From: Sulfurovum sp. FS08-3 | GTDB lineage: Bacteria; Campylobacterota; Campylobacteria; Campylobacterales; Sulfurovaceae | Direction: 5' to 3' | Assembly: GCA_000830175.1 (NCBI GenBank) | Contig: JQIS01000059.1 | Coordinates: 1-58,527, forward strand | DNA: 58,527 bases | In this document: positions 1-58,527 of the stretch, piece after piece | How positions within the stretch are numbered: the stretch's first letter is position 1 | How the letters are laid out: every line of letters begins with the position of its first letter | The notes under the pieces: model-generated | The model's input: only the letters and a program-made list of their open reading frames with translations | What the model was told of the DNA's origin: nothing | Databases searched by the model: none | Position numbers and translations under genes: made by a program

Positions 1-58
1 TACTGGTTCCATGGGTTACATTATAGCATATTTAGGAGGAGCTAACCGACTAGCCTGT
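1..58 (-). repeat. R1 repeat plus copy of the bspA-like 3' end
   Basis: These 58 bases are an exact inverted copy of 10952-11009. The part at 34-58 is the 25 bp R1 core, also found with one mismatch at 31738-31762. The remaining part matches the 3' end of the bspA-like gene, including its TATAAT-like stretch. To the right of R1 the sequence is unrelated to that beside the second copy, so the same bspA tail plus R1 is joined to two different flanks. A contig that begins inside a repeat is a common assembly outcome. A real duplicated or rearranged locus is equally compatible. Confidence 0.85.
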
Positions 59-88
59 TTATTTTAAATTAATTTTAAAGACTACCCC

Positions 89-2557
89 ATGCCAAATCCT
101 ACACACTTATCACCGCTTCAGCAAAGCCGACTAGAGTTTATCAAGATTGCCCAAGTCTCCTCTGACTGGGTATGGGAGATTGATGAAAAAGGGCTTTATA
201 CCTATGTCTCTGACAAAATAAAAGATTTTTTGGGGTACGTTCCTGATGAGATTTTGGGCAAAACACCCTTTGATTTTATGCGACCCGATGAGGCAATGCG
301 ACTTCAAAAGATTTTTGGAGCCTATCTTATCGACCCCAAACCTTTTCGTGATCTTGAAAATATCAACCTGCACAAAAACGGAGAGGTTGTTATTCTCTCA
401 ACGAGTGGCTTTCCTGTTTTTGATGAGGAGGGAAAATTTTGCGGTTATCGTGGAAGCGATCGAGATATTACCAAACTCAAACATCTCATCTCAAAGCTAA
501 GACAAAGCGAATACAACCTCAAACAAGCCCAAAGGGTTGCACACATTGGGCATTGGGAACTTGATTTGCTCACCAACAAACTCTTTTGGTCCGATGAGGT
601 CTATCGTATCTTTGGGGCAGAGCCGCAATCCTTTGAAGCTACCTATGAAGCTTTTTTAAGTTTTGTGCCAATTGAAGACCACGAAACTGTCCACAATGCT
701 TATACAAACTCCATCATCAACAAAACCGCCTATCATGTCACGCACAAAATCCTCACCAAACAAAAAAAGCTCAAATATGTCGAAGAGCGGTGTGAGCATA
801 TTTTAGATAGCAACGGTAATGTCATCAAATCCATTGGCACCGTTCACGATATTACCCAAAAGATACTCAAAGATAAACAAATCTATCTTGCTTCTAGCGT
901 CTTTGAGTACTCCACCGATGCTATTGTCATTACCAGCGACAAAAACAAAATCGTCGCCGTCAATAGAGCCTTTACGCAACTTACGGGCTACACGCGTGAA
1001 GAGGCGATAGGCAAAAATCCACGGGTACTAAGTTCGGGCTGGGGAGATAAGGGCTTCTACCAAAAAATGTGGTCGGATATTGTCAAAAAGGGTCTTTGGC
1101 AAGGTGAAATTTGGGATAGAAAAAAAGATGGTACACTCTACACAGCCGATCAATCCATTATCGCCATACGCAACGATTTTGGAAAAATCGAAAACTTTAT
1201 CGGTATCTCTCACGATATTACCCATGCCAAAAGCCAACAAGAGCAGATTACAAAACTGGCATTTTATGACTTTTTGACCAAACTTCCCAATCGAAAATTT
1301 TTCAAAGAGCAAGTTGAAGATCGTATCAAATCCTTGCATCACAACCCCTCAACTTTTGCTTTGCTCTTTTTGGATCTTGACAACTTCAAATGGGTCAATG
1401 ATACTTTGGGACACAAGATAGGCGATAAGGTGCTTCTCTATGTCGCCAAAGATATTCAATCGGTTTTGCATGAGGATTGTATCGTGGGGCGATTGGGTGG
1501 CGATGAGTTTGTGGTATTGATACCCTATCACGATTTGCTTTTGGTTTCTAAGATAGCCCAAAAGATTATTGACCGCATCAAAGAACCCATTTCCATCGAC
1601 CACTACACCATCAATATCGGTTGGAGCATAGGCATTAGCCTCTATCCTGACAATGGGGATAACTACGATGATTTGCTCAAAAATGCCGATTTGGCGATGT
1701 ACGGAGCCAAAGGGAGTGGCAAAAACAACTACGTCTATTTCAATGACGAGATGAACGACAACGCCCACAAACGTATGCAACTCCACAACGCCCTCAAACA
1801 AGCCCTCAAAAATGGCGATTTTTATCTCGTCTATCAGCCCAAAATAGATTGCAAAATGGAGAGAATCGTGGGGGCGGAGGTGCTTTTGCGTTGGGAGAGT
1901 CAAGAGTTGGGGGTGGTTGATCCTACTGTTTTTATACCCGTTGCCGAAGAGAGCGGTTTGATAGTGGAGCTAGGCTATTGGGTCTTTGAGCAGGTTTTTA
2001 GAGATACCCAAAGGCTTCTTAAGCTGGGGTTTAAGGATTTTACTATCGCTATCAATGTCTCTGTGGTGCAACTTGAAAAACAAGACTTAATTGAAAAAAT
2101 CATGAAGCTTATAGAGTACTATAAACTCGAAACCAAATATTTTGAGATAGAGGTTACCGAAAGCGGACTTATGTCCAATATCGCCAAACTCGATAGAGTC
2201 ATTGCGTGTTTTGTGCAACACGGTTTTAGCGTAGCGATTGATGATTTTGGTACAGGCTACTCCTCGCTTCAATACCTCAACAAGCTCTCTTTTAATACCC
2301 TCAAAATTGATAAAAGCTTTATCGATGATATCGAAACCAAAGGCAGAGTCATTGCCCAAGCCATTATGGGACTTAGCAAAACGCTAGGCTTTGTATCGGT
2401 AGCCGAGGGAGTAGAGACACAAAGACAAGTTGAAATATTAAGAGAGATGGGGTGCGATATTATCCAAGGCTATCTCTACAGCAAACCTCTTGTTTTGGAG
2501 GATTTTATAGAGTATTTTAGAGATTGCACGATTCGCTTTGAGCAAATACAAGAGTAA
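89..2557 (+). CDS. PAS-PAS-PAS-GGDEF-EAL cyclic-di-GMP signalling protein
   Basis: This 822-residue protein has no signal peptide or membrane segment, so it is probably cytosolic. Three PAS domains (about 20-130, 145-255 and 268-385) are followed by a GGDEF domain with an intact GGDEF motif at residues 470-474 and an EAL domain from about residue 560. The EAL signature reads EVLLR near residue 596, a conservative change. The DDFGTGYSS and LKIDKSFI motifs of active phosphodiesterases are present. It may therefore both make and degrade cyclic di-GMP in response to PAS-sensed signals, although many such hybrids keep one activity. The start has only a weak ribosome-binding site and lies 30 bases from repeat R1, so its native promoter may have been cut away. 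Confidence 0.93.
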   Translation: MPNPTHLSPLQQSRLEFIKIAQVSSDWVWEIDEKGLYTYVSDKIKDFLGYVPDEILGKTPFDFMRPDEAMRLQKIFGAYLIDPKPFRDLENINLHKNGEVVILSTSGFPVFDEEGKFCGYRGSDRDITKLKHLISKLRQSEYNLKQAQRVAHIGHWELDLLTNKLFWSDEVYRIFGAEPQSFEATYEAFLSFVPIEDHETVHNAYTNSIINKTAYHVTHKILTKQKKLKYVEERCEHILDSNGNVIKSIGTVHDITQKILKDKQIYLASSVFEYSTDAIVITSDKNKIVAVNRAFTQLTGYTREEAIGKNPRVLSSGWGDKGFYQKMWSDIVKKGLWQGEIWDRKKDGTLYTADQSIIAIRNDFGKIENFIGISHDITHAKSQQEQITKLAFYDFLTKLPNRKFFKEQVEDRIKSLHHNPSTFALLFLDLDNFKWVNDTLGHKIGDKVLLYVAKDIQSVLHEDCIVGRLGGDEFVVLIPYHDLLLVSKIAQKIIDRIKEPISIDHYTINIGWSIGISLYPDNGDNYDDLLKNADLAMYGAKGSGKNNYVYFNDEMNDNAHKRMQLHNALKQALKNGDFYLVYQPKIDCKMERIVGAEVLLRWESQELGVVDPTVFIPVAEESGLIVELGYWVFEQVFRDTQRLLKLGFKDFTIAINVSVVQLEKQDLIEKIMKLIEYYKLETKYFEIEVTESGLMSNIAKLDRVIACFVQHGFSVAIDDFGTGYSSLQYLNKLSFNTLKIDKSFIDDIETKGRVIAQAIMGLSKTLGFVSVAEGVETQRQVEILREMGCDIIQGYLYSKPLVLEDFIEYFRDCTIRFEQIQE

Positions 2558-2564
2558 ATCTTTC

Positions 2565-2586
2565 TCGTTCCGCCTCAGGAGAGGTG
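2565..2586. repeat. Degenerate copy of the CCACCTC/GAGGTGG hairpin repeat
   Basis: The sequence CCGCCTC-AGGA-GAGGTG lies directly after the GGDEF-EAL gene. It resembles the much better hairpins at 10057-10078 and 10309-10330. It could act as a weak transcription end for the upstream gene. The match is imperfect, so its membership in the repeat family is tentative. Confidence 0.4.
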
Positions 2587-2683
2587 TTGTAGTTGCTAAG
2601 AATAGAAAGAGAAGTAACAAATACAAGCTACATTTTATTTAATTAGATATATACTACAAGTATAAACTTACCAAGGAAGTACA

Positions 2684-2923
2684 ATGACTGTAACTGCTAA
2701 AGATTTACGATTTAATGTCAATATGCTTTTTGATGTGCTGGGTAAAGGTGAAGATATTACAATCACTTACAGAGGCAAACCAAAAGCAAAACTCATCTCT
2801 ATGGATAAAAATAGCACTAACAACAAAAAAGATGATTCGCTTTTTGGATTATGGAAAGATAGAGATCTATCTGTAGATGATACGGTTCGTGGTATGAGAA
2901 GAGGAAGAAATTTTGCTCTATGA
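2684..2923 (+). CDS. Phd/YefM-type antitoxin of a VapC module
   Basis: This 79-residue protein starts with the MTVTAKDLR segment typical of Phd/YefM antitoxins, a DNA-binding domain that recognises the module's own promoter. The ITYRGKPKAKLI strand is also typical. The C-terminal tail is charged, as expected for the part that wraps around the toxin. A good ribosome-binding site (AAGGAAG) precedes the ATG. Its last 11 bases overlap the start of the PIN-domain gene, the normal layout of a translationally coupled toxin-antitoxin operon. It is expected to neutralise the downstream RNase and to autoregulate the pair. Confidence 0.9.
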   Translation: MTVTAKDLRFNVNMLFDVLGKGEDITITYRGKPKAKLISMDKNSTNNKKDDSLFGLWKDRDLSVDDTVRGMRRGRNFAL

Positions 2924-3302
2924 TTATTTAGTAGATACTGATGTTCTTATTTGGTATCTAAGAGGTAATGAGAATGCTTATAAGCTCATTCATTCTTTGG
3001 GAGACTTTTGTATCTCTTCTATAACCTATATGGAGCTAGTACAAGGGATGAGAAATAAAGATGAACTTAGAACTTTACAAAAGACACTCAAGCAGTGGAA
3101 TGTCAAAACTCTATTTGTAAGTGAAGAGATTTCAGCTAAAGCACTTTTTTATGTGGAAGAATATTTTTTAAGTCACTCTTTGGAGTTAGCCGATGCTCTA
3201 ATAGCTTCAACAGCTACACAATACGGTATGAAACTTATCACTGCAAATGATAAACACTATCGGAGAGTAAAAGAGTTGGATTTACAGGTTTTTAGACCGT
3301 AA
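2913..3302 (+). CDS. PIN-domain ribonuclease toxin (VapC family)
   Basis: This is a 129-residue PIN-domain protein. The conserved acidic residues that bind the catalytic metal are visible: D8 in LVDTDVLIW, E41 in SSITYMELVQG, D94 in LADALIA and D113 in TANDKHY. VapC toxins cleave RNA, often initiator tRNA or rRNA, when the antitoxin is lost. The start used is TTG at 2913, preceded by GAGGAAG. The ATG at 2920 runs straight into a stop, so the overlapping TTG start is the only one giving a full domain. It forms an operon with the Phd-type antitoxin. Confidence 0.92.
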   Translation: MLYDYLVDTDVLIWYLRGNENAYKLIHSLGDFCISSITYMELVQGMRNKDELRTLQKTLKQWNVKTLFVSEEISAKALFYVEEYFLSHSLELADALIASTATQYGMKLITANDKHYRRVKELDLQVFRP

Positions 3303-3307
3303 GTTTT

Positions 3308-3934
3308 CTACTCGTTATCCATCATCTCCTTAAACTCCTCGAAGCGATACCGCTCTTGCATTTGCTCTTTGGCGTGATTGAAGCTCTCCAATGCTTTGCC
3401 CTCAAACGTTGAGCCGTTGCTTTGGAGTTTGGCATAGATAGCATTGAGATGGTTGGGTGCAATCCCCTCCAAGAAAGGGTGGTGCATTTGATAGGGAATA
3501 TCCTCTAAATTTTTGGGCATAGGAAAATCGCTGTAGTACTGCCCGATGCTATTGACTCCCCAAAAATCAACCCCGAGTTTCATATAAAAACGAATCGATG
3601 AGGAGACGGCAAAGAGCTTGACACGCTCAATCGCCAAAGGTTTCAACTCCTCAAATACAATCGTAAGTATCGCTTTGGCATAGCCGTGGTAACGATGGGG
3701 ATAGGGGGTAAAGAGGTTGTGAAGAGTCAAATACTCTTGATTTTTGGAGATATGATAAAAGAGATAACAAACCGCCTCTTTCCCCTCATAAAGTACCACA
3801 CACGGTTCTCTCTCCCAATTGTAATAGCTATCCCACCACTCCAAAGCCTCTTTGGCAAATCGTAGCGTAGCCAAGTGATTCATCTCCATGACGCTATCAA
3901 TGTAGGCTTGACGGTTGAGCTTTTGGGTAAACAT
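3308..3934 (-). CDS. GNAT-family N-acetyltransferase
   Basis: This protein of about 208 residues contains a GNAT-like core. The HRYHGYAKAIL segment corresponds to the acetyl-CoA pyrophosphate-binding loop, followed by the ERVKLFAVSSSIRFYMKLGV strand-helix typical of the family's end. I chose the ATG at 3934 (protein MFTQKLNRQ) because AAGGA lies just upstream. An earlier in-frame ATG would add 38 residues of unlikely sequence. The substrate cannot be told. It ends 5 bases from the vapC stop, convergent with it. Confidence 0.75.
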   Translation of the reverse strand: MFTQKLNRQAYIDSVMEMNHLATLRFAKEALEWWDSYYNWEREPCVVLYEGKEAVCYLFYHISKNQEYLTLHNLFTPYPHRYHGYAKAILTIVFEELKPLAIERVKLFAVSSSIRFYMKLGVDFWGVNSIGQYYSDFPMPKNLEDIPYQMHHPFLEGIAPNHLNAIYAKLQSNGSTFEGKALESFNHAKEQMQERYRFEEFKEMMDNE

Positions 3935-4033
3935 CGGTTTCCTTAAAAAATCTTTTGATGGTGTTGATTGTAGTGCAATAACCATCAAAAAATCGCAAAA
4001 AGGTGTATAAAATTTACGCAACTTGCTTCTAAT

Positions 4034-4057
4034 ATATATGTATTGCATTCCATATAT
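4034..4057. promoter_or_regulatory. Inverted repeat in a divergent intergenic region
   Basis: ATATATG and CATATAT form a perfect 7 bp inverted repeat with a 10 bp spacer between the acetyltransferase and the divergently transcribed ATPase gene. A TACAAT-like -10 follows at about 4066. It could be an operator or simply AT-rich promoter sequence. Confidence 0.3.
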
Positions 4058-4100
4058 TTTTTAGATACAATAGGATTGCAAAACAATCAAAGGCTACACT

Positions 4101-5342
4101 ATGTTAGAAGAACTTTTTATAAAGAGTAGAGATTTTATCAATATCAATAACCAAGAGTACAAAAGGTACTTTATCAAAACTAAACAACTAGAGCATAGAT
4201 TATCTATTATTATTGGTTCAAGGGGTATCGGTAAAACAACTACAGTTGCACAATATATCCAACTGCATTACAAAGAAAACGAAGCACTCTATGTCAATCT
4301 TGATGATATACAAATCTCTTCAAAATACACGATGACAGCTATCGCAGAGGAGTTTGTGCTTAATGGTGGAAAGCTTCTGTGTTTTGATGAGATACACAAA
4401 TATGAAAACTGGTCGGCTGAACTCAAAAACATCTATGATAGATTTGATAAATTAAAAATGATAGCAACTGGTAGTTCGGCACTCCAAATAAACAAAGGGA
4501 GTCACGATTTAAGTAGGAGAGCTATCGTTTATAATATGGTAGGTATGAGCTTTAGAGAGTTTTTGGAGCTTCACTACGGATATAAGTTTGAAGCAATTAC
4601 TTTAGAAGATGTGATATCAAATCATATAGCAATAGCAACCATGATTAAAAATACAATAGAGGAAAATGACCAAAAGATAATTCCACTCTTTAAAGAATAT
4701 CTCAAACACGGTTACTATCCATATTTTTTATCTATGCCAAATGAAGTGATGTTTTTACAAACCTTACAACAAAACATCAATGTATCAATAGAGAGTGATT
4801 TACTTAACATCTACCCTAAACTCAATGGAAATAGTGTAAAGAAAATCAAGCTATTACTTTCAGTCATTATCAAAAGTGTACCGTTTGAACCAAAAATAAG
4901 TGAACTCAAAATCGCAACCGAAATAAAAGATGATAGAACTCTCAAAGATTATCTAGCAAAACTTGACGATGCTGGACTTATTAAGCTATTGATGCAAAAT
5001 TCACTGAGTATGAAAGCATTTGATAAACCAGAAAAGATTTTTTTAGCTAATCCAAATTTGATGTACACAAGAGAACCAAATATTGGAAACCTAAGAGAAA
5101 CATTTTTTGTAAATCAATTGGATAATTACTATAAGAATAAACAGTCGCTCAGTGATGAGGGTATATATGCGAGTAATAGTGGTGATTTTTATTGCCAAGA
5201 AAAATATATATTTGAAGTTGGGGGCAAAGGAAAAGGATTTAGTCAAATTAAAGATATACCCAATTCTTATGTTGCAAGTGATGATTTGGAAGTTGGTATT
5301 GGAAATAAAATTGCTCTTTGGTTGTTTGGGTTTTTGTATTAA
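4101..5342 (+). CDS. AAA_14/DUF4143 ATP-binding protein
   Basis: This 413-residue protein belongs to the AAA_14 family of P-loop ATPases fused to a DUF4143 domain. Walker A is GSRGIGKTT at residues 39-47 and Walker B is LLCFDEIHKY with D96 and E97. The C-terminal third carries the DUF4143 winged-helix and nuclease-like portion. These genes are widespread, often mobile, accessory genes of unknown role, sometimes in toxin-antitoxin or defence settings. The gene is more AT-rich than the nif and housekeeping genes, which fits horizontal acquisition. Its stop codon lies at the edge of the inverted repeat arm at 5341-5409. Confidence 0.88.
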   Translation: MLEELFIKSRDFININNQEYKRYFIKTKQLEHRLSIIIGSRGIGKTTTVAQYIQLHYKENEALYVNLDDIQISSKYTMTAIAEEFVLNGGKLLCFDEIHKYENWSAELKNIYDRFDKLKMIATGSSALQINKGSHDLSRRAIVYNMVGMSFREFLELHYGYKFEAITLEDVISNHIAIATMIKNTIEENDQKIIPLFKEYLKHGYYPYFLSMPNEVMFLQTLQQNINVSIESDLLNIYPKLNGNSVKKIKLLLSVIIKSVPFEPKISELKIATEIKDDRTLKDYLAKLDDAGLIKLLMQNSLSMKAFDKPEKIFLANPNLMYTREPNIGNLRETFFVNQLDNYYKNKQSLSDEGIYASNSGDFYCQEKYIFEVGGKGKGFSQIKDIPNSYVASDDLEVGIGNKIALWLFGFLY

Positions 5343-5409
5343 CTGACCTTATGCACTTAAAAATTACCCCATCGAAATAAATCATTGGCAACATTGTGAA
5401 GCAATCTAA
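5341..5409 (+). repeat. Left arm of a ~70 bp inverted repeat pair
   Basis: This stretch is closely similar, in inverted orientation, to 8459-8528. Shared blocks include AAAAATTACCCCAT and a perfect core of more than 25 bases ending in GAAGCAATCTAA. Together the arms enclose the aldo/keto reductase-flavoprotein operon. The inner part belongs to the GAAGCAATC repeat family also seen at 8337 and 14910. Confidence 0.8.
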
Positions 5410-5429
5410 GATTTACAATAGATTGCTTC
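5398..5429. terminator. Hairpin between convergent genes
   Basis: GAAGCAATCT and AGATTGCTTC form a perfect 10 bp stem with a 12 base loop. It lies between the convergent ends of the ATPase and the flavoprotein gene. It could end transcription from both sides, though it lacks a strong U tract. The stem is built from the dispersed GAAGCAATC repeat sequence. Confidence 0.5.
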
Positions 5430-5455
5430 GTGCTTTGAATGAGTCGCCCAAAAAC

Positions 5456-7096
5456 CTACTCCCTAAAAAAGCGTCGTAGCTTATCGAGCCATCCGTCGTT
5501 CATAAAGATGAGTCGGTAGTAGCCTTTGATGGGTTGATAGACTCTAATAGAGCCTTGCATCTTCTCATCCATAGTGGGATAATCCTCTCGGTGGTTAGCA
5601 CCTCGGCTCTCTTTGCGTTCCATGGAGGCAAGTATGACCGTTTGGGCTACCTCAAGGGCGTTTTTGAGTTCTAAAATAGAGATAAGTTCGACGTTGTTGG
5701 TGCGTCCTTTGTCGATGCAGTGGAGAGTATTGACCTCAGATTGGAGGTAGCGGATATAGTCGTAGGCTTTGATGAGTTTGGCTTCGCTTTTGGTAATACC
5801 GCAATCTTCAAACATACTTTTGCCCAACGAAATACGCATGGCGTTGAAGTTTTTGGTAGTATCCATATCGAAGATAGTATCGACAATGCGTTGATCGTGG
5901 GCTACAATATTGTAATCAATGGGCAACAGTTTACGATTTTGGATATATTTAAGTGCCTTTTGCCCTGCCAATTCACCAAAAACCACCCCTTCAAGCAACG
6001 AATTACCACCCAAACGATTGGCTCCATGCACCCCCACCGCCGCACACTCACCGCAGACAAAAAGCCCTTTGATAGTCGTTTGGGTCATATCCGATTCAAT
6101 GCCTCCCATGGTGTAGTGGGCTAGAGGCTTGATGGGAAGCAACTCTGTGCTTACATTAATACCCATCATATTGTAGGCACTTTTGTAGAGACTGGGGAGC
6201 TTGGTTTCGATGGTTTGGAGGCTAAGATGACGCAAATCGATAAAAACCTCATGCCCCTTTTCAAACTCTCTAAGTATCGCACGACTCACCACATCTCTGG
6301 TTTCAAGCTCATCGACAAAGCGATCTCCCAAACTATTGACAAGGTATCCACCCTCGCCACGAGCCGCTTCGCTCACAAGGTAGCTTCCTTTTGCCAAACC
6401 TGTAGGGTGAAACTGCACAAACTCCATATCTTTGAGCCGTAACCCCGCACGCAAAGCCACGGCGTGTAAATCCCCCGTATAATCGGGAGCGTTGGTAGAG
6501 TAGCCACGATAAATCCCACCGTAACCACCCCCTGCAAGTATCACAGCTTTGGCAGGATAGACCACTACGGAGCTATCGATTCGTCGTATCGACACCACAC
6601 CGCTTATACGATTATCAAGCTGGGTGATGTTCATAATAAAGTTATTGACGACAAAATCAACGCCCATGCTTTTGGCTTTTTTGATAAGCGTACCCGTAAT
6701 AGCCCCTCCCGTTTTGTCTCCTACATAACACGTCCGTTTAGAACTTCCCCCTCCAAAGCTTCGCTGGGCAATGCTCCCATCTTCGTTGAGTGCAAACTCC
6801 ACCCCGTACTCTTCAAGCTTTTCGATAATAAAACCCGCTCTATGGCACATATAACCAATGGCTTTTTTGTTGCCCAGTCCGTAACCGCCACGGTAGGTAT
6901 CCTCGATGTGTTTATCGATTTCGATTTGATCGTTTGTATCAAGTACGGCATTGATACCTCCACTAGCTAGTGAACTGTTGGATTTGAAAAGATTGCCTTT
7001 GGTGATGAGTGCTACTTTGTTGGTACCACTTTTGGCTTCAATGGCCGCCATCAATCCCGCTACTCCGCCTCCTACGACGATAATATCATAAATCAT
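5456..7096 (-). CDS. FAD flavoprotein of the fumarate reductase/L-aspartate oxidase family
   Basis: This 546-residue protein has the N-terminal GGGVAG dinucleotide-binding motif (residues 9-14). It also has the family segments FVQFHPTG, SEAARGEGG (catalytic arginine region), TRDVVSRAI, HYTMGGI and HGANRLGGNSLLEG. The position of the histidine that links FAD covalently in respiratory FrdA/SdhA reads SNSSLASGGINA and lacks it, as in NadB and soluble fumarate reductases. No iron-sulfur or membrane subunit is adjacent. It is probably a soluble L-aspartate oxidase or fumarate/succinate oxidoreductase. The RTCYVGDKTGG segment recalls thiol:fumarate reductase subunits. It lies 2 bases behind the aldo/keto reductase gene, in one operon. 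Confidence 0.82.
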   Translation of the reverse strand: MIYDIIVVGGGVAGLMAAIEAKSGTNKVALITKGNLFKSNSSLASGGINAVLDTNDQIEIDKHIEDTYRGGYGLGNKKAIGYMCHRAGFIIEKLEEYGVEFALNEDGSIAQRSFGGGSSKRTCYVGDKTGGAITGTLIKKAKSMGVDFVVNNFIMNITQLDNRISGVVSIRRIDSSVVVYPAKAVILAGGGYGGIYRGYSTNAPDYTGDLHAVALRAGLRLKDMEFVQFHPTGLAKGSYLVSEAARGEGGYLVNSLGDRFVDELETRDVVSRAILREFEKGHEVFIDLRHLSLQTIETKLPSLYKSAYNMMGINVSTELLPIKPLAHYTMGGIESDMTQTTIKGLFVCGECAAVGVHGANRLGGNSLLEGVVFGELAGQKALKYIQNRKLLPIDYNIVAHDQRIVDTIFDMDTTKNFNAMRISLGKSMFEDCGITKSEAKLIKAYDYIRYLQSEVNTLHCIDKGRTNNVELISILELKNALEVAQTVILASMERKESRGANHREDYPTMDEKMQGSIRVYQPIKGYYRLIFMNDGWLDKLRRFFRE

Positions 7097-7098
7097 CG

Positions 7099-8241
7099 CT
7101 AGAGCCTATAGAGTAGATGGTATCGACTGCTAGATACCGCTTTGATTTGCGAAATGGCTACGTTTTGTCTAATGTGCAAAGGGACTTTGGAACCAAAGAG
7201 AGAACTCACAATAGAGGGCGTTGAGCGTACAAACTGAAGGGCGAGTTGAATATCGCTTGTGAGCGTCATGCTGCTATCCAAAATAGCCCCTGTATTGGCA
7301 GAAAAGGATTTGTGAAAGAGATTCATTTGAAGCAACGATGAGGAGCTAATAACCCCAATACCCAGCCTATGAGCCGCTTCCAAAATCGTACACGCTTCGT
7401 GGCTAACTCTTTGGGTGGGTTGGGTGTAGGCTTGTACTTTTGCCATGTTAAAAGGGAGTTGGATATATTTAAATCGGTGGTTTGTTCCCCCTACCTTTTG
7501 GGCAATTTCAACCAATTTTTCTAGCGAAATTTGCTCTTCGTTATTGCTTGTAAAGCCATTCCAAACCGCTACACCGTAGTATCTAAAGAGTCCTTTGGTA
7601 GCCAATGCTTCAAAGCGTTCAAAGATTTTTTCGATTTGTTTATAAAAAGCCTCTTGCCCCAAAGAGAGCATTTGCATCTCGGGATTGTGAAGATAGTAGA
7701 TATCAAAAGCCTCTATCCCTACATTTGCCAAGCTTCGTTTGCAACTCCACTCCAAAAAATCAGGACTCATACAGTGCTGGTCAAGCTCAATGTCGCTCTC
7801 TTTGGCTAGATTAGCCTCGATAATATTCTCTTTTATCCATGCGTAGGGGTTGGTGGGGAAGGGATAATCCAGCTGGATAAATCCCCCTTTGGAGCAGATG
7901 ATAAGCTCTTGACGTTTGATACTATCGCCCAGTTCTCGCAACGCTTCGCCTATCTCTTTTTCGCTTTGACCGTAGCGGTAGTTGGATGCGGTATCGATAA
8001 GGTTGATACCGTTTTGTATCGCCTCCTTGACCGCTTCGATGTAGTGAAAAAGATAGTTCTCCTCTTTGTAGGGTTCTTTGTTGAAAGTACCCAATCCCAG
8101 TTTGGAAAATACCAAATCGTTATGTTGGACGTAAAAATCTCTATAGTGTGAGAATTTTTGTGCAAAATTACGGGTATCTTCAAGTGTAGCGTGCTGCATT
8201 GCCCATTCCTCGTTACATTTTTGTACTATTGTGGTTTGCAA
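7099..8241 (-). CDS. Aldo/keto reductase
   Basis: This 380-residue protein has the aldo/keto reductase tetrad: D83 in LIDTASNYRYGQSE, a tyrosine in the same motif, K118 in IICSKGG and H185 in YYLHNPE. It is expected to be an NADPH-dependent cytosolic oxidoreductase with a TIM-barrel fold. The first 40 residues (with HYRDFYVQHNDL) and its length of 380 against the usual ~320 suggest a subfamily with an N-terminal extension. It is the first gene of a two-gene operon with the flavoprotein. The substrate is unknown. Confidence 0.88.
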   Translation of the reverse strand: MQTTIVQKCNEEWAMQHATLEDTRNFAQKFSHYRDFYVQHNDLVFSKLGLGTFNKEPYKEENYLFHYIEAVKEAIQNGINLIDTASNYRYGQSEKEIGEALRELGDSIKRQELIICSKGGFIQLDYPFPTNPYAWIKENIIEANLAKESDIELDQHCMSPDFLEWSCKRSLANVGIEAFDIYYLHNPEMQMLSLGQEAFYKQIEKIFERFEALATKGLFRYYGVAVWNGFTSNNEEQISLEKLVEIAQKVGGTNHRFKYIQLPFNMAKVQAYTQPTQRVSHEACTILEAAHRLGIGVISSSSLLQMNLFHKSFSANTGAILDSSMTLTSDIQLALQFVRSTPSIVSSLFGSKVPLHIRQNVAISQIKAVSSSRYHLLYRL

Positions 8242-8336
8242 AAACTATTCCTTGCCTAAGGAACACTTCTTGTAATAGATAGTTTTAGAAAACTGATGTT
8301 ATACACTTTATCCAATGTATCATCTTTGAACCAGTC

Positions 8337-8449
8337 ATTGCGAGGTACGAAGCAATCTATTTTAAATTGTGTCACCACGAACGACCTTGAAAGCGAAGCG
8401 ATTCGAGAGTGGTGACGCTTTTTTGCCTACTTTTTTCTAAAAAAAGTAG
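8337..8449. repeat. Cluster of REP-like hairpins upstream of nifB
   Basis: Three structures follow one another in the 314-base gap between the aldo/keto reductase and nifB. There is a CATTGCGAGGTACGAAGCAATC repeat unit (8337 on), a hairpin with GTCACCAC (8370-8377) and GTGGTGAC (8409-8416), and a hairpin with CTACTTTTTT and its complement at 8427-8449. The first two are related to the extragenic palindromes also found at 5398 and 14910. I saw no convincing GG-N10-GC sigma-54 promoter or TGT-N10-ACA NifA site here. Confidence 0.7.
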
Positions 8450-8458
8450 AAATAAACT

Positions 8459-8528
8459 TTAGATTGCTTCACAATGTTGCCAATGACCTGTTTCAATGGG
8501 GTAATTTTTAGGTGTGCAAAGTTCAGTT
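8459..8528 (-). repeat. Right arm of the ~70 bp inverted repeat pair
   Basis: This is the inverted partner of 5341-5409. The match covers TTAGATTGCTTCACAATGTTG and continues through GGGGTAATTTTTA to GTTCAGTT, with a few differences. It lies 28 bases upstream of nifB, so inversion between the arms would change what is read into nifB. Confidence 0.8.
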
Positions 8529-8555
8529 AAATAATGAAATAAGAAAGGATAGATT

Positions 8556-10022
8556 ATGAGTTGTTCAACAGGCGGTTGCGGTACGCACAGCGATATGGGC
8601 TTCGACCCCAACAATGCACAAGCCATGGCAATACAAGAAAAAATCAACAACCACCCCTGCTACAGCGAAGGGGCACACCAACACTACGCACGGATTCACG
8701 TACCCGTAGCCCCTGCGTGTAATATTCAGTGCAACTATTGCAATCGAAAATACGACTGCTCCAACGAGTCTCGCCCAGGTGTAACCAGCGGTAAACTTAG
8801 CCCCCAAGAGGCGGTCAAAAAGGTGCTTTATGTAGGCGGCGATATTCAACAACTCTCCGTAGTGGGCATAGCAGGGCCAGGCGATGCGTTGGCAAATCCC
8901 CAAAAGACCTTTGAGACTTTTAAGATGTTGCAAGAAAAAGCTCCCGATTTGAAGCTTTGTCTATCGACCAATGGACTCAAACTTCCCGATTACATCGATG
9001 AGATTGTCAAATACAATGTCGATCACGTCACCGTAACCATCAATACCGTCGATGAGAGCGGTGAGATAGGAAGCCAAATCTATCCGTGGATACATTGGGA
9101 ACACAAAAAGATACGGGGCAAAGAGGGGGCAAAAATCTTACTTCAAAGACAATTGGAGGGGATTAAGATGCTCGCCCAGCGAGGTATTTTGGTCAAAGCC
9201 AACTCCGTACTTATCCCTGGTATCAACGACAAAGACCTCCCCAACGTCGCCAAAAAACTCAAAACGCTTAATGTCTTCTTGCACAACATTATGCCTTTGC
9301 TAAGCGCACCTGAATTTGGTACAAAGTTTGGACTCGAAGGAGTCAAGAGTGCTACCGACCAAGAGGTAATGGCAGCCCAAGAGGCGTGCGGAATGGATAT
9401 GAAGCTTATGAAACATTGCCGACAGTGCCGAGCCGATGCGGTGGGACTTATAGGTGAAGATAGAGGCGAGGAGTTTACCAATAAGAGCTTTGCGGGGCTT
9501 AGCTTTGATGAACTCGAACGAAGATACGACATTGACGCACGAGCCAAAAAGCATGAGATTATCGAAAACTGGAGAGCCAATCTAGCCCACGCCAATGAGC
9601 GTATCAAGATCGAAAATGGAAGCAAAAACCAATTAAGCACCACAGGCAAAACCTATCTCGTAGCCGTCACCACGGGCGGTGAGGGGATGATCAATACCCA
9701 TTTTGGTTCGGCCAAAGAGTTTCTTGTCTATGAGGCAGGTGACAAAGCGATTAAGTTTGTGATGCATCGCAAAATTGAGAGTGCCTATTGCAACGGTGCG
9801 GAAAACTGCAACGGCAATAATCCTATCGAAGAGATTAAAACCACGCTTAAAGATTGCGATATTTTATTGACCCAAAAGATAGGCGATTGCCCCATGAGTG
9901 AGCTTAGCTCTATTGGACTCATAGCCGATGAGAGCTATGCCAATGAACCCATCGAAAAATCAGTCTTTGAAGCGGTCAAAAAGCACTTTTTTACCACCCA
10001 CAAAGAGGCGGAGCTAGGATAA
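8556..10022 (+). CDS. nifB: Nitrogenase cofactor biosynthesis protein NifB
   Basis: This 488-residue protein has the full NifB layout. The N-terminal radical SAM domain carries C55-x3-C59-x2-C62 (CNIQCNYC) after an extra cysteine-rich leader (MSCSTGGCG). The second cysteine motif is HCRQCRADAVG. A C-terminal NifX/NifB-type domain spans about residues 385-480. NifB builds NifB-co, the 8Fe-9S-C precursor of the nitrogenase cofactor, using S-adenosylmethionine. The ATG is preceded by AAGAAAGGA. The gene is followed by a clear terminator and is transcribed alone here. nifT and nifA lie 18-20 kb away. Confidence 0.97.
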   Translation: MSCSTGGCGTHSDMGFDPNNAQAMAIQEKINNHPCYSEGAHQHYARIHVPVAPACNIQCNYCNRKYDCSNESRPGVTSGKLSPQEAVKKVLYVGGDIQQLSVVGIAGPGDALANPQKTFETFKMLQEKAPDLKLCLSTNGLKLPDYIDEIVKYNVDHVTVTINTVDESGEIGSQIYPWIHWEHKKIRGKEGAKILLQRQLEGIKMLAQRGILVKANSVLIPGINDKDLPNVAKKLKTLNVFLHNIMPLLSAPEFGTKFGLEGVKSATDQEVMAAQEACGMDMKLMKHCRQCRADAVGLIGEDRGEEFTNKSFAGLSFDELERRYDIDARAKKHEIIENWRANLAHANERIKIENGSKNQLSTTGKTYLVAVTTGGEGMINTHFGSAKEFLVYEAGDKAIKFVMHRKIESAYCNGAENCNGNNPIEEIKTTLKDCDILLTQKIGDCPMSELSSIGLIADESYANEPIEKSVFEAVKKHFFTTHKEAELG

Positions 10023-10028
10023 CAAAAG

Positions 10029-10050
10029 GTGGGTTAGCAAACCCACTTTG
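10029..10050 (+). terminator. Terminator after nifB
   Basis: GTGGGTT-AGCA-AACCCAC forms a perfect 7 bp GC-rich stem directly after the nifB stop and is followed by TTTG. This is a plausible intrinsic terminator with a short T run. Confidence 0.7.
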
Positions 10051-10055
10051 CCTCT

Positions 10056-10331
10056 GTTCCACCTCTCCCGAGGTGGAATGCATACAAAAGCTAAAACAAC
10101 CTACCAAAACCTCTCCACTTCCACCAAACCTTTTATGTTCTCATAATCTCTGTGTTGGTTCGACTATTTTGTATCTGCTTCTTCGCATAGGTATTATAGT
10201 TTTTTGAGATTAATGGTTGGTTTTGTATATGTAGTTTTGTTGAGGTTTTGAAGTCCAATAGAGCATTATGAAGCTAGAGCTTCGTAAGGAGGAAAGTTCC
10301 TGTATGCATTCCACCTCGGGAGAGGTGGAAC
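10056..10331. mobile_element. 276 bp element with perfect 31 bp inverted ends
   Basis: The arms 10056-10086 and 10301-10331 are perfect inverted complements. Each arm contains its own hairpin (TTCCACCTC-4 base loop-GAGGTGGAA) followed by TGCATACA. The 214 bp between them carries no recognisable gene. Its edge falls where a haemagglutinin-like reading frame breaks off at 10332. The layout resembles a pair of REP sequences facing each other (a BIME) or a small non-autonomous element. A REP-transposase remnant beside a related hairpin lies at 48107. Confidence 0.75.
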
Positions 10332-10472
10332 GAGAAAGCTCATACTACCTGTAGTAAAGTCCATATTATCACTTGGGGTAAATGTTTTATTCTCATCATA
10401 ATCTCCTGCTGTGATAAGTGAGCCTTTATTATGGGTATTGCCTTTGACTTTGATTTGAGTTATTGGAAAAAG
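10332..10472 (-). pseudogene. Remnant of a filamentous-haemagglutinin-like repeat
   Basis: On the minus strand a 47-codon frame encodes segments such as VKGNTHNKGSLITAGDYDEN and NMDFTTGSMSF. These match the beta-helical repeat pattern of FhaB-type haemagglutinins (kGxtxxkGslIasGdyd). There is a stop just upstream and the frame runs into the inverted-repeat element at 10331. It is evidently a leftover of a large adhesin gene. The family assignment is from pattern recognition only. Confidence 0.5.
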
Positions 10473-10518
10473 CTAATAGAAAAAACAATATAATTATATT
10501 TTATAATAAAGGCATATA

Positions 10519-10968
10519 GTGTATCAAAAAATATTAATTCAATTACAAGTGATTTTTACAATCTTTTTTATAATAGTTTTAGTGTTAACCTATACTCACT
10601 CTGAAGATATTAAAAAAAATGCTAGAATTCAAATAGTCGATAAAGTAATAGAATTAATTGAGCCGAAAATAAAATTAGCAGAAAAAACTGTAAATAGCAA
10701 AGGAACCCAAAAATTTTTAAATAATAGTCAAGTTAAAATAGCAAAATCTGAAATATTTTCTTATAGAAGAGATCCTATTAATTATGTAACTCAAATAATG
10801 CAAAGTAAAAATATACCAAATGGAAAGGATAATACTTTACTAAAAAAAATTTTTGACTGGCAACTAACTATTCAAAAATACATCAATGACTCTTTTTCCA
10901 ACTTACTGAAAGATATTCGAATATTTTGCACTACAAATATTATTGCTCTTTACAGGCTAGTCGGTTAG
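10519..10968 (+). pseudogene. 5' part of an unknown membrane-anchored protein, cut by R1
   Basis: The frame starts at a GTG (protein MYQKILIQLQV) and encodes one N-terminal membrane helix (VIFTIFFIIVLVLTYTH). A hydrophilic, lysine-rich, probably periplasmic part follows, as in the front end of a sensor kinase or chemoreceptor. The native frame ends at 10951. The last residues come from repeat R1, which supplies a stop. The segment is markedly AT-rich compared with its neighbours. I do not recognise the family. Confidence 0.5.
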
Positions 10969-13900
10969 CTCCTCCTAAATATGCTATAATGTAACCCATG
11001 GAACCAGTAAAGCTAAAAGAGGCTAATGTTTGAAGCACTTGCATCACAAAGGGTTGTGGATTGGTGGTGTTGTCTTCTGTGGTTGGTTCTTCGATAGTAG
11101 CGTTGTCTTCTGCTGTAGTGTTATTATCAACTACGGGTTCATTGGTACTATTATCTTCCACTGTTGGCTCTTCAGTAGTAGTATTGTCCTCTGTTGTAGG
11201 TTCATTGGTACTATTATCTTCCACTTTTGGCTCTTCGGTAGTAGTATTCTCCTCAACGGTTGGTTCTTCAGTAGTTGTATTATTTTCTACTGTGGTATTA
11301 TCTTCCGTTGTGGGTTCTTCGATAGTAGTATTATCCTCTGTTGTGGGTTCATTGGTGCTATTATCTTCCACTGTTGGCTCTTCAGTAGTAGCCTTATTCT
11401 CATTGGGTGAGGTTGAAACCTCACTTCCTGATGTGGTGTTATCCTCTGTTGTAGGTTCACTGCTGTTGTTTTCTGTTGTGCTGTTGTCCTCTGTGGGGGT
11501 CTCTAGCAATGTTTGGTTGTGGGCGTTGATGATGGCTTGTATCTCTTGACTGGTAGGATTGGCTTTGTCGCTGTATGTGCCGTTTGCCAAAGCATTGCTA
11601 TACTCCACTCCCTCAACTGCACCCGATACACCGCTAATGGCATTGAGTTCTTGCGAAGTAATAAGCGTCGTGGCGTTATCTTTGATGACTTGTTGCACTT
11701 TTTGCATTGCCAGTTCACTTGCTGTTGGGGGTGGTGGGGGAGCGTTTAGTGTGGTGACATCAAAGGCTTGACTTGCTGTCCCTACGGTAAGCGTTGCACT
11801 TACTTTGGTAGAGTAGCTACTTGAAGAGGTTAATCGTACTTTGAGAGTATCTCCACTATCGACGGTAGAGCTTGTCGTTGTCCAATTACCATCTCCGTTG
11901 ATTTCATACTCTCCACCGCTAATAGAGACGGAGGTATTAACATCGATTCCATTTATCGTTACACTATTAGATGTCAAGAGTGTACTACGGGCTTGATTGG
12001 TAAGGGCGGTGAAGCTAAAGCTATCGGGAGTTCTATCACGGCACACCTCCATAACAAACCCGCTGTTGCTTCCTGTAATGTAGAGCGTTGCATTGGCATA
12101 GGTTTCATCTTTGTTCCATCCTTTGACAATAGCACACTCATTGGCACTAGAGAGGGTATTAGCACCGCTAAACATATTACGCATCTCCGTCACACTGCTT
12201 GTATCCCAATCGCCGATGGGTTGGTTAAAGGCGGTGGCATTAGCAAACATATTACGCATATTCGTCACACTGCTTGTATTCCAATTGCCGATAGATTGGT
12301 CGAAGGCGGTGGCATTAGCAAACATACTACCCATATCCGTCACTTTGCTTGTATTCCAATCGCCGATGGGTTGGTTAAAGGCGGTCGCACTCTGAAACAT
12401 ACCAAACATATCCGTCACACTGCTTATATTCCAATTGCCGATGGATTGATTAAAGGCGGTGGCTTGATGAAACATATCACTCATATTCGTCACACTGCTT
12501 GTATCCCAATGCGAAATATTATCATTAAAGGTAGGTTTATTCCAAAACCACTCACTCATATTCGTAACCCCACTTGTACACGCATTGGCAGGTTCTACGC
12601 TTCCAATGTATGTTGTAAGTTCCTCTTTTGCCGTGATTTTGGTGTAGGTTTTGCCGTTGTAGGTAGTCGAGGCACTGGTGTTGGTGTCGCAATTGATGGT
12701 TACGCCGTTGGATTCTAGCCAAAAGCCGTTGCCCATATCTGTCCAACTAGAGGGCAATACACTGATACTACTTGAAGCTACAGAAGTATTGCCGTTGGTA
12801 TCGCTTTGGGTTGCACTCAGTGCTGTGCCACTGCTTACGGGAGTCGCAGGGGTAATGCTCCATGTGCCGTTGCTATCTACGATTGCTGTGCCGATAGTAT
12901 TATTGCTATCGTCTTTGAGCGTAATCGTCGCTCCTGCTTCACCTGTACCTGTAATGGTTGTACCGTTGGTAGAGTGAATCGTAGGTTGCGATGGGGCTAA
13001 AGTATCGATGCCCTCTAGGGTGATATTGATATCTACCGCTCCATTGCCGTCGCTAATGGTAATGATTACCCTATCGCTTCCGCTTTGGTTGGCATTGGGA
13101 GTATAAGTAATATTGGTATCGCTTATCGTTGCACTTCCTTTGCTTCCTTGTGTTTTAACAGTAGCACTCAAAGAGTCGCCATTGCTATCACTCGCACTAG
13201 AGGAGGTGTTCCAATCAAAGGTTTTGGCACTGCTACCGATAGGTGTAGTGTAGGTGAAGTGATTGGCGGTTGGGGCGACATTGCACGATGTGCCAATCGT
13301 TGCCCAAATGGGTTGTTTGTCGGTTTGACCTACAAACCCCGAAGCGTTATCAAAAGAGGTAGGCTTTGAGCCAATCAAATGAACATCCCACGATTTGAGA
13401 CATTGGTTAAAGGCGGAGGCATTCTTAAACATATTACTCATAATCGTGACTTTGCTTGTATTCCAATCGCCGATAGCTTGATTAAAGATAGTGGCACTTT
13501 TAAACATACTACTCATATTTGTCACATGGCTTGTATCCCAATTGCCGATAGCTTGGTTGAAAGCAGAAGCAACATTAAACATACTACTCATATTTATCAC
13601 ACTGCTTGTATTCCAATCGCCAATGTCTTGGTTAAAGGCGATGGCATTACTAAACATACTGCTCATAGTCGTAACTTTGCTTGTATTCCAATCGCCGATA
13701 GGTTGGTTGAAAGCAGAAGCATAATTAAACATACTACTCATGTTTGTCACTTTGCTTGTATTCCAATCACCGATAGGTTGATTAAAGATGGTGGCACTTT
13801 TAAACATACTACTCATATTTGTCACACTGCTTGTATTCCAATTGCCGATGGGTTGGTTGAAAGCAGAAGCAACATTAAACATACTGCTCATAGTCGTGAC

Positions 13901-14518
13901 TTTGCTTGTATTCCAATTGCTAATAGGTTGATTAAAGGCGGTGGCATTACTAAACATACTGCTCATACCCGTCACTTTGCTTGTATTCCAATTGCTAATA
14001 GGTTGGTTGAAAGCAGAAGCATAATTAAACATACTACTCATGTTTGTCACTTTGCTTGTATTCCAATCACCGATAGCTTGATTAAAGGTGGTGGCATTGC
14101 TAAACATACTACTCATGTTTGTCACTTTGCTTGTATTCCAATCGCCGATAGCTTGATTAAAGATGGTGGCGCTTTTAAACATACTACTCATGTTTGTCAC
14201 TTTGCTTGTATCCCAGTGCGAAATATTATCATCAAAGGTGGTTTTATCTTTAAACCACTCAAACATACTCGTAATCCCACTTGTACACGCATTGGCAGGG
14301 GCTACTGTTCCGCCACTTTCAGTTGTAAGTTGAGTTTTTGCCGTGATTTTGGTGTAGATTTTGCCGTTGTATTCGTTGGATGAGGCACTGGTGTTGTTTT
14401 CGCATGTCACCGTCACTCCGTTGTCTTCCAAATAGAAGCCATTACCCAAATCGGTTCTAGCTTGAATGCTTACGGTAAATATCATAAGAAATAGAGCATA
14501 TAAACGCAATGTTTTCAT
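10940..14518 (-). CDS. BspA-like (DUF285) repeat surface protein
   Basis: This 1192-residue protein begins with a signal peptide ([20 protein letters not shown]) after a good ribosome-binding site (AAAGGAG). Eleven 25-residue DUF285 units ([12 protein letters not shown]...AFNQ type) come first. Cadherin/Ig-like segments ([35 protein letters not shown]) follow, then five more DUF285 units, another beta domain, and a low-complexity Thr/Glu/Asn-rich stalk with [12 protein letters not shown] repeats. DUF285 proteins of the BspA type are cell-surface or secreted and often mediate adhesion. The last residues ([11 protein letters not shown]) come from repeat R1, so the native C-terminus is probably missing. 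No export-sorting tail is visible. Confidence 0.88.
10952..11009 (+). repeat. R1 repeat at the bspA-like 3' junction
   Basis: This is the inverted copy of the first 58 bases of the window. The R1 core is at 10952-10976 (ACAGGCTAGTCGG...). It can fold into a small hairpin (GCTA/TAGC). The frame from the left stops inside it, and the bspA-like frame from the right ends just beyond it. Confidence 0.85.
13388..14212 (-). repeat. Eleven 75 bp DUF285 coding repeats
   Basis: Eleven tandem 75 bp units encode 25-residue repeats within the bspA-like gene. Units recur in a few near-identical versions, with central motifs [18 protein letters not shown] and NVASAF, so some separate units are more alike than neighbours. 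That pattern points to unit shuffling by recombination. A second block of five more diverged units lies at about 12120-12510. Confidence 0.9.
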
Positions 14519-14540
14519 CTTTTTCTCCTTTAAAATTTTG

Positions 14541-14790
14541 TTCTAACGAATCTTCCCAAATTAAAGATAGCTCAAAGCACTTAACCCCCCCAACATAGGG
14601 CTTTGCAGGGCAAAATGACAAAATAATTTTCCGTGACTACACTAAAATATTCATAAGGAAAATAAGATATAATAATCACTTATAAGCCCTAAAATAGGGG
14701 TTTTGCTTGGCTTACGAACGGAAAATTTTAAGCATTCCCCATAGATAGGGCTTTTGATGGGTAATTTGAGGGGAAGATTCGTTCTAAGAA
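14541..14790. repeat. 250 bp element with imperfect inverted ends
   Basis: This occupies much of the 615-base gap upstream of the bspA-like gene. The ends GTTCTAACGAATCTTCCC (left) and its near-complement GGGGAAGATTCGTTCTAAG (right) face each other. Inner parts are also related in inverted orientation (ATTTTCCG, GGGCTTT). A hairpin CCCTA-TTTTA-GGG type structure lies near the centre. It contains no gene. It may be a small non-autonomous element or a long structured leader of the bspA-like gene. Confidence 0.55.
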
Positions 14791-14909
14791 AGTGTAACAT
14801 AAAACTAACTAAAATTTAGCTTAAATTGCAATTTTTTTACATTTTTTTTGATTTTTGGATGATTTTGTCATCAAAAAGAGACCCAAAATGACGATCATTA
14901 TAACATTTG

Positions 14910-14966
14910 AGATTGCTTCACCCCAAAGTGTTCGCAATGACGCTCATTGCGAGGCACGAAACAACC
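14910..14966. repeat. REP-like GATTGCTTC/ATTGCGAGG repeat
   Basis: GAGATTGCTTCACC...TTCGCAATGACGCTCATTGCGAGGCACGAAAC belongs to the same extragenic repeat family as 5398-5429 and 8337-8362. Such palindromes are common between genes in many bacteria and often mark transcript ends. Confidence 0.65.
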
Positions 14967-15001
14967 CAAAAAGTAGCCCTTAAAAGCCCCCTTATGCTAT
15001 A

Positions 15002-15106
15002 ATATTTCATCCCAACCCAAGGCAATTGGTAGGAATTCATTTTGATAAAGCGGTGCGTAATATTGCTTTGTTTGAGTGGGAGAGAGTACAAGAGGATACT
15101 CTTTGA
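15002..15106 (+). pseudogene. C-terminal remnant of an AAA-ATPase/nuclease-like protein
   Basis: A short plus-strand frame ending in TGA encodes HPNPRQLVGIHFDKAVRNI followed by ALFEWERVQEDTL. The pattern (V/I)GI.FD...RNI..WE is the typical last segment of AAA-ATPase-like proteins with a C-terminal PD-(D/E)XK region. No start or upstream domain exists, so this is only a fragment left in the intergenic region. Confidence 0.4.
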
Positions 15107-15133
15107 GGTGGGCAAAACCACCTTCTCTATGGA

Positions 15134-16639
15134 TTAGCGTTTGGGTTGTAAGTTGTTCAAAATCTCTTGAATGAGTTTTTTATCGATTACGACACTCTTA
15201 TCGCCTCGTTTTTGGGCGTGTAGATCTCGTACGATTTGCTCTATGCGTGGGTCTTTGTCCATATTGGCGTAGAGGGTTTTGAAGATTTCATCATTGCGGC
15301 TCAATCGTTTGTTTGTTTTTGGATTTTTGAGTTTAGGTACAAGCACAACCAGCAAGAAACTCACCACACCACCACCCAAAAAGGCTAGAAGTAGCCATGC
15401 TTTGTCGATAGAACCGTGGGTCTCTTTTGCCAATGGAGCAGCCTTGAACACTACGGGTTGATTGGTCGATGGATTGACGGTTACGACGCTTTGGGTTTTG
15501 GGTTTGCCACCTTTGACTTTGATACGATACTCTGGGATGACCAATGTGTCGATTTTTTGGGTAGAAGTGTTGTAAAATTTAATTTCTTGTTTTGGAATGA
15601 CAAAATCGCTCTCACTCAAAAAAACAAAGGATTTTTTATAGGTACTAAAGATAGTGCCGTCGTTTTGGACGTTGCTATCGATATCGGCATCATCGCTAAA
15701 GCAGGTCACTCCATCTAGTTTGTACTCAATCTCCTCAAGTCCATCAAGCGACCCCTCTCCTGAAATTTCTACTTTGAGTTTAATAGGTTTATTGGCTTCC
15801 ACCTCTTGATTGTCCACTGATACCACAATATCAAATTTGCCTACAAGTGCAGCATCTTGGGGGATAGGTTTAGCGGTGATAGCTAGGGAATTAGAATGGA
15901 TTTTGTTCCATTTGCTCTCCATAAACATCGCTCCAAAAATATCGTTTACATTGTTGCGACTCGTTTGAGGAGTGGCTATGTGAATAAGGGCGGGCTCGAT
16001 GGTAAGATTGCCCTCTTTTTTGGGATAAATGGTATATTCGATATGCTGCACGATATAGTTTCCCTCTTGGGTGGGTTGGAGTTCACCTTTTTCTTTGACT
16101 TCAAAGTTATTAAAAACAGGTTTGTTGTATTGGAGTTTCATCACCTTTTGATCGATTCGTCTGTAAAATTTGAGCGTCACATCAATAGGTTCACCTACCA
16201 TTGCTTCATCTTTGGAGGCACTAATCTCCGCCTTGAAAAGCCCATCCAAAACATTGGAAGTATCGGTAAGAGTAATATCAATAGGGTCACTTTTGTGAAT
16301 TTTATCGTCTATTTTGACCTCAAAAGCGGGGATTTTCAGCTTTTGATTGGGATAGAAGCTAAAGCTCATGCTCTTTTTGACCTCTTTGCTACTACCGCTA
16401 TTGGATGAAAATTTAAAAAAGGTCTGCGTTGAGACTCCTACGTTTTCGATAGTATAACCCAATGCCTTTTCGATAGCTTCATTGGTGGGAAATTCTACTT
16501 TGGTACCTTGCGCTTCGAGTGTCACCTCCACCGCCTCACCTTTGGCAATGCTTCGTTGCGATACGTTGGTCGTAAGCGTTGCAAAACCAAAAGAGGTTAA
16601 AACTAGAGAGATAAATAAAATTTTACCAAGGTTTTTCAT
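15134..16639 (-). CDS. batD: BatD-like membrane protein
   Basis: This 501-residue protein has an N-terminal signal peptide (MKNLGKILFISLVLTSFGFA). It has a long beta-rich periplasmic region with repeated KLKVEISGEGSLDG-like strands typical of BatD, one membrane helix near residues 410-435 and a basic cytoplasmic tail. It is the last gene of a batA-batB-batC-batD operon and overlaps batC by 17 bases. Bat proteins were linked to aerotolerance in Bacteroides. The proteins seem to work with a MoxR ATPase as an envelope maturation system. No moxR lies in this window. Confidence 0.85.
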   Translation of the reverse strand: MKNLGKILFISLVLTSFGFATLTTNVSQRSIAKGEAVEVTLEAQGTKVEFPTNEAIEKALGYTIENVGVSTQTFFKFSSNSGSSKEVKKSMSFSFYPNQKLKIPAFEVKIDDKIHKSDPIDITLTDTSNVLDGLFKAEISASKDEAMVGEPIDVTLKFYRRIDQKVMKLQYNKPVFNNFEVKEKGELQPTQEGNYIVQHIEYTIYPKKEGNLTIEPALIHIATPQTSRNNVNDIFGAMFMESKWNKIHSNSLAITAKPIPQDAALVGKFDIVVSVDNQEVEANKPIKLKVEISGEGSLDGLEEIEYKLDGVTCFSDDADIDSNVQNDGTIFSTYKKSFVFLSESDFVIPKQEIKFYNTSTQKIDTLVIPEYRIKVKGGKPKTQSVVTVNPSTNQPVVFKAAPLAKETHGSIDKAWLLLAFLGGGVVSFLLVVLVPKLKNPKTNKRLSRNDEIFKTLYANMDKDPRIEQIVRDLHAQKRGDKSVVIDKKLIQEILNNLQPKR

Positions 16640-17606
16640 CGGGATTCCTTTTGGATTGTTTGTCGTTGATTTGATACATGAGTGTTGGCATAGGCTCTTT
16701 GTTGAGTTTGCGTAAGAGCCTTTTGAGTTCTTTGTTTTTAAACTGCTCCTCCTTGGAGAGTTTGGCGGGTGCGGCTTCTAAGGCTTTTTTGGCTTGATGG
16801 GCTTTTTTGGCTTCTTCGGCTTTTTTCTTAGCCTCCGCTTGTGCTTTTGCCTCTTTGTCTTCTTTGTTGTCGCCTTTATTGGCATTAGGCTCTTTGGTTT
16901 GGTTTTGGTCGCTACTGGGCTTTTGCTGGGGGTTTGGTTTGGGTTTTTGGGTGGTGTTGTTTTCCTCTTTGGTGGTGTTATTGTCTTGCTTTTTGTTTGA
17001 GTTGTTTGTGGTGTTGTTGTCTTGATTGTTTGGATTTTCTTTGGTGTTGTTGTTTTCTTGATTATTTTGTTGGTTCTTGTTGTCTTTGTTTGGGTTATCA
17101 GATTTGGATTGGTTGTTGTCGTTGCTTTTTTCTTTGTTTTTATCCTCTTTTTTATCTTTATCTTTTTTATCCTCTTGCTCTTTTTTCTTCTTCTCTTCTT
17201 CTTGTTTTTTTATTTTTTTGGCTAGTTCCAAATTGGCTTGTGTATCTTTGTCTTGATTCCATTTGAGTGCCTCTTCGTAGTGCTTGATTGCTTTGTCAAG
17301 CTCTTTGGTTTGCATATAGCTATTGCCTAAATTATGGAGTCGTTGAGCTTCGTACTCTTTGGGAGCATTAATATCTTTTGCTTTTTCATACGCTTCAATT
17401 GCTTTTTTGTAATCGCCTTTTTTATAGTAACTGTTTGCAACATTGTAATCAATACTTTTGGCATCTTTTTTAATCTCTTTGTAGCTTAAAATCGCCTTAT
17501 CGTACTCACCTTTGTCATAGCTCTCTTTTGCTTTGTTTATCTCTTGAAAATCAAAAAGCGATGCGTTAGCAAAGCACACTATCAATAACCACACTAATCT
17601 TCTCAT
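16623..17606 (-). CDS. batC: BatC-like TPR protein
   Basis: This 327-residue protein has a signal peptide (MRRLVWLLIVCFANA) and about three TPR units (residues 25-130, for example YKKGDYKKAIEAYEKA and HNLGNSYMQTKELDKAIKHY). A long Lys/Glu- then Asn/Gln-rich low-complexity stretch covers about residues 135-270, followed by an alanine-rich coiled segment. TPR repeats serve as protein-binding surfaces in the periplasm. It overlaps batB by 4 bases and batD by 17. The low-complexity linker is the part most likely to vary between strains. Confidence 0.85.
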   Translation of the reverse strand: MRRLVWLLIVCFANASLFDFQEINKAKESYDKGEYDKAILSYKEIKKDAKSIDYNVANSYYKKGDYKKAIEAYEKAKDINAPKEYEAQRLHNLGNSYMQTKELDKAIKHYEEALKWNQDKDTQANLELAKKIKKQEEEKKKKEQEDKKDKDKKEDKNKEKSNDNNQSKSDNPNKDNKNQQNNQENNNTKENPNNQDNNTTNNSNKKQDNNTTKEENNTTQKPKPNPQQKPSSDQNQTKEPNANKGDNKEDKEAKAQAEAKKKAEEAKKAHQAKKALEAAPAKLSKEEQFKNKELKRLLRKLNKEPMPTLMYQINDKQSKRNPDEKPW

Positions 17607-18577
17607 ATCTTTCTCCTAGTAGGCAGTGAGCTAAAAGCCAACAACAAAAAGAAAACAGATGCCCCTAGTGGATAGTAAAAAAGCTCCTCCCTATCTTTGA
17701 TATGGGCAAAGGATTTTTTATCTTGTGTGTTGGTACTTTTGATCACTTCGACAAGCTTAGCAATATCTTGATCACCGCTATTAGCCACGATATAAGCCCC
17801 ACCGCTCTCAAGGCTAAGCTCACCCAACGCATCGTTTCGTTGTGAAAAGGCGATATTGCCCTGTTTGTCAGTTACTTGTTTGCCTTTGCTATCGACAACC
17901 ACTCCGCCCTTTTGGGTGCCTACGAGTACGGTATAGAGGATGATATTGTCGGCTTTTAGGATAGTTTTAAGCCCCTCTAAGTTCTCTTTTTCGCCCCCGT
18001 CGCTAAAGAGTATGAGTATCTTTTTCTTGCTTTTATTGAGTACCTCTTGAGAAATCTCCCCTAGTGTTGTAAAATTGGTATTGCTCATCGAGATGTACTT
18101 ATCATCCACGTTTTGGACAATATAGCTTAGTGTCGCTTTGTCACTGCTCATGGGCGCTATCATAAAGGCATTGGAGGCAAAGGCTACCACGGCTATCTCA
18201 TCAGTAGGGGTATGTTTGAGAAACTCTACGATTTTGTTTTTGGCAAATTCGAGTCGATTGGGGTAGATGTCTTTGACACGCATCGAACCCGAAATATCCA
18301 ACGCTACCATCATATTAAGCCCCTCTATGGCGACTTTTCTCTCTCCCTTTTCAATCACAGGACGTACCATCGTTACTAGCATCAAAAAAAGAGCCACAAA
18401 AAAGATAAGATTACGCATTGATGAGGGCAAAGAGTTGTTGTCGACTCGAAGCTTTTGAAGCACTTTTTCATCAAAGACTCGTGAGATTTTGTCTTTATTG
18501 GATACTATCAAAATAGCAAGTATCAAAAGTGGAATACTCAAAACCCAAAAAAGTGTCACATTTACAAAACTTATCAC
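17603..18577 (-). CDS. batB: BatB-like von Willebrand factor A membrane protein
   Basis: This 324-residue protein has two N-terminal membrane helices. A von Willebrand factor A domain carries the metal-site motif DISGS (MVALDISGSMRVKD), with a threonine/aspartate later in LILFSDGGE. A final membrane helix (YYPLGASVFFLLLAFSSL) completes it. The start overlaps the batA stop by one base, so the two are translationally coupled. With BatA it probably forms a membrane complex exposing two VWA domains. Confidence 0.87.
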   Translation of the reverse strand: MISFVNVTLFWVLSIPLLILAILIVSNKDKISRVFDEKVLQKLRVDNNSLPSSMRNLIFFVALFLMLVTMVRPVIEKGERKVAIEGLNMMVALDISGSMRVKDIYPNRLEFAKNKIVEFLKHTPTDEIAVVAFASNAFMIAPMSSDKATLSYIVQNVDDKYISMSNTNFTTLGEISQEVLNKSKKKILILFSDGGEKENLEGLKTILKADNIILYTVLVGTQKGGVVVDSKGKQVTDKQGNIAFSQRNDALGELSLESGGAYIVANSGDQDIAKLVEVIKSTNTQDKKSFAHIKDREELFYYPLGASVFFLLLAFSSLPTRRKI

Positions 18578-19494
18578 TATAACCCCCTTTGATTACGCAA
18601 ATAGATAAGCAAAAGTAACGCCAAAATAGCCACAAAGAGCGGATAGATATAGAGATACTCATAAAGCACCACCTTTTTATCATCGATTTGTGTCACCTCC
18701 AAAGCGTCAATCTCGTCGTAGATTTGCTTGAGCGTGTCGCTGGTGTTGGCAGAATAAAATTTTCCCTCTCCTACGCTCGCCAACTCTTGAAGGTATTTGG
18801 CATTAAAATCGCCTCGGTTTCCGATACCAATTGCGTAGAGCTTGATTTTGCCTAGCTTAATAATCTCTTTGACCTCTTCGGGGGCGACTCTGCTCATATT
18901 GTCAATCCCATCGGTGAGTAAAATAATGATTTTTGATTGGGTCTTGGAATCCTCTAGGAGTGCGTAGCCTTGAATAATGGCATCGTTAATCGCCGTTCGT
19001 CGCCCCGCTATACCGATGCGTTGCATCTTCAAAATACCGTTTAAAAACCGCTTCTCAAAAGTAAGCGGAGAGGCACGAAAGGCTACATCGGCAAAGGTAA
19101 TAAGTCCCAAACGGTCGTTTTGGCGTTTGCCAATAAAATCGCTTACGATATCTTTGGTGACATCAAATTTATTGCGGTAAGGGTCATTGGGGTCAAAGCC
19201 TCCTTGAAACATCGATTCACTGCTATCAAGGATAAGGACAATATCCCGTCCCTCTTTTTTGGAGTGGCTTAGCTCCTCTTTGAGTACAGGCGAAGCCAAT
19301 GCACTAAGCGTCATAACAATCCCTAGCCATTTAAGAACAAGAAGCGTTCTATCTTCTTTGATACGATTGACAAAGAGCCTATCGATATGAGGAAAGTAGA
19401 GCGATTGGGATTTTTGTTTGCACCATCGAGCACAAACCACAAAAAGAATTATCAACGCAAAAAGCCACGGATACTCAAAAGTAAAATTGTTCAT
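18577..19494 (-). CDS. batA: BatA-like von Willebrand factor A membrane protein
   Basis: This 305-residue protein has the same plan as BatB: N-terminal membrane helices, a VWA domain with the metal-site motif DSSES (LILDSSESMF) and a C-terminal helix (YIYPLFVAILALLLLIYL). It is the first visible gene of the operon. The usual preceding moxR and DUF58 genes are absent; the 171 bases upstream contain no gene. The operon may therefore have its own promoter here, or its front part may lie elsewhere in the genome. Confidence 0.87.
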   Translation of the reverse strand: MNNFTFEYPWLFALIILFVVCARWCKQKSQSLYFPHIDRLFVNRIKEDRTLLVLKWLGIVMTLSALASPVLKEELSHSKKEGRDIVLILDSSESMFQGGFDPNDPYRNKFDVTKDIVSDFIGKRQNDRLGLITFADVAFRASPLTFEKRFLNGILKMQRIGIAGRRTAINDAIIQGYALLEDSKTQSKIIILLTDGIDNMSRVAPEEVKEIIKLGKIKLYAIGIGNRGDFNAKYLQELASVGEGKFYSANTSDTLKQIYDEIDALEVTQIDDKKVVLYEYLYIYPLFVAILALLLLIYLRNQRGL

Positions 19495-19665
19495 CTATCG
19501 CCTTATACCGTTTTCAAAGCTAAGCTAACCACGGTGTTTTCTAGTGGCAATTGTATAGAAGCTTGTTAAATCAAAGGTAAATATTGACTTTTACGCACAA
19601 CCATCACCATCCTTGCTTCCGCATTGCACTCTAGTATCGTAAGGCACAAGGAAAAATACGAGAGA

Positions 19666-21042
19666 CTACTCCACAAGTTTCTCTTCAATCTCCTCAATGA
19701 CACTGTGTAGCTCTTTGTAGAGTTTGGATAGATACTCTTGCGTATGGTAGTTTTCGTAGTTGATGAGGGCGTAGTGTAGTTTCAAAGCCCCTATCTCTTT
19801 GCTGTGATTTTTCAAAGCACCTAGCATCTCTTCTAGTTCTTGAGCCTCTAAGGTTTGGAAGTACATACCGTAATACTCCGCTCTGAAATTGTGCAACTCT
19901 TCGGTATAAACCTCGGTATCGTGATGGTTATTGGCTAGTCCTATAGCCGTATCAATACTCTCAAAAGCAGGAAACGCCACTTCACGTCTATTTCTTTCGA
20001 TCTTTGTCGATACGATGGATTTTGGAAATATATATTTCAAAAGCACCTTATAGAGTGCAATGGCTTCGATAGGTTTGTCGATACAATCATCTATCTGGGC
20101 ATTGTGTTGCGTCTCGATGAAGTGCGAATTGTCCCTTAGAGCAACGATAGGCAGGGTTTGATTCCAACTCCTCATTTGCGTCACACCCTCTACTCCATTG
20201 TCGATGTCAATCAGTATGAGTTCGTAGTGATTGGGTCTATCTTGACACATCCTAAGTGCCTCTTTGGCGTTGTTGGCTCTATCGACAAAAATTTCACTTG
20301 CTTCAAGATGGTGACGTATCGATTGCACAATCACCAACGACTCCTCAATCAAAAGTATATAGGCACCACTAAGGGTACGGAGTGCATTTTTGAGATCTTC
20401 AAGTACCTCGGAGTCGTACGACAACTGCTCACTTTCATGGGCTTGGAGTGCCTCTATCTCCACCACAAAACGGCTTCCTTGATTGGACTCAATCCAAAAC
20501 TTCCCGTTCATCATCCCAGCCAAAGCTTGTGAGAGCGTAAATCCTAGCACCATCAAGCTATCAATTTCGTTGTAGGGCTTAAAAAAGCTATCGATTTGTT
20601 CCGATGTCAATTCCAAATCGCTATCTTTAATCTCAAAATACAATTGATTGCCCTCACGATAATCCACAAAAAACTCAATTGTCTCAACGTGCGTTAGCTT
20701 CATAGCATGGATAATAATATTCAAAAGAAGTTGCCGTATCCTAAAGGCATCACCTACGTAGTAGCGTTTGAGATCTTTGCCGTAGGATAGGTCAATCTTA
20801 ATCCCTTGCAGTGTGGCGTAAGTATCCAAAAGATGCATCATATCATCAAGGGTTTTGAGCAAATCAAAGCTCTCTTTTTGGATAATAAGCTCATCCATAG
20901 CCAAAGTGCTAAAATCCAATATATCGTTTACCATCTCTTCAAGTAGCTTAGCACTCGTCTCTATCTTCTCCAAATGCCTTCTTTTGGTGGGGTCAATCTC
21001 GACACCAAAGGCTATTTGAGCCGTTTGAACAATCTCTTGCAT
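19666..21042 (-). pseudogene. 3' half of a hybrid histidine kinase, split by a small element
   Basis: About 459 codons carry the end of a HisKA dimerisation domain (KRRHLEKIETSAKLLEEMVNDILDFS), a weak HATPase domain, a receiver domain (ELILIDIDNG; CIDKPIE) and a C-terminal helical domain resembling HPt. The histidine-box SHEIRTP that should precede residue 5 is missing. The HPt-like ALKNHSKEIGALKL lacks the usual phospho-accepting histidine. It follows the PAS half on the same strand beyond the 126 bp element. Around 100 codons of PAS and HisKA expected between the halves are absent, so the insertion also removed sequence. Confidence 0.75.
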
Positions 21043-21168
21043 CAGCAATTCTAACCCAACCTAAAAAGACATACAAGATATAAATCTGTCAAATAAAAGT
21101 TATTTTTCCTTTTTTCTTATTTTATCCTATTTTTTATTTGGAGATTGGAGGTTGGGTTAGAATTGCTG
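21043..21168. mobile_element. 126 bp inverted-repeat element (two R2 ends)
   Basis: The two ends are perfect 20 bp inverted repeats (21043-21062 and 21149-21168, starting CAGCAATTCTAACC). AT occurs on both outer sides, so the repeat may be 22 bp or the AT a 2 bp target duplication. The right arm continues with the longer R2 sequence found at 31691, 47920 and 58464. The 86 bp interior has no gene. Size, perfect ends and disruption of a coding region fit a MITE-type non-autonomous element. Confidence 0.75.
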
Positions 21169-22425
21169 ATCGTACAACGCTTTTGTTGTCTCACTACGTA
21201 AAATTTCGTGCGTTTTTCCCACAAGCTCCTCTTGAGCAAAGCCACTGATACGGCAAAACTCTTTGGATACAGAGATAATGACACCTTTTAAATCGGTTGT
21301 GGAGGTGATAATATGCTCATCAATTATTTCAAGATATTTTTTAATCAACTGCTCTTTTTTACGCATTTGAGTAAAGTCTCGTGCGATTCCCAATACGCCG
21401 TAAATATCGCCATTGACATCGACAATCTTGGTTTTGGTGACATGAAGATACTCTTTGTGACCATCGGAGGCGAAAGCAATCTCTTCAAAATTCGAGAGTG
21501 GTTTATCCGATTGCATCGCCATTTTGTCATGCTTAATAAAAGAATCCGCCAACTTTCTATCGACAAAATCGTAATCACTCTTGCCAATAATCACGCTCTC
21601 TTTGACACCAAAAAACTCCTCAAAGCGACGATTACATGCTAGATAGACTCCTTGAGTGTCTTTGATCCACAACAAATCGGGAATATTGTGAATAATAGCA
21701 CGAAGCTTAATGTGCGACTCTTTGATGGCTTGAACCATTTCATTGATAGCGTTGGAGAGTTTATCGAGTTCGTAGATTGCATAGCGGGGTAAACGCTTTA
21801 GGGGTATCCCCTCATCATCGCACGCTTCAAGCATTGCAATAGTGTGCGAGATAGGGGCAATCAAAAGATGGTTGAGTGCATAAAACAACGCAACGATAAG
21901 CACAGCAGAGATGATAATAATATGTTTAAGGGTCATAAAAATCATCGAATCGAGTTCTTCTTTGATTTGTTTGTCACTAAAACAAACAGAGAGTTTGGCG
22001 ATGGGTTGATTAAGCTTTGAATAGACTATCGTTTCACCTTGATAGAAACATTGCGGCAGAGTCTCTTGGTCATACTCAATCACACTCCATGCACCATCAC
22101 GCACAAAGCCACTCGTAAAGCTTCCGTCCCCTACCAATCTTCCCATCATGTAATCTTGCAAAACAATGGCGTACATATCGGAGTTGATTATTTTGCTTTT
22201 GAGTATCTCTTGGTACTCACTTACCGAGTAGGACTCGACAAAGTGGGCGATGGTGTAGCGTAGGACTTTTAAGCTCTGTTGGGTCTCTTGTTCTATTTGG
22301 CTCATTATGTCTGCTTTTTTGCCATTATAAATATAGAGTTCTTGCAGTGCAACGATGCTAATGACCACAAGTGATAATATAATACTTAATCGCACAAAAA
22401 GCGAATCTTTTGTTGCTCGTCCCAT
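21169..22425 (-). pseudogene. 5' half of a hybrid histidine kinase (HAMP-PAS-PAS)
   Basis: About 419 native codons start at ATG 22425. They encode a membrane helix, a periplasmic domain of about 120 residues, a second helix (IIIISAVLIVALFYALNHLLIAP), a HAMP region and a PAS domain (IPDLLWIKDTQGVYLACNRRF). A second PAS domain breaks off at ETTKALYD, where repeat R2 adds QQF and a stop. Upstream by 6 bases is a periplasmic binding protein gene, so the intact kinase probably read a ligand-loaded binding protein, as in LuxP/LuxQ-type pairs. Without its kinase core this half cannot signal alone. Confidence 0.8.
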
Positions 22426-22431
22426 GGATTC

Positions 22432-23385
22432 CTATCGTGCCTCTATGCCCAAAACATTGCGTTTGATAGTGGGTAGCATCGTTTCGATATTCTCTTTGGA
22501 GATAGCAAGAACATCAAGCTTAATCTCTTTGGGTAGCGTTTGTTTGGAAAAATGCGAATGGAGCAACTCTAGGGCTTTTTGACCCATCAAATAGGGTTGT
22601 TGCATCGCTGCACCCACGATTGTACCTTGCGGGATAAGATCCAAAAAGATAGGTTCAGCATCAAAACAGACAAGTAAAATCTCTTTGCCACTCTCTCTAA
22701 TCGCCTCCAATGCCCCTTCGTATTTATCCGAACCTTGCAACCAAAGGGCTTTGAGGTCTTTATTGGAGTCTATAAGCTCTTTAGCGAAGCGATAGGTCTC
22801 CTCTTTGGAGAAGGTGACTTGCTGTTTGATACCTGCCCCCTTGATACGAGCTTCTTGCATGGCTTTGACAAAACCTGCCGTTCGTTCCTTGCCATTGGAG
22901 CGTTTTTGGGGGATAGCGATGATGCCCACCGAGCCATTTTTATCCCAGCCCAAAGTCTGCATTTTGGCACTCAAGACTTTGCCAATAGCGTAAGCACCTT
23001 GAAAATTATCCGAAGAGATATAAGAGATGTACTCTCCGCTGTCGCTTCCAATATCGGCAATGACTACGGGCGTATTGGCTTTGTGGGCGAGTTTGAGTAT
23101 CGTAGTGGCACTTGAGGAGTTGATAGGAGAGATAATGAGTCCATCGACCTTGGAAGCAATGGCTTTGATGGTGTTTTGCAACTCATTTTTTTGGATATTG
23201 TTAGCGGAGTATATCTCCACACTGCAACCGTATCGAGCCGCCTCCTTTTGTATTCCTTTTGCCATAATCTCCCAAAAAGGAATCGAAATATCCGATACCA
23301 AATAGGCTATTTTGTGCTTATCCGTAGCAGCACAAAGCATCGATTGAAACAACAAAACAGAGAGTATGTATCGCAAAAGAGGCAT
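22432..23385 (-). CDS. Periplasmic sugar-binding-type protein (Peripla_BP_4)
   Basis: This 317-residue protein has a signal peptide (MPLLRYILSVLLFQSMLCAA) and a type I periplasmic binding fold. Markers are AYLVSDISIPFWEIMAKGIQ, VDGLIISPINS, SSDNFQGAYAIGK and VGAAMQQPYLMGQKALELL. No transporter genes are adjacent; it lies directly before a membrane kinase gene. It probably acts as a ligand sensor feeding that kinase rather than in uptake. The ligand is unknown; a sugar or autoinducer-like molecule is possible. Confidence 0.82.
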   Translation of the reverse strand: MPLLRYILSVLLFQSMLCAATDKHKIAYLVSDISIPFWEIMAKGIQKEAARYGCSVEIYSANNIQKNELQNTIKAIASKVDGLIISPINSSSATTILKLAHKANTPVVIADIGSDSGEYISYISSDNFQGAYAIGKVLSAKMQTLGWDKNGSVGIIAIPQKRSNGKERTAGFVKAMQEARIKGAGIKQQVTFSKEETYRFAKELIDSNKDLKALWLQGSDKYEGALEAIRESGKEILLVCFDAEPIFLDLIPQGTIVGAAMQQPYLMGQKALELLHSHFSKQTLPKEIKLDVLAISKENIETMLPTIKRNVLGIEAR

Positions 23386-23406
23386 GATAAAATTCCTTTG
23401 GAGCGT

Positions 23407-24999
23407 TTATTTAAGTTTAAAATGTTCAATTTCCAAAGCAATCTCTTCAAGAAAATCTTTGGCTTTGTGGTTGAGACGTGAGAGGTCTTTGAAGTTTTTG
23501 AAACTGTTTTGTGTATTGGTATTGAGCTCTTCAAAAATCTCAAGCATCTCCTCATCTTCGAGCAACAAAGAGCTAATCATCTCATCTTTGGTTTGATTGT
23601 AATTCATAAGTAGATGAATCTTTTCATACATCTGCATCATATTGGCAACGTTTTCATTGATGGCTTTTTGAATGAGATGAATATGATTAAAATCAAACGT
23701 ATTATCAAGCTTGTACTCAATGAGTCCAAGAGTACTCGAACCGATGGCTTGACCTTTTTGCAATCTTTGAAGCAACTCTTTAAAGGATTCCAAAACCTCC
23801 TCTAGCATCTTTTTTTGTTCGATGTAGCGATCAAGCATCAAGTTGCTTTGATAGGTGCTTTGGGTGTATTCTTGTTTGATAAGTTCAATATCATCCATAG
23901 AAACGGACATACTATTGCGACTTTGCTGGATGTGATTGATAAGCTTCTCATTGGTTTTGAGCTGTCCATCAAGGCGTGAACGAAGAGAGAGTTGCTTTTT
24001 GAGGTTGCTATTGAGCAAATCAAGTACCACTTGAATCTCTTTGATAGCATCGGCGATATTGTAAAGACGCACCCTAAAAAAGACCAAAAAGGATTTGATA
24101 CGATTGACAAGCTGATTAAAGGATGTGGCAATAGTGTGAAGCTCTTTGTTTTTTTTGTTGATAGGAAGCGTCTTGGTAAAGTCATTTTCATAGTTTTCCA
24201 ATACGTTCGCAATTCTATCAAGTGGAGCGATAATGTCGTTGTCAAAATAGCGATTGATAAGAAAAATAAGCACCATCGCAAACAAAATACCGATAATAGC
24301 CCCCGATTTCAAAAGGGTATTTCCCAATTGCGATATGGTCTCTTTGGCTAGTGAGATAGGCACATTGACAAGTACCATACCAATCATATCTCCCTCTTGG
24401 TAACCAAAACCTCTCTCGCCGCCGTAGTGTTCAACAATTTTTTTGTGTACAAAAGGCTCCACATCGACAAGAGGTTTGCCGTGACACTTAAGGCAGCTTC
24501 TTTCGACATTGATACGTTTGGCGTATTTGATAAAATCGCTTTGGGAATCGACCTCGTAGTACTCTTTAATATTTTTGGAACGCAATTTATTGTAGATATA
24601 TTTATCCTCTTCATGGAGTGCATTTTGAGGGTTTCGATTGTCATCGGATAGATATTTGATGGTCATATTTTGTTGATTGGACATATTGGCTGCAATATTG
24701 GAGACAATGTAATCGGCAAAAAAGTTAAAATTGTCGTTGTGAAGCTCTCGAAGTACATCTTCATCGTTGTACTCACCGTCAATTGTCTCGCGTGTAAGTT
24801 GAAGTTGTTGAACACTTTTTTTGGCTTTATCGACGTTCTCTTCAATAAGGTAGCGTGTAATATCGTTTTGAATAATAAAAGCCAACACCAAAAATGAAAG
24901 AATAAGCACTACCCGAATAATCATAATAATTTTGGCTTTGGGAGAGACTTTGATGGCGTCAATCATCTGCTTAAAAAATGTAGGCTTTTTAATCATCAA
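23407..24999 (-). CDS. Heme-binding Tll0287-type sensor with coiled-coil output
   Basis: This 530-residue protein has an N-terminal helix (IIMIIRVVLILSFLVLAFII). A periplasmic Tll0287-like (DUF3365) domain contains a c-type heme motif, CLKCH, near residue 173. A second helix (SGAIIGILFAMVLIFLI), a HAMP-like segment and about 230 residues of predominantly helical, coiled-coil-like sequence follow. I see no histidine kinase, cyclase or chemoreceptor hairpin. A periplasmic heme suggests sensing of redox state, oxygen or nitric oxide. The gene follows the PII-like gene without a gap and precedes the binding-protein gene by 21 bases. Confidence 0.78.
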   Translation of the reverse strand: MMIKKPTFFKQMIDAIKVSPKAKIIMIIRVVLILSFLVLAFIIQNDITRYLIEENVDKAKKSVQQLQLTRETIDGEYNDEDVLRELHNDNFNFFADYIVSNIAANMSNQQNMTIKYLSDDNRNPQNALHEEDKYIYNKLRSKNIKEYYEVDSQSDFIKYAKRINVERSCLKCHGKPLVDVEPFVHKKIVEHYGGERGFGYQEGDMIGMVLVNVPISLAKETISQLGNTLLKSGAIIGILFAMVLIFLINRYFDNDIIAPLDRIANVLENYENDFTKTLPINKKNKELHTIATSFNQLVNRIKSFLVFFRVRLYNIADAIKEIQVVLDLLNSNLKKQLSLRSRLDGQLKTNEKLINHIQQSRNSMSVSMDDIELIKQEYTQSTYQSNLMLDRYIEQKKMLEEVLESFKELLQRLQKGQAIGSSTLGLIEYKLDNTFDFNHIHLIQKAINENVANMMQMYEKIHLLMNYNQTKDEMISSLLLEDEEMLEIFEELNTNTQNSFKNFKDLSRLNHKAKDFLEEIALEIEHFKLK

Positions 25000-25335
25000 T
25001 TAATCTTCGTGGGGTACGTAGGTGAGTGCTTTGATGGCTTCGGTCATGTAGATAAAGCCTTTGCCTGGGAGATTGAGTTTGCCCGTATCGACCATAACAT
25101 CAAAGATGTGATCGGCCAAATCTTTGGGGGCGGCCACTTCAATAACCTCTTTTTCGGGTTCTACAACGATACCCAAAAGCCCCATTTTTTCTCGTATCCC
25201 CGTCCCTCTAGCAAAATAGATAGTAGCAGCCAACGCCCCTACGTTTTGGGCAGCCTCAAAGAGCTTTTGAGCCTCACCCCTCTCTACGATGCAACGAATA
25301 ATCACAAAATCTTTTAAGTAGATTTTTTTACTCAT
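25000..25335 (-). CDS. PII-like signalling protein
   Basis: This 111-residue protein has the size and ferredoxin-like pattern of PII-family proteins. It shows VERGEAQKLFEAAQNVGALAAT, a GTGIREKMG loop in the T-loop region and LPGKGFIYM near the end. The uridylylation-site tyrosine context of GlnB is absent, so it is a PII-like protein, not GlnB or GlnK. It overlaps the DUF1538 membrane gene by 8 bases. PII-like proteins usually bind nucleotides or small molecules and regulate the adjacent transporter. Confidence 0.85.
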   Translation of the reverse strand: MSKKIYLKDFVIIRCIVERGEAQKLFEAAQNVGALAATIYFARGTGIREKMGLLGIVVEPEKEVIEVAAPKDLADHIFDVMVDTGKLNLPGKGFIYMTEAIKALTYVPHED

Positions 25336-26863
25336 ATTTTCCTCTGTTGCTAAAATAACTAAATATCAAGACACTGCTGTAGCCATACATCCAACAGAGT
25401 GCCAAAACGCCCAAAAAGGTGGGATTGTCCGTCTTGATTTGAAAACCTTGCATAAGTGAGGCGATTAAAATGATACTGATAGGACCTACCGCTACGGTAG
25501 CGTAATCCATCCCAATAGCTAAAACTCGCCTATCAATTCGTGGCAGTAGCACAATTATAACAAGTAGTGGCATAATTATAAGAGTAAAATAGTTTAAATC
25601 GTAAATAAATTTCAAAGCCCCCATCGCAGCCCCTGCCCCTACACCTATCGCTACGATATGCGTAAAGAGATTTTTTTTAAATGAACCAATAGAGACATTG
25701 GAAGTGTGTGAAGCAATGATGGAGAGACCTGGTTCGGCAATAGTCGCACTGTATCCTAAAAAATACAAAAAAAGTACAATAATAACATCCCCTGTCCCTT
25801 TGGAGTAGAGCGGACCATACCCGATAGTAATATCTTGAGTATAAATATCAATTTGACTAATCAAACTGGGCAAAAAGAAAAAAACATCACGCGCAAGGAT
25901 AGCTAGACCATTTTTAAGTCCCAAAAAGAGCAAAAAAGTACCAAAAATAACAAAAATAAGCCCGATAAGCATATCTCGATTGTGCATAAGTGGTTTTTTA
26001 ATCACGACAAATTGCAAAAACAAAACGTAGAGAATATAGGCTACGACCATAAAAACGTTGATTTCAACACTGTAGATAAAGTCAAGCGTATTGGCGACAC
26101 TGCTAAGTGGCTCTATCTCTTGTATCGAGACAAATGTTGAAAATACAATAATATAGAGCTGTGTAAAGATAAGAACCGATAGCGAAATGATTGTAATTGT
26201 ACCAAAACCTGAACGGTTAATATGAACACTATTGAGTGTTACACGTGTCACGCCGTGACCAAAGCTCAATAGCATTGCATAGACAATGGGGTTGATAATA
26301 ATATTGACACTATCCAAACTGTAAGCCAAATGGACATCATTGATAGTAAACTCAATAATGACTGAGAGCAAAAGGATAATGATGAAGAGTTTTTGAATAA
26401 TCTTGCGAAACGACATATGAAACAAAAATCTCAACATTCCATAAAGCGTAATGAGGCTTACCGTCAAGGCCAAAAGAAGAATGTAACTATTGGATAGAAT
26501 TGTACTTAAATATTTGTAGTGTTCAAACATCACAATCGTCAGTCCAAAGATAAAAATTGAGCCGATAAAGGGAGTTGTGCGATTCTCTTTGACTAGCGTG
26601 GCCGAAACCTCTTCGACTACAGGCATAAGACCCAATTTAACTCCTTCAAGCAAAAAAATCATCGCAGGTACTAAGAGTGCAAGATAGAGAATGGTTGAAA
26701 ATCTTTCGTGCAGGGGATATTGAATCACAAAAAATTGAAAAACACTCATCAAAAAAAGTATAGGAAGAATGGTTTGGAGTTGCACTCTTGCTTTGCGTAA
26801 GAGATAAGAGATTAAAATTGCAACAGCTGAATGAAATCCAATTCTGAGTTTTCGTTGTTTCAT
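25328..26863 (-). CDS. DUF1538 multi-pass membrane protein
   Basis: This 511-residue protein has roughly a dozen hydrophobic helices. It shows the internal duplication and motifs of DUF1538 (LLEGVKLGLMPV; SHTSNVSIGSFKKNLF; RVLAIGMDYATVAVGPISIILIASL). DUF1538 proteins are predicted transporters that regularly sit beside PII-like genes, as here. It is the first gene of a five-gene minus-strand operon. The transported substrate is not known. Confidence 0.85.
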   Translation of the reverse strand: MKQRKLRIGFHSAVAILISYLLRKARVQLQTILPILFLMSVFQFFVIQYPLHERFSTILYLALLVPAMIFLLEGVKLGLMPVVEEVSATLVKENRTTPFIGSIFIFGLTIVMFEHYKYLSTILSNSYILLLALTVSLITLYGMLRFLFHMSFRKIIQKLFIIILLLSVIIEFTINDVHLAYSLDSVNIIINPIVYAMLLSFGHGVTRVTLNSVHINRSGFGTITIISLSVLIFTQLYIIVFSTFVSIQEIEPLSSVANTLDFIYSVEINVFMVVAYILYVLFLQFVVIKKPLMHNRDMLIGLIFVIFGTFLLFLGLKNGLAILARDVFFFLPSLISQIDIYTQDITIGYGPLYSKGTGDVIIVLFLYFLGYSATIAEPGLSIIASHTSNVSIGSFKKNLFTHIVAIGVGAGAAMGALKFIYDLNYFTLIIMPLLVIIVLLPRIDRRVLAIGMDYATVAVGPISIILIASLMQGFQIKTDNPTFLGVLALCWMYGYSSVLIFSYFSNRGKYE

Positions 26864-26944
26864 GACCTACAATCTTTTATTATCTAGTTATATTATATTC
26901 TTTTAAACTTAAAATAGCTTCGAGACCTTGCAATGGAGTTGTTA

Positions 26945-28210
26945 CTATTGCAAACATTCAATAATTTTGCAAACGACACGAAAGCTCTTCTCAATCGAAT
27001 CAATTTTGAGCTTTTCAGATGTAGAGTGAGGAGAAGCAATGGTAGGGCCAATAGAGGCAAACGCTATATGGGGATATTGACTCAAAAGTACCCCACACTC
27101 CAATCCTGCGTGAATGGCAACAAGTGCAGAATCTCCAAACTCCTCTTTCATAGCACTGTGGACAAGTTGGGTAAAATCATTGGTGATAGAATTCCATGCG
27201 GGGTAACCCTCTTCTTTTTTGACTTCAAAGCCGTAACGATTCAAAAGCTCCACCACACCCCCAGAGGCTAGTGCCAACGCTTGGTTGCTCATTCCCCTCG
27301 TCGTAAGCGTAAGGGTTGCTTGATTGTCCACAAATGCAACCAAAGCCAAATTAACACTGCTTTGAGGAATATCAAGCTCACTATTGTACTCCAAAACACC
27401 GTGAGGGAGAGTATCGAGGAGTTCTAGCAGGTTGTTTTGAGTGAGGTTAGAACTTCTGTTTCCTTTGCGAATGGTTACCTTATCGCAAGGGGGCAACGCA
27501 TGAGGGGCATAGACAAGCGCTTTGGCATTGACGGGGATAGAGTTGCGACGCTCTCCACCTTCAAAGCTTAGGATTTGCACATCGTTTGCTTTGAGATACT
27601 CCACAAGCACCTTGATAGCGTTTGGGATACCTTTGTCAATATCGACTCCCGAATGTCCTCCGCTAAGCCCATAAACACCTACTTCATAGATAGAGTCATC
27701 GACACTGTGCAACGCTTCAAAGGTTTGCGTAGCGACAATATCCTCACCTCCTGCACACCCGATACAAACCTCCCCCTCCTCTTCGCTATCGAGATTGAGC
27801 ATACAGTGTGATTGGAGTTCAAACGCCACCGCCTTAGCTCCCACAAGCCCAATCTCTTCATCGTTGGTGAGCAAAAATTCACACGCCACCCCTCTATCCA
27901 TAAGCTCCATCATCATCGCAATAGCTACTCCGTTATCAGCACCCAATGAAGCATCTTTGGCTTTGAGCCACCCCTCCTCTTCGTAGGTTTCAATCAGCGG
28001 TGCTTTGCCAACGCATACCATATCGTAGTGGGCTTGAAGGGCAATTTTGGGATGGGCTTTGGAGATGAGAATATTGTGAGCATCATCAACAACTACACTG
28101 TAACCTCTATGGGTCGCAAACTCTATCAAATAGTCTCGCAGTTGTGTCGTATCGTTGCTGCAATGGGGTATTTGGGTAATGCGTTTAAAATACTCTAAAA
28201 TTTTAGACAT
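26945..28210 (-). CDS. pepD: Aminoacyl-histidine dipeptidase (M20 family)
   Basis: This 421-residue protein matches PepD-type cytosolic metallopeptidases. Visible motifs are HCSNDTTQLRDYL, the metal-site LQAHYDMVCVG, GADNGVAIAM, and TNDEEIGLVGA with the catalytic and metal-binding glutamates. It is shorter than the ~485 residues of E. coli PepD but complete at both ends. The enzyme hydrolyses Xaa-His and related dipeptides using two metal ions. It is transcribed alone, divergent from nifT. Confidence 0.9.
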   Translation of the reverse strand: MSKILEYFKRITQIPHCSNDTTQLRDYLIEFATHRGYSVVVDDAHNILISKAHPKIALQAHYDMVCVGKAPLIETYEEEGWLKAKDASLGADNGVAIAMMMELMDRGVACEFLLTNDEEIGLVGAKAVAFELQSHCMLNLDSEEEGEVCIGCAGGEDIVATQTFEALHSVDDSIYEVGVYGLSGGHSGVDIDKGIPNAIKVLVEYLKANDVQILSFEGGERRNSIPVNAKALVYAPHALPPCDKVTIRKGNRSSNLTQNNLLELLDTLPHGVLEYNSELDIPQSSVNLALVAFVDNQATLTLTTRGMSNQALALASGGVVELLNRYGFEVKKEEGYPAWNSITNDFTQLVHSAMKEEFGDSALVAIHAGLECGVLLSQYPHIAFASIGPTIASPHSTSEKLKIDSIEKSFRVVCKIIECLQ

Positions 28211-28350
28211 TATGAGCCTTGTGCAGAGGTTTTTGCTTTGTAGGGATTAATTATACCATTTTATGGCTTTGTATGCAATAGATGCTATTTTGTTGCACAA
28301 TACCCGCAAGGAACAAAACTTGCATCTTAAGAAAATAAAAAGGATAGCGT

Positions 28351-28560
28351 ATGGCAAAAGTGATGTTAAGAGAAGCCGATGGGGAGATATACTTCTATAT
28401 CGCCAAAAAAGATATGGAAGAGACAATTGAGTCGATAGAGTTTGATACGCCCGAAAAATGGGGTGGTGAAGTAGAACTTAGCAACGGTGAGACATGGTGG
28501 ATACAACCCGCTCCCAAAAATCTACCCAAAGAGGAAGTGTGCAAGAAATTGGCAGACTGA
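28351..28560 (+). CDS. nifT: NifT/FixU family protein
   Basis: This 69-residue protein has the NifT pattern: a start resembling KVMLREADGEIYFYIAKKDMEE, then WGGEVELSNGETWWI. NifT is a small beta-rich protein of unknown role found in nif clusters. A good ribosome-binding site (AAAAAGGATAG) precedes the ATG. It lies 87 bases upstream of nifA on the same strand, supporting the assignment. I found no clear sigma-54 promoter in the 140 bases upstream. Confidence 0.88.
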   Translation: MAKVMLREADGEIYFYIAKKDMEETIESIEFDTPEKWGGEVELSNGETWWIQPAPKNLPKEEVCKKLAD

Positions 28561-28606
28561 TTAAATAATAAACACTAATTTGACTTAAAAATAGCATATT
28601 AGTTGC

Positions 28607-28625
28607 TATAATAATAATTATTATA
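28607..28625. promoter_or_regulatory. Fur-box-like palindrome over the nifA promoter
   Basis: This 19 bp stretch matches the Fur consensus GATAATGATAATCATTATC at 15 of 19 positions by eye and contains a perfect 14 bp palindrome. It overlaps a TATAAT -10 at 28607-28612, 23 bases before the nifA start. A TTGACT lies further upstream at 28580 but is spaced too far for a normal -35. Because the sequence is only A and T, chance is a real possibility. Confidence 0.45.
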
Positions 28626-28647
28626 GAGCAAAGTAGGTCAAAATAGA

Positions 28648-30153
28648 ATGAGAGAAGAGCTGTACAAAATTGAATTGGCTGTTTTGTTGGAGATAGCCAA
28701 TATCATCGCCGATTCACGGGGTGATATGATCAAATCGTTGGAAAAAGCGTTGTTGGTGTTGCACGATAATTTGCAATTGGAAAATTGTGTCATTTATCGC
28801 TTGGAAGAGGAGATACTCAATATCTACGCCTCCATCAATTTCAACAAACACCAAAAAATTATCTCACAGTACCGTTTGGGCGAGGGAGCTACAGGCGTAG
28901 CCGCCAAAGCCAAAGAACCCGTCGTCATCGAAAATATCCACAACGATATGCTCTTTTTGAACAAATCGGGCAACCGTACACGAGATATGATCTCCTATAT
29001 CGCCGTACCCATGATTGTCGATAACAAAGTTATTGGGGTACTTGCTTCGCATCTTAGCCGTGCTACGCAGATAGATTTTGAAGAGACGGTGCGTATTTTG
29101 ACCATTGTAAGTTCACTCGTGGCACAAGCTATCAATTCGCATCTTGTCATCCAACACGAAAAAGAGCAGCTTTTAGACCTCAAACAGTACTACAAAATGG
29201 AGTGGGATGCCAAAGTACACAATTTTGGCGACATAGTAGGCGATAGCCCCAAAATACAACAAGTCTTCAAGGTCATTGAGCGTATCGCCCCTAGCGATGT
29301 GACGGTATTGGTACGAGGCGAGACGGGGACGGGTAAAGAGCTAGTAGCCGCTGCCATTCACAAACGAAGCAAACGAAACGATGGACCTTTTATCAAGCTC
29401 AACTGCGCTGCTATTACCGATACGTTGCTTGAAAGTGAGCTTTTTGGACACGAAAAGGGGGCTTTTACCGATGCCAAAGAGACACGCAAAGGTCGCTTTG
29501 AACTTGCCGATAGAGGGACACTCTTCCTAGATGAGATTGGTGATATTTCGGCTTCGGCTCAGGTGAAGTTGTTGCGTGTTTTGCAAGAGCGTGAGTTTGA
29601 ACGAGTGGGCGGAAGTAAGACTATCAAAGTCAATGTTCGCCTCGTAGCCGCTACCAATCGCAACCTTGAAAAGATGGTCAAAGAGGGGAGCTTTAGAGAG
29701 GATTTGTACTATCGTCTCAATGTCATTCCTATCGATTTGCCACCGCTTCGAGAGCGAGGAGAGGATATTAAATTGCTCGTTAATTTCTTTTTGGAACGCT
29801 CCATGAAAAATCACAAAAAAAGCGTCTCGTTGCAAGAAGATGCCATGGAGCAACTCATGCTCTATCCGTGGCCAGGCAATGTGCGTGAGATGGAAAACAC
29901 TATCGAACGCATTGTACTCATGGGAGATGAAAATATGAGAGCAGAGGATATCGAACTCTTGCTTCCTGCACTTGAAAACAAGAAGCCAAATCAAACGTTG
30001 CTTTCGATTGAAGAGAAAACGCTCGATGCCCTAGAACTTGAAGCACTCAAAAGTGCTTTGCACAAAGCCGATGGCAATCAAACCAAAGCAGCCCAAATTT
30101 TAGGCATTACGATGCGTCAAATTGGCTACAAAATCAAAAAGTATGGGATATAA
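28648..30153 (+). CDS. nifA: Nif-specific sigma-54 activator NifA
   Basis: This 501-residue protein has a GAF domain (about 20-165), a sigma-54-interacting AAA+ domain and a C-terminal Fis-type helix-turn-helix ([25 protein letters not shown]). Walker A is GETGTGKE at 224-231. The sigma-54 contact loop reads GAFTDA (271-276) instead of GAFTGA. The short linker before the helix-turn-helix has no cysteine pair, unlike the oxygen-sensitive NifA of alphaproteobacteria. Activity may therefore be controlled through the GAF domain or by other proteins; no nifL is visible. It activates nif promoters. It follows nifT and precedes a peroxiredoxin-like gene by 1 base. Confidence 0.94.
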
Positions 30154-30154
30154 A

Positions 30155-30670
30155 ATGCACCACAACGGCGAGACATTTGAACTGTGTGAAGAGTTTATGG
30201 ATATAGGCTATATGGCGGAGAATTTTGAAGCAACATCGTGCGATGGAGAACTCCAAACAATTACACGAAGCAACCCAGAACGCATTATGACACTGCTCAT
30301 CTCTTTTCCCAGTGCCAAAGCCTTTGAACATGAGATTGGAAAAATCGATGCTTTTATGAGTCGTATCCAAATAGATATTCATTGCTATATCGTTTTTGCC
30401 TCCAGTGAAGAGTGCGACTTTGTCCGATTGCAAAAATTTGAGAGGCTTATAGACCACGATGGCGAGTTTGGTGCGATGTATGGAGTCCAAATTATCAATG
30501 GTTCACTTGAGGGCAAACTCACCAAATCGCTCTTTTTGATTGGCAAAGATGGCTCTATCTTTTGGCTTGATATACCCCATGACCTCTCCCATGAGCTTAA
30601 TCTCGATAGACTCCAAATCGAACTCAATCGTGCCTACACAAGCTATACAGGGGTAGGATGTCATGCATAA
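30155..30670 (+). CDS. Peroxiredoxin-like thioredoxin-fold protein without the usual cysteine
   Basis: This 171-residue protein resembles thiol peroxidase/AhpC proteins of nif clusters in its overall plan: AENFEATSCDGELQTI at the front, a LLISFPS strand, then KSLFLIGKDGSIFWLDIP. Where peroxiredoxins have T-x-x-C after the FPS strand, it reads FPSAKAFEHEI, so the peroxidatic cysteine is missing. I chose ATG 30155, 1 base after the nifA stop; an ATG at 30143 or TTG at 30122 inside nifA are alternatives. It is co-transcribed with nifA. It is likely non-catalytic or uses another residue. Confidence 0.65.
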   Translation: MHHNGETFELCEEFMDIGYMAENFEATSCDGELQTITRSNPERIMTLLISFPSAKAFEHEIGKIDAFMSRIQIDIHCYIVFASSEECDFVRLQKFERLIDHDGEFGAMYGVQIINGSLEGKLTKSLFLIGKDGSIFWLDIPHDLSHELNLDRLQIELNRAYTSYTGVGCHA

Positions 30671-30696
30671 TAATATGAACCCTTTGGGATGAAACG

Positions 30697-30722
30697 ATCT
30701 AGGTTTTTAGAGACACCTAGAT
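30697..30722. terminator. Bidirectional terminator hairpin
   Basis: ATCTAGGT and ACCTAGAT form a perfect 8 bp stem with a 10 base loop between the convergent peroxiredoxin-like and galE genes. The right side continues TATAGTTTTT, giving a T run for plus-strand transcripts. Confidence 0.65.
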
Positions 30723-31714
30723 TATAGTTTTTCCCACTCCCATGCACTTTTACAAATTTTTTCCAAATCATCATAGTGTGGTTTCCAACCCATCTGTGTC
30801 ACTATTTTGTGGTTATTAGCGACAAGTTGTGCAGGGTCTCCCTCTCTTCTTGGTGCAATGTTTACCTTGAAATCTACACCGCTAATTTTTTTTACCATCT
30901 CTATCACTTCAAAAACACTGTATCCATGCCCATAGCCACAATTAAAACTATCACTTGGATTGTTGTTTGCAAGATACTCCAACGCCTTAATGTGGGCTAA
31001 TGCCAAATCTTCAATATGAATATAATCACGAATACAACTTCCATCAAATGTATCATAATCATCACCAAACACTACGATACTTTGTCGCTTTCCCAAAGCA
31101 CTTTGTGCTATCAAAGGAATAAGATGTGTCTCTGGCGTATGAGACTCTCCCAAAGAGCCATCGCTACTTGCCCCTGCTACATTAAAATAACGCAAAGCAA
31201 CATATTTAAAATTAGGATTACTATTGGTCGCATCTTGTAAAATCTGTTCACTCATCCATTTGCTTAAACCATAAGGATTGATTGGCTTTTTGGGGTGCGT
31301 TTCGCTTATTGGAATCTCTATAGGTTCTCCATAAACGGCGGCACTAGAGCTAAAGATAAAGTAATTGACACCATATTTGAGTGCCATGTCTATAAGGTTT
31401 ATTGTATTCATAGTGTTGTTGCGATAGTATTTCAGTGGATTTTGTACCGATTCACCTACTTGTAGATGTGCCGCAAAATGGATAATAGCATCAAAATGAC
31501 TCTCTCTAAAAAGCTCTTCTAGCTTTTTAAATTCTGACAAATCCAGTAGAACAAACTCAAATTTTCCAACTTCAAATAACTTTTGCAAAACACTTATTGA
31601 GTCAAAATCTCCTCCGCAAAAATTATCGACAATCGTTACTCTCGTCTCTCTACTCTTGGCAAGTTCTTTAACCGTATGACTACCAATATACAGCAATTCT
31701 AACCCAACCTCCAA
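30722..31714 (-). CDS. galE: UDP-glucose 4-epimerase, 5' end replaced by repeat R2
   Basis: The protein matches GalE through its length: YIGSHTVKELAKS, SSSAAVYGEP, the catalytic YGLSK, ALRYFNVAGASSDG and the C-terminal RREGDPAQLVANN. GalE interconverts UDP-glucose and UDP-galactose for surface polysaccharide. The expected first ~10 residues including the glycine-rich GGAG part of the NAD-binding motif are gone. The native frame begins at 31690. Repeat R2 supplies eight replacement codons and a possible TTG start with GGAGATTGGAG upstream. With a broken NAD-binding loop the product is probably inactive, unless the junction is an assembly error. Confidence 0.85.
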   Translation of the reverse strand: MEVGLELLYIGSHTVKELAKSRETRVTIVDNFCGGDFDSISVLQKLFEVGKFEFVLLDLSEFKKLEELFRESHFDAIIHFAAHLQVGESVQNPLKYYRNNTMNTINLIDMALKYGVNYFIFSSSAAVYGEPIEIPISETHPKKPINPYGLSKWMSEQILQDATNSNPNFKYVALRYFNVAGASSDGSLGESHTPETHLIPLIAQSALGKRQSIVVFGDDYDTFDGSCIRDYIHIEDLALAHIKALEYLANNNPSDSFNCGYGHGYSVFEVIEMVKKISGVDFKVNIAPRREGDPAQLVANNHKIVTQMGWKPHYDDLEKICKSAWEWEKL

Positions 31715-31762
31715 TCTCCAAATAAAAAATAGGATAAACAGGCTAATCGGTTAGCTCCTCCT
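31691..31762 (-). repeat. Composite R2-R1 junction between galE and greA
   Basis: Positions 31691-31738 match the first 48 bases of R2 exactly. Positions 31738-31762 match the R1 core with one mismatch, which is synonymous in the GGANRLA reading. Both repeats have their conserved edge toward galE. The remaining bases 31763-31791 are not recognised. One gene is truncated on each side. Confidence 0.85.
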
Positions 31763-31791
31763 GTTACCAATCGTATCCATAAGTGATGTTT

Positions 31792-31926
31792 TTCTCTAAG
31801 GTCTCCCAAATCCCTTGCCTCTTCAATCTCTTTGGCTACTTTGGCACGTTCGATGGTTTTAAGGTTTTCAAGCTCATAAGAAAGTTTTTGATAGGTTGTT
31901 TTGGTCATTGGCTCTTTTTCGTGCAA
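31792..31926 (-). pseudogene. greA: 5' fragment of greA
   Basis: Forty-five codons match the GreA N-terminal coiled coil (KEPMTKTTYQKLSYELENLK, ending EARDLGDLRE). They start at TTG 31926 after a strong AAAAGGAGT site. The continuation NAEYHAA and the remaining ~110 residues are absent. The frame instead runs through 29 unknown bases, R1 and R2 to a stop. GreA rescues backtracked RNA polymerase by stimulating transcript cleavage. Loss would be notable in a free-living bacterium; a complete copy may exist elsewhere. Confidence 0.8.
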
Positions 31927-31938
31927 AATGACTCCTTT

Positions 31939-32009
31939 TGATAGTGTTTTTGTATATTATAGCAAAAAGAGGGTTGTAATAGAGTTGAAGTGTAGGGTTT
32001 TTGTGGACT
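31939..32009 (-). promoter_or_regulatory. greA promoter region, repeated as R3
   Basis: The minus strand carries GCTATAATAT (TATAAT at 31956-31961), a typical Campylobacterota -10, 30 bases before the greA start. The 71 bp are repeated with one mismatch at 47984-48054, behind the truncated reverse transcriptase. Confidence 0.75.
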
Positions 32010-32051
32010 TCCCCATTTGGATGAGAGCCTAGATGAAGATAGAATACCTCG

Positions 32052-32663
32052 CTACCCCTCAAGCCATTGGGATATGAAGCTATTGAGGTCTTCTTTGCAA
32101 TGTTTGAGTCGAGCACTGTTGGCTACAAGGATAAACTCTTGTGCGGCTCTTTGGATATCATCATTGACAATCAAAAAATCATATTCAGCAATCGCTTTAA
32201 TCTCATCGGTTGCACTTTTGAGGCGTTTGAGGATGACTTCATTGTTTTCGGTTGAACGACCGTAAAGTCTCTTTTCAAGCTCACTAAGTGTTGGGGGCGT
32301 GATAAAGATGGAGGTGACTATATCGCCCAGTTTAGCTCTTGCAAGCCTATGCCCTTGAATATCAATATCAAAAATCACAAGCTTCTCTTCATCAAGTGCT
32401 TGTTGTACGGGTAGCATGGAAGTGCCGTAGTAGTTGCCGTGTACGGTAGCGTATTCCAAAAAATCCCCCGCCTTAATCCCCTCTTCAAATGCCTCTTTGG
32501 ATACAAAGTAGTAATCGACTCCATCTATTTCTCCCTCTCGTGGCATTCGAGTGGTGGTTGAGATGGAGAAATGGTAGTCGCCAATCGCCTCTCCTGCTTT
32601 GTGTATAATCGTACTTTTACCTGCCCCACTAGGACCCGAAAGCACTAAAATAGCTCCTTTCAT
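32052..32663 (-). CDS. gmk: Guanylate kinase
   Basis: This 203-residue protein has the P-loop GPSGAGKS at residues 10-17. The GMP-binding segment is STTTRMPREGEIDGVDYYF, followed by EYATVHGNYYGTS and FDIDIQGHRLAR. Guanylate kinase phosphorylates GMP to GDP in nucleotide metabolism and is essential in most bacteria. Length and ends are normal. It lies downstream of the small gene at 32728-33177, 64 bases away. Confidence 0.96.
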   Translation of the reverse strand: MKGAILVLSGPSGAGKSTIIHKAGEAIGDYHFSISTTTRMPREGEIDGVDYYFVSKEAFEEGIKAGDFLEYATVHGNYYGTSMLPVQQALDEEKLVIFDIDIQGHRLARAKLGDIVTSIFITPPTLSELEKRLYGRSTENNEVILKRLKSATDEIKAIAEYDFLIVNDDIQRAAQEFILVANSARLKHCKEDLNSFISQWLEG

Positions 32664-32727
32664 CTATAAAGCTCCTTGTAAATTTCTCGAACTTTTGGTT
32701 TTGTTTGTGTTTTTGAAAGAGAGAATT

Positions 32728-33177
32728 TCATTGCGACAACTCCTTTGGAAATTCGATAGTAATATGGACTTTGGCACCTGCCAAAATGGCTTTGATTGTA
32801 GAGGGTTCGAGCATCAAAACCTTTTCAAGCCAATCATTGGGACTAGGCGTAGTGGCGGTGGGTTGGGTGTGGGTAATCTCAAGCAAAATAGAGCTTAAAT
32901 CACGAGGTAAAAAGGGCTTTTTGAGTTCAAAATCGTAACGATGCATCAACTCTAGCGGATTGTTGCTAAGTATCACCGTAGAGCCTATGCTAAGCATCTC
33001 CAACGAGGATTCGAGTTGCGGAGTGAGAGCTGATTCGTCGATGATGACAACATCGTAATGGGCTTTGGCGATGTCGGCGATAGAAGCTCTCTCATCAAGC
33101 GTGGCGTTTAGCTCCTTGGCACAGAGTCGAACCAATCTTGAGACTACCATATTTTTGTTTATGAGTAAAATATTCAC
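32728..33177 (-). CDS. Conserved hypothetical protein, receiver-like N-terminus
   Basis: The 149-residue product starts like a response-regulator receiver fold (MNILLINKNMVVSRLVRLC, then YDVVIIDESAL and VILSNN) but lacks the acidic triad and a clear phosphorylation site. A proline/threonine-rich linker leads to a C-terminal segment ending AGAKVHITIEFPKE. Proteins of this type are found next to gmk in related Campylobacterota, some much longer with acidic middles. Function is unknown. Confidence 0.6.
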   Translation of the reverse strand: MNILLINKNMVVSRLVRLCAKELNATLDERASIADIAKAHYDVVIIDESALTPQLESSLEMLSIGSTVILSNNPLELMHRYDFELKKPFLPRDLSSILLEITHTQPTATTPSPNDWLEKVLMLEPSTIKAILAGAKVHITIEFPKELSQ

Positions 33178-33360
33178 CTACACGCTCCTATAAATTGGTA
33201 CTAATTTTACCATATCTTTTTTAAACCTGCATTGATTTAGACAAAACCCACACACCAATCGACCCATCTTCGCAATACCCATTCTTATTTATCACCCCCA
33301 AACTCCCTCTATCGCATTAATCTATCTATGTTACACTTGCATCAAAAAACAAGGCAATAA

Positions 33361-34416
33361 ATGTTTAACGCCCTTCAAAGTAACGGTACTTTACATCTTG
33401 ATAATCTAAAATGTTTACGAGCAGCCTATCTCTACAATACCTGCTCCCATTGTGCTCAACTATGTCCTACTAATGCTCTGACTCTAGCCAACAATCAACG
33501 CTTCGCTCTCGATACCCAAAAGTGCATCAATTGCAACGCTTGTGTGGGAGTTTGTCCTACAGAGGCGATGACTACGACAAGCTTTGATCCCACTATTTTC
33601 ACACTCACCTTTAGTGCTACTGATGAGAAGCTTCTATCGTGCAAAAAAAATACTCCGTGTTTGCGGATTTTTAATGTCGAACACTGGATAGCTTTGGGGC
33701 TTAGAAACGAAGCCGTAGTTTGCGATATGGCACACTGCGAGGGGTGTGAAATCAATCGTGACAACACAATCTCCACCGCTATTGTACAAAGCATCGATGA
33801 AGCCAATCAATTTTTGGACTCCATAGGAACAAACAAAGCCATTACCAAACGCTACGAGAAGATAGAAACGGGGCGACGAGAACTTTTGAAGCGTTTTGCC
33901 AAAGAGGTTCATGAGCTTCGAGAGGATATTGGCATCGATGAAATCTTTGATACCCACTCCCCACTCCCCGTGCATCGACAACTTTTGCTCAATAGCCTCA
34001 AAAAGCAAATCGAATCGATACCTACCCAAAGAGTCCAGAGGGCTTTTAGCTTCACTCAAAACAAAACCATAACCTTTGAGCGTTGCGATAATTGCGGTGA
34101 TTGTGTGCAGTTTTGTCCTACTCATGCTTTGCGTTACAGTGACGACCGTACCAAAATATTTTTTGCTACCACCCAATGCATTGCGTGCGGAATTTGCGAT
34201 GATATTTGCAAACCCAAAGCCTTTGGAGCCAAAGAGGAACTCGATTTGGTAAGTATGGCGTTTGGACGTTTTGAAACACTTATAGAGCATCATTTTGAGA
34301 TTTGCAGTGAGTGCAAAGTATCCTTCCCACAAAAACACAACGAGACTATCTGCAATCGATGCCGTGATTTTGTTGAGCAAAACGCTTCACTCTTTGTCAT
34401 GGCTAGGGATATGTAG
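33361..34416 (+). CDS. Polyferredoxin-type iron-sulfur protein
   Basis: This 351-residue protein has four ferredoxin cysteine clusters: CSHCAQLCP and CINCNACVGVCP near the N-terminus, CDNCGDCVQFCP and CIACGICDDICKP in the second half. Extra cysteine pairs occur in CDMAHCEGC and the C-terminal CSECK...CNRC. It has no signal peptide or membrane helix. It is likely a cytosolic electron carrier with at least four 4Fe-4S clusters. The next gene, for a membrane protein, starts directly after its stop, so both probably serve one membrane-linked redox process. The partner enzyme is not identifiable here. Confidence 0.82.
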   Translation: MFNALQSNGTLHLDNLKCLRAAYLYNTCSHCAQLCPTNALTLANNQRFALDTQKCINCNACVGVCPTEAMTTTSFDPTIFTLTFSATDEKLLSCKKNTPCLRIFNVEHWIALGLRNEAVVCDMAHCEGCEINRDNTISTAIVQSIDEANQFLDSIGTNKAITKRYEKIETGRRELLKRFAKEVHELREDIGIDEIFDTHSPLPVHRQLLLNSLKKQIESIPTQRVQRAFSFTQNKTITFERCDNCGDCVQFCPTHALRYSDDRTKIFFATTQCIACGICDDICKPKAFGAKEELDLVSMAFGRFETLIEHHFEICSECKVSFPQKHNETICNRCRDFVEQNASLFVMARDM

Positions 34417-35190
34417 ATGCCCAAAGGAGTAGTGGTTTATGCTCTCTCCTTGGCAACTATTGGGACTATGGTAGCCGTGTGGCTTCTTGCCTATCCGCTC
34501 CATTGTCTTAGCATCCTTGCACCGCTTGTGGCACTTGTTTTTATCTCTTTTTCGTTTATCGAAATCAAAATTGTCAATAAAAACTGCTTCAATCGTTGCT
34601 ATCTCAAAGAGGGAACGTTGCTCTATCGGCTCTTCTCTTCTAAGATACTTTTGATGCTATGGTATATTCTTGTTTCGTTTGTTTTTACCTTGTCGCTCTT
34701 TATTGAGATACTTTTTTACTCCACGGCATTGCAACTCTATTTGATTTTTCATATCTTTTTTGTAAGCTTTGTTTTTCTCTTCATCAAGCGTTCTATCCAA
34801 AATCTGGTTCACATCGATACTATTTTGGCACGAGAGTGGAGTATCCATGTCGGTACACTCTTGCTATTTGGGGCTTTTGTTTATATAACACTGCACAGTT
34901 ATACCCCCGATTTTATGGATGCTTCTCTTGAAAAAAGTATCATCAATGCTTCGCATGAGGTGGGTTCACAGTGTCAAATCATCGATAGAGTCGTTCGTTT
35001 GAAAGCAGAGTTTAATGCACTCTTTTGGTGGGTGGTTGAAAATACGGCAGAGCATCTTCATGACAAAATAACCAAATGGGGTATTTGGCTTAGTTTTATC
35101 TTGATGAACGCCTTTGCCTTGTTGGGGATTAATCGTTTGATTGCAACAGTGATTGATATAATCGATAGAAATTTCAATAAAAAAGCTTAA
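34417..35190 (+). CDS. Integral membrane protein paired with the iron-sulfur protein
   Basis: This 257-residue protein has about six hydrophobic helices (for example GVVVYALSLATIGTMVAVWLLAY and LLMLWYILVSFVFTLSLFIEILF). Between helices at about residues 165-215 there is a hydrophilic loop with TPDFMDASLEKS. No heme ligand pattern or transporter motif is convincing. Its ATG abuts the stop of the iron-sulfur gene without a gap, indicating strong translational coupling. I do not recognise the family. Confidence 0.7.
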   Translation: MPKGVVVYALSLATIGTMVAVWLLAYPLHCLSILAPLVALVFISFSFIEIKIVNKNCFNRCYLKEGTLLYRLFSSKILLMLWYILVSFVFTLSLFIEILFYSTALQLYLIFHIFFVSFVFLFIKRSIQNLVHIDTILAREWSIHVGTLLLFGAFVYITLHSYTPDFMDASLEKSIINASHEVGSQCQIIDRVVRLKAEFNALFWWVVENTAEHLHDKITKWGIWLSFILMNAFALLGINRLIATVIDIIDRNFNKKA

Positions 35191-35438
35191 GTGCCTTTGA
35201 TCTCTTTTAGGAGTGTCTCTCCTTGCTCCATGAGCGTGGTGATAATCTCTAGCTCATCTTCACAGTCGGAACGTTCATCTCGTGTAAGCTCTTTTTTAAG
35301 TCTCTTTTTGAGTTTACCTTGGCGTTGTTCTAGCTTTTTGAGGAGTGATTTGATGGATTTTTTCTCACTCTCTTTTGGCTCAAACTCCTCAATCTCTAAT
35401 ATCTTGGCAGCTTTTTCAATAAATTTAGCGATACCCAA
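35187..35438 (-). CDS. Small coiled-coil hypothetical protein
   Basis: This 83-residue protein consists largely of charged helical sequence (SIKSLLKKLEQRQGKLKKRLKKEL, TRDERSDCEDELEIITTLMEQ). It probably forms a helical hairpin. Its end overlaps the convergent membrane-protein gene by 4 bases. It is preceded by AAGGAAAAG. No function can be given. Confidence 0.65.
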   Translation of the reverse strand: MGIAKFIEKAAKILEIEEFEPKESEKKSIKSLLKKLEQRQGKLKKRLKKELTRDERSDCEDELEIITTLMEQGETLLKEIKGT

Positions 35439-35554
35439 TTGCTTTTCCTTATTTTTAATGAGTTGATATTATAGCAGATTATTGATATTTTGAAGCTTCT
35501 CTTTAATCTACACTCTTTGCGAACAACAAAAACAATAACAACCTCCCACAACCA

Positions 35555-35866
35555 CTAATCGACCAACATCGCTTTGATGATGCTTTTTATCTCTTTTGTT
35601 TTGGTTTTGGATATACGCATATCGCTTTTTTTGATGATACGCTCAACGGAGATAGTGCGTATTTGATCTAGCACCACATAAGAGTCACTGCGAAGCTCAA
35701 CGCGCGTAGGATAGTCTCGTTTGGTTGATGTTAGCGGGGCTACAATCACATTATCAAAATTCATCTCATTGGGTGAGAGGATAAGACAAGGACGCACTTT
35801 GTGAATCTCGGCTCCTATAGTAGGATTTAAATTAACGATAACAATCTCATACTGTTTATAACGCAT
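35555..35866 (-). CDS. MazF/PemK-type mRNA interferase
   Basis: This protein of about 103 residues shows the MazF pattern: YEIVIVNLNPTIGAEIHKVRPCLILSPNE, then VAPLTSTKRDYPTRVEL and VLDQIRTISVERI. Such toxins cleave mRNA at short sequence motifs. I chose the ATG at 35866 (MRYKQYE), which overlaps the antitoxin stop by 11 bases; an ATG at 35887 would add seven unlikely residues. It forms an operon with the AbrB-type antitoxin gene. Confidence 0.9.
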   Translation of the reverse strand: MRYKQYEIVIVNLNPTIGAEIHKVRPCLILSPNEMNFDNVIVAPLTSTKRDYPTRVELRSDSYVVLDQIRTISVERIIKKSDMRISKTKTKEIKSIIKAMLVD

Positions 35867-36080
35867 CCCACTCATCCAAATCATCATCCATTAGTAGTTC
35901 ATTGTGGGCATTTTTAAACTTCTCTTCCCATCCGTGGCGTGGATTGTGTATAATATTGAGAATGATTTTATCCTCCTCTATGTGCATATCAAACGATTGC
36001 GGTGAGTCAAAACTCTTCAATATCCCCGCAGGTATGCGTATCCCCTTGCTTGTACCTATATCTATGAGAGCTACTTGCAT
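35856..36080 (-). CDS. MazE/AbrB-type antitoxin
   Basis: This 74-residue protein has an N-terminal AbrB swapped-hairpin domain (VALIDIGTSKGIRIPAGILKSF) and an acidic C-terminal tail (HNELLMDDDLDEWDAL) suited to bind MazF. A strong AAGGAGT site precedes the ATG. It is expected to repress its own promoter and neutralise the downstream toxin. Confidence 0.88.
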   Translation of the reverse strand: MQVALIDIGTSKGIRIPAGILKSFDSPQSFDMHIEEDKIILNIIHNPRHGWEEKFKNAHNELLMDDDLDEWDAL

Positions 36081-36209
36081 TATCTACTCCTTGCAACTAT
36101 TGATATAATTATAAAATAACTATCTTTTTTTGTCAAGTAGGGATTCAAGCAACCAAACCATGAACCAAAATATGCTATAATCTTCTCAATTTTCCAAAAG
36201 GAGTCTGTT

Positions 36210-37220
36210 ATGTTGGGTTTAAATTACATCAAAGTCTCGCCTACTTCCTATCTTATGCAGTACAAAGAGGGCAAAATTGTCAAAGAGGGGGCGGGGTTGT
36301 CTTTTTTTTACTTTGCTCCTACTTCGACACTCGTTATGGTGCCTATCAATTCGGTTGATATTCCTTTTATCTTTCAAGAGGTTACGAGTGATTTTCAAAA
36401 TATCACCCTTCAAGGAAACATTACCTATAAAGTAAGCGATGCCAAACTCCTCTCCTCTTTGTTTGATTTCTCTATCAATGCCTACCAACAATACATCTCC
36501 GAAGACCCTCAAAAGCTCCCCCAAAGGATTATCAATCAAATTCAAGTCTTCTTGCGAGATGAGATACAAAAACTCTCGCTTCAAGAGGCACTTATTGCTA
36601 GTGAATCGCTTGTAGCCAAAGTCAATGCCTCCATTCATAGCTCCAAAGAGCTTAACTCCATTGGCATTTCGATTTTGAGCTTCTCTATTTTAGCGATTAA
36701 GCCCAACTCCGAAACCCAAAGAGCCTTAGAGGCCAAAGCACGAGAAGAGCTACTCAAAAACGCTGACGATGCTATCTATCAACGCCGAAATGCCTCGATC
36801 GATCAAAAGAGAGCCATCAAAGAGAACGAACTCAACACCCAAATCGCTATCGAAAACAAACAACGCCAAATCCAAGAGACGCAAATCAAAACCCAACAGA
36901 TTATCTTTACCCAAGAACACGAACTCAAAGAGTCCAAATTGCAATCACGAATCACCCTCGAAGCCAAAAATACCCAATTGGTCGATCTCTCCATCGCCAA
37001 CGCCAAAAAAGAGTCCGATGCCAAAGCCTACTCTTTGGAGGTATTGATGCACGTCTTCAAAGAGGTTGATCCCAAAACCCTTCAAGCCCTTACCAATGCC
37101 AATCTCTCCCCAGGGCAACTTATCTCAGTCGCCTTTCAAGATATTGCCAACAACTCTAGTAAGATTGGAGAGCTTAATATCTCATCGGATTTACTCAAAG
37201 AGCTGATGAAAAAATCATGA
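36210..37220 (+). CDS. SPFH/Band 7 domain protein
   Basis: This 336-residue protein has an N-terminal SPFH domain (about 25-190; TLQGNITYKVSDAKLL, LRDEIQKLSLQEAL, GISILSFSILAIKP). A long coiled coil rich in Gln, Glu and Lys covers about 190-280, followed by a short C-terminal helical part. No N-terminal membrane helix is obvious, unlike classical stomatins. SPFH proteins assemble into membrane-associated rings or scaffolds. It overlaps the next gene by 4 bases, linking it to an NAD-kinase-like protein. Confidence 0.82.
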   Translation: MLGLNYIKVSPTSYLMQYKEGKIVKEGAGLSFFYFAPTSTLVMVPINSVDIPFIFQEVTSDFQNITLQGNITYKVSDAKLLSSLFDFSINAYQQYISEDPQKLPQRIINQIQVFLRDEIQKLSLQEALIASESLVAKVNASIHSSKELNSIGISILSFSILAIKPNSETQRALEAKAREELLKNADDAIYQRRNASIDQKRAIKENELNTQIAIENKQRQIQETQIKTQQIIFTQEHELKESKLQSRITLEAKNTQLVDLSIANAKKESDAKAYSLEVLMHVFKEVDPKTLQALTNANLSPGQLISVAFQDIANNSSKIGELNISSDLLKELMKKS

Positions 37221-38149
37221 AAACCCAACCTCTTGAGGAGCGACGTATCGTCGTAATCGTACGCAAAACCCGCCTTGAAGAGTTGCTCTACAAATACAAC
37301 ACCGTCGCCCAAAGCAAATTTTATATTGAGCATCTAGGAGGCGATTTTAGTGACTACGAAGCCGAACACGCCCAGTATCACCGTAGCGTCACAGGGGCTA
37401 TCAAAATCCTTGAACGCTTAGGCAGGGTTCACACCGTTGATCGCTCCTTTTTGCCCAACTATATCTTTGGCAAAGAGGATATTGTCGTTGTCATTGGACA
37501 AGATGGATTGGTGGCTAATACCCTTAAGTATCTTGATGGACACAGAGTCATTGGACTCAATCCAGACCCCGCTCGATGGGAGGGAGTACTGCTACCCTAC
37601 CAACTCCAACGTCTTGAAGAGGGAGTCCAAAAGGCTTTGGGGATGATGAGTTGTCCGCTTCGCTACGTCACTTTGGCAAAAGCAACGCTCAATACGGGTG
37701 AGAGTTTGTATGGAGTAAACGATATTTTTATTGGGCCCAAAACCCACCAATCGTTGCGTTATATCATCAACCACAATGGAGTGAGTGAAAACCAATCCTC
37801 TAGCGGTATCATTGTCTCGACGGGTTTAGGCTCGACGGGGTGGTTTACGAGCTTGATGGTAGGGGCTAATGGCATTGCCAACCCCGATGTTGCACAAAAA
37901 AATTGGGCTTTTCCGTGGGATAGCGACTACCTCTACTTTACTGTACGAGAACCCTTCCCCTCCAAATACTCTAAAGCCTCTATTCTTTTTGGCACGATTA
38001 CCCCAACGGTGAGCTTCCAAATTCAATCGCTTATGCCGGAAAACGGCGTGATTTTTAGCGATGGAATCGAAAAAGACTTTTTGGAGTTCAACTCAGGTGC
38101 TACCGCAACCATCACCATCGCCCAAAAAAGGGGATGCTTGGTGCTTTGA
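37217..38149 (+). CDS. NAD kinase-like protein
   Basis: This 310-residue protein resembles NAD/sphingosine-type kinases. VVVIGQDGLVANTLKYL sits where NAD kinases have GGDGT. VSTGLGSTGWFTSLM corresponds to the TGSTAY nucleotide-binding segment, and GVIFSDGIEKDFLEF to the conserved end. The first glycine of GGDG is replaced and the surrounding sequence differs from housekeeping NadK. It may phosphorylate NAD or another diphosphate-linked molecule, or merely bind nucleotides. It overlaps the SPFH gene, a pairing also seen in other bacteria. Confidence 0.7.
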   Translation: MKTQPLEERRIVVIVRKTRLEELLYKYNTVAQSKFYIEHLGGDFSDYEAEHAQYHRSVTGAIKILERLGRVHTVDRSFLPNYIFGKEDIVVVIGQDGLVANTLKYLDGHRVIGLNPDPARWEGVLLPYQLQRLEEGVQKALGMMSCPLRYVTLAKATLNTGESLYGVNDIFIGPKTHQSLRYIINHNGVSENQSSSGIIVSTGLGSTGWFTSLMVGANGIANPDVAQKNWAFPWDSDYLYFTVREPFPSKYSKASILFGTITPTVSFQIQSLMPENGVIFSDGIEKDFLEFNSGATATITIAQKRGCLVL

Positions 38150-38159
38150 GATTGTGAAA

Positions 38160-38672
38160 TTAATTTCGCACGGGTCTATTGTTCATCTTGTTTTGCAAAA
38201 GTTTTTTTAGCTCCATACGTTGTTCTGGAGTCAAGATAGCAAGAACTTGGCTAAGATGTTCGAGTTGTTTGGCTTCTCTAGCTTGAAACTGTTTGGTTGC
38301 TTCAGCAAGTAGTTTCTCTTTATCAACGCCATCTTTGCTTAGTGCGTCGATAAGCGTTTGCATTCGTAAACCCTCCATACGTTTGGCTCTTCGCAACTCT
38401 CTCATCTCTTTTTGGTGCGACACTCTAAGCTCTTTGAGTGCTTTTGTTTGCTCTTGTGTCAAATCCAAATAGTGCAACGTTGAGACAATGGGATTGCGTT
38501 GCATTCGAAAGTGGTGAAAGCCTCCTGCGTTTCCATCTTTGTGACAATTCTTTTTAAATTCACACTTTGAATCATTCATATTTGATCCCATGGGTTCTTG
38601 GGCAATAGCACCAATAGAGAGAAGCGACGCCAATGCGGCGGAAGTTACGATAAGTTTGTGGAGCGTTTTCAT
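38160..38672 (-). CDS. Spy/CpxP-type periplasmic LTXXQ protein
   Basis: This 170-residue protein has a signal peptide (MKTLHKLIVTSAALASLLSIGAIA). A His/Cys-containing stretch (CEFKKNCHKDG, FHHFRM) follows, then a helical region with two LTXXQ-type motifs (LDLTQEQ and LTPEQR). Spy/CpxP proteins form cradle-like periplasmic chaperones and are induced by envelope or metal stress. The His/Cys stretch could bind metal. It is a single gene with a GGATAAACC leader. Confidence 0.85.
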   Translation of the reverse strand: MKTLHKLIVTSAALASLLSIGAIAQEPMGSNMNDSKCEFKKNCHKDGNAGGFHHFRMQRNPIVSTLHYLDLTQEQTKALKELRVSHQKEMRELRRAKRMEGLRMQTLIDALSKDGVDKEKLLAEATKQFQAREAKQLEHLSQVLAILTPEQRMELKKLLQNKMNNRPVRN

Positions 38673-38773
38673 GGTTTATCCTTTTTGTTTTGGTATAACG
38701 TATTATAGTTTGATTGGATAAACGATGAGTAACCGTGAAGTAAACGGTTGGCAACGCCAAAAAAAGAAGCCCG

Positions 38774-39841
38774 TTAGAGTCCAGCTTCTTTGATGGCTTC
38801 CGATTGGGCATGAGCGATAAGGGGTTCTATGACTTGATGGAGCAATCCATCGTTCATAATCGCTTCAAGTGAGTAGAGTGTCAAACCGATACGGTGATCG
38901 GTAAGACGATTTTGCGGATAGTTGTAGGTGCGTATCTTTTCGGATCTATCACCACTTCCTACTTGCATTTTTCGTTGGGCTGAGGTTTCGTTGAGTTGCT
39001 CTTGCATTTGTGCCTCATAGACACGGGCTTTGAGAACTTTCATCGCTTTGTCACGGTTTTTGTGTTGCGATTTCTCATCTTGAATAGCCACCACAATGCC
39101 CGTAGGGATATGCGTCAAACGTACCGCAGAATCGGTGGTATTGACCGATTGTCCCCCGCACCCGCTTGAACGATAAACATCCATCTTGATCTCATTGGGT
39201 TTGATATCGACTTCGACATCATCGACTTCGGGGATAACGGCTACGGTGATAGCAGAGGTATGCACTCGCCCTTGGGTTTCGGTATCGGGTACTCTTTGGA
39301 CTCGATGCGTTCCCGCTTCGTATTTGAGCTTGGAGTAAACACTCTCACCTTTGATTTGGGCGATTATCTCTTTGTATCCTCCCGCTGTCCCATCGGAGCT
39401 GCTCACAATCTCCACTTTCCATCGTTGCGTCTCTGCAAAACGGGTATAGAGTTTAAAGACATCGGCGACAAACAAGGCACTCTCATCGCCCCCTGCACCC
39501 GCACGAAGCTCCAAAAAGATGTTTTTATCATCATTTTTGTCTTTGGGAATCATTAAAACTTTGATCTCTTCTTCGAGTTCCAAAAGTCTTGGTTCTAGTT
39601 CGCCTAGCTCCTCTTTGGCAAGTTCTCCCAATTCTGGGTCACGAAGAAGCTCTTTGTTTTCTGTAATCGCCTCATCAGTAGCAATATACTCTTTGGCTTT
39701 TTCAACCAATTTTGCAATAGAAGCCTGTTCTTTGGTAAGCTCTGTCATCTTTTTAATATCAGTAGCAATATCGGGAGCACTGAGCAACTTATTGATTTCA
39801 TTGTGACGGTCTATAAAGGGTAGAAGTTTCTCTTTGAACAT
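38774..39841 (-). CDS. prfA: Peptide chain release factor 1
   Basis: This 355-residue protein has the class I release-factor layout. The N-terminal helical domain, the codon-recognition domain, and the catalytic GGQ motif ([18 protein letters not shown]) are all visible, as is the family segment [14 protein letters not shown]1 ends translation at UAA and UAG codons. The length is normal. It lies 48 bases downstream of rpsT on the same strand, a frequent neighbour pair in Campylobacterota. Confidence 0.97.
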
Positions 39842-39889
39842 TTGTGTTCTTTATGTGGGTAGTTTGGTGTAGTATTGTATTGAAGCTAC

Positions 39890-40159
39890 TTAGGCAGCTT
39901 CAATCGCTTTGACAAGTTTGTTTAGACGGCTTACTTTTCGTGATGCGGTCTCTTTTTTGAGAATCCCTTTGCTGACAAATTTATGCAACTCTTTATTGGC
40001 TACTTTAAATGCCTCCATTGCTTCCTCTTTGTTACCCGCTTGGGCTGCTTCTCGTACGGCTCGTGTGATGTTTTTGAGTCGAGTTCTGTAGTATCGGTTT
40101 CGCTCTGTACGAACAGCTGTTTGTACTACTCTTTTTTTAGCTGATTTATTGTTTGCCAT
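39890..40159 (-). CDS. rpsT: 30S ribosomal protein S20
   Basis: This 89-residue, strongly basic protein matches S20: [21 protein letters not shown] at the start (abbreviated here) and a helical body with [17 protein letters not shown]20 binds 16S rRNA early in small-subunit assembly. It is preceded by AAGGAAAAG and followed by prfA. Confidence 0.97.
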
Positions 40160-40287
40160 AAATGCTTTTCCTTCTTTGGTGTATGGTGTGTTGTATGCTC
40201 TATCGAAATAGAGTCGATTTTAGTGGAGGGATTTTACCTAAAAAGATATTAAAACTTTATTAAAAATAAAAATAAGTTGTCACAATG

Positions 40288-43158
40288 CTAGAGAGTTGTC
40301 ACTCGATTTCTTCCGCTCTCTTTGGAGATATAGAGGGCTTCATCGGCTCTTTGAATGGTTTTTTCTATCGCTTCGTCGTATTGATGCAACGTTACGCCAA
40401 AACTGCACGTGAGTTTTCCTATCTCTTTAAAAGTATGGTGTTCAATCATGGAGCGTAGATGCTCACTTGCTCGTTTGGCTTGTTTGAGTGAATGCGTGGC
40501 GATAAAAACAACAAACTCCTCCCCTCCCCAACGCAAAAGATAGTCATCGTTTCGTATCGAAACACTCACACGCTCTACAAGCTCTTTGAGTACCTCATCG
40601 CCAATGGCGTGTCCGTAGGTATCGTTTATGGCTTTGAAGTAGTCAATATCGAAAAAGATGACTCCTAGTTGCTGATGGTTGTACTCTCTTTTTTGGATGA
40701 TTTTAGTGATATTGGTTTTGTAAAACTCTCGATTGTAGGCTCCCGTTAGAGAATCCATGATAATTTTGTGTTGCAAAATAATCTGTTCTTGAAAGGTTTG
40801 GCTAATATCGTTGAAACTCACAACGTAAGAGTTGTCTTGATAGTAGTTTTGGGCAACGGCAAAGCTGTATTGTGTGGCGTTTTTGTCTCTCATTAAAACC
40901 ACTTGATCTTTGGGGTGGAGCTTTTCTATATGCTCAATCCAAAGAGTTTGTGGGGGTATTTTGCTTGGATGAAAGTAGCCATCATGGACAATAAAACACT
41001 CCGATACGCAACGGTATTTGCTCTTGAAGCTCTCCAATGAATCGTGACCAAAAAAATCCAAAAAGGTTTGATTGGTTTCAAGTATCTCCTTGCCTGTAGT
41101 GATAACAATAAGCGATTTTTGAGTATCCAAAATACTTTTGGTACGCAAGGAGAGATTGCGAAAGAGATTTTTGGAGAGATACTCACGATACAAAAAGATT
41201 GTTGTAAGAACAATCGTAGCCAATCCAATGCCAAATATCACAAGGTAGTTGTATCGAAAAGCCATAAGTGTAGCATTGTCAAATTGCAAAACAATCGCCC
41301 CAACGACCTCTTTGGTAACGGGGTTTTGCAACGGCACGAAGGTAAAGAGATGCTTTTGGTCATTGGAAGAGAGAGTAAAAATCTTATTGTCAAAAATTTT
41401 TTTGTTGGCACTTTGAATACCCAAAGGACTCAATTGCTCCATTTGGGCGTGTTTAAACTCACGCTCTAGCTGTTTTTTGATTGAAGATTCATAATAAAAA
41501 TCCTCCAAAGGACTATCTTCGTAGTTGCCTTGTTCTTGCGAAAAAACTTTTTTCTTTACAACCGTTTTATCAATAAAAAAGCCTGTCTTAGCACTGCGTA
41601 GATGGGCAAACTCTCTAGCTATGGCGTGGACGCTAAAAGATACCTCTACACTGCCTATATGCTCTTTGGATATTGTATCGCCCAGTGCGAAGAGATAGCG
41701 AAAACCGTTGTAAATTCTACCCTCTTCAAAACCGCTAATAGGTATATGATAGCGATTGACCCACTCAACCGTTGAGCGAATACCGCTAAGATTGTCTCCG
41801 TACTTTTGGGGTCGATGGAAACGCAAAAAGCTCTCGTTGTTGCGTAGATGAAAATGGAGTTGGCGTACATCGTAGGTTTGAAAAAATTTGTACTGCTCTA
41901 TAAGTGCTTTGTATAGCTCCTCTCTAGCCAAATCTTTGGCAGATTGTGACTCATAGGCTTTGTGTACTATCTGCTTAATGGATTGGCGATTTATCACTGT
42001 CTCGTACATGGTGTGGGCTACGGTTTTGTATTTGTTTTGAATCGTATCAAAATCTTTTTCGATAGCGTTGTTGTGGTTTTGTATAAAATTCTCTTTTTTT
42101 TGATTGTAGCCTATTTGTAAAGCGATACAAAAGAGCGTCGTTGCCACCGCAAAAAAGATAAAAAAGAGAACAAAGTATCTTTGCGTATCGACGCCCTTTT
42201 CAAGCTTCTCGCTGTACTTCTCGTGGCGATTGTAAAAACCAATCAAAATCAAAACAAGAGCCACAATCACCAAAAGTGTGATAATATTAACGCTCAAATT
42301 GATATTGTCCAACGAACTTCTATCGATTTTTTCAAGTGGTTTGAGTATCAAAACATAAGCCATTTCCTTATCGTGATTGTCGAGCAGGGTGTGGTGTGCA
42401 ACCAAATAGTCTTGCTTAATCTCATAATGGGTTTGATACTCTAGCATACGCTCTATGCCTTGTGTTTTGATGTATTGGAGAACCTTTGGTTGGATGCTGT
42501 TGGCAATGTAATAGTCGTCGATAAAATATTCTCCAAAGGGTATTTTCAACCGCTTTGCATAGTGCTTATCGACTACAATAATAGGTTCAAATCCCTCTTG
42601 TGCAATTTTTTTGGCAATGGAGTTAAAATGGGTAATAGTCTCCAAAAAACCGATAAATTGACGGCTATCATCATAAAAAGGAACAAAAGCTCTAAAAGAG
42701 AGATTGTATTGATCAACATCCATCAATGTATGTACTTTGGTAATATTATTCAATTCTCGCACCCCAAAGAGATTGTCTCCTCTTAGACTAGACCAGCTTC
42801 GTGAAACAACCGTTCCATTTCTATCTACGAGTTCAAACCACACATTTTTAAAATCGGTCTCTTGAGCTAATCCCAACGAAAAGCCCTTGAGATACTTTCT
42901 AATATCACGCTTATCCACAAGGGCTTGTTGCAATTTTTTGTTTTCACTCAAAGCCAATGCGATGGTGAGTGTGGCATTTTTTTTCTCTTCGATTAATACT
43001 TGAAGCTTGTGAATAATCTCGAAAGTGAGTTTGGAGTAGATTTTTTGAGTTTGGATAGTGTGTTGATACTCCTTGTAGAAGATATTGAGCCTTATGACTC
43101 CAAGAGCAATAAGAACAAAAATAGCAACCAGTAACATCAACCAATTTTTATGTTTCAT
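40288..43158 (-). CDS. Membrane diguanylate cyclase with two periplasmic sensor domains
   Basis: This very large protein (about 956 residues) starts at ATG 43158 (MKHKNWLMLLV). Four membrane helices frame two periplasmic regions, about residues 25-285 and 355-640, each resembling Cache-type ligand-binding domains (WFELVDRNGTVVSRSWSS; LHFHLRNNESFLRFHRP). A PAS-like domain is followed by a GGDEF domain with GGEEF (RWGGEEFVVF), an active-type signature. It should make cyclic di-GMP in response to two separate external signals. It is a single gene; the tandem sensor plan is unusual. An earlier in-frame start would add 16 residues. Confidence 0.88.
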   Translation of the reverse strand: MKHKNWLMLLVAIFVLIALGVIRLNIFYKEYQHTIQTQKIYSKLTFEIIHKLQVLIEEKKNATLTIALALSENKKLQQALVDKRDIRKYLKGFSLGLAQETDFKNVWFELVDRNGTVVSRSWSSLRGDNLFGVRELNNITKVHTLMDVDQYNLSFRAFVPFYDDSRQFIGFLETITHFNSIAKKIAQEGFEPIIVVDKHYAKRLKIPFGEYFIDDYYIANSIQPKVLQYIKTQGIERMLEYQTHYEIKQDYLVAHHTLLDNHDKEMAYVLILKPLEKIDRSSLDNINLSVNIITLLVIVALVLILIGFYNRHEKYSEKLEKGVDTQRYFVLFFIFFAVATTLFCIALQIGYNQKKENFIQNHNNAIEKDFDTIQNKYKTVAHTMYETVINRQSIKQIVHKAYESQSAKDLAREELYKALIEQYKFFQTYDVRQLHFHLRNNESFLRFHRPQKYGDNLSGIRSTVEWVNRYHIPISGFEEGRIYNGFRYLFALGDTISKEHIGSVEVSFSVHAIAREFAHLRSAKTGFFIDKTVVKKKVFSQEQGNYEDSPLEDFYYESSIKKQLEREFKHAQMEQLSPLGIQSANKKIFDNKIFTLSSNDQKHLFTFVPLQNPVTKEVVGAIVLQFDNATLMAFRYNYLVIFGIGLATIVLTTIFLYREYLSKNLFRNLSLRTKSILDTQKSLIVITTGKEILETNQTFLDFFGHDSLESFKSKYRCVSECFIVHDGYFHPSKIPPQTLWIEHIEKLHPKDQVVLMRDKNATQYSFAVAQNYYQDNSYVVSFNDISQTFQEQIILQHKIIMDSLTGAYNREFYKTNITKIIQKREYNHQQLGVIFFDIDYFKAINDTYGHAIGDEVLKELVERVSVSIRNDDYLLRWGGEEFVVFIATHSLKQAKRASEHLRSMIEHHTFKEIGKLTCSFGVTLHQYDEAIEKTIQRADEALYISKESGRNRVTTL

Positions 43159-43276
43159 TGGATACCTCGTTATTGTGTATAAAATGTAAATTTTTGATTC
43201 AATCATAATTCTTTGGCAATATTATCCATTCTAAATATTTTTTTAAAGTGCTTTAATGTATAATCTTCCAAATCAA

Positions 43277-43301
43277 ATTTCATACAATATTTGTATGAAA
43301 T
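43277..43301. promoter_or_regulatory. Perfect palindrome in the trxA leader
   Basis: ATTTCATACAA-TAT-TTGTATGAAAT is a perfect 11 bp inverted repeat with a 3 bp centre, 32 bases before the trxA start. A TATAAT -10 lies at 43259-43264, so the palindrome would fall just after the transcription start. It could be a repressor operator or a leader hairpin. Confidence 0.6.
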
Positions 43302-43332
43302 AGGATAAAAACACTAAATAAAGGATTTATCA

Positions 43333-43653
43333 ATGGGTAAATATATCGAATTAACAAACGCTAATTTTGACTCAACTATCGCTGAAGGTGTAGCAATGGT
43401 TGATTTTTGGGCTCCATGGTGCGGACCTTGTAGAATGATTGCTCCCATCATCGAAGAGTTGGCTGAGAATTTTGAAGGAAAAGCAAAAATCTGTAAAGTA
43501 AACACCGATGAGCAACAAGAGATTGCTGCTAAATACGGTATTCGTTCCATTCCTACCATTCTTTTCTTCAAAGATGGTCAAATGGTTGATCAAATGGTGG
43601 GTGCTGCATCCAAAGATGTATTTGCAGAGAAAATCAACAAGCAATTGGCGTAA
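43333..43653 (+). CDS. trxA: Thioredoxin
   Basis: This 106-residue protein is a classical thioredoxin with the WCGPC active site (VDFWAPWCGPCRMIAP), the cis-proline region SIPTILFFKDG and normal length. It reduces disulfides of ribonucleotide reductase, peroxiredoxins and other targets using thioredoxin reductase. A strong AAAGGA site precedes the ATG and a palindrome lies in its leader. No trxB is adjacent. Confidence 0.97.
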   Translation: MGKYIELTNANFDSTIAEGVAMVDFWAPWCGPCRMIAPIIEELAENFEGKAKICKVNTDEQQEIAAKYGIRSIPTILFFKDGQMVDQMVGAASKDVFAEKINKQLA

Positions 43654-43660
43654 CACCCTC

Positions 43661-43690
43661 TCCACTCCCCTCAATCTTGACGGGAGTGGA
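43661..43690. terminator. Terminator hairpin between trxA and rsfS
   Basis: TCCACTCCC and GGGAGTGGA form a perfect 9 bp stem with a 12 base loop between convergent trxA and rsfS. The stem resembles the hairpin repeats at 10057 and 10309 in general sequence. Confidence 0.65.
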
Positions 43691-43692
43691 AT

Positions 43693-44040
43693 CTAAATAA
43701 ACTCTCTTTTACTCTGTTTTAACTCTTCCAAAAACTTTTCAATCGTATAGATTTTGCGATACTGTGGTGTCATGATATGAATCATAATATCCCCCAAATC
43801 CGCCACAATCCAATCTTCTGTCTCATCGGTAGCTACAAACTTCTCGCCGTGTTCTCTTAATGCCTCTTTGAGGTGGATATACAAAGCGTCCGTATGTTTG
43901 CCCCCTAGCGATGAAGCTATCACAACCTTTTGGGCGATATAGTCGATGTTGCTTAAATCAACACTCTCAATATCTTCGGCTTTTTTCTCATCAAGTATTT
44001 TTTTAATCAATTCGAGTTTTGTTTCTATGTTTTCTATCAA
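43693..44040 (-). CDS. rsfS: Ribosome silencing factor RsfS
   Basis: This 115-residue protein has the RsfS/Iojap pattern: KKAEDIESVDLSNIDYIAQKVVIASS, HTDALYIHLKEAL and WIVADLGDIMIHIM. RsfS binds ribosomal protein L14 and blocks subunit joining when nutrients are scarce. The usual neighbour nadD is not present; the 243 bases upstream contain no gene. Confidence 0.94.
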   Translation of the reverse strand: MIENIETKLELIKKILDEKKAEDIESVDLSNIDYIAQKVVIASSLGGKHTDALYIHLKEALREHGEKFVATDETEDWIVADLGDIMIHIMTPQYRKIYTIEKFLEELKQSKREFI

Positions 44041-44283
44041 CGGTTTGCCTTTGCAATTTTATATTTTTAACCCAAATTATACCATGTATTTCCAGCAATC
44101 AATATTTTATCACTCAAATAGCACTACTTTGAGAATATTTTTTACGAGAATTTCAATAAAATTGGGTTAAAATTAGTATAACTTTTTGATACTGTTAAGG
44201 ATGCGGATTTACAACTTACAGAGAGAATTACGAGATAATTATAGCACAAAATCACAAGAGTGTCAATGCATAAAGATGGTTGA

Positions 44284-46155
44284 ATGTGTCAAAGCGTTAA
44301 AGAGTCAAAAATAGATACCGCACAAGGAGAAACCGTGCAAAAACCAAAATGGGCTAGAGAGATAGAGCGATTTGTATCGATTAAATCGCAGTTTGTGCTT
44401 TGGGGAAACATCTACGATGTCTATCCCTATCAAAAGAGTGATGCTATTATTCCTCTCAATCTCACGGGCTATCTTACCCATCTATTGAGCGATAATGAGT
44501 ATGAACTTATCGTCCAATATGAGCCATTGATGGGATTTTCGTTGCTAAAAGGCGACGAGGAGAGCTTCAAAACAGTGAGCGACCATGGGCTTAAAGATGG
44601 GCATTATCAAACCACACTTATCAAAAGCATCGACATTATTGAAAAAATTATCCACAACAACACCCTCTATGCTACGATAATACTCAACTTCTCTTCACGA
44701 TTAGGCGATACTTCGGGTAATGACACCCATGAGTTCTATTACCGTATCTTTAGGTTGCTTCAAAATGCCTCTGCCAAGATTATCGGTGAGACCCAAAACC
44801 CCAAATTTAACCTGCTTTTTTGGTTTATCGACAAAGAAAACGACCTACCAACGTGGTACAGCATCGACAATCCCAAAATCAAAACCCTTCCCCTGCCCAA
44901 ACCCGATTTTTTGATTCGCAAAACCATTATCTCCAAACTCTCCCCCAAGATTGCGGGTTTCAATGAAGTATCACCCCAAAAACAAGAGGATATTATCGGT
45001 GCTTTTGTTGATGAGACCAACAATCTCTTTGCCAATGAGATACTCTCTATCATTGCCCTTGCTATTCGAGAAGCCATTGAGTTTAGCAAGATTGGCGAAG
45101 CCATTAAGATGTACAAATTGGGAATTGTCGAAAATGAGTGGGCAAAAATTTCAATCCAAAAGATACTCAATGCCCCCGCTGAACTCTCCAAACGTGTCAA
45201 AGGACAAACAAGAGCGATCAATAAAGTAAGCGAAATTTTAAAAAGAGCCTACTACAACCTCTCAGGCGCTCAATACTCCAAACGCTCCAATCGCCCCAAA
45301 GGTGTGCTATTTTTTGCAGGGGCTACGGGTGTGGGCAAAACAGAACTGGCCAAATCGATTACAGGACTTATCTTTGGGAGCGAGACTCACTATATCCGCT
45401 TTGATATGAGTGAATTTTCTGCTGCACATGCCGACCAACGACTTTTGGGTGCACCCCCTGGGTATGTGGGGTACGAGATGGGCGGAGAGCTTACCAACGC
45501 CATCAAACAAAACCCTTTTTCGGTGATTTTATTTGATGAAATCGAAAAAGCAAACCCTAAAATTTTGGATATATTTTTGCAAATCCTTGATGATGGACGG
45601 CTCACTTCAGGGCGAGGGGAGACGGTTTACTTTAGTGAAGCGTTGATTATCTTTACAAGCAATTTGGGGATTTACGATGTCACACCCAGTGGCGAGAAGA
45701 TACAAAAAGTAAACTTCACTATGGGTTATGAACAGATGAGTCAAATCATTATGGAATCGATCGAGGAGTTTTTCAAGTACCGACTCCAACGTGCTGAAAT
45801 TCTCAATAGAATTGGCAAAAATATCATTGTTTTTGATTTTATTCGTCACGAGAGTGCCGTGGAGATTTTTGATAAAATGGTCGCTACACTGTTTGAAAAC
45901 ATCAAAGAGAACTACGCTATCACCATCAAAATAACCAAAGAGGCAAAAGCCAAACTCGTCGATAGAGCCACAGCCGACCTCTCAATGGGAGGACGAGGCG
46001 TTGGAAATGAACTCGAAGAGATACTTGTCAATCCTCTTTCGAGTCTTATTTTTGAGATGCAACTCCAAGCAGGTGAGAGTATCGGTATCTACGATGCCAT
46101 TTGCGAGGAGGGAGTGTGTCGCTTAATAGCAAAAAAACTATCGTTAGGCAAATAA
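44284..46155 (+). CDS. ClpB-like AAA+ ATPase with a degenerate N-terminal module
   Basis: This 623-residue protein has one clear AAA+ module of the ClpA/ClpB second-domain type. Walker A is GATGVGKT (346-353), followed by FDMSEFSAAHADQRLLGAPPGYVGYE, Walker B ILFDEIEKA, TSNLGIYD and a ClpB D2-small domain. The first ~300 residues (REIERFVSIKSQFVLWGNIYDVYPY and IILNFSSRLGD) look like an AAA domain that has lost its P-loop. ClpB's amino-terminal substrate domain and middle coiled coil are missing. The target is unknown. It is transcribed alone and borders a defence-type remnant region. Confidence 0.82.
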   Translation: MCQSVKESKIDTAQGETVQKPKWAREIERFVSIKSQFVLWGNIYDVYPYQKSDAIIPLNLTGYLTHLLSDNEYELIVQYEPLMGFSLLKGDEESFKTVSDHGLKDGHYQTTLIKSIDIIEKIIHNNTLYATIILNFSSRLGDTSGNDTHEFYYRIFRLLQNASAKIIGETQNPKFNLLFWFIDKENDLPTWYSIDNPKIKTLPLPKPDFLIRKTIISKLSPKIAGFNEVSPQKQEDIIGAFVDETNNLFANEILSIIALAIREAIEFSKIGEAIKMYKLGIVENEWAKISIQKILNAPAELSKRVKGQTRAINKVSEILKRAYYNLSGAQYSKRSNRPKGVLFFAGATGVGKTELAKSITGLIFGSETHYIRFDMSEFSAAHADQRLLGAPPGYVGYEMGGELTNAIKQNPFSVILFDEIEKANPKILDIFLQILDDGRLTSGRGETVYFSEALIIFTSNLGIYDVTPSGEKIQKVNFTMGYEQMSQIIMESIEEFFKYRLQRAEILNRIGKNIIVFDFIRHESAVEIFDKMVATLFENIKENYAITIKITKEAKAKLVDRATADLSMGGRGVGNELEEILVNPLSSLIFEMQLQAGESIGIYDAICEEGVCRLIAKKLSLGK

Positions 46156-46290
46156 CTCGTAGCTTTGCTGCCAAACGCTTAGGTGATATTTTGGAGTGTA
46201 GAAATGGTTGCTACCATTAATTGCACTTTAAGATATTTTTACTTTTTGTGAGAATTTTTGTGTACAATGCCAAAAAGCATTCAAAGGTTT

Positions 46291-46446
46291 ATGATTGTGT
46301 CCAATATCCTAAAAGCATTTGTAAATATTGTCAATAACTACCAATCCTCTATCTCTACACTTTCGCAAGGCAAGAATAGAGCCAATAATTTGATACTCAA
46401 AAATAGCGATATGATGAAACAAAAACATTTAAGCTTATCTGTTTGA
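46291..46446 (+). pseudogene. N-terminal remnant of an NgoPII-like restriction endonuclease
   Basis: The frame encodes NILKAFVNIVNNYQSSI then STLSQGKNRANNL. This resembles the start of NgoPII-type type II restriction enzymes (NIL.A..NIV.N.....NRANN.G.ALE). The homology stops after NNL, and a stop follows 17 codons later. No methyltransferase gene is nearby. It is part of the 457-base gap before the reverse transcriptase. Confidence 0.45.
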
Positions 46447-46595
46447 TGAAAAAAGAGAAATACAATTCAATGCCACTTGAATATAAAGAAGCCGTAGAGC
46501 GATTGGTAAATGTGAGTGTAGGTGATGTGAGAATCAAAAATCCAAATAATCCTGTTCAGTTGATGGATGGGAAGATTTTGGTGTTTAAGATGTAG
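46446..46595 (+). pseudogene. Small frame, possibly the 3' remnant of the same enzyme
   Basis: A 49-codon frame (MKKEKYNSMPLEYKEAVERL...DGKILVFKM) overlaps the previous stop as TGATG. Its end could be the C-terminus of the same restriction enzyme after an internal deletion, but I cannot confirm this by recognition. It may alternatively be a tiny gene translated ahead of the reverse transcriptase, which starts 17 bases later. Confidence 0.3.
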
Positions 46596-46612
46596 GTAAA
46601 AGATTAAAATAA

Positions 46613-47971
46613 ATGTCTTTAGAAAAAAAAACTTATTTTGAACTACTAAATGAAATTTCACAAGATGAGTTGTTTGATGGATTGCTAGGATATGGATTAT
46701 TCGCAGATAAAATACCGCCTTTTTTAACAGCTGAAAATTTTTTAGTTTTTTGTCAAACTCGCCCAAGTGAGTTTAGTTTTGACAAGTCAGAAAAAAAATA
46801 TATTCACTATGAAAGTGTGAGAAATATAAATGTTCCAAGAGTTTTAGCCATTCCTAATCCAATTGCGTATCGCAATCAATGTAAAGTATTATCTGACAAC
46901 TGGAACAGATTGCTTGAATATTTTAAAGTGCAAACAGAAAATCAAGAACATAAAATAAGTAGAATTCATATAAGAAAAATAGATGATAGTTTTAAAGTTT
47001 TTAATACATGCTATCAAGATTTAGATGATATTGATTTAGACGATTATCCAATATTAGTTCAAAATCATCTTTTTGAAATGAATCATAAAAACTTTTGTAC
47101 AGATGATTATCCAGAGCCTAATTTGTTAATCAGCAAAAGATATGTTGTAAAGGCAGATATATCAAATTGTTTTCCGAGTATTTATACTCATTCTTTGCCT
47201 TGGGCTTTAATGACGAAACCCTATTCTAAATTACATAGAAGTTCTACGGAGTGGTTTAATGAAGTTGATTTTTATACTAGAAATTTAAAAGATGGTGAAA
47301 CGCATGGTATTTTAATAGGTAGTCATGCCTCAAATCTTATATCTGAAATTATTTTGACTGCTGTTGATAAAGCTATGTATGATAAAGGTTATAGATATAT
47401 TCGCAATATTGATGATTACAGTTGCTATATTGAGACAAAAGAAAAAGCTGAAGAGTTTTTAGTAGACTTATCCGCAGAACTTAAGGAATATGGATTAATG
47501 CTGAATCATAAAAAAACAGAAATTTTAAAATTGCCTTTGGCTTCAACAGAAAATTGGGTAAGAAAATTAAACTCTTTTGTTTTTTCAAATGATAATAAAT
47601 TGAAACTAAGCGAAGTAAGAGCTTATCTTGATATTGCCCTTGATTTGATGTTTCATAATAAAGAAAATAGTGCCATTTTAAATTATGCAATCAAAGTGTT
47701 AGCAAAAAAAGAGATGACTGCTAATGCAAAAGATTATTTTATAAAAACGGTTCATCATTTGGTGTTATTGTATCCATATTTAGTGTCTTTGCTTGAAGAT
47801 AAGATATTTACTATTTTTACTATTGATAATTTACAAATAGAAAAAATCGCAAAAGACATATTTCTACTTGGTGAATCAAAAAAACTTTATGAAGCTATGA
47901 GTTATGCTCTATTTTTTAGCAGCAATTCTAACCCAACCTCCAATCTCCAAATAAAAAATAGGATAAAATAA
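46613..47971 (+). CDS. Abi/DRT-type defence reverse transcriptase, 3' end cut by R2
   Basis: The protein resembles AbiK/AbiA-type (unknown-group) reverse transcriptases. IPNPIAYRNQCKVLSDNW comes first, then motif A VKADISNCFPSIYTHSLPWAL (D182), GETHGILIGSHASNLISEIIL, and motif C RNIDDYSCYI (D267, D268). Related enzymes give abortive-infection defence against phages and make untemplated or repeat DNA. Motif C reads NIDD instead of YxDD. Native coding ends at 47919. The last 16 residues (SNSNPTSNLQIKNRIK) come from repeat R2, so the C-terminal helical region present in AbiK is mostly lost. The gene is AT-rich, indicating transfer. Confidence 0.8.
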   Translation: MSLEKKTYFELLNEISQDELFDGLLGYGLFADKIPPFLTAENFLVFCQTRPSEFSFDKSEKKYIHYESVRNINVPRVLAIPNPIAYRNQCKVLSDNWNRLLEYFKVQTENQEHKISRIHIRKIDDSFKVFNTCYQDLDDIDLDDYPILVQNHLFEMNHKNFCTDDYPEPNLLISKRYVVKADISNCFPSIYTHSLPWALMTKPYSKLHRSSTEWFNEVDFYTRNLKDGETHGILIGSHASNLISEIILTAVDKAMYDKGYRYIRNIDDYSCYIETKEKAEEFLVDLSAELKEYGLMLNHKKTEILKLPLASTENWVRKLNSFVFSNDNKLKLSEVRAYLDIALDLMFHNKENSAILNYAIKVLAKKEMTANAKDYFIKTVHHLVLLYPYLVSLLEDKIFTIFTIDNLQIEKIAKDIFLLGESKKLYEAMSYALFFSSNSNPTSNLQIKNRIK

Positions 47972-47983
47972 GAAAAAAGGAGT
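47920..47983 (+). repeat. R2 repeat, full 64 bp copy
   Basis: This is identical to 58464-58527. Its first 48 bases match 31691-31738, and its inverted complement forms most of the right half of the 126 bp element at 21043-21168. It truncates the reverse transcriptase. Confidence 0.9.
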
Positions 47984-48054
47984 TGATAGTGTTTTTGTAT
48001 ATTATAGCAAAAAGAGGGTTGTAATAGAGTTGAAGTGTAGGGTTTTTGCGGACT
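47984..48054 (+). repeat. R3, 71 bp copy of the greA promoter region
   Basis: This differs at one position from 31939-32009, where it is the promoter of greA. No greA coding sequence is present here; R2 occupies that side. Beyond 48054 the two loci diverge. Confidence 0.85.
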
Positions 48055-48106
48055 AACCTTGTGTGGTTAAAAAATATTCCTCGTTTCACGCTCTTAGGAG
48101 AGGTGG

Positions 48107-48313
48107 AATAAGGAACAAATCAAAAACCAAAGCACAACGGATGTTATAATCATTGCTATGGAGGATGATTATAGACAAAGCCAAATAGCTAAGTATTTAA
48201 ACCTTAGTAGCTTGGCTGTTTCTAAAATGGTGATAGAGAAAAAAAGTGGAAATTTATCATACGGTACGTATTTTCCAGCGATGGCAAATAGAGTTTTTTT
48301 GAAACTATTTTGA
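48107..48313 (+). pseudogene. C-terminal remnant of a REP-associated transposase
   Basis: An open frame without a usable start encodes NKEQIKNQSTTDVIII, then AMEDDYRQSQIAKYLNLSSLAVSKMV. This is the Trp/HTH-like tail of RAYT (Y1-type, TnpA_REP) transposases (A..DGY.Q..IAK.L.LS...VSK). The catalytic part is absent. A hairpin of the GAGGTGGAA type (about 48085-48106) lies just before it, consistent with the REP-RAYT association. The remainder up to 48504 shows no other gene. Confidence 0.45.
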
Positions 48314-48504
48314 ATGTATTACTCCAAAAAATTACCAAGAGGCTTATGGAGTCTCCTCTTAGTTCCATCTTTTAAACTTTCTACTATCTCTTTGGTGTAT
48401 GTTTGTATTGCTTCCATAATTATCTTTTAAAATAGAGTTGGGTTATTTTACCTATTTCAAACTTTGTAGCACGATACTATAGAACAATACAACAAAAACC
48501 GCAA

Positions 48505-48972
48505 CTATTTAACGATTTCATACTCAATCAATGTACCACCATCTTTGTCTTTGATGAGGATAGTATTGCTAGGAATATTTTTGATGGGTATGAAGAGATA
48601 GGTATCATCGCCATTTGTCTCAATACGCATACTTGTGACATTCGATTGCAAGGGTTTTTGCGAGGGGAGTGTTTCGTTGAGGATGATTAATACCTCTTCG
48701 TGCGTTTCGTTAAGATCGAGCTTGCCTTTGTAGGTTTTGCCCTCAGCTCCTTTTCGAGCGATGGTAGTGAGTAGCTCTTTGAAAAATCGCATTTTTACTT
48801 TTTTATCCCTGTCATCTTTGGGAAGTCTTTTATTGAGGTAGTTTTCAATCTGCGGATAGGCATCTACCTCATCATCATCCTTGCCTTGAGGTGCTTTGTT
48901 TGGCTTATTGTTATCGGCTATGGCACCAACACAGAGGGTACTAAGTATCAAAAAGATTTTGTGTAGCTTCAC
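48505..48972 (-). CDS. Secreted hypothetical protein
   Basis: This 155-residue protein has a signal peptide (MKLHKIFLILSTLCVGAIA), an acidic stretch (GKDDDEVDAYP) and a beta-rich end (DTYLFIPIKNIPSNTILIKD). It is divergent from the caspase-fold lipoprotein gene with 73 bases between, so the two may share control. The family is not recognised. Confidence 0.7.
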   Translation of the reverse strand: MKLHKIFLILSTLCVGAIADNNKPNKAPQGKDDDEVDAYPQIENYLNKRLPKDDRDKKVKMRFFKELLTTIARKGAEGKTYKGKLDLNETHEEVLIILNETLPSQKPLQSNVTSMRIETNGDDTYLFIPIKNIPSNTILIKDKDGGTLIEYEIVK

Positions 48973-49045
48973 GAACGTCTCCTAATTAGATTAAATACAA
49001 TAATAGTACAATACAATTCCTAAAATTCAAACAAGGTGAGATACT

Positions 49046-49858
49046 ATGCCTCTTTTATTGTGGGGAGTGTTACTATTGTTGCTCAACGGATGCACAACGA
49101 GCCAAAATCGTGTAGCTTTGGTAGTGGGCAATCAAAACTACACCACCAAAGCCCTCAAAAATCCCCTCAACGATGCTAGGACGGTAAGCCAAAGACTTCA
49201 AGGTTTGGGTTTTGATGTAGTCATGGCACAAGATACCTCCAAAGAGGAGTTTGAAGAGGCTCTCAAAGCTTTTCAATCCAAAATCAACCCTCAAACGACA
49301 ACCTTTTTCTACTTTTCAGGTCATGCCAATACGCTACACCCCAATAGCAATGAGACCTTTATGGTAATGGTTGATAGCGACAAAGAGGTGCTTGTAAGCA
49401 TTCACAAACTCTACGAAACGTTGCGAAAAGCCAAAGCCAAAAACAATATCATCGCCATTGATGCGTGTCAAAACTACACGAGCAAAGATTCAAACGACAA
49501 AAAAGGACTCTATCGTGGGTACGATTTTGAAGTGGTTCGCACCACCCTCCCCCGAGAGATTGATCAAAACTACTCCTACAAAGAACCCACCTCCACAATC
49601 AAATCCTACGCTACTCGTATCAACGAACAAGCCCACGATGCGGGTCTTCACGATAGCTCCCTAAGTCCCTATGCCTACTATTTGGTACGCCATCTTGATG
49701 ATGAGGAGATACCTATAGAGACGGTCTTTAGACGCATTCGCAACGCCATGCACAAAGACTATCAAGGGACTCAGGAGAATTTTGAATCGGGAGTATTAAT
49801 GAACGCTATCTATCTTCAACCCAAACGCAAAGAGGATAGCAACCTCAATCCGTTTTGA
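49046..49858 (+). CDS. Caspase-fold (peptidase C14-like) lipoprotein
   Basis: This 270-residue protein has a lipoprotein signal (LLLLLNGCTTS, lipobox LNGC). The caspase/metacaspase catalytic domain follows: NRVALVVGNQNYTTKALKNPLNDA, the catalytic histidine H93 in FFYFSGHAN and the cysteine C141 in IIAIDACQNY. It is therefore a probable cysteine protease tethered to the outer or inner membrane facing the periplasm. Family members without known partners occur widely in proteobacteria. The substrate is unknown. A divergent secreted protein gene is its only close neighbour. Confidence 0.88.
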   Translation: MPLLLWGVLLLLLNGCTTSQNRVALVVGNQNYTTKALKNPLNDARTVSQRLQGLGFDVVMAQDTSKEEFEEALKAFQSKINPQTTTFFYFSGHANTLHPNSNETFMVMVDSDKEVLVSIHKLYETLRKAKAKNNIIAIDACQNYTSKDSNDKKGLYRGYDFEVVRTTLPREIDQNYSYKEPTSTIKSYATRINEQAHDAGLHDSSLSPYAYYLVRHLDDEEIPIETVFRRIRNAMHKDYQGTQENFESGVLMNAIYLQPKRKEDSNLNPF

Positions 49859-50034
49859 CAATCCAAGAGATGAGCCTATCTGGCTCTATTGTCGCACTAT
49901 GTTAAACTTGATTGAGCATTTGGCTTGATAGGAAATCTAAACATTTGAGCTAGAATTGTCAAGCAACCACCCTTTTGTTATACTTTTGAGATAAATTTAT
50001 GGTATATTACTCCAAAAATTGGAGAAAATTTAGC

Positions 50035-51495
50035 ATGAAACGTACCAAAATAGTCATTACATTAGGACCTGCTACTGCAAACAAAGAGAGTATCAAAGCA
50101 CTAATAGAGCGTGGAGTGGATGTCATACGGCTTAATTTTTCGCACGGCGACCACGAAGGACATAGGCAAAACGCCCAACTTATACGAGAGGTGAGTCAAG
50201 AGATAGGCAAAGAGATAGCTATTTTGCAAGATATTTCAGGGCCCAAAGTACGCATTGGTGAGGTCAATGGTGTATTGGAGCTTCAACGAGGCGATATTAT
50301 CCAACTCTCCAAAACACAACACGACAATCCTCGCATCCTCTCTATCTCCTACCCCGAGATTATCGATTTGGTCAATGTTGGTGAGAAGGTTTACTTTGCC
50401 GATGGCACGATTACCTCCAAAGTCATTGCCAAAGAGGAGGAGTTTCTTACCCTAGAGCTTCAAAACGATGGCAAACTCACCTCTAAAAAAGGGGTCAATT
50501 TCCCCAATACCAAGCTAGACATTTCGGCTATCACACCCAAAGATGAAAAAGACCTTATCTTTGGTGCCTCATTAGGCGTTGATTTGGTAGCACTTAGCTT
50601 TGTCCAAAACAAAGAGGATATTTTAAAAGCCCGTGCCTTGCTTCAAGCCCACAACTCCAACCCTTTATTGATTGCCAAAATCGAGATGAGCAATGCCATT
50701 CAAAACCTTGAAGAGATTATACAAGTAAGCGATGGCGTAATGGTAGCTAGAGGGGATTTGGGAGCGGAGTTTGGTGTCACCGCTGTACCACGCATCCAAA
50801 AACGTATCATTCACCTAGCCAACCAAAACAACATCCCCGTCATAACCGCTACGCAAATGCTCACCTCTATGATCAAATCCCCCTACCCTACTCGTGCCGA
50901 AGTATCCGATATTGCCAACGCTGTCTTTGATGGCACGGACGCTGTGATGCTCTCCGATGAGACAACGGTGGGCGAGTTTCCGCTTCATGCCGTAGATGTA
51001 CTGCGAGAATCGGTCATGGATGCCGAACAAGACCCAGAGTATGGAAGCGAACATCTTCCTAGCCAAAGGGGCGATGATGCTATTGCCTACTCCGCCGTAA
51101 AGCTCTCAAACTTTTTGGAAGATGTGGATGCCCTTATCGCTTTTAGTGCTAGTGGATTTAGTGCTAAAAGTTTGGCGAAATTTAGACCCAAAAAGAAGAT
51201 ATACGCCGTGACTTACTCCATCGAAACCTATCGCAAACTTAAGCTCTCATGGGGTGTTGAGCCTATTGGCGTATTTGAATTAAGCTCTCCAGCCAAACTC
51301 ATTTTGGCAGCTTTTGATGAACTCCAACTCCAAGGATTGGTACGCAAAGATAGCAAATTTATCGTCACAATGGGTGATATTGTGGGCAAAAAAGGCTCTA
51401 CCAATCTTATCCGTGTCCTTGATAGAGATGCCATTAAGACCATGCACGAAGGGATGGGAATACCCAAACACCACTCACTATGGATGCCTAATTAG
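50035..51495 (+). CDS. pyk: Pyruvate kinase
   Basis: This 486-residue protein has the pyruvate kinase signature LIAKIEMSNAIQNLEEI and segments MKRTKIVITLGPAT, LNFSHGDHEGH and GVMVARGDLGAEF. Pyruvate kinase makes ATP and pyruvate from phosphoenolpyruvate and ADP. The usual catalytic-loop stretch ATQMLTSMI is present. I chose ATG 50035 because GGAGAAAATTTAGC lies directly upstream; 49999 would add 12 unlikely residues. Its end overlaps a small convergent gene by 8 bases. Confidence 0.96.
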   Translation: MKRTKIVITLGPATANKESIKALIERGVDVIRLNFSHGDHEGHRQNAQLIREVSQEIGKEIAILQDISGPKVRIGEVNGVLELQRGDIIQLSKTQHDNPRILSISYPEIIDLVNVGEKVYFADGTITSKVIAKEEEFLTLELQNDGKLTSKKGVNFPNTKLDISAITPKDEKDLIFGASLGVDLVALSFVQNKEDILKARALLQAHNSNPLLIAKIEMSNAIQNLEEIIQVSDGVMVARGDLGAEFGVTAVPRIQKRIIHLANQNNIPVITATQMLTSMIKSPYPTRAEVSDIANAVFDGTDAVMLSDETTVGEFPLHAVDVLRESVMDAEQDPEYGSEHLPSQRGDDAIAYSAVKLSNFLEDVDALIAFSASGFSAKSLAKFRPKKKIYAVTYSIETYRKLKLSWGVEPIGVFELSSPAKLILAAFDELQLQGLVRKDSKFIVTMGDIVGKKGSTNLIRVLDRDAIKTMHEGMGIPKHHSLWMPN

Positions 51496-51709
51496 CCTTG
51501 ACGATGATGCCCAAATCTTTTTTAATCTTAATAGGTTTTCTTTTTTTGGGCTTGTGAGTGCTTTTGTGGTCAATTTTTTTGGGAATGGTGAAGCTCTGTT
51601 TAAGCGTTGATTTAATCGAAGAGTTGCCTTTAATTGTAGTGCTATTGTAGTTGGAATACGAAAGAGTCATCAATAGCAATATCAAAAGCAGTACTTTTGG
51701 AAGAGACAT
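51488..51709 (-). CDS. Small secreted basic protein
   Basis: The start at ATG 51709 follows CAAGGAATATCT and gives 73 residues. There is a signal peptide (MSLPKVLLLILLLMTLSYS) and a lysine-rich mature part (KKRKPIKIKKDLGIIV). A longer in-frame start at 51799 lacks a ribosome-binding site. The family is not recognised. Confidence 0.5.
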   Translation of the reverse strand: MSLPKVLLLILLLMTLSYSNYNSTTIKGNSSIKSTLKQSFTIPKKIDHKSTHKPKKRKPIKIKKDLGIIVKAN

Positions 51710-51828
51710 AGATATTCCTTGAATATTTTTTGATAGTATAAGTGGAAGAAATTTTAAGAGATAGGTAACAGTTTGTAACCTATGTTTATTATAGTACAAA
51801 TGGGCTTAAGAGTTGCCCTAAATATGGG

Positions 51829-52950
51829 TTATAATCTTCTTGCCCATTTGAAAAAGAGCCGATTGGGATCAATGCGTTCGTCTATGCTTTTGCCCTCAAG
51901 GATAAATTGCATCAGCTTATGAGCCATAAGCGGTGCCAATACAAATCCTCTCCCGCCCAATCCATTGATAACAAAGAGATTTTCGATGCTTTTTAGTGGA
52001 GCTTTGGCACCTTTTTGGATTTGGGGATAGTTTTGGAGCATATAGGCACTATCGACTACACCTCCTACCAACGGGGCATAATCCTTCGAGCCCGAACGTA
52101 CCCCGCAAAAAACCTCTACAAGCTCCAATTGCGTCGTGTCAATCAGCCGTGAAGCCTTTTGCATTAGAGATTCAAGAGGATTGGGCAAAAGAGGGTGCGA
52201 AGCATCGTGAGAGTGGGTTGCACCGATTTTGATAATACCCCCCATGTTTTGAGAAATAGAGAGGTCTTGGTGGATTGATGTGGCTATGGGTAAGGAGCTT
52301 TTAAAATCCCCTCGACACCCCCAGACGCCACCGATACCCATATAGTCTATATTGATAAGCTCATTGTGATACCCCGTCGCCAACACAAGGAAATGGCATT
52401 TGATGACTTCATTGAGCTTCCAATAGCCCTCTTTTTGTTCTATTTTTTGAATCTCAACGGATTTAAACTCCACCCCCTGCATCAACGCCTCACACATCTC
52501 CTTGGCATCGACTACTCCCCCCTCTTCAAACAAAAATCCATTGTAAGGACTTTGAATACCCAAAGATTGGATTGTATGAGCTTTTATATCTTTGAAGTTG
52601 GGATAGTTAAATGCACGATAGAGAGCAAAGTTTTGATTGTCTCTATCATCTTTTGGAATGCGTATTACGCCTGTTTGGTGGAAGTATTGAGGAAAATGGG
52701 TTTGATAAAACTTAACAGCAAAAGCAAAAGCTTCGTTGGTAAGAGAGTGCAAAGAGGAGGTTTTGCCGATTTTGGGCGATACAAAAGCACCCGCTGCCCC
52801 GCTACCACCCGAAGCAATCTCACTGTTTCTATCCACTACGCAAATCTTTAGTCCCTTTTGGTGCAACGTATAGGCAATAGCAGATCCCGCAACACCCCCG
52901 CCCACCACTACGGCATCGTATAGAGTATCTCGCATTGAGCTTTTTGTCAC
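51829..52950 (-). CDS. FAD-dependent oxidoreductase (DadA/MnmC-like)
   Basis: This 373-residue protein has an N-terminal GGGVAGSA dinucleotide motif (near residue 17). It continues with AAGAFVSPKIGKTSSLHSLTNEAF, FLFEEGGVVDAKEMCEAL and the C-terminal NLFVINGLGGRGFVLAPLMAH. This is the pattern of the oxidase half of MnmC, which demodifies tRNA wobble uridine side chains, and of related D-amino-acid oxidases. The methyltransferase half of MnmC is absent. It is 12 bases downstream of the FixH-type gene, at the end of the oxidase operon. Confidence 0.78.
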   Translation of the reverse strand: MTKSSMRDTLYDAVVVGGGVAGSAIAYTLHQKGLKICVVDRNSEIASGGSGAAGAFVSPKIGKTSSLHSLTNEAFAFAVKFYQTHFPQYFHQTGVIRIPKDDRDNQNFALYRAFNYPNFKDIKAHTIQSLGIQSPYNGFLFEEGGVVDAKEMCEALMQGVEFKSVEIQKIEQKEGYWKLNEVIKCHFLVLATGYHNELINIDYMGIGGVWGCRGDFKSSLPIATSIHQDLSISQNMGGIIKIGATHSHDASHPLLPNPLESLMQKASRLIDTTQLELVEVFCGVRSGSKDYAPLVGGVVDSAYMLQNYPQIQKGAKAPLKSIENLFVINGLGGRGFVLAPLMAHKLMQFILEGKSIDERIDPNRLFFKWARRL

Positions 52951-52962
52951 AAAACCCCTTCT

Positions 52963-53514
52963 TTAATTCAAATAGGCATCTTTTTCAAAATATCCAATGC
53001 GTCCATCACTTGTATCAATACGCAATTGAATAACATAACGACCCTTTTTGGATACTTCAACACCCTCAACGCTACAGTTTCCATTGACCAACTTTACATC
53101 TTGAATATACTTATCATCCTCTCGTGTATGGGGTCTTGTCAAAAGAAAACTTACTTTGGGTTCTTGCAAGGTTGCATTGCCTAGAGTTTTGATATGAAAC
53201 AAAAAGTTATTTTTGCCTTGTGCAAGCTCGATGTATTCAAACTTTTTGAGATTGGAGTGCTTGTTGTCTTCATTGACAATGCTTTTTTTATCCAAAAGTT
53301 CGATACCAAAATCTCTATTGAACGCCTCTTTTTTTTCTATCATCTCGTTGATATTGATATCGACAAGTTGATACTTTTGCATATAGGTATTGGACTCTTG
53401 TACAGGCATTGAAGAGGCCGATTTTACCGTCCAATAGCCCAATACAATTGCCATAAACAAAAACCCCACAATCATGTGAGGCCAATAGGTCTTCTCTTTA
53501 TGGGTTGTTGTCAT
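52963..53514 (-). CDS. FixH-like membrane protein of the cbb3 cluster
   Basis: This 183-residue protein has one N-terminal membrane helix (HMIVGFLFMAIVLGYWTVKSAS) and a periplasmic beta-rich domain (VSFLLTRPHTREDDKYIQDVKL, RYVIQLRIDTSDGR). That fits FixH/CcoH family proteins, which help assemble or stabilise cbb3 oxidase. It overlaps the TPM-domain gene by 17 bases. Sequence conservation is low, so the call relies on topology plus context. Confidence 0.7.
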   Translation of the reverse strand: MTTTHKEKTYWPHMIVGFLFMAIVLGYWTVKSASSMPVQESNTYMQKYQLVDININEMIEKKEAFNRDFGIELLDKKSIVNEDNKHSNLKKFEYIELAQGKNNFLFHIKTLGNATLQEPKVSFLLTRPHTREDDKYIQDVKLVNGNCSVEGVEVSKKGRYVIQLRIDTSDGRIGYFEKDAYLN

Positions 53515-54106
53515 TTTTAAATCTCCTTAATAATGGTCTAAACATAAAAATCCAAATCACAAAAGCAGTCCCAATATAGACAATGTAGCGAAAGACATTA
53601 ATCACCTCTTTGGTATCATTGGGTATTACTTTGGTTAAAACGACCCCTTTGGATTTGGCGATTTGCTCTGCCAATTCAGATACACCTTGTACTATACCAA
53701 TATTATACTTATCTTCTAATTTATTTTTATCCGCAGATGCTACAACATCTATCAATGCCGCTTTGACATCGTTGGCGTTATAGAGCGAAGCAATATCGCT
53801 AGAAGAGGGGATTAATCCGACACGCATAGACCGAGGTACAAAAACGAGTACCGCATACGGCTTACTTAAATTACTCTCATAAGCTTTGACGTATTCAAAT
53901 AGATTGACATTTTGCTCCAACTTTTCATTGGAACTTATCACATAGATATGAACACCTAACTTTTGTTTGGCTTCAACAATAATATCTTGAACAATAGGTC
54001 TAGCTTGAATGGATAGGAAGTCATCTTTAAGAATATTGTTTGCGTTAAGCACATGAGAGAATAAAGTAAGCAGGGCAAAAGCCCATACTATACTTTTTTT
54101 TTGCAT
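53498..54106 (-). CDS. TPM-domain membrane protein
   Basis: This 202-residue protein has a signal peptide, a TPM-like periplasmic domain (QDIIVEAKQKLGVHIYVISSNEKLEQ, YAVLVFVPRSMRVGLIP) and one C-terminal helix (VFRYIVYIGTAFVIWIFMF). TPM domains were linked to photosystem II repair and other membrane complexes. Within Campylobacterota such genes regularly follow ccoNOQP, suggesting a role in oxidase assembly. It starts 2 bases after the small protein gene. Confidence 0.75.
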   Translation of the reverse strand: MQKKSIVWAFALLTLFSHVLNANNILKDDFLSIQARPIVQDIIVEAKQKLGVHIYVISSNEKLEQNVNLFEYVKAYESNLSKPYAVLVFVPRSMRVGLIPSSSDIASLYNANDVKAALIDVVASADKNKLEDKYNIGIVQGVSELAEQIAKSKGVVLTKVIPNDTKEVINVFRYIVYIGTAFVIWIFMFRPLLRRFKNDNNP

Positions 54107-54108
54107 AT

Positions 54109-54210
54109 TTAGTTGATAAATAGGTGATTATCTGTCAAAACAGACCACAATGTAATGATAGCCATCACAACCATTGTCCAGCCAAGTACTTTATCCATAA
54201 TTGATAACAT
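54109..54210 (-). CDS. 33-residue single-helix membrane protein in the cbb3 operon
   Basis: A very short frame (MLSIMDKVLGWTMVVMAII, ending DNHLFIN) encodes one membrane helix. It sits in the 116-base gap between DUF4006 and TPM genes, with AAGGGG seven bases before its ATG and only 2 bases to the next start. The tight fit argues for a real gene. It may be a small oxidase-associated subunit similar in scale to CcoQ or CcoH. Confidence 0.6.
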   Translation of the reverse strand: MLSIMDKVLGWTMVVMAIITLWSVLTDNHLFIN

Positions 54211-54222
54211 TATAAGCCCCTT

Positions 54223-54453
54223 TTACTGTGCATCTTTAAATGCATGTTGTGCATTATCTCTACTGTTGGCTTTGACATTATCCAAGCTGCTCGTTAAAGG
54301 TGTTGCGTCATAATAGTTTGCTGCACTCTTTTTTTGTACGCTAATACCCCATACTGTTAAACCCGCCAAGATTGTCAAAAGCAATACAGTAGCAATTAAC
54401 ATACCCGTAACACCATCTAAGACAAATACGCCTCTGTTAGTATTTTCTGTCAT
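54223..54453 (-). CDS. DUF4006 family small membrane protein
   Basis: This 76-residue protein has one membrane helix (VTGMLIATVLLLTILAGLTVWGI) and a hydrophilic tail. DUF4006 proteins are found directly downstream of ccoP in Campylobacterota. It lies 10 bases behind ccoP in the same operon. Its role is unknown, presumably with the oxidase. Confidence 0.78.
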   Translation of the reverse strand: MTENTNRGVFVLDGVTGMLIATVLLLTILAGLTVWGISVQKKSAANYYDATPLTSSLDNVKANSRDNAQHAFKDAQ

Positions 54454-54463
54454 AATCTACTCC

Positions 54464-55339
54464 TTATTGCTTCAAAGTCGAAATATAAGCCGACAATGAT
54501 TTCATCTGAACATCTGTAAGCATAGTATTAAAGGATGGCATTGCACCAATATTGCCTTTTTTACCATTCTTAAGCGTATTAACCACAACGGTTTCATCAT
54601 ACTCAGCCAAATTGGGTGACATACCGTTCATTCCTTTGCCATCAGCTCCATGACACGATGCACACGCTACAAACGATGCAGGTGCTTCACCTTTCATACC
54701 ATTAGCTACATACGTTGCGATTGCTTCAGCATCAGCACCCGCTGCCATACCCGCAGGCATTGCACCCATTGGGTATTTGAGTTGATTTTGACCGTTTTTA
54801 ATGACATGAAGAACTTGTTCTTTGGTAAATCTTGATGTAAAATCTTGTGCTTTACCCGAAAGACCATCTCCTGTTTCACCGTGACAAGGAGCACACTGTA
54901 CTAAGAAAATCGACTCACCCATCTCTTTGTTTGGATTTTTGTGATGCTCTTGAAACTTTTCATTGTAAGCTTTTACTTCCTCATTGTATTGACCCACTTG
55001 CGAAAAAGCATTGAGTGGATAACCAACCAAAAAGTACCAAATACCCCAAATCATTGTAGCTAAAAACGAATAAGCCCAGCCTGGAGGCAGTTCATTTTTA
55101 TACTCACCGATTCCATCCCAATTTTCCTTGGCTAATTCACCCTCAGCCTTGTCTGTCTTCATTTGATTGATATACTTTGCAGATACACCAAATGATAATA
55201 CAGCAATTACGATAGCACCTAGAAATGTAAGTTGGTTGATTGGGTCATCCAAATTAACATTCATTTGCTTCATAACTACAAATGTCGCAATAATTAATAC
55301 TCCTGAAAATGCCAGCGCTTTAACTATTAAACTATTCAT
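54464..55339 (-). CDS. ccoP: cbb3 oxidase diheme subunit CcoP
   Basis: This 291-residue protein has two N-terminal membrane helices, a long linker (PPGWAYSFLATMIWGIWYFLVGYP) and two cytochrome c domains with CAPCH and CASCH heme motifs and later methionine ligands (PMGAMPAGM, GAMPSF). CcoP passes electrons from cytochrome c to CcoO. It overlaps ccoQ by 8 bases. Length and order (N-O-Q-P) are standard. Confidence 0.95.
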   Translation of the reverse strand: MNSLIVKALAFSGVLIIATFVVMKQMNVNLDDPINQLTFLGAIVIAVLSFGVSAKYINQMKTDKAEGELAKENWDGIGEYKNELPPGWAYSFLATMIWGIWYFLVGYPLNAFSQVGQYNEEVKAYNEKFQEHHKNPNKEMGESIFLVQCAPCHGETGDGLSGKAQDFTSRFTKEQVLHVIKNGQNQLKYPMGAMPAGMAAGADAEAIATYVANGMKGEAPASFVACASCHGADGKGMNGMSPNLAEYDETVVVNTLKNGKKGNIGAMPSFNTMLTDVQMKSLSAYISTLKQ

Positions 55340-55559
55340 CTATTTTGCCTCCCTTTTCTTTTTTGTCTATGGTTTTAGGATTACGTTCAACAGGAGCATC
55401 AGTTATCTCATCATTGAGAGCAATATTTGCATACTGCTCGTAATCTCTCTCCCCTTTTTTTTCACTTCTATATAGGTGGATGATATAACCATATAATAAA
55501 AATACCAAAAATACGGTAAAGAAGAAATTCGCATACGCTTGTAACTCTCTTATCTCCAC
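55332..55559 (-). CDS. ccoQ: cbb3 oxidase small subunit CcoQ
   Basis: This 75-residue protein has one membrane helix (NFFFTVFLVFLLYGYIIHLYRSEK) followed by a charged tail, matching CcoQ/FixQ. The subunit stabilises the complex. It overlaps ccoP by 8 bases and follows ccoO by 16. Confidence 0.85.
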   Translation of the reverse strand: MEIRELQAYANFFFTVFLVFLLYGYIIHLYRSEKKGERDYEQYANIALNDEITDAPVERNPKTIDKKEKGGKIDE

Positions 55560-55575
55560 ACTATACCCCTTAACC

Positions 55576-56241
55576 TTATTTCAATCTGTGCATATATGCA
55601 ATCAATGCAACAATCTCTGGAATCTCTCCACGAGTAACCGCATCTTTTACATTTTGATTTTTCATATCCGCTGCAATCACTTTAGCTTCTGTCAATGCTG
55701 CTGCTTTTGCTTCATCTAACGTTCCAAGCTTTACCCCACCCTCAACATCGTAAGGTGTGCTAAATACTGTTTTAACGGTAAACGCTTCAGCATAAGCTGT
55801 GTCAATGTCAGCAATATTTGTAAAGTGATGCTTGTACGCTGGCATAATCGATTGTGGAACAACGGATGTTGGATCCCACATATGGTTTTCATGCCAATCG
55901 GTTGTTCGGTAGTTTCCTACACGGTGAAGATCCGGACCTGTTCTTTTTGAACCCCAAAGGAAAGGTCTATCGTAGGCATACTCACCACTAAGTGAATACA
56001 TACCGTATCGATCCGTTTCCGATTTAAAGGGTCTAATCAACTGAGAGTGACAAGCAATACAGTGGTCTTTTTTGTACACTTCTTTACCCGCCAACTCCAG
56101 TACAGTATATGGCTTAAGCCCTAATACAGGTCTTGAAGCCTCTGCGAAGTTTGGAAGAATCTCGATAAGTCCCGCAAATGCGATAACAACAAAAACACCT
56201 ACACTAAAAAAGAATGGATTTTTTTCCAACCAATGAAACAT
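55576..56241 (-). CDS. ccoO: cbb3 oxidase monoheme subunit CcoO
   Basis: This 221-residue protein has an N-terminal membrane helix (FFFSVGVFVVIAFAGLIEILP), one heme c site CIACH followed by SQLIRPF, and the family segments YDRPFLWGSKRTGPDLHRVG and MPAYKHH. CcoO receives electrons from CcoP and delivers them to CcoN. It lies 11 bases behind ccoN. No accessory fusion is present. Confidence 0.96.
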   Translation of the reverse strand: MFHWLEKNPFFFSVGVFVVIAFAGLIEILPNFAEASRPVLGLKPYTVLELAGKEVYKKDHCIACHSQLIRPFKSETDRYGMYSLSGEYAYDRPFLWGSKRTGPDLHRVGNYRTTDWHENHMWDPTSVVPQSIMPAYKHHFTNIADIDTAYAEAFTVKTVFSTPYDVEGGVKLGTLDEAKAAALTEAKVIAADMKNQNVKDAVTRGEIPEIVALIAYMHRLK

Positions 56242-56252
56242 AATCTACCTCC

Positions 56253-57716
56253 TTACGCCATAGGTGATCTAAACTGTGGTTCTTCTTCGAGTTTCTTAGA
56301 AGCAGTTATAGTCATATACATATTGTATGTAAAAATAATAAATCCTGTTAGATACATTAAACCAGCCAAAGCACGAATCGTGTAGTATGGACGAAGAACC
56401 GCAACAGTATCAATAAATGAGTACATTAAGTTACCGTATTCATCTACAGCTCTCCACATCATACCTTGTGTAATACCTGCAATCCACATAGATGTAAAGT
56501 AGAGTACAACCGCCGTCGTTTGAAGCCAAAATTGTGTTTCCATCAAAGATTTTGAATAGATTTCTCGTTTAAATGCCCTAGGAGCCATATGGAAAAGAGC
56601 CGACATAATCGTAAACGCAACCCATCCAAGTACACCATCGTGAACGTGACCAGGAATCCAATCGGTAAAGTGAGCAATAGCATTAACCGACTTAATCGCC
56701 TGAATTGGACCTTCCAAAGTAGAAAGCATATAAAATGTAGAAGCAAGAACCATGAATTTAATCAATGGGTTGTCGGTCAATTGATTCCACTCACCTTTCA
56801 TAGTCAAAAGCATGTTGATTGCTGATCCCCATGAAGGCAAAATCAAAACAATTGAGAAGATTGAACCCATTGTTTGCATCCAGTCAGGAACAGTTGCATA
56901 GAGAAGGTGGTGTGAACCAGCCCAAAGATAGACAAACATCAAACCCCAAAATGAAAGAAGTGAAAGTTTATAAGAGTAAACCGCCTGACCTGACTCTTTT
57001 GGTAAGAAGTAGTAAATAATAGCAATGATAGGAACAGTAAATGCAAACGCAACAGCATTGTGTCCAAACCACCATTGAACGAGAGCATCGTTAGTACCCG
57101 AATACATAGAGACTGAGTGCCAAACAGACCCAACACCTGCAACTAAATAGGTAGGAACTTCCATGTTGTTAAAGAGATAGAGCATCGCAATACCCAAGAA
57201 ACAAGCAATGTAATACCATAAAGAGATATAGAGTGTCTTCTCTCTTCTTATACCGATGAGACCAAACATAGTAACTCCCCAAATTACCCAAATAAGGACA
57301 ACAACAACATCAATTGGCCATTCAAACTCTGCATACTCTTTGGATGCAGAAAACCCAAGTAGTAGTGAGACAACACCGATGAGTGCACCTACAAAATAGA
57401 GCCAAAAGTGAACTTTGCTCATAATGGTCAAAAACTTTGATTCGGCTATAGATACCTTTAGCGTTCTTTGACCAACATAATAAAATGTCGCCCAGATACC
57501 ACTGAGCGTAAATCCGTAGATTACGATATTGGTGTGTACCGGCCTAAGTCGTGAAAACGTACCGTACTCACCCAATAGATAATTGAGTTCTGGGAATGCC
57601 AATTGTGATGCGATAAGCGTCCCAATCAGCATACCTAAAAACCCAAATAAAATTGTTGTATAAGTAAACAATTTTACTACAGAATAATCATATTCCAATG
57701 CTGCATTTGATTGCAT
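56253..57716 (-). CDS. ccoN: cbb3 oxidase catalytic subunit CcoN
   Basis: This protein of about 487 residues has roughly 12 membrane helices with the heme and copper ligand segments visible: RPVHTNIVIYGF, WWFGHNAVAFAF, YLWAGSHHLLYAT and WIPGHVHDGVLGW. It reduces oxygen to water with high affinity and pumps protons, suited to microaerobic life and to keeping oxygen low for nitrogenase. I chose ATG 57716 because AGGGGGTATTGC lies upstream; the 57761 start would add 15 residues with no ribosome-binding site. Confidence 0.97.
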   Translation of the reverse strand: MQSNAALEYDYSVVKLFTYTTILFGFLGMLIGTLIASQLAFPELNYLLGEYGTFSRLRPVHTNIVIYGFTLSGIWATFYYVGQRTLKVSIAESKFLTIMSKVHFWLYFVGALIGVVSLLLGFSASKEYAEFEWPIDVVVVLIWVIWGVTMFGLIGIRREKTLYISLWYYIACFLGIAMLYLFNNMEVPTYLVAGVGSVWHSVSMYSGTNDALVQWWFGHNAVAFAFTVPIIAIIYYFLPKESGQAVYSYKLSLLSFWGLMFVYLWAGSHHLLYATVPDWMQTMGSIFSIVLILPSWGSAINMLLTMKGEWNQLTDNPLIKFMVLASTFYMLSTLEGPIQAIKSVNAIAHFTDWIPGHVHDGVLGWVAFTIMSALFHMAPRAFKREIYSKSLMETQFWLQTTAVVLYFTSMWIAGITQGMMWRAVDEYGNLMYSFIDTVAVLRPYYTIRALAGLMYLTGFIIFTYNMYMTITASKKLEEEPQFRSPMA

Positions 57717-57734
57717 GCAATACCCCCTTAAAAA

Positions 57735-57776
57735 TTTTATGTTACATAAAAAATATGCCACATATCAACTTGATAT
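57735..57776 (-). promoter_or_regulatory. Two palindromes upstream of ccoN
   Basis: TTTTATGT-T-ACATAAAA (57735-57751) and ATATCAA-C-TTGATAT (57762-57776) are both perfect odd-length palindromes. On the minus strand a TATAAT-like -10 lies near 57774-57780, so both would fall around or just after the start of the ccoN transcript. The arrangement does not match a normal FNR box (TTGAT-N4-ATCAA). Confidence 0.45.
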
Positions 57777-57936
57777 TATATAGGAGAAATTCTACCATAA
57801 AGCTTAAGCTACAACTATTTTACACTACTTTTTTCAACTCAATTTAAGAGTTTTTTTATCTTATTTTAAATTAAATCTATTAAAATGTTGAAAATAATAA
57901 TTATGACAATTTCAATAAATAAATAAAGGATTTTTG

Positions 57937-58248
57937 ATGCTTAAAAGTTCCATTCTTGACCAATTTCGCCTCATTGGCTTAATAGAAGGTATATCCTATC
58001 TGGTGTTACTTTTTGTAGCGATGCCCATTAAATACCTACTGGGTGATCCCTCTTATGTGAAAGTTATTGGTATGGCTCACGGTATTTTGTTTATGCTTTT
58101 TGTTGCGGCACAATTTCGAGCGGCTCTCAAATATCGTTTTGACCTAAAAGAGAACGCCCTCTATTTTGTCGCTTCACTTATCCCTTTTGGTACATTTTTT
58201 ACCGATAAGCGATTGAAAAATCTCAAAAGTACCAAAGTTCACGCATAA
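57937..58248 (+). CDS. DUF3817 membrane protein
   Basis: This protein of 103 residues has three hydrophobic helices and the DUF3817 pattern: FRLIGLIEGISYLVLLFVAMP, KVIGMAHGILFMLFV and LIPFGTFFTDKRLK. It is an inner-membrane protein of unknown role. The ATG at 57937 is preceded by AAAGGATTTTTG. It lies divergent from ccoN and 9 bases before the molybdoenzyme gene. Confidence 0.85.
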   Translation: MLKSSILDQFRLIGLIEGISYLVLLFVAMPIKYLLGDPSYVKVIGMAHGILFMLFVAAQFRAALKYRFDLKENALYFVASLIPFGTFFTDKRLKNLKSTKVHA

Positions 58249-58257
58249 GGATAGCCG

Positions 58258-58463
58258 ATGATTCAAAGTGCTTGTGGACTTGATTGCTACGATGCGTGTG
58301 CTATTGTAGCAAGTAGCGGCAAACTCAAAGGTGGGGAGGATAGGTTCACAAGCAGGGTATTGTGTAGCGTACTCAATCGTCACATCGCCAAAGCTTCACG
58401 CATCATGCAACCTACTATTGAGGGAGTAGAAGTCACTATGGAGGTGGCACTAGAAGCACTCTC
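58258..58463 (+). pseudogene. N-terminal part of a molybdopterin oxidoreductase, cut by R2
   Basis: The first 68 codons carry the amino-terminal iron-sulfur segment of molybdopterin oxidoreductases (ACGLDCYDACAIV) and begin the RVLCSVLNRHI region with a Cys. The full enzyme would be 600-800 residues. Repeat R2 then supplies SNSNPTSNLQIKNRIK and a stop. There is no Tat signal, so the intact enzyme was probably cytosolic. Its substrate cannot be told. Confidence 0.75.
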
Positions 58464-58527
58464 CAGCAATTCTAACCCAACCTCCAATCTCCAAATAAAA
58501 AATAGGATAAAATAAGAAAAAAGGAGT
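58464..58527 (+). repeat. R2 repeat at the window end
   Basis: These 64 bases are identical to 47920-47983 and run to the last base. The sequence beyond is unknown, so it cannot be told whether the molybdoenzyme gene resumes after an insertion. Confidence 0.9.

Follow-up and report, generated by a model that had tools for sequence, protein, structure and literature searches.

A 126-bp inverted structure in Sulfurovum sp. FS08-3 very probably consists of two joined end-stubs of a collapsed insertion sequence

Background

A 126-bp stretch in Sulfurovum sp. FS08-3 (positions 21043-21168) raises the question of whether it is a small mobile element in its own right. The initial annotation placed it inside a kinase gene and took it as possibly a MITE, derived from an unseen insertion sequence (IS) with ends starting with CAG. 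The window analyzed here, 58,527 nucleotides, is the entire contig C44 of a genome of 68 contigs and 2.54 Mb. Among named relatives, the nearest one found is a metagenome-assembled genome of a Sulfurovum sp. (DYMA01), called the sister below; genome G001 of our collection appears to be this same genome, because matches fall at the same coordinates in both.

The 126-bp stretch and its two arms

The perfect inverted ends of 20-22 bp and the non-coding interior described earlier are present in the sequence, and no ORF was found within 21043-21168. The ends are perfect over 20 bp, CAGCAATTCTAACCCAACCT (CAGC...ACCT). Positions 21041-21062 and 21149-21170 are perfect inverted complements over 22 bp; of these, 20 bp make up the conserved end, and the outer AT/AT are flank bases that match by chance. 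The same 20-bp end occurs at three other window sites (31691, 47920 and 58464), always with an identical outer edge, as had also been noted.

Two arms meet inside the stretch. The B arm (21043-21106, minus strand), putatively the 3' end stub of a collapsed IS, comprises the 20-bp inverted repeat and about 44 bp, and matches the B arm of a sister contig (G001:C271) at 97%. The A arm (21107-21168, minus strand), putatively the 5' end stub, comprises the inverted repeat and the transposase 5' leader and is cut at or just before an AAGGAG-like ribosome site. From its sequence, the stretch is very probably two end-stubs of a full-length multicopy ISNCY-type IS, collapsed and joined in assembly. Of the full-length IS, the 126 bp would retain about 63 bp from each end, the 3' one as B and the 5' one as A. 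Collapse of the IS copies would leave contigs that end about 50-65 bp inside the element, with the transposase interior missing, and the stubs would then have been joined to each other, a step that we infer for the assembler.

Arms and joins across the genome

A genome-wide exact search, in which one mismatch was also counted and the reversed pattern served as control, detected 31 exact copies of the 20-bp end and one copy with one mismatch; the control gave 0-1. In an exact-pattern scan of the genome contig collection the end was found on two sister contigs and on no others. A search of viral contigs found no relative of the element. The search of the whole genome and relatives that had been proposed for this end thus recovered further copies in both.

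Inward of the end, 30 of the 32 copies run on as one of two arms, A (19 copies) or B (11 copies). Counted from the outer edge, most arms are 48-65 bp long and then either reach a contig end or change abruptly into other sequence; among the 11 B arms the cut is mostly at 52-64 bp. Three stub-stub joins were found: A-B (in the window only), B-B at C51:23086 and A-A at C48:13082. A lone structure of this kind in the genome had been named beforehand as an outcome against the mobile element; the A-B form is indeed unique genome-wide, and the other two joins are of the B-B and A-A kinds. At the other abrupt joins an arm passes into an equally short stub of an unrelated IS or into unrelated DNA. In two armless ends (C59:194445 and C43:24048) the sequence breaks directly after the 20-bp repeat; the second has a 9-bp duplication in common with C33:6726.

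The window holds three further A-arm stubs, all on the plus strand. The first (31691-31737) is cut at 47 bp, where the end of a second, unrelated IS starts (ACAGGCTARTCGGTTAGCTCCTCCT); the 61-bp stub of this second IS (31738-31798, plus strand) runs up to an abrupt join at 31798/31799. The position of the second-IS end inside the A arm, after ...AAAATAGGATAA, is probably a real nested insertion (31691-31798). The next A-arm stub (47920-47985) ends in an abrupt join to unrelated sequence, as seen by comparison with the sister's continuation, and the last (58464-58527) lies at the contig end.

The second IS served as control. This genome contains 68 of its ends. Of the 33 that were examined, nearly all stop at 56-64 bp, where the contig ends or an internal join follows. 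Inverted mini-structures, 86-124 bp long, are formed by seven end pairs. The sister has 19 ends of this IS: 9 are at most 53 bp from a contig start, and 9 more run in the opposite direction, their matches, where seen, covering no more than about 50-56 bp; none of the 19 forms a paired mini-structure in that assembly. The cut length common to two unrelated elements is a property of the assembly and of neither element. Second-IS stubs were also observed in the window at 1-58 (contig start) and 10952-11011 (an apparent internal join). In addition, a sequence of about 60 bp at about 14728-14791, AAGCATTCCCCATAGATAGGGC..., matches short stretches at many sister contig edges and is probably a third dispersed repeat.

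Target duplications

The bases immediately outside all 32 ends were compared, with shifted controls. An exact 9-bp duplication is shared by seven end pairs; 9 bp is the only length found, and the shifted controls gave about 0. All six pairs with both arms typed join A with B. Therefore, the IS duplicates 9 bp of target, and each true copy carries an A end on one side and a B end on the other. The paired insertion sites are 7 of about 25, and the partners of the remaining sites were presumably lost with dropped contigs.

The flanks of the 126-bp junction, CTCTTGCAT on the B side (21034-21042) and ATCGTACAA on the A side (21169-21177), show no 9-bp target duplication. The A-side ATCGTACAA pairs instead with the B end at C51:23086, and it is a true target duplication with its second copy on contig C51. 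For the B side, this genome was searched with the duplication-plus-end pattern and with the sister's upstream DNA, and no partner end was found in the assembly; the missing flank of the B-side insertion is therefore not in the assembly.

Flanking genes

To the left of the junction, a gene for a HisKA-HATPase-receiver histidine kinase is represented by its C-terminal part (19666-21048, minus strand); the assembly lacks the upstream part. This piece is 96% identical to G001:C171:2077-3450, where the sister frame continues upstream across the site. The ORF to the right (21157-22425, minus strand) covers the N-terminal portion of a PAS-GGDEF gene, a predicted diguanylate cyclase, which continues on C51:22396-23088. 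When the C51 flank and the right flank of the window are joined over the duplication, an open frame of 648 codons results. One PAS_3 domain is divided between the two pieces, with profile positions 1-25 in the window and 39-88 on C51, and the GGDEF domain then follows on C51 (E 2.7e-46). In the sister, the PAS-GGDEF gene runs uninterrupted across the site (contig C142, 87% identical); it has a frameshift further on, unrelated to the insertion site. The kinase (C171) and the PAS-GGDEF gene (C142) are on different sister contigs.

The join with C51 and the sister gene arrangement therefore show that the supposed two kinase halves are two genes, and a single kinase gene split by the element was rejected. 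The location "inside a kinase gene" was not confirmed: the left ORF is a kinase piece, but the right ORF is PAS-GGDEF with its remainder on C51. Kinase halves shown by read mapping not to be joined by the element had been given as a result that would speak against it, and the finding of different genes comes close to this. The empty sites and target duplications that were to be looked for were obtained in part: the sister site is uninterrupted and seven 9-bp pairs exist in the genome, but there is none at the 126-bp junction itself.

Two observations were made in the surroundings. On C51 (21586-23085), a nifH-like gene (MSALRQIAFYGKGGIGKSTT...) was seen by eye directly downstream of the PAS-GGDEF gene that is interrupted. 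Furthermore, synteny with sister contigs C142 and C171 breaks at 19607-19665 and 28291-28307, with no obvious IS stub; these breaks are either a real rearrangement or another misjoin.

Alternative explanations

The most probable alternative, itself a form of the collapse reading, is true recombination between two full-length copies of the IS, of which one lay in the kinase gene and the other in the PAS-GGDEF gene; kinase-IS-GGDEF would then be the true order, with the interior lost in assembly. A single intact IS would have this orientation, with B on the left and A on the right, and recombination between copies would leave 9-bp flanks that do not match. However, the A-A and B-B joins of the same assembly cannot arise in this way, the cut length shared with the unrelated IS points to the assembler, and the reciprocal product was not seen. 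We consider recombination unlikely and favour a pure misjoin. Under misjoin and recombination alike, a 126-bp mobile element is absent.

A true 126-bp MITE, or an internal-deletion derivative mobilised by the IS transposase, is far less probable. MITEs in general are likewise short, with inverted ends and no ORF, and the stretch has the perfect inverted ends and non-coding interior of such an element; the parent IS also exists. Against this, there is a single A-B unit in the genome where several copies would be expected, and CTCTTGCAT and ATCGTACAA do not match as a flanking target duplication would. The flanks come from different genes, and the true partner of one is elsewhere (C51). Both parent ends are present in the stretch, and its midpoint falls at the generic cut length of this and the unrelated IS. 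Similarly, a real non-autonomous ISNCY-type derivative of 126 bp, lying between the two genes and with its duplication removed by deletion or recombination, is very improbable. The MITE reading was therefore rejected, since the duplication is lacking, the unit occurs once and its halves have the generic cut length; assembly stubs explain the stretch. From the earlier proposal, the multicopy IS remains; the MITE does not, given the lack of a duplication, the different genes and the generic cut length. Finally, a chance or purely structural palindrome unconnected with mobile DNA, in favour of which no evidence emerged, has a negligible probability in view of the 31 exact genome copies against 0-1 in the control and of the target duplications that the ends carry.

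The underlying insertion sequence

The parent IS, which would encode a DDE transposase of the ISNCY-annotated kind, has the 20-bp ends CAGCAATTCTAACCCAACCT and a 9-bp target duplication. No complete IS copy or transposase match was found in the assembly of this genome, as a collapsed multicopy repeat would leave none. In the sister (G001:C216 / DYMA01000082), the A arm is followed by an AAGGAG-like site and by the N-terminus of a transposase. This N-terminus has weak Pfam matches (DDE_Tnp_1 and DDE_Tnp_1_assoc) and a clear match to plasmid-borne IS transposases, cyanobacterial and other, one of them annotated ISNCY; identity to the homologous DDE transposases is 39.5-46% (profile E 4.7e-39). 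The terminal CAGCAATTCT of the ISNCY-type CAGCAATTCT group, as annotated, is shared. The 9-bp duplication is seen in the seven pairs reported here, in two Calothrix copies and at locus L096, and not at the 126-bp junction.

The relatives differ in detail. The ISNCY-annotated IS of Gloeothece verrucosa PCC 7822 plasmid Cy782202 (NC_014534, WP_013335080) matches the sister transposase N-terminus at 39.5% (E 1e-12). It is 1766 bp long and has the same outer end CAGCAATTCT, but its repeat diverges further inward and that copy is without matching 9-bp flanks. The plasmid IS of Calothrix sp. PCC 7716 (AP025021 / AP025020), 1865 bp long, has CAGCAATTCT ends, each of its two copies shows a 9-bp duplication, and its transposase is 45.8% identical over the N-terminus; it comes from a distant phylum, and here too the repeat diverges further inward. 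A full-length transposase gene bounded by the same ends had been named as something to look for. None was found in this genome. A complete relative of 1585 bp (L096, 1246-2830) is present in a genome of the same order and has CAGCAATTCTAA ends, an open frame of 441 codons and the 9-bp duplication ACGAGACCA. The inner terminal sequence and transposase of this element differ from those of the IS described here. By analogy with these relatives, the parent IS is probably 1.6-1.9 kb long. None of the papers retrieved in our literature searches visibly describes the ends or the duplication of the CAGCAATTCT group.

Conclusions

Stub-to-stub joins at collapsed IS copies look exactly like MITEs, which calls for caution; the gene order and gene breaks at 21.04-21.17, 31.69-31.80 and 47.92-47.99 kb of the window are therefore untrustworthy, and that at 10.95-11.01 kb is probably so as well. 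Contig ends can be re-paired without reads by matching the 9-bp target duplications. The IS itself is an ordinary and apparently undescribed representative of a known kind; it occupies about 25 distinct sites in this Sulfurovum-type genome, and the biology underlying these structures would be its ordinary transposition into those sites.
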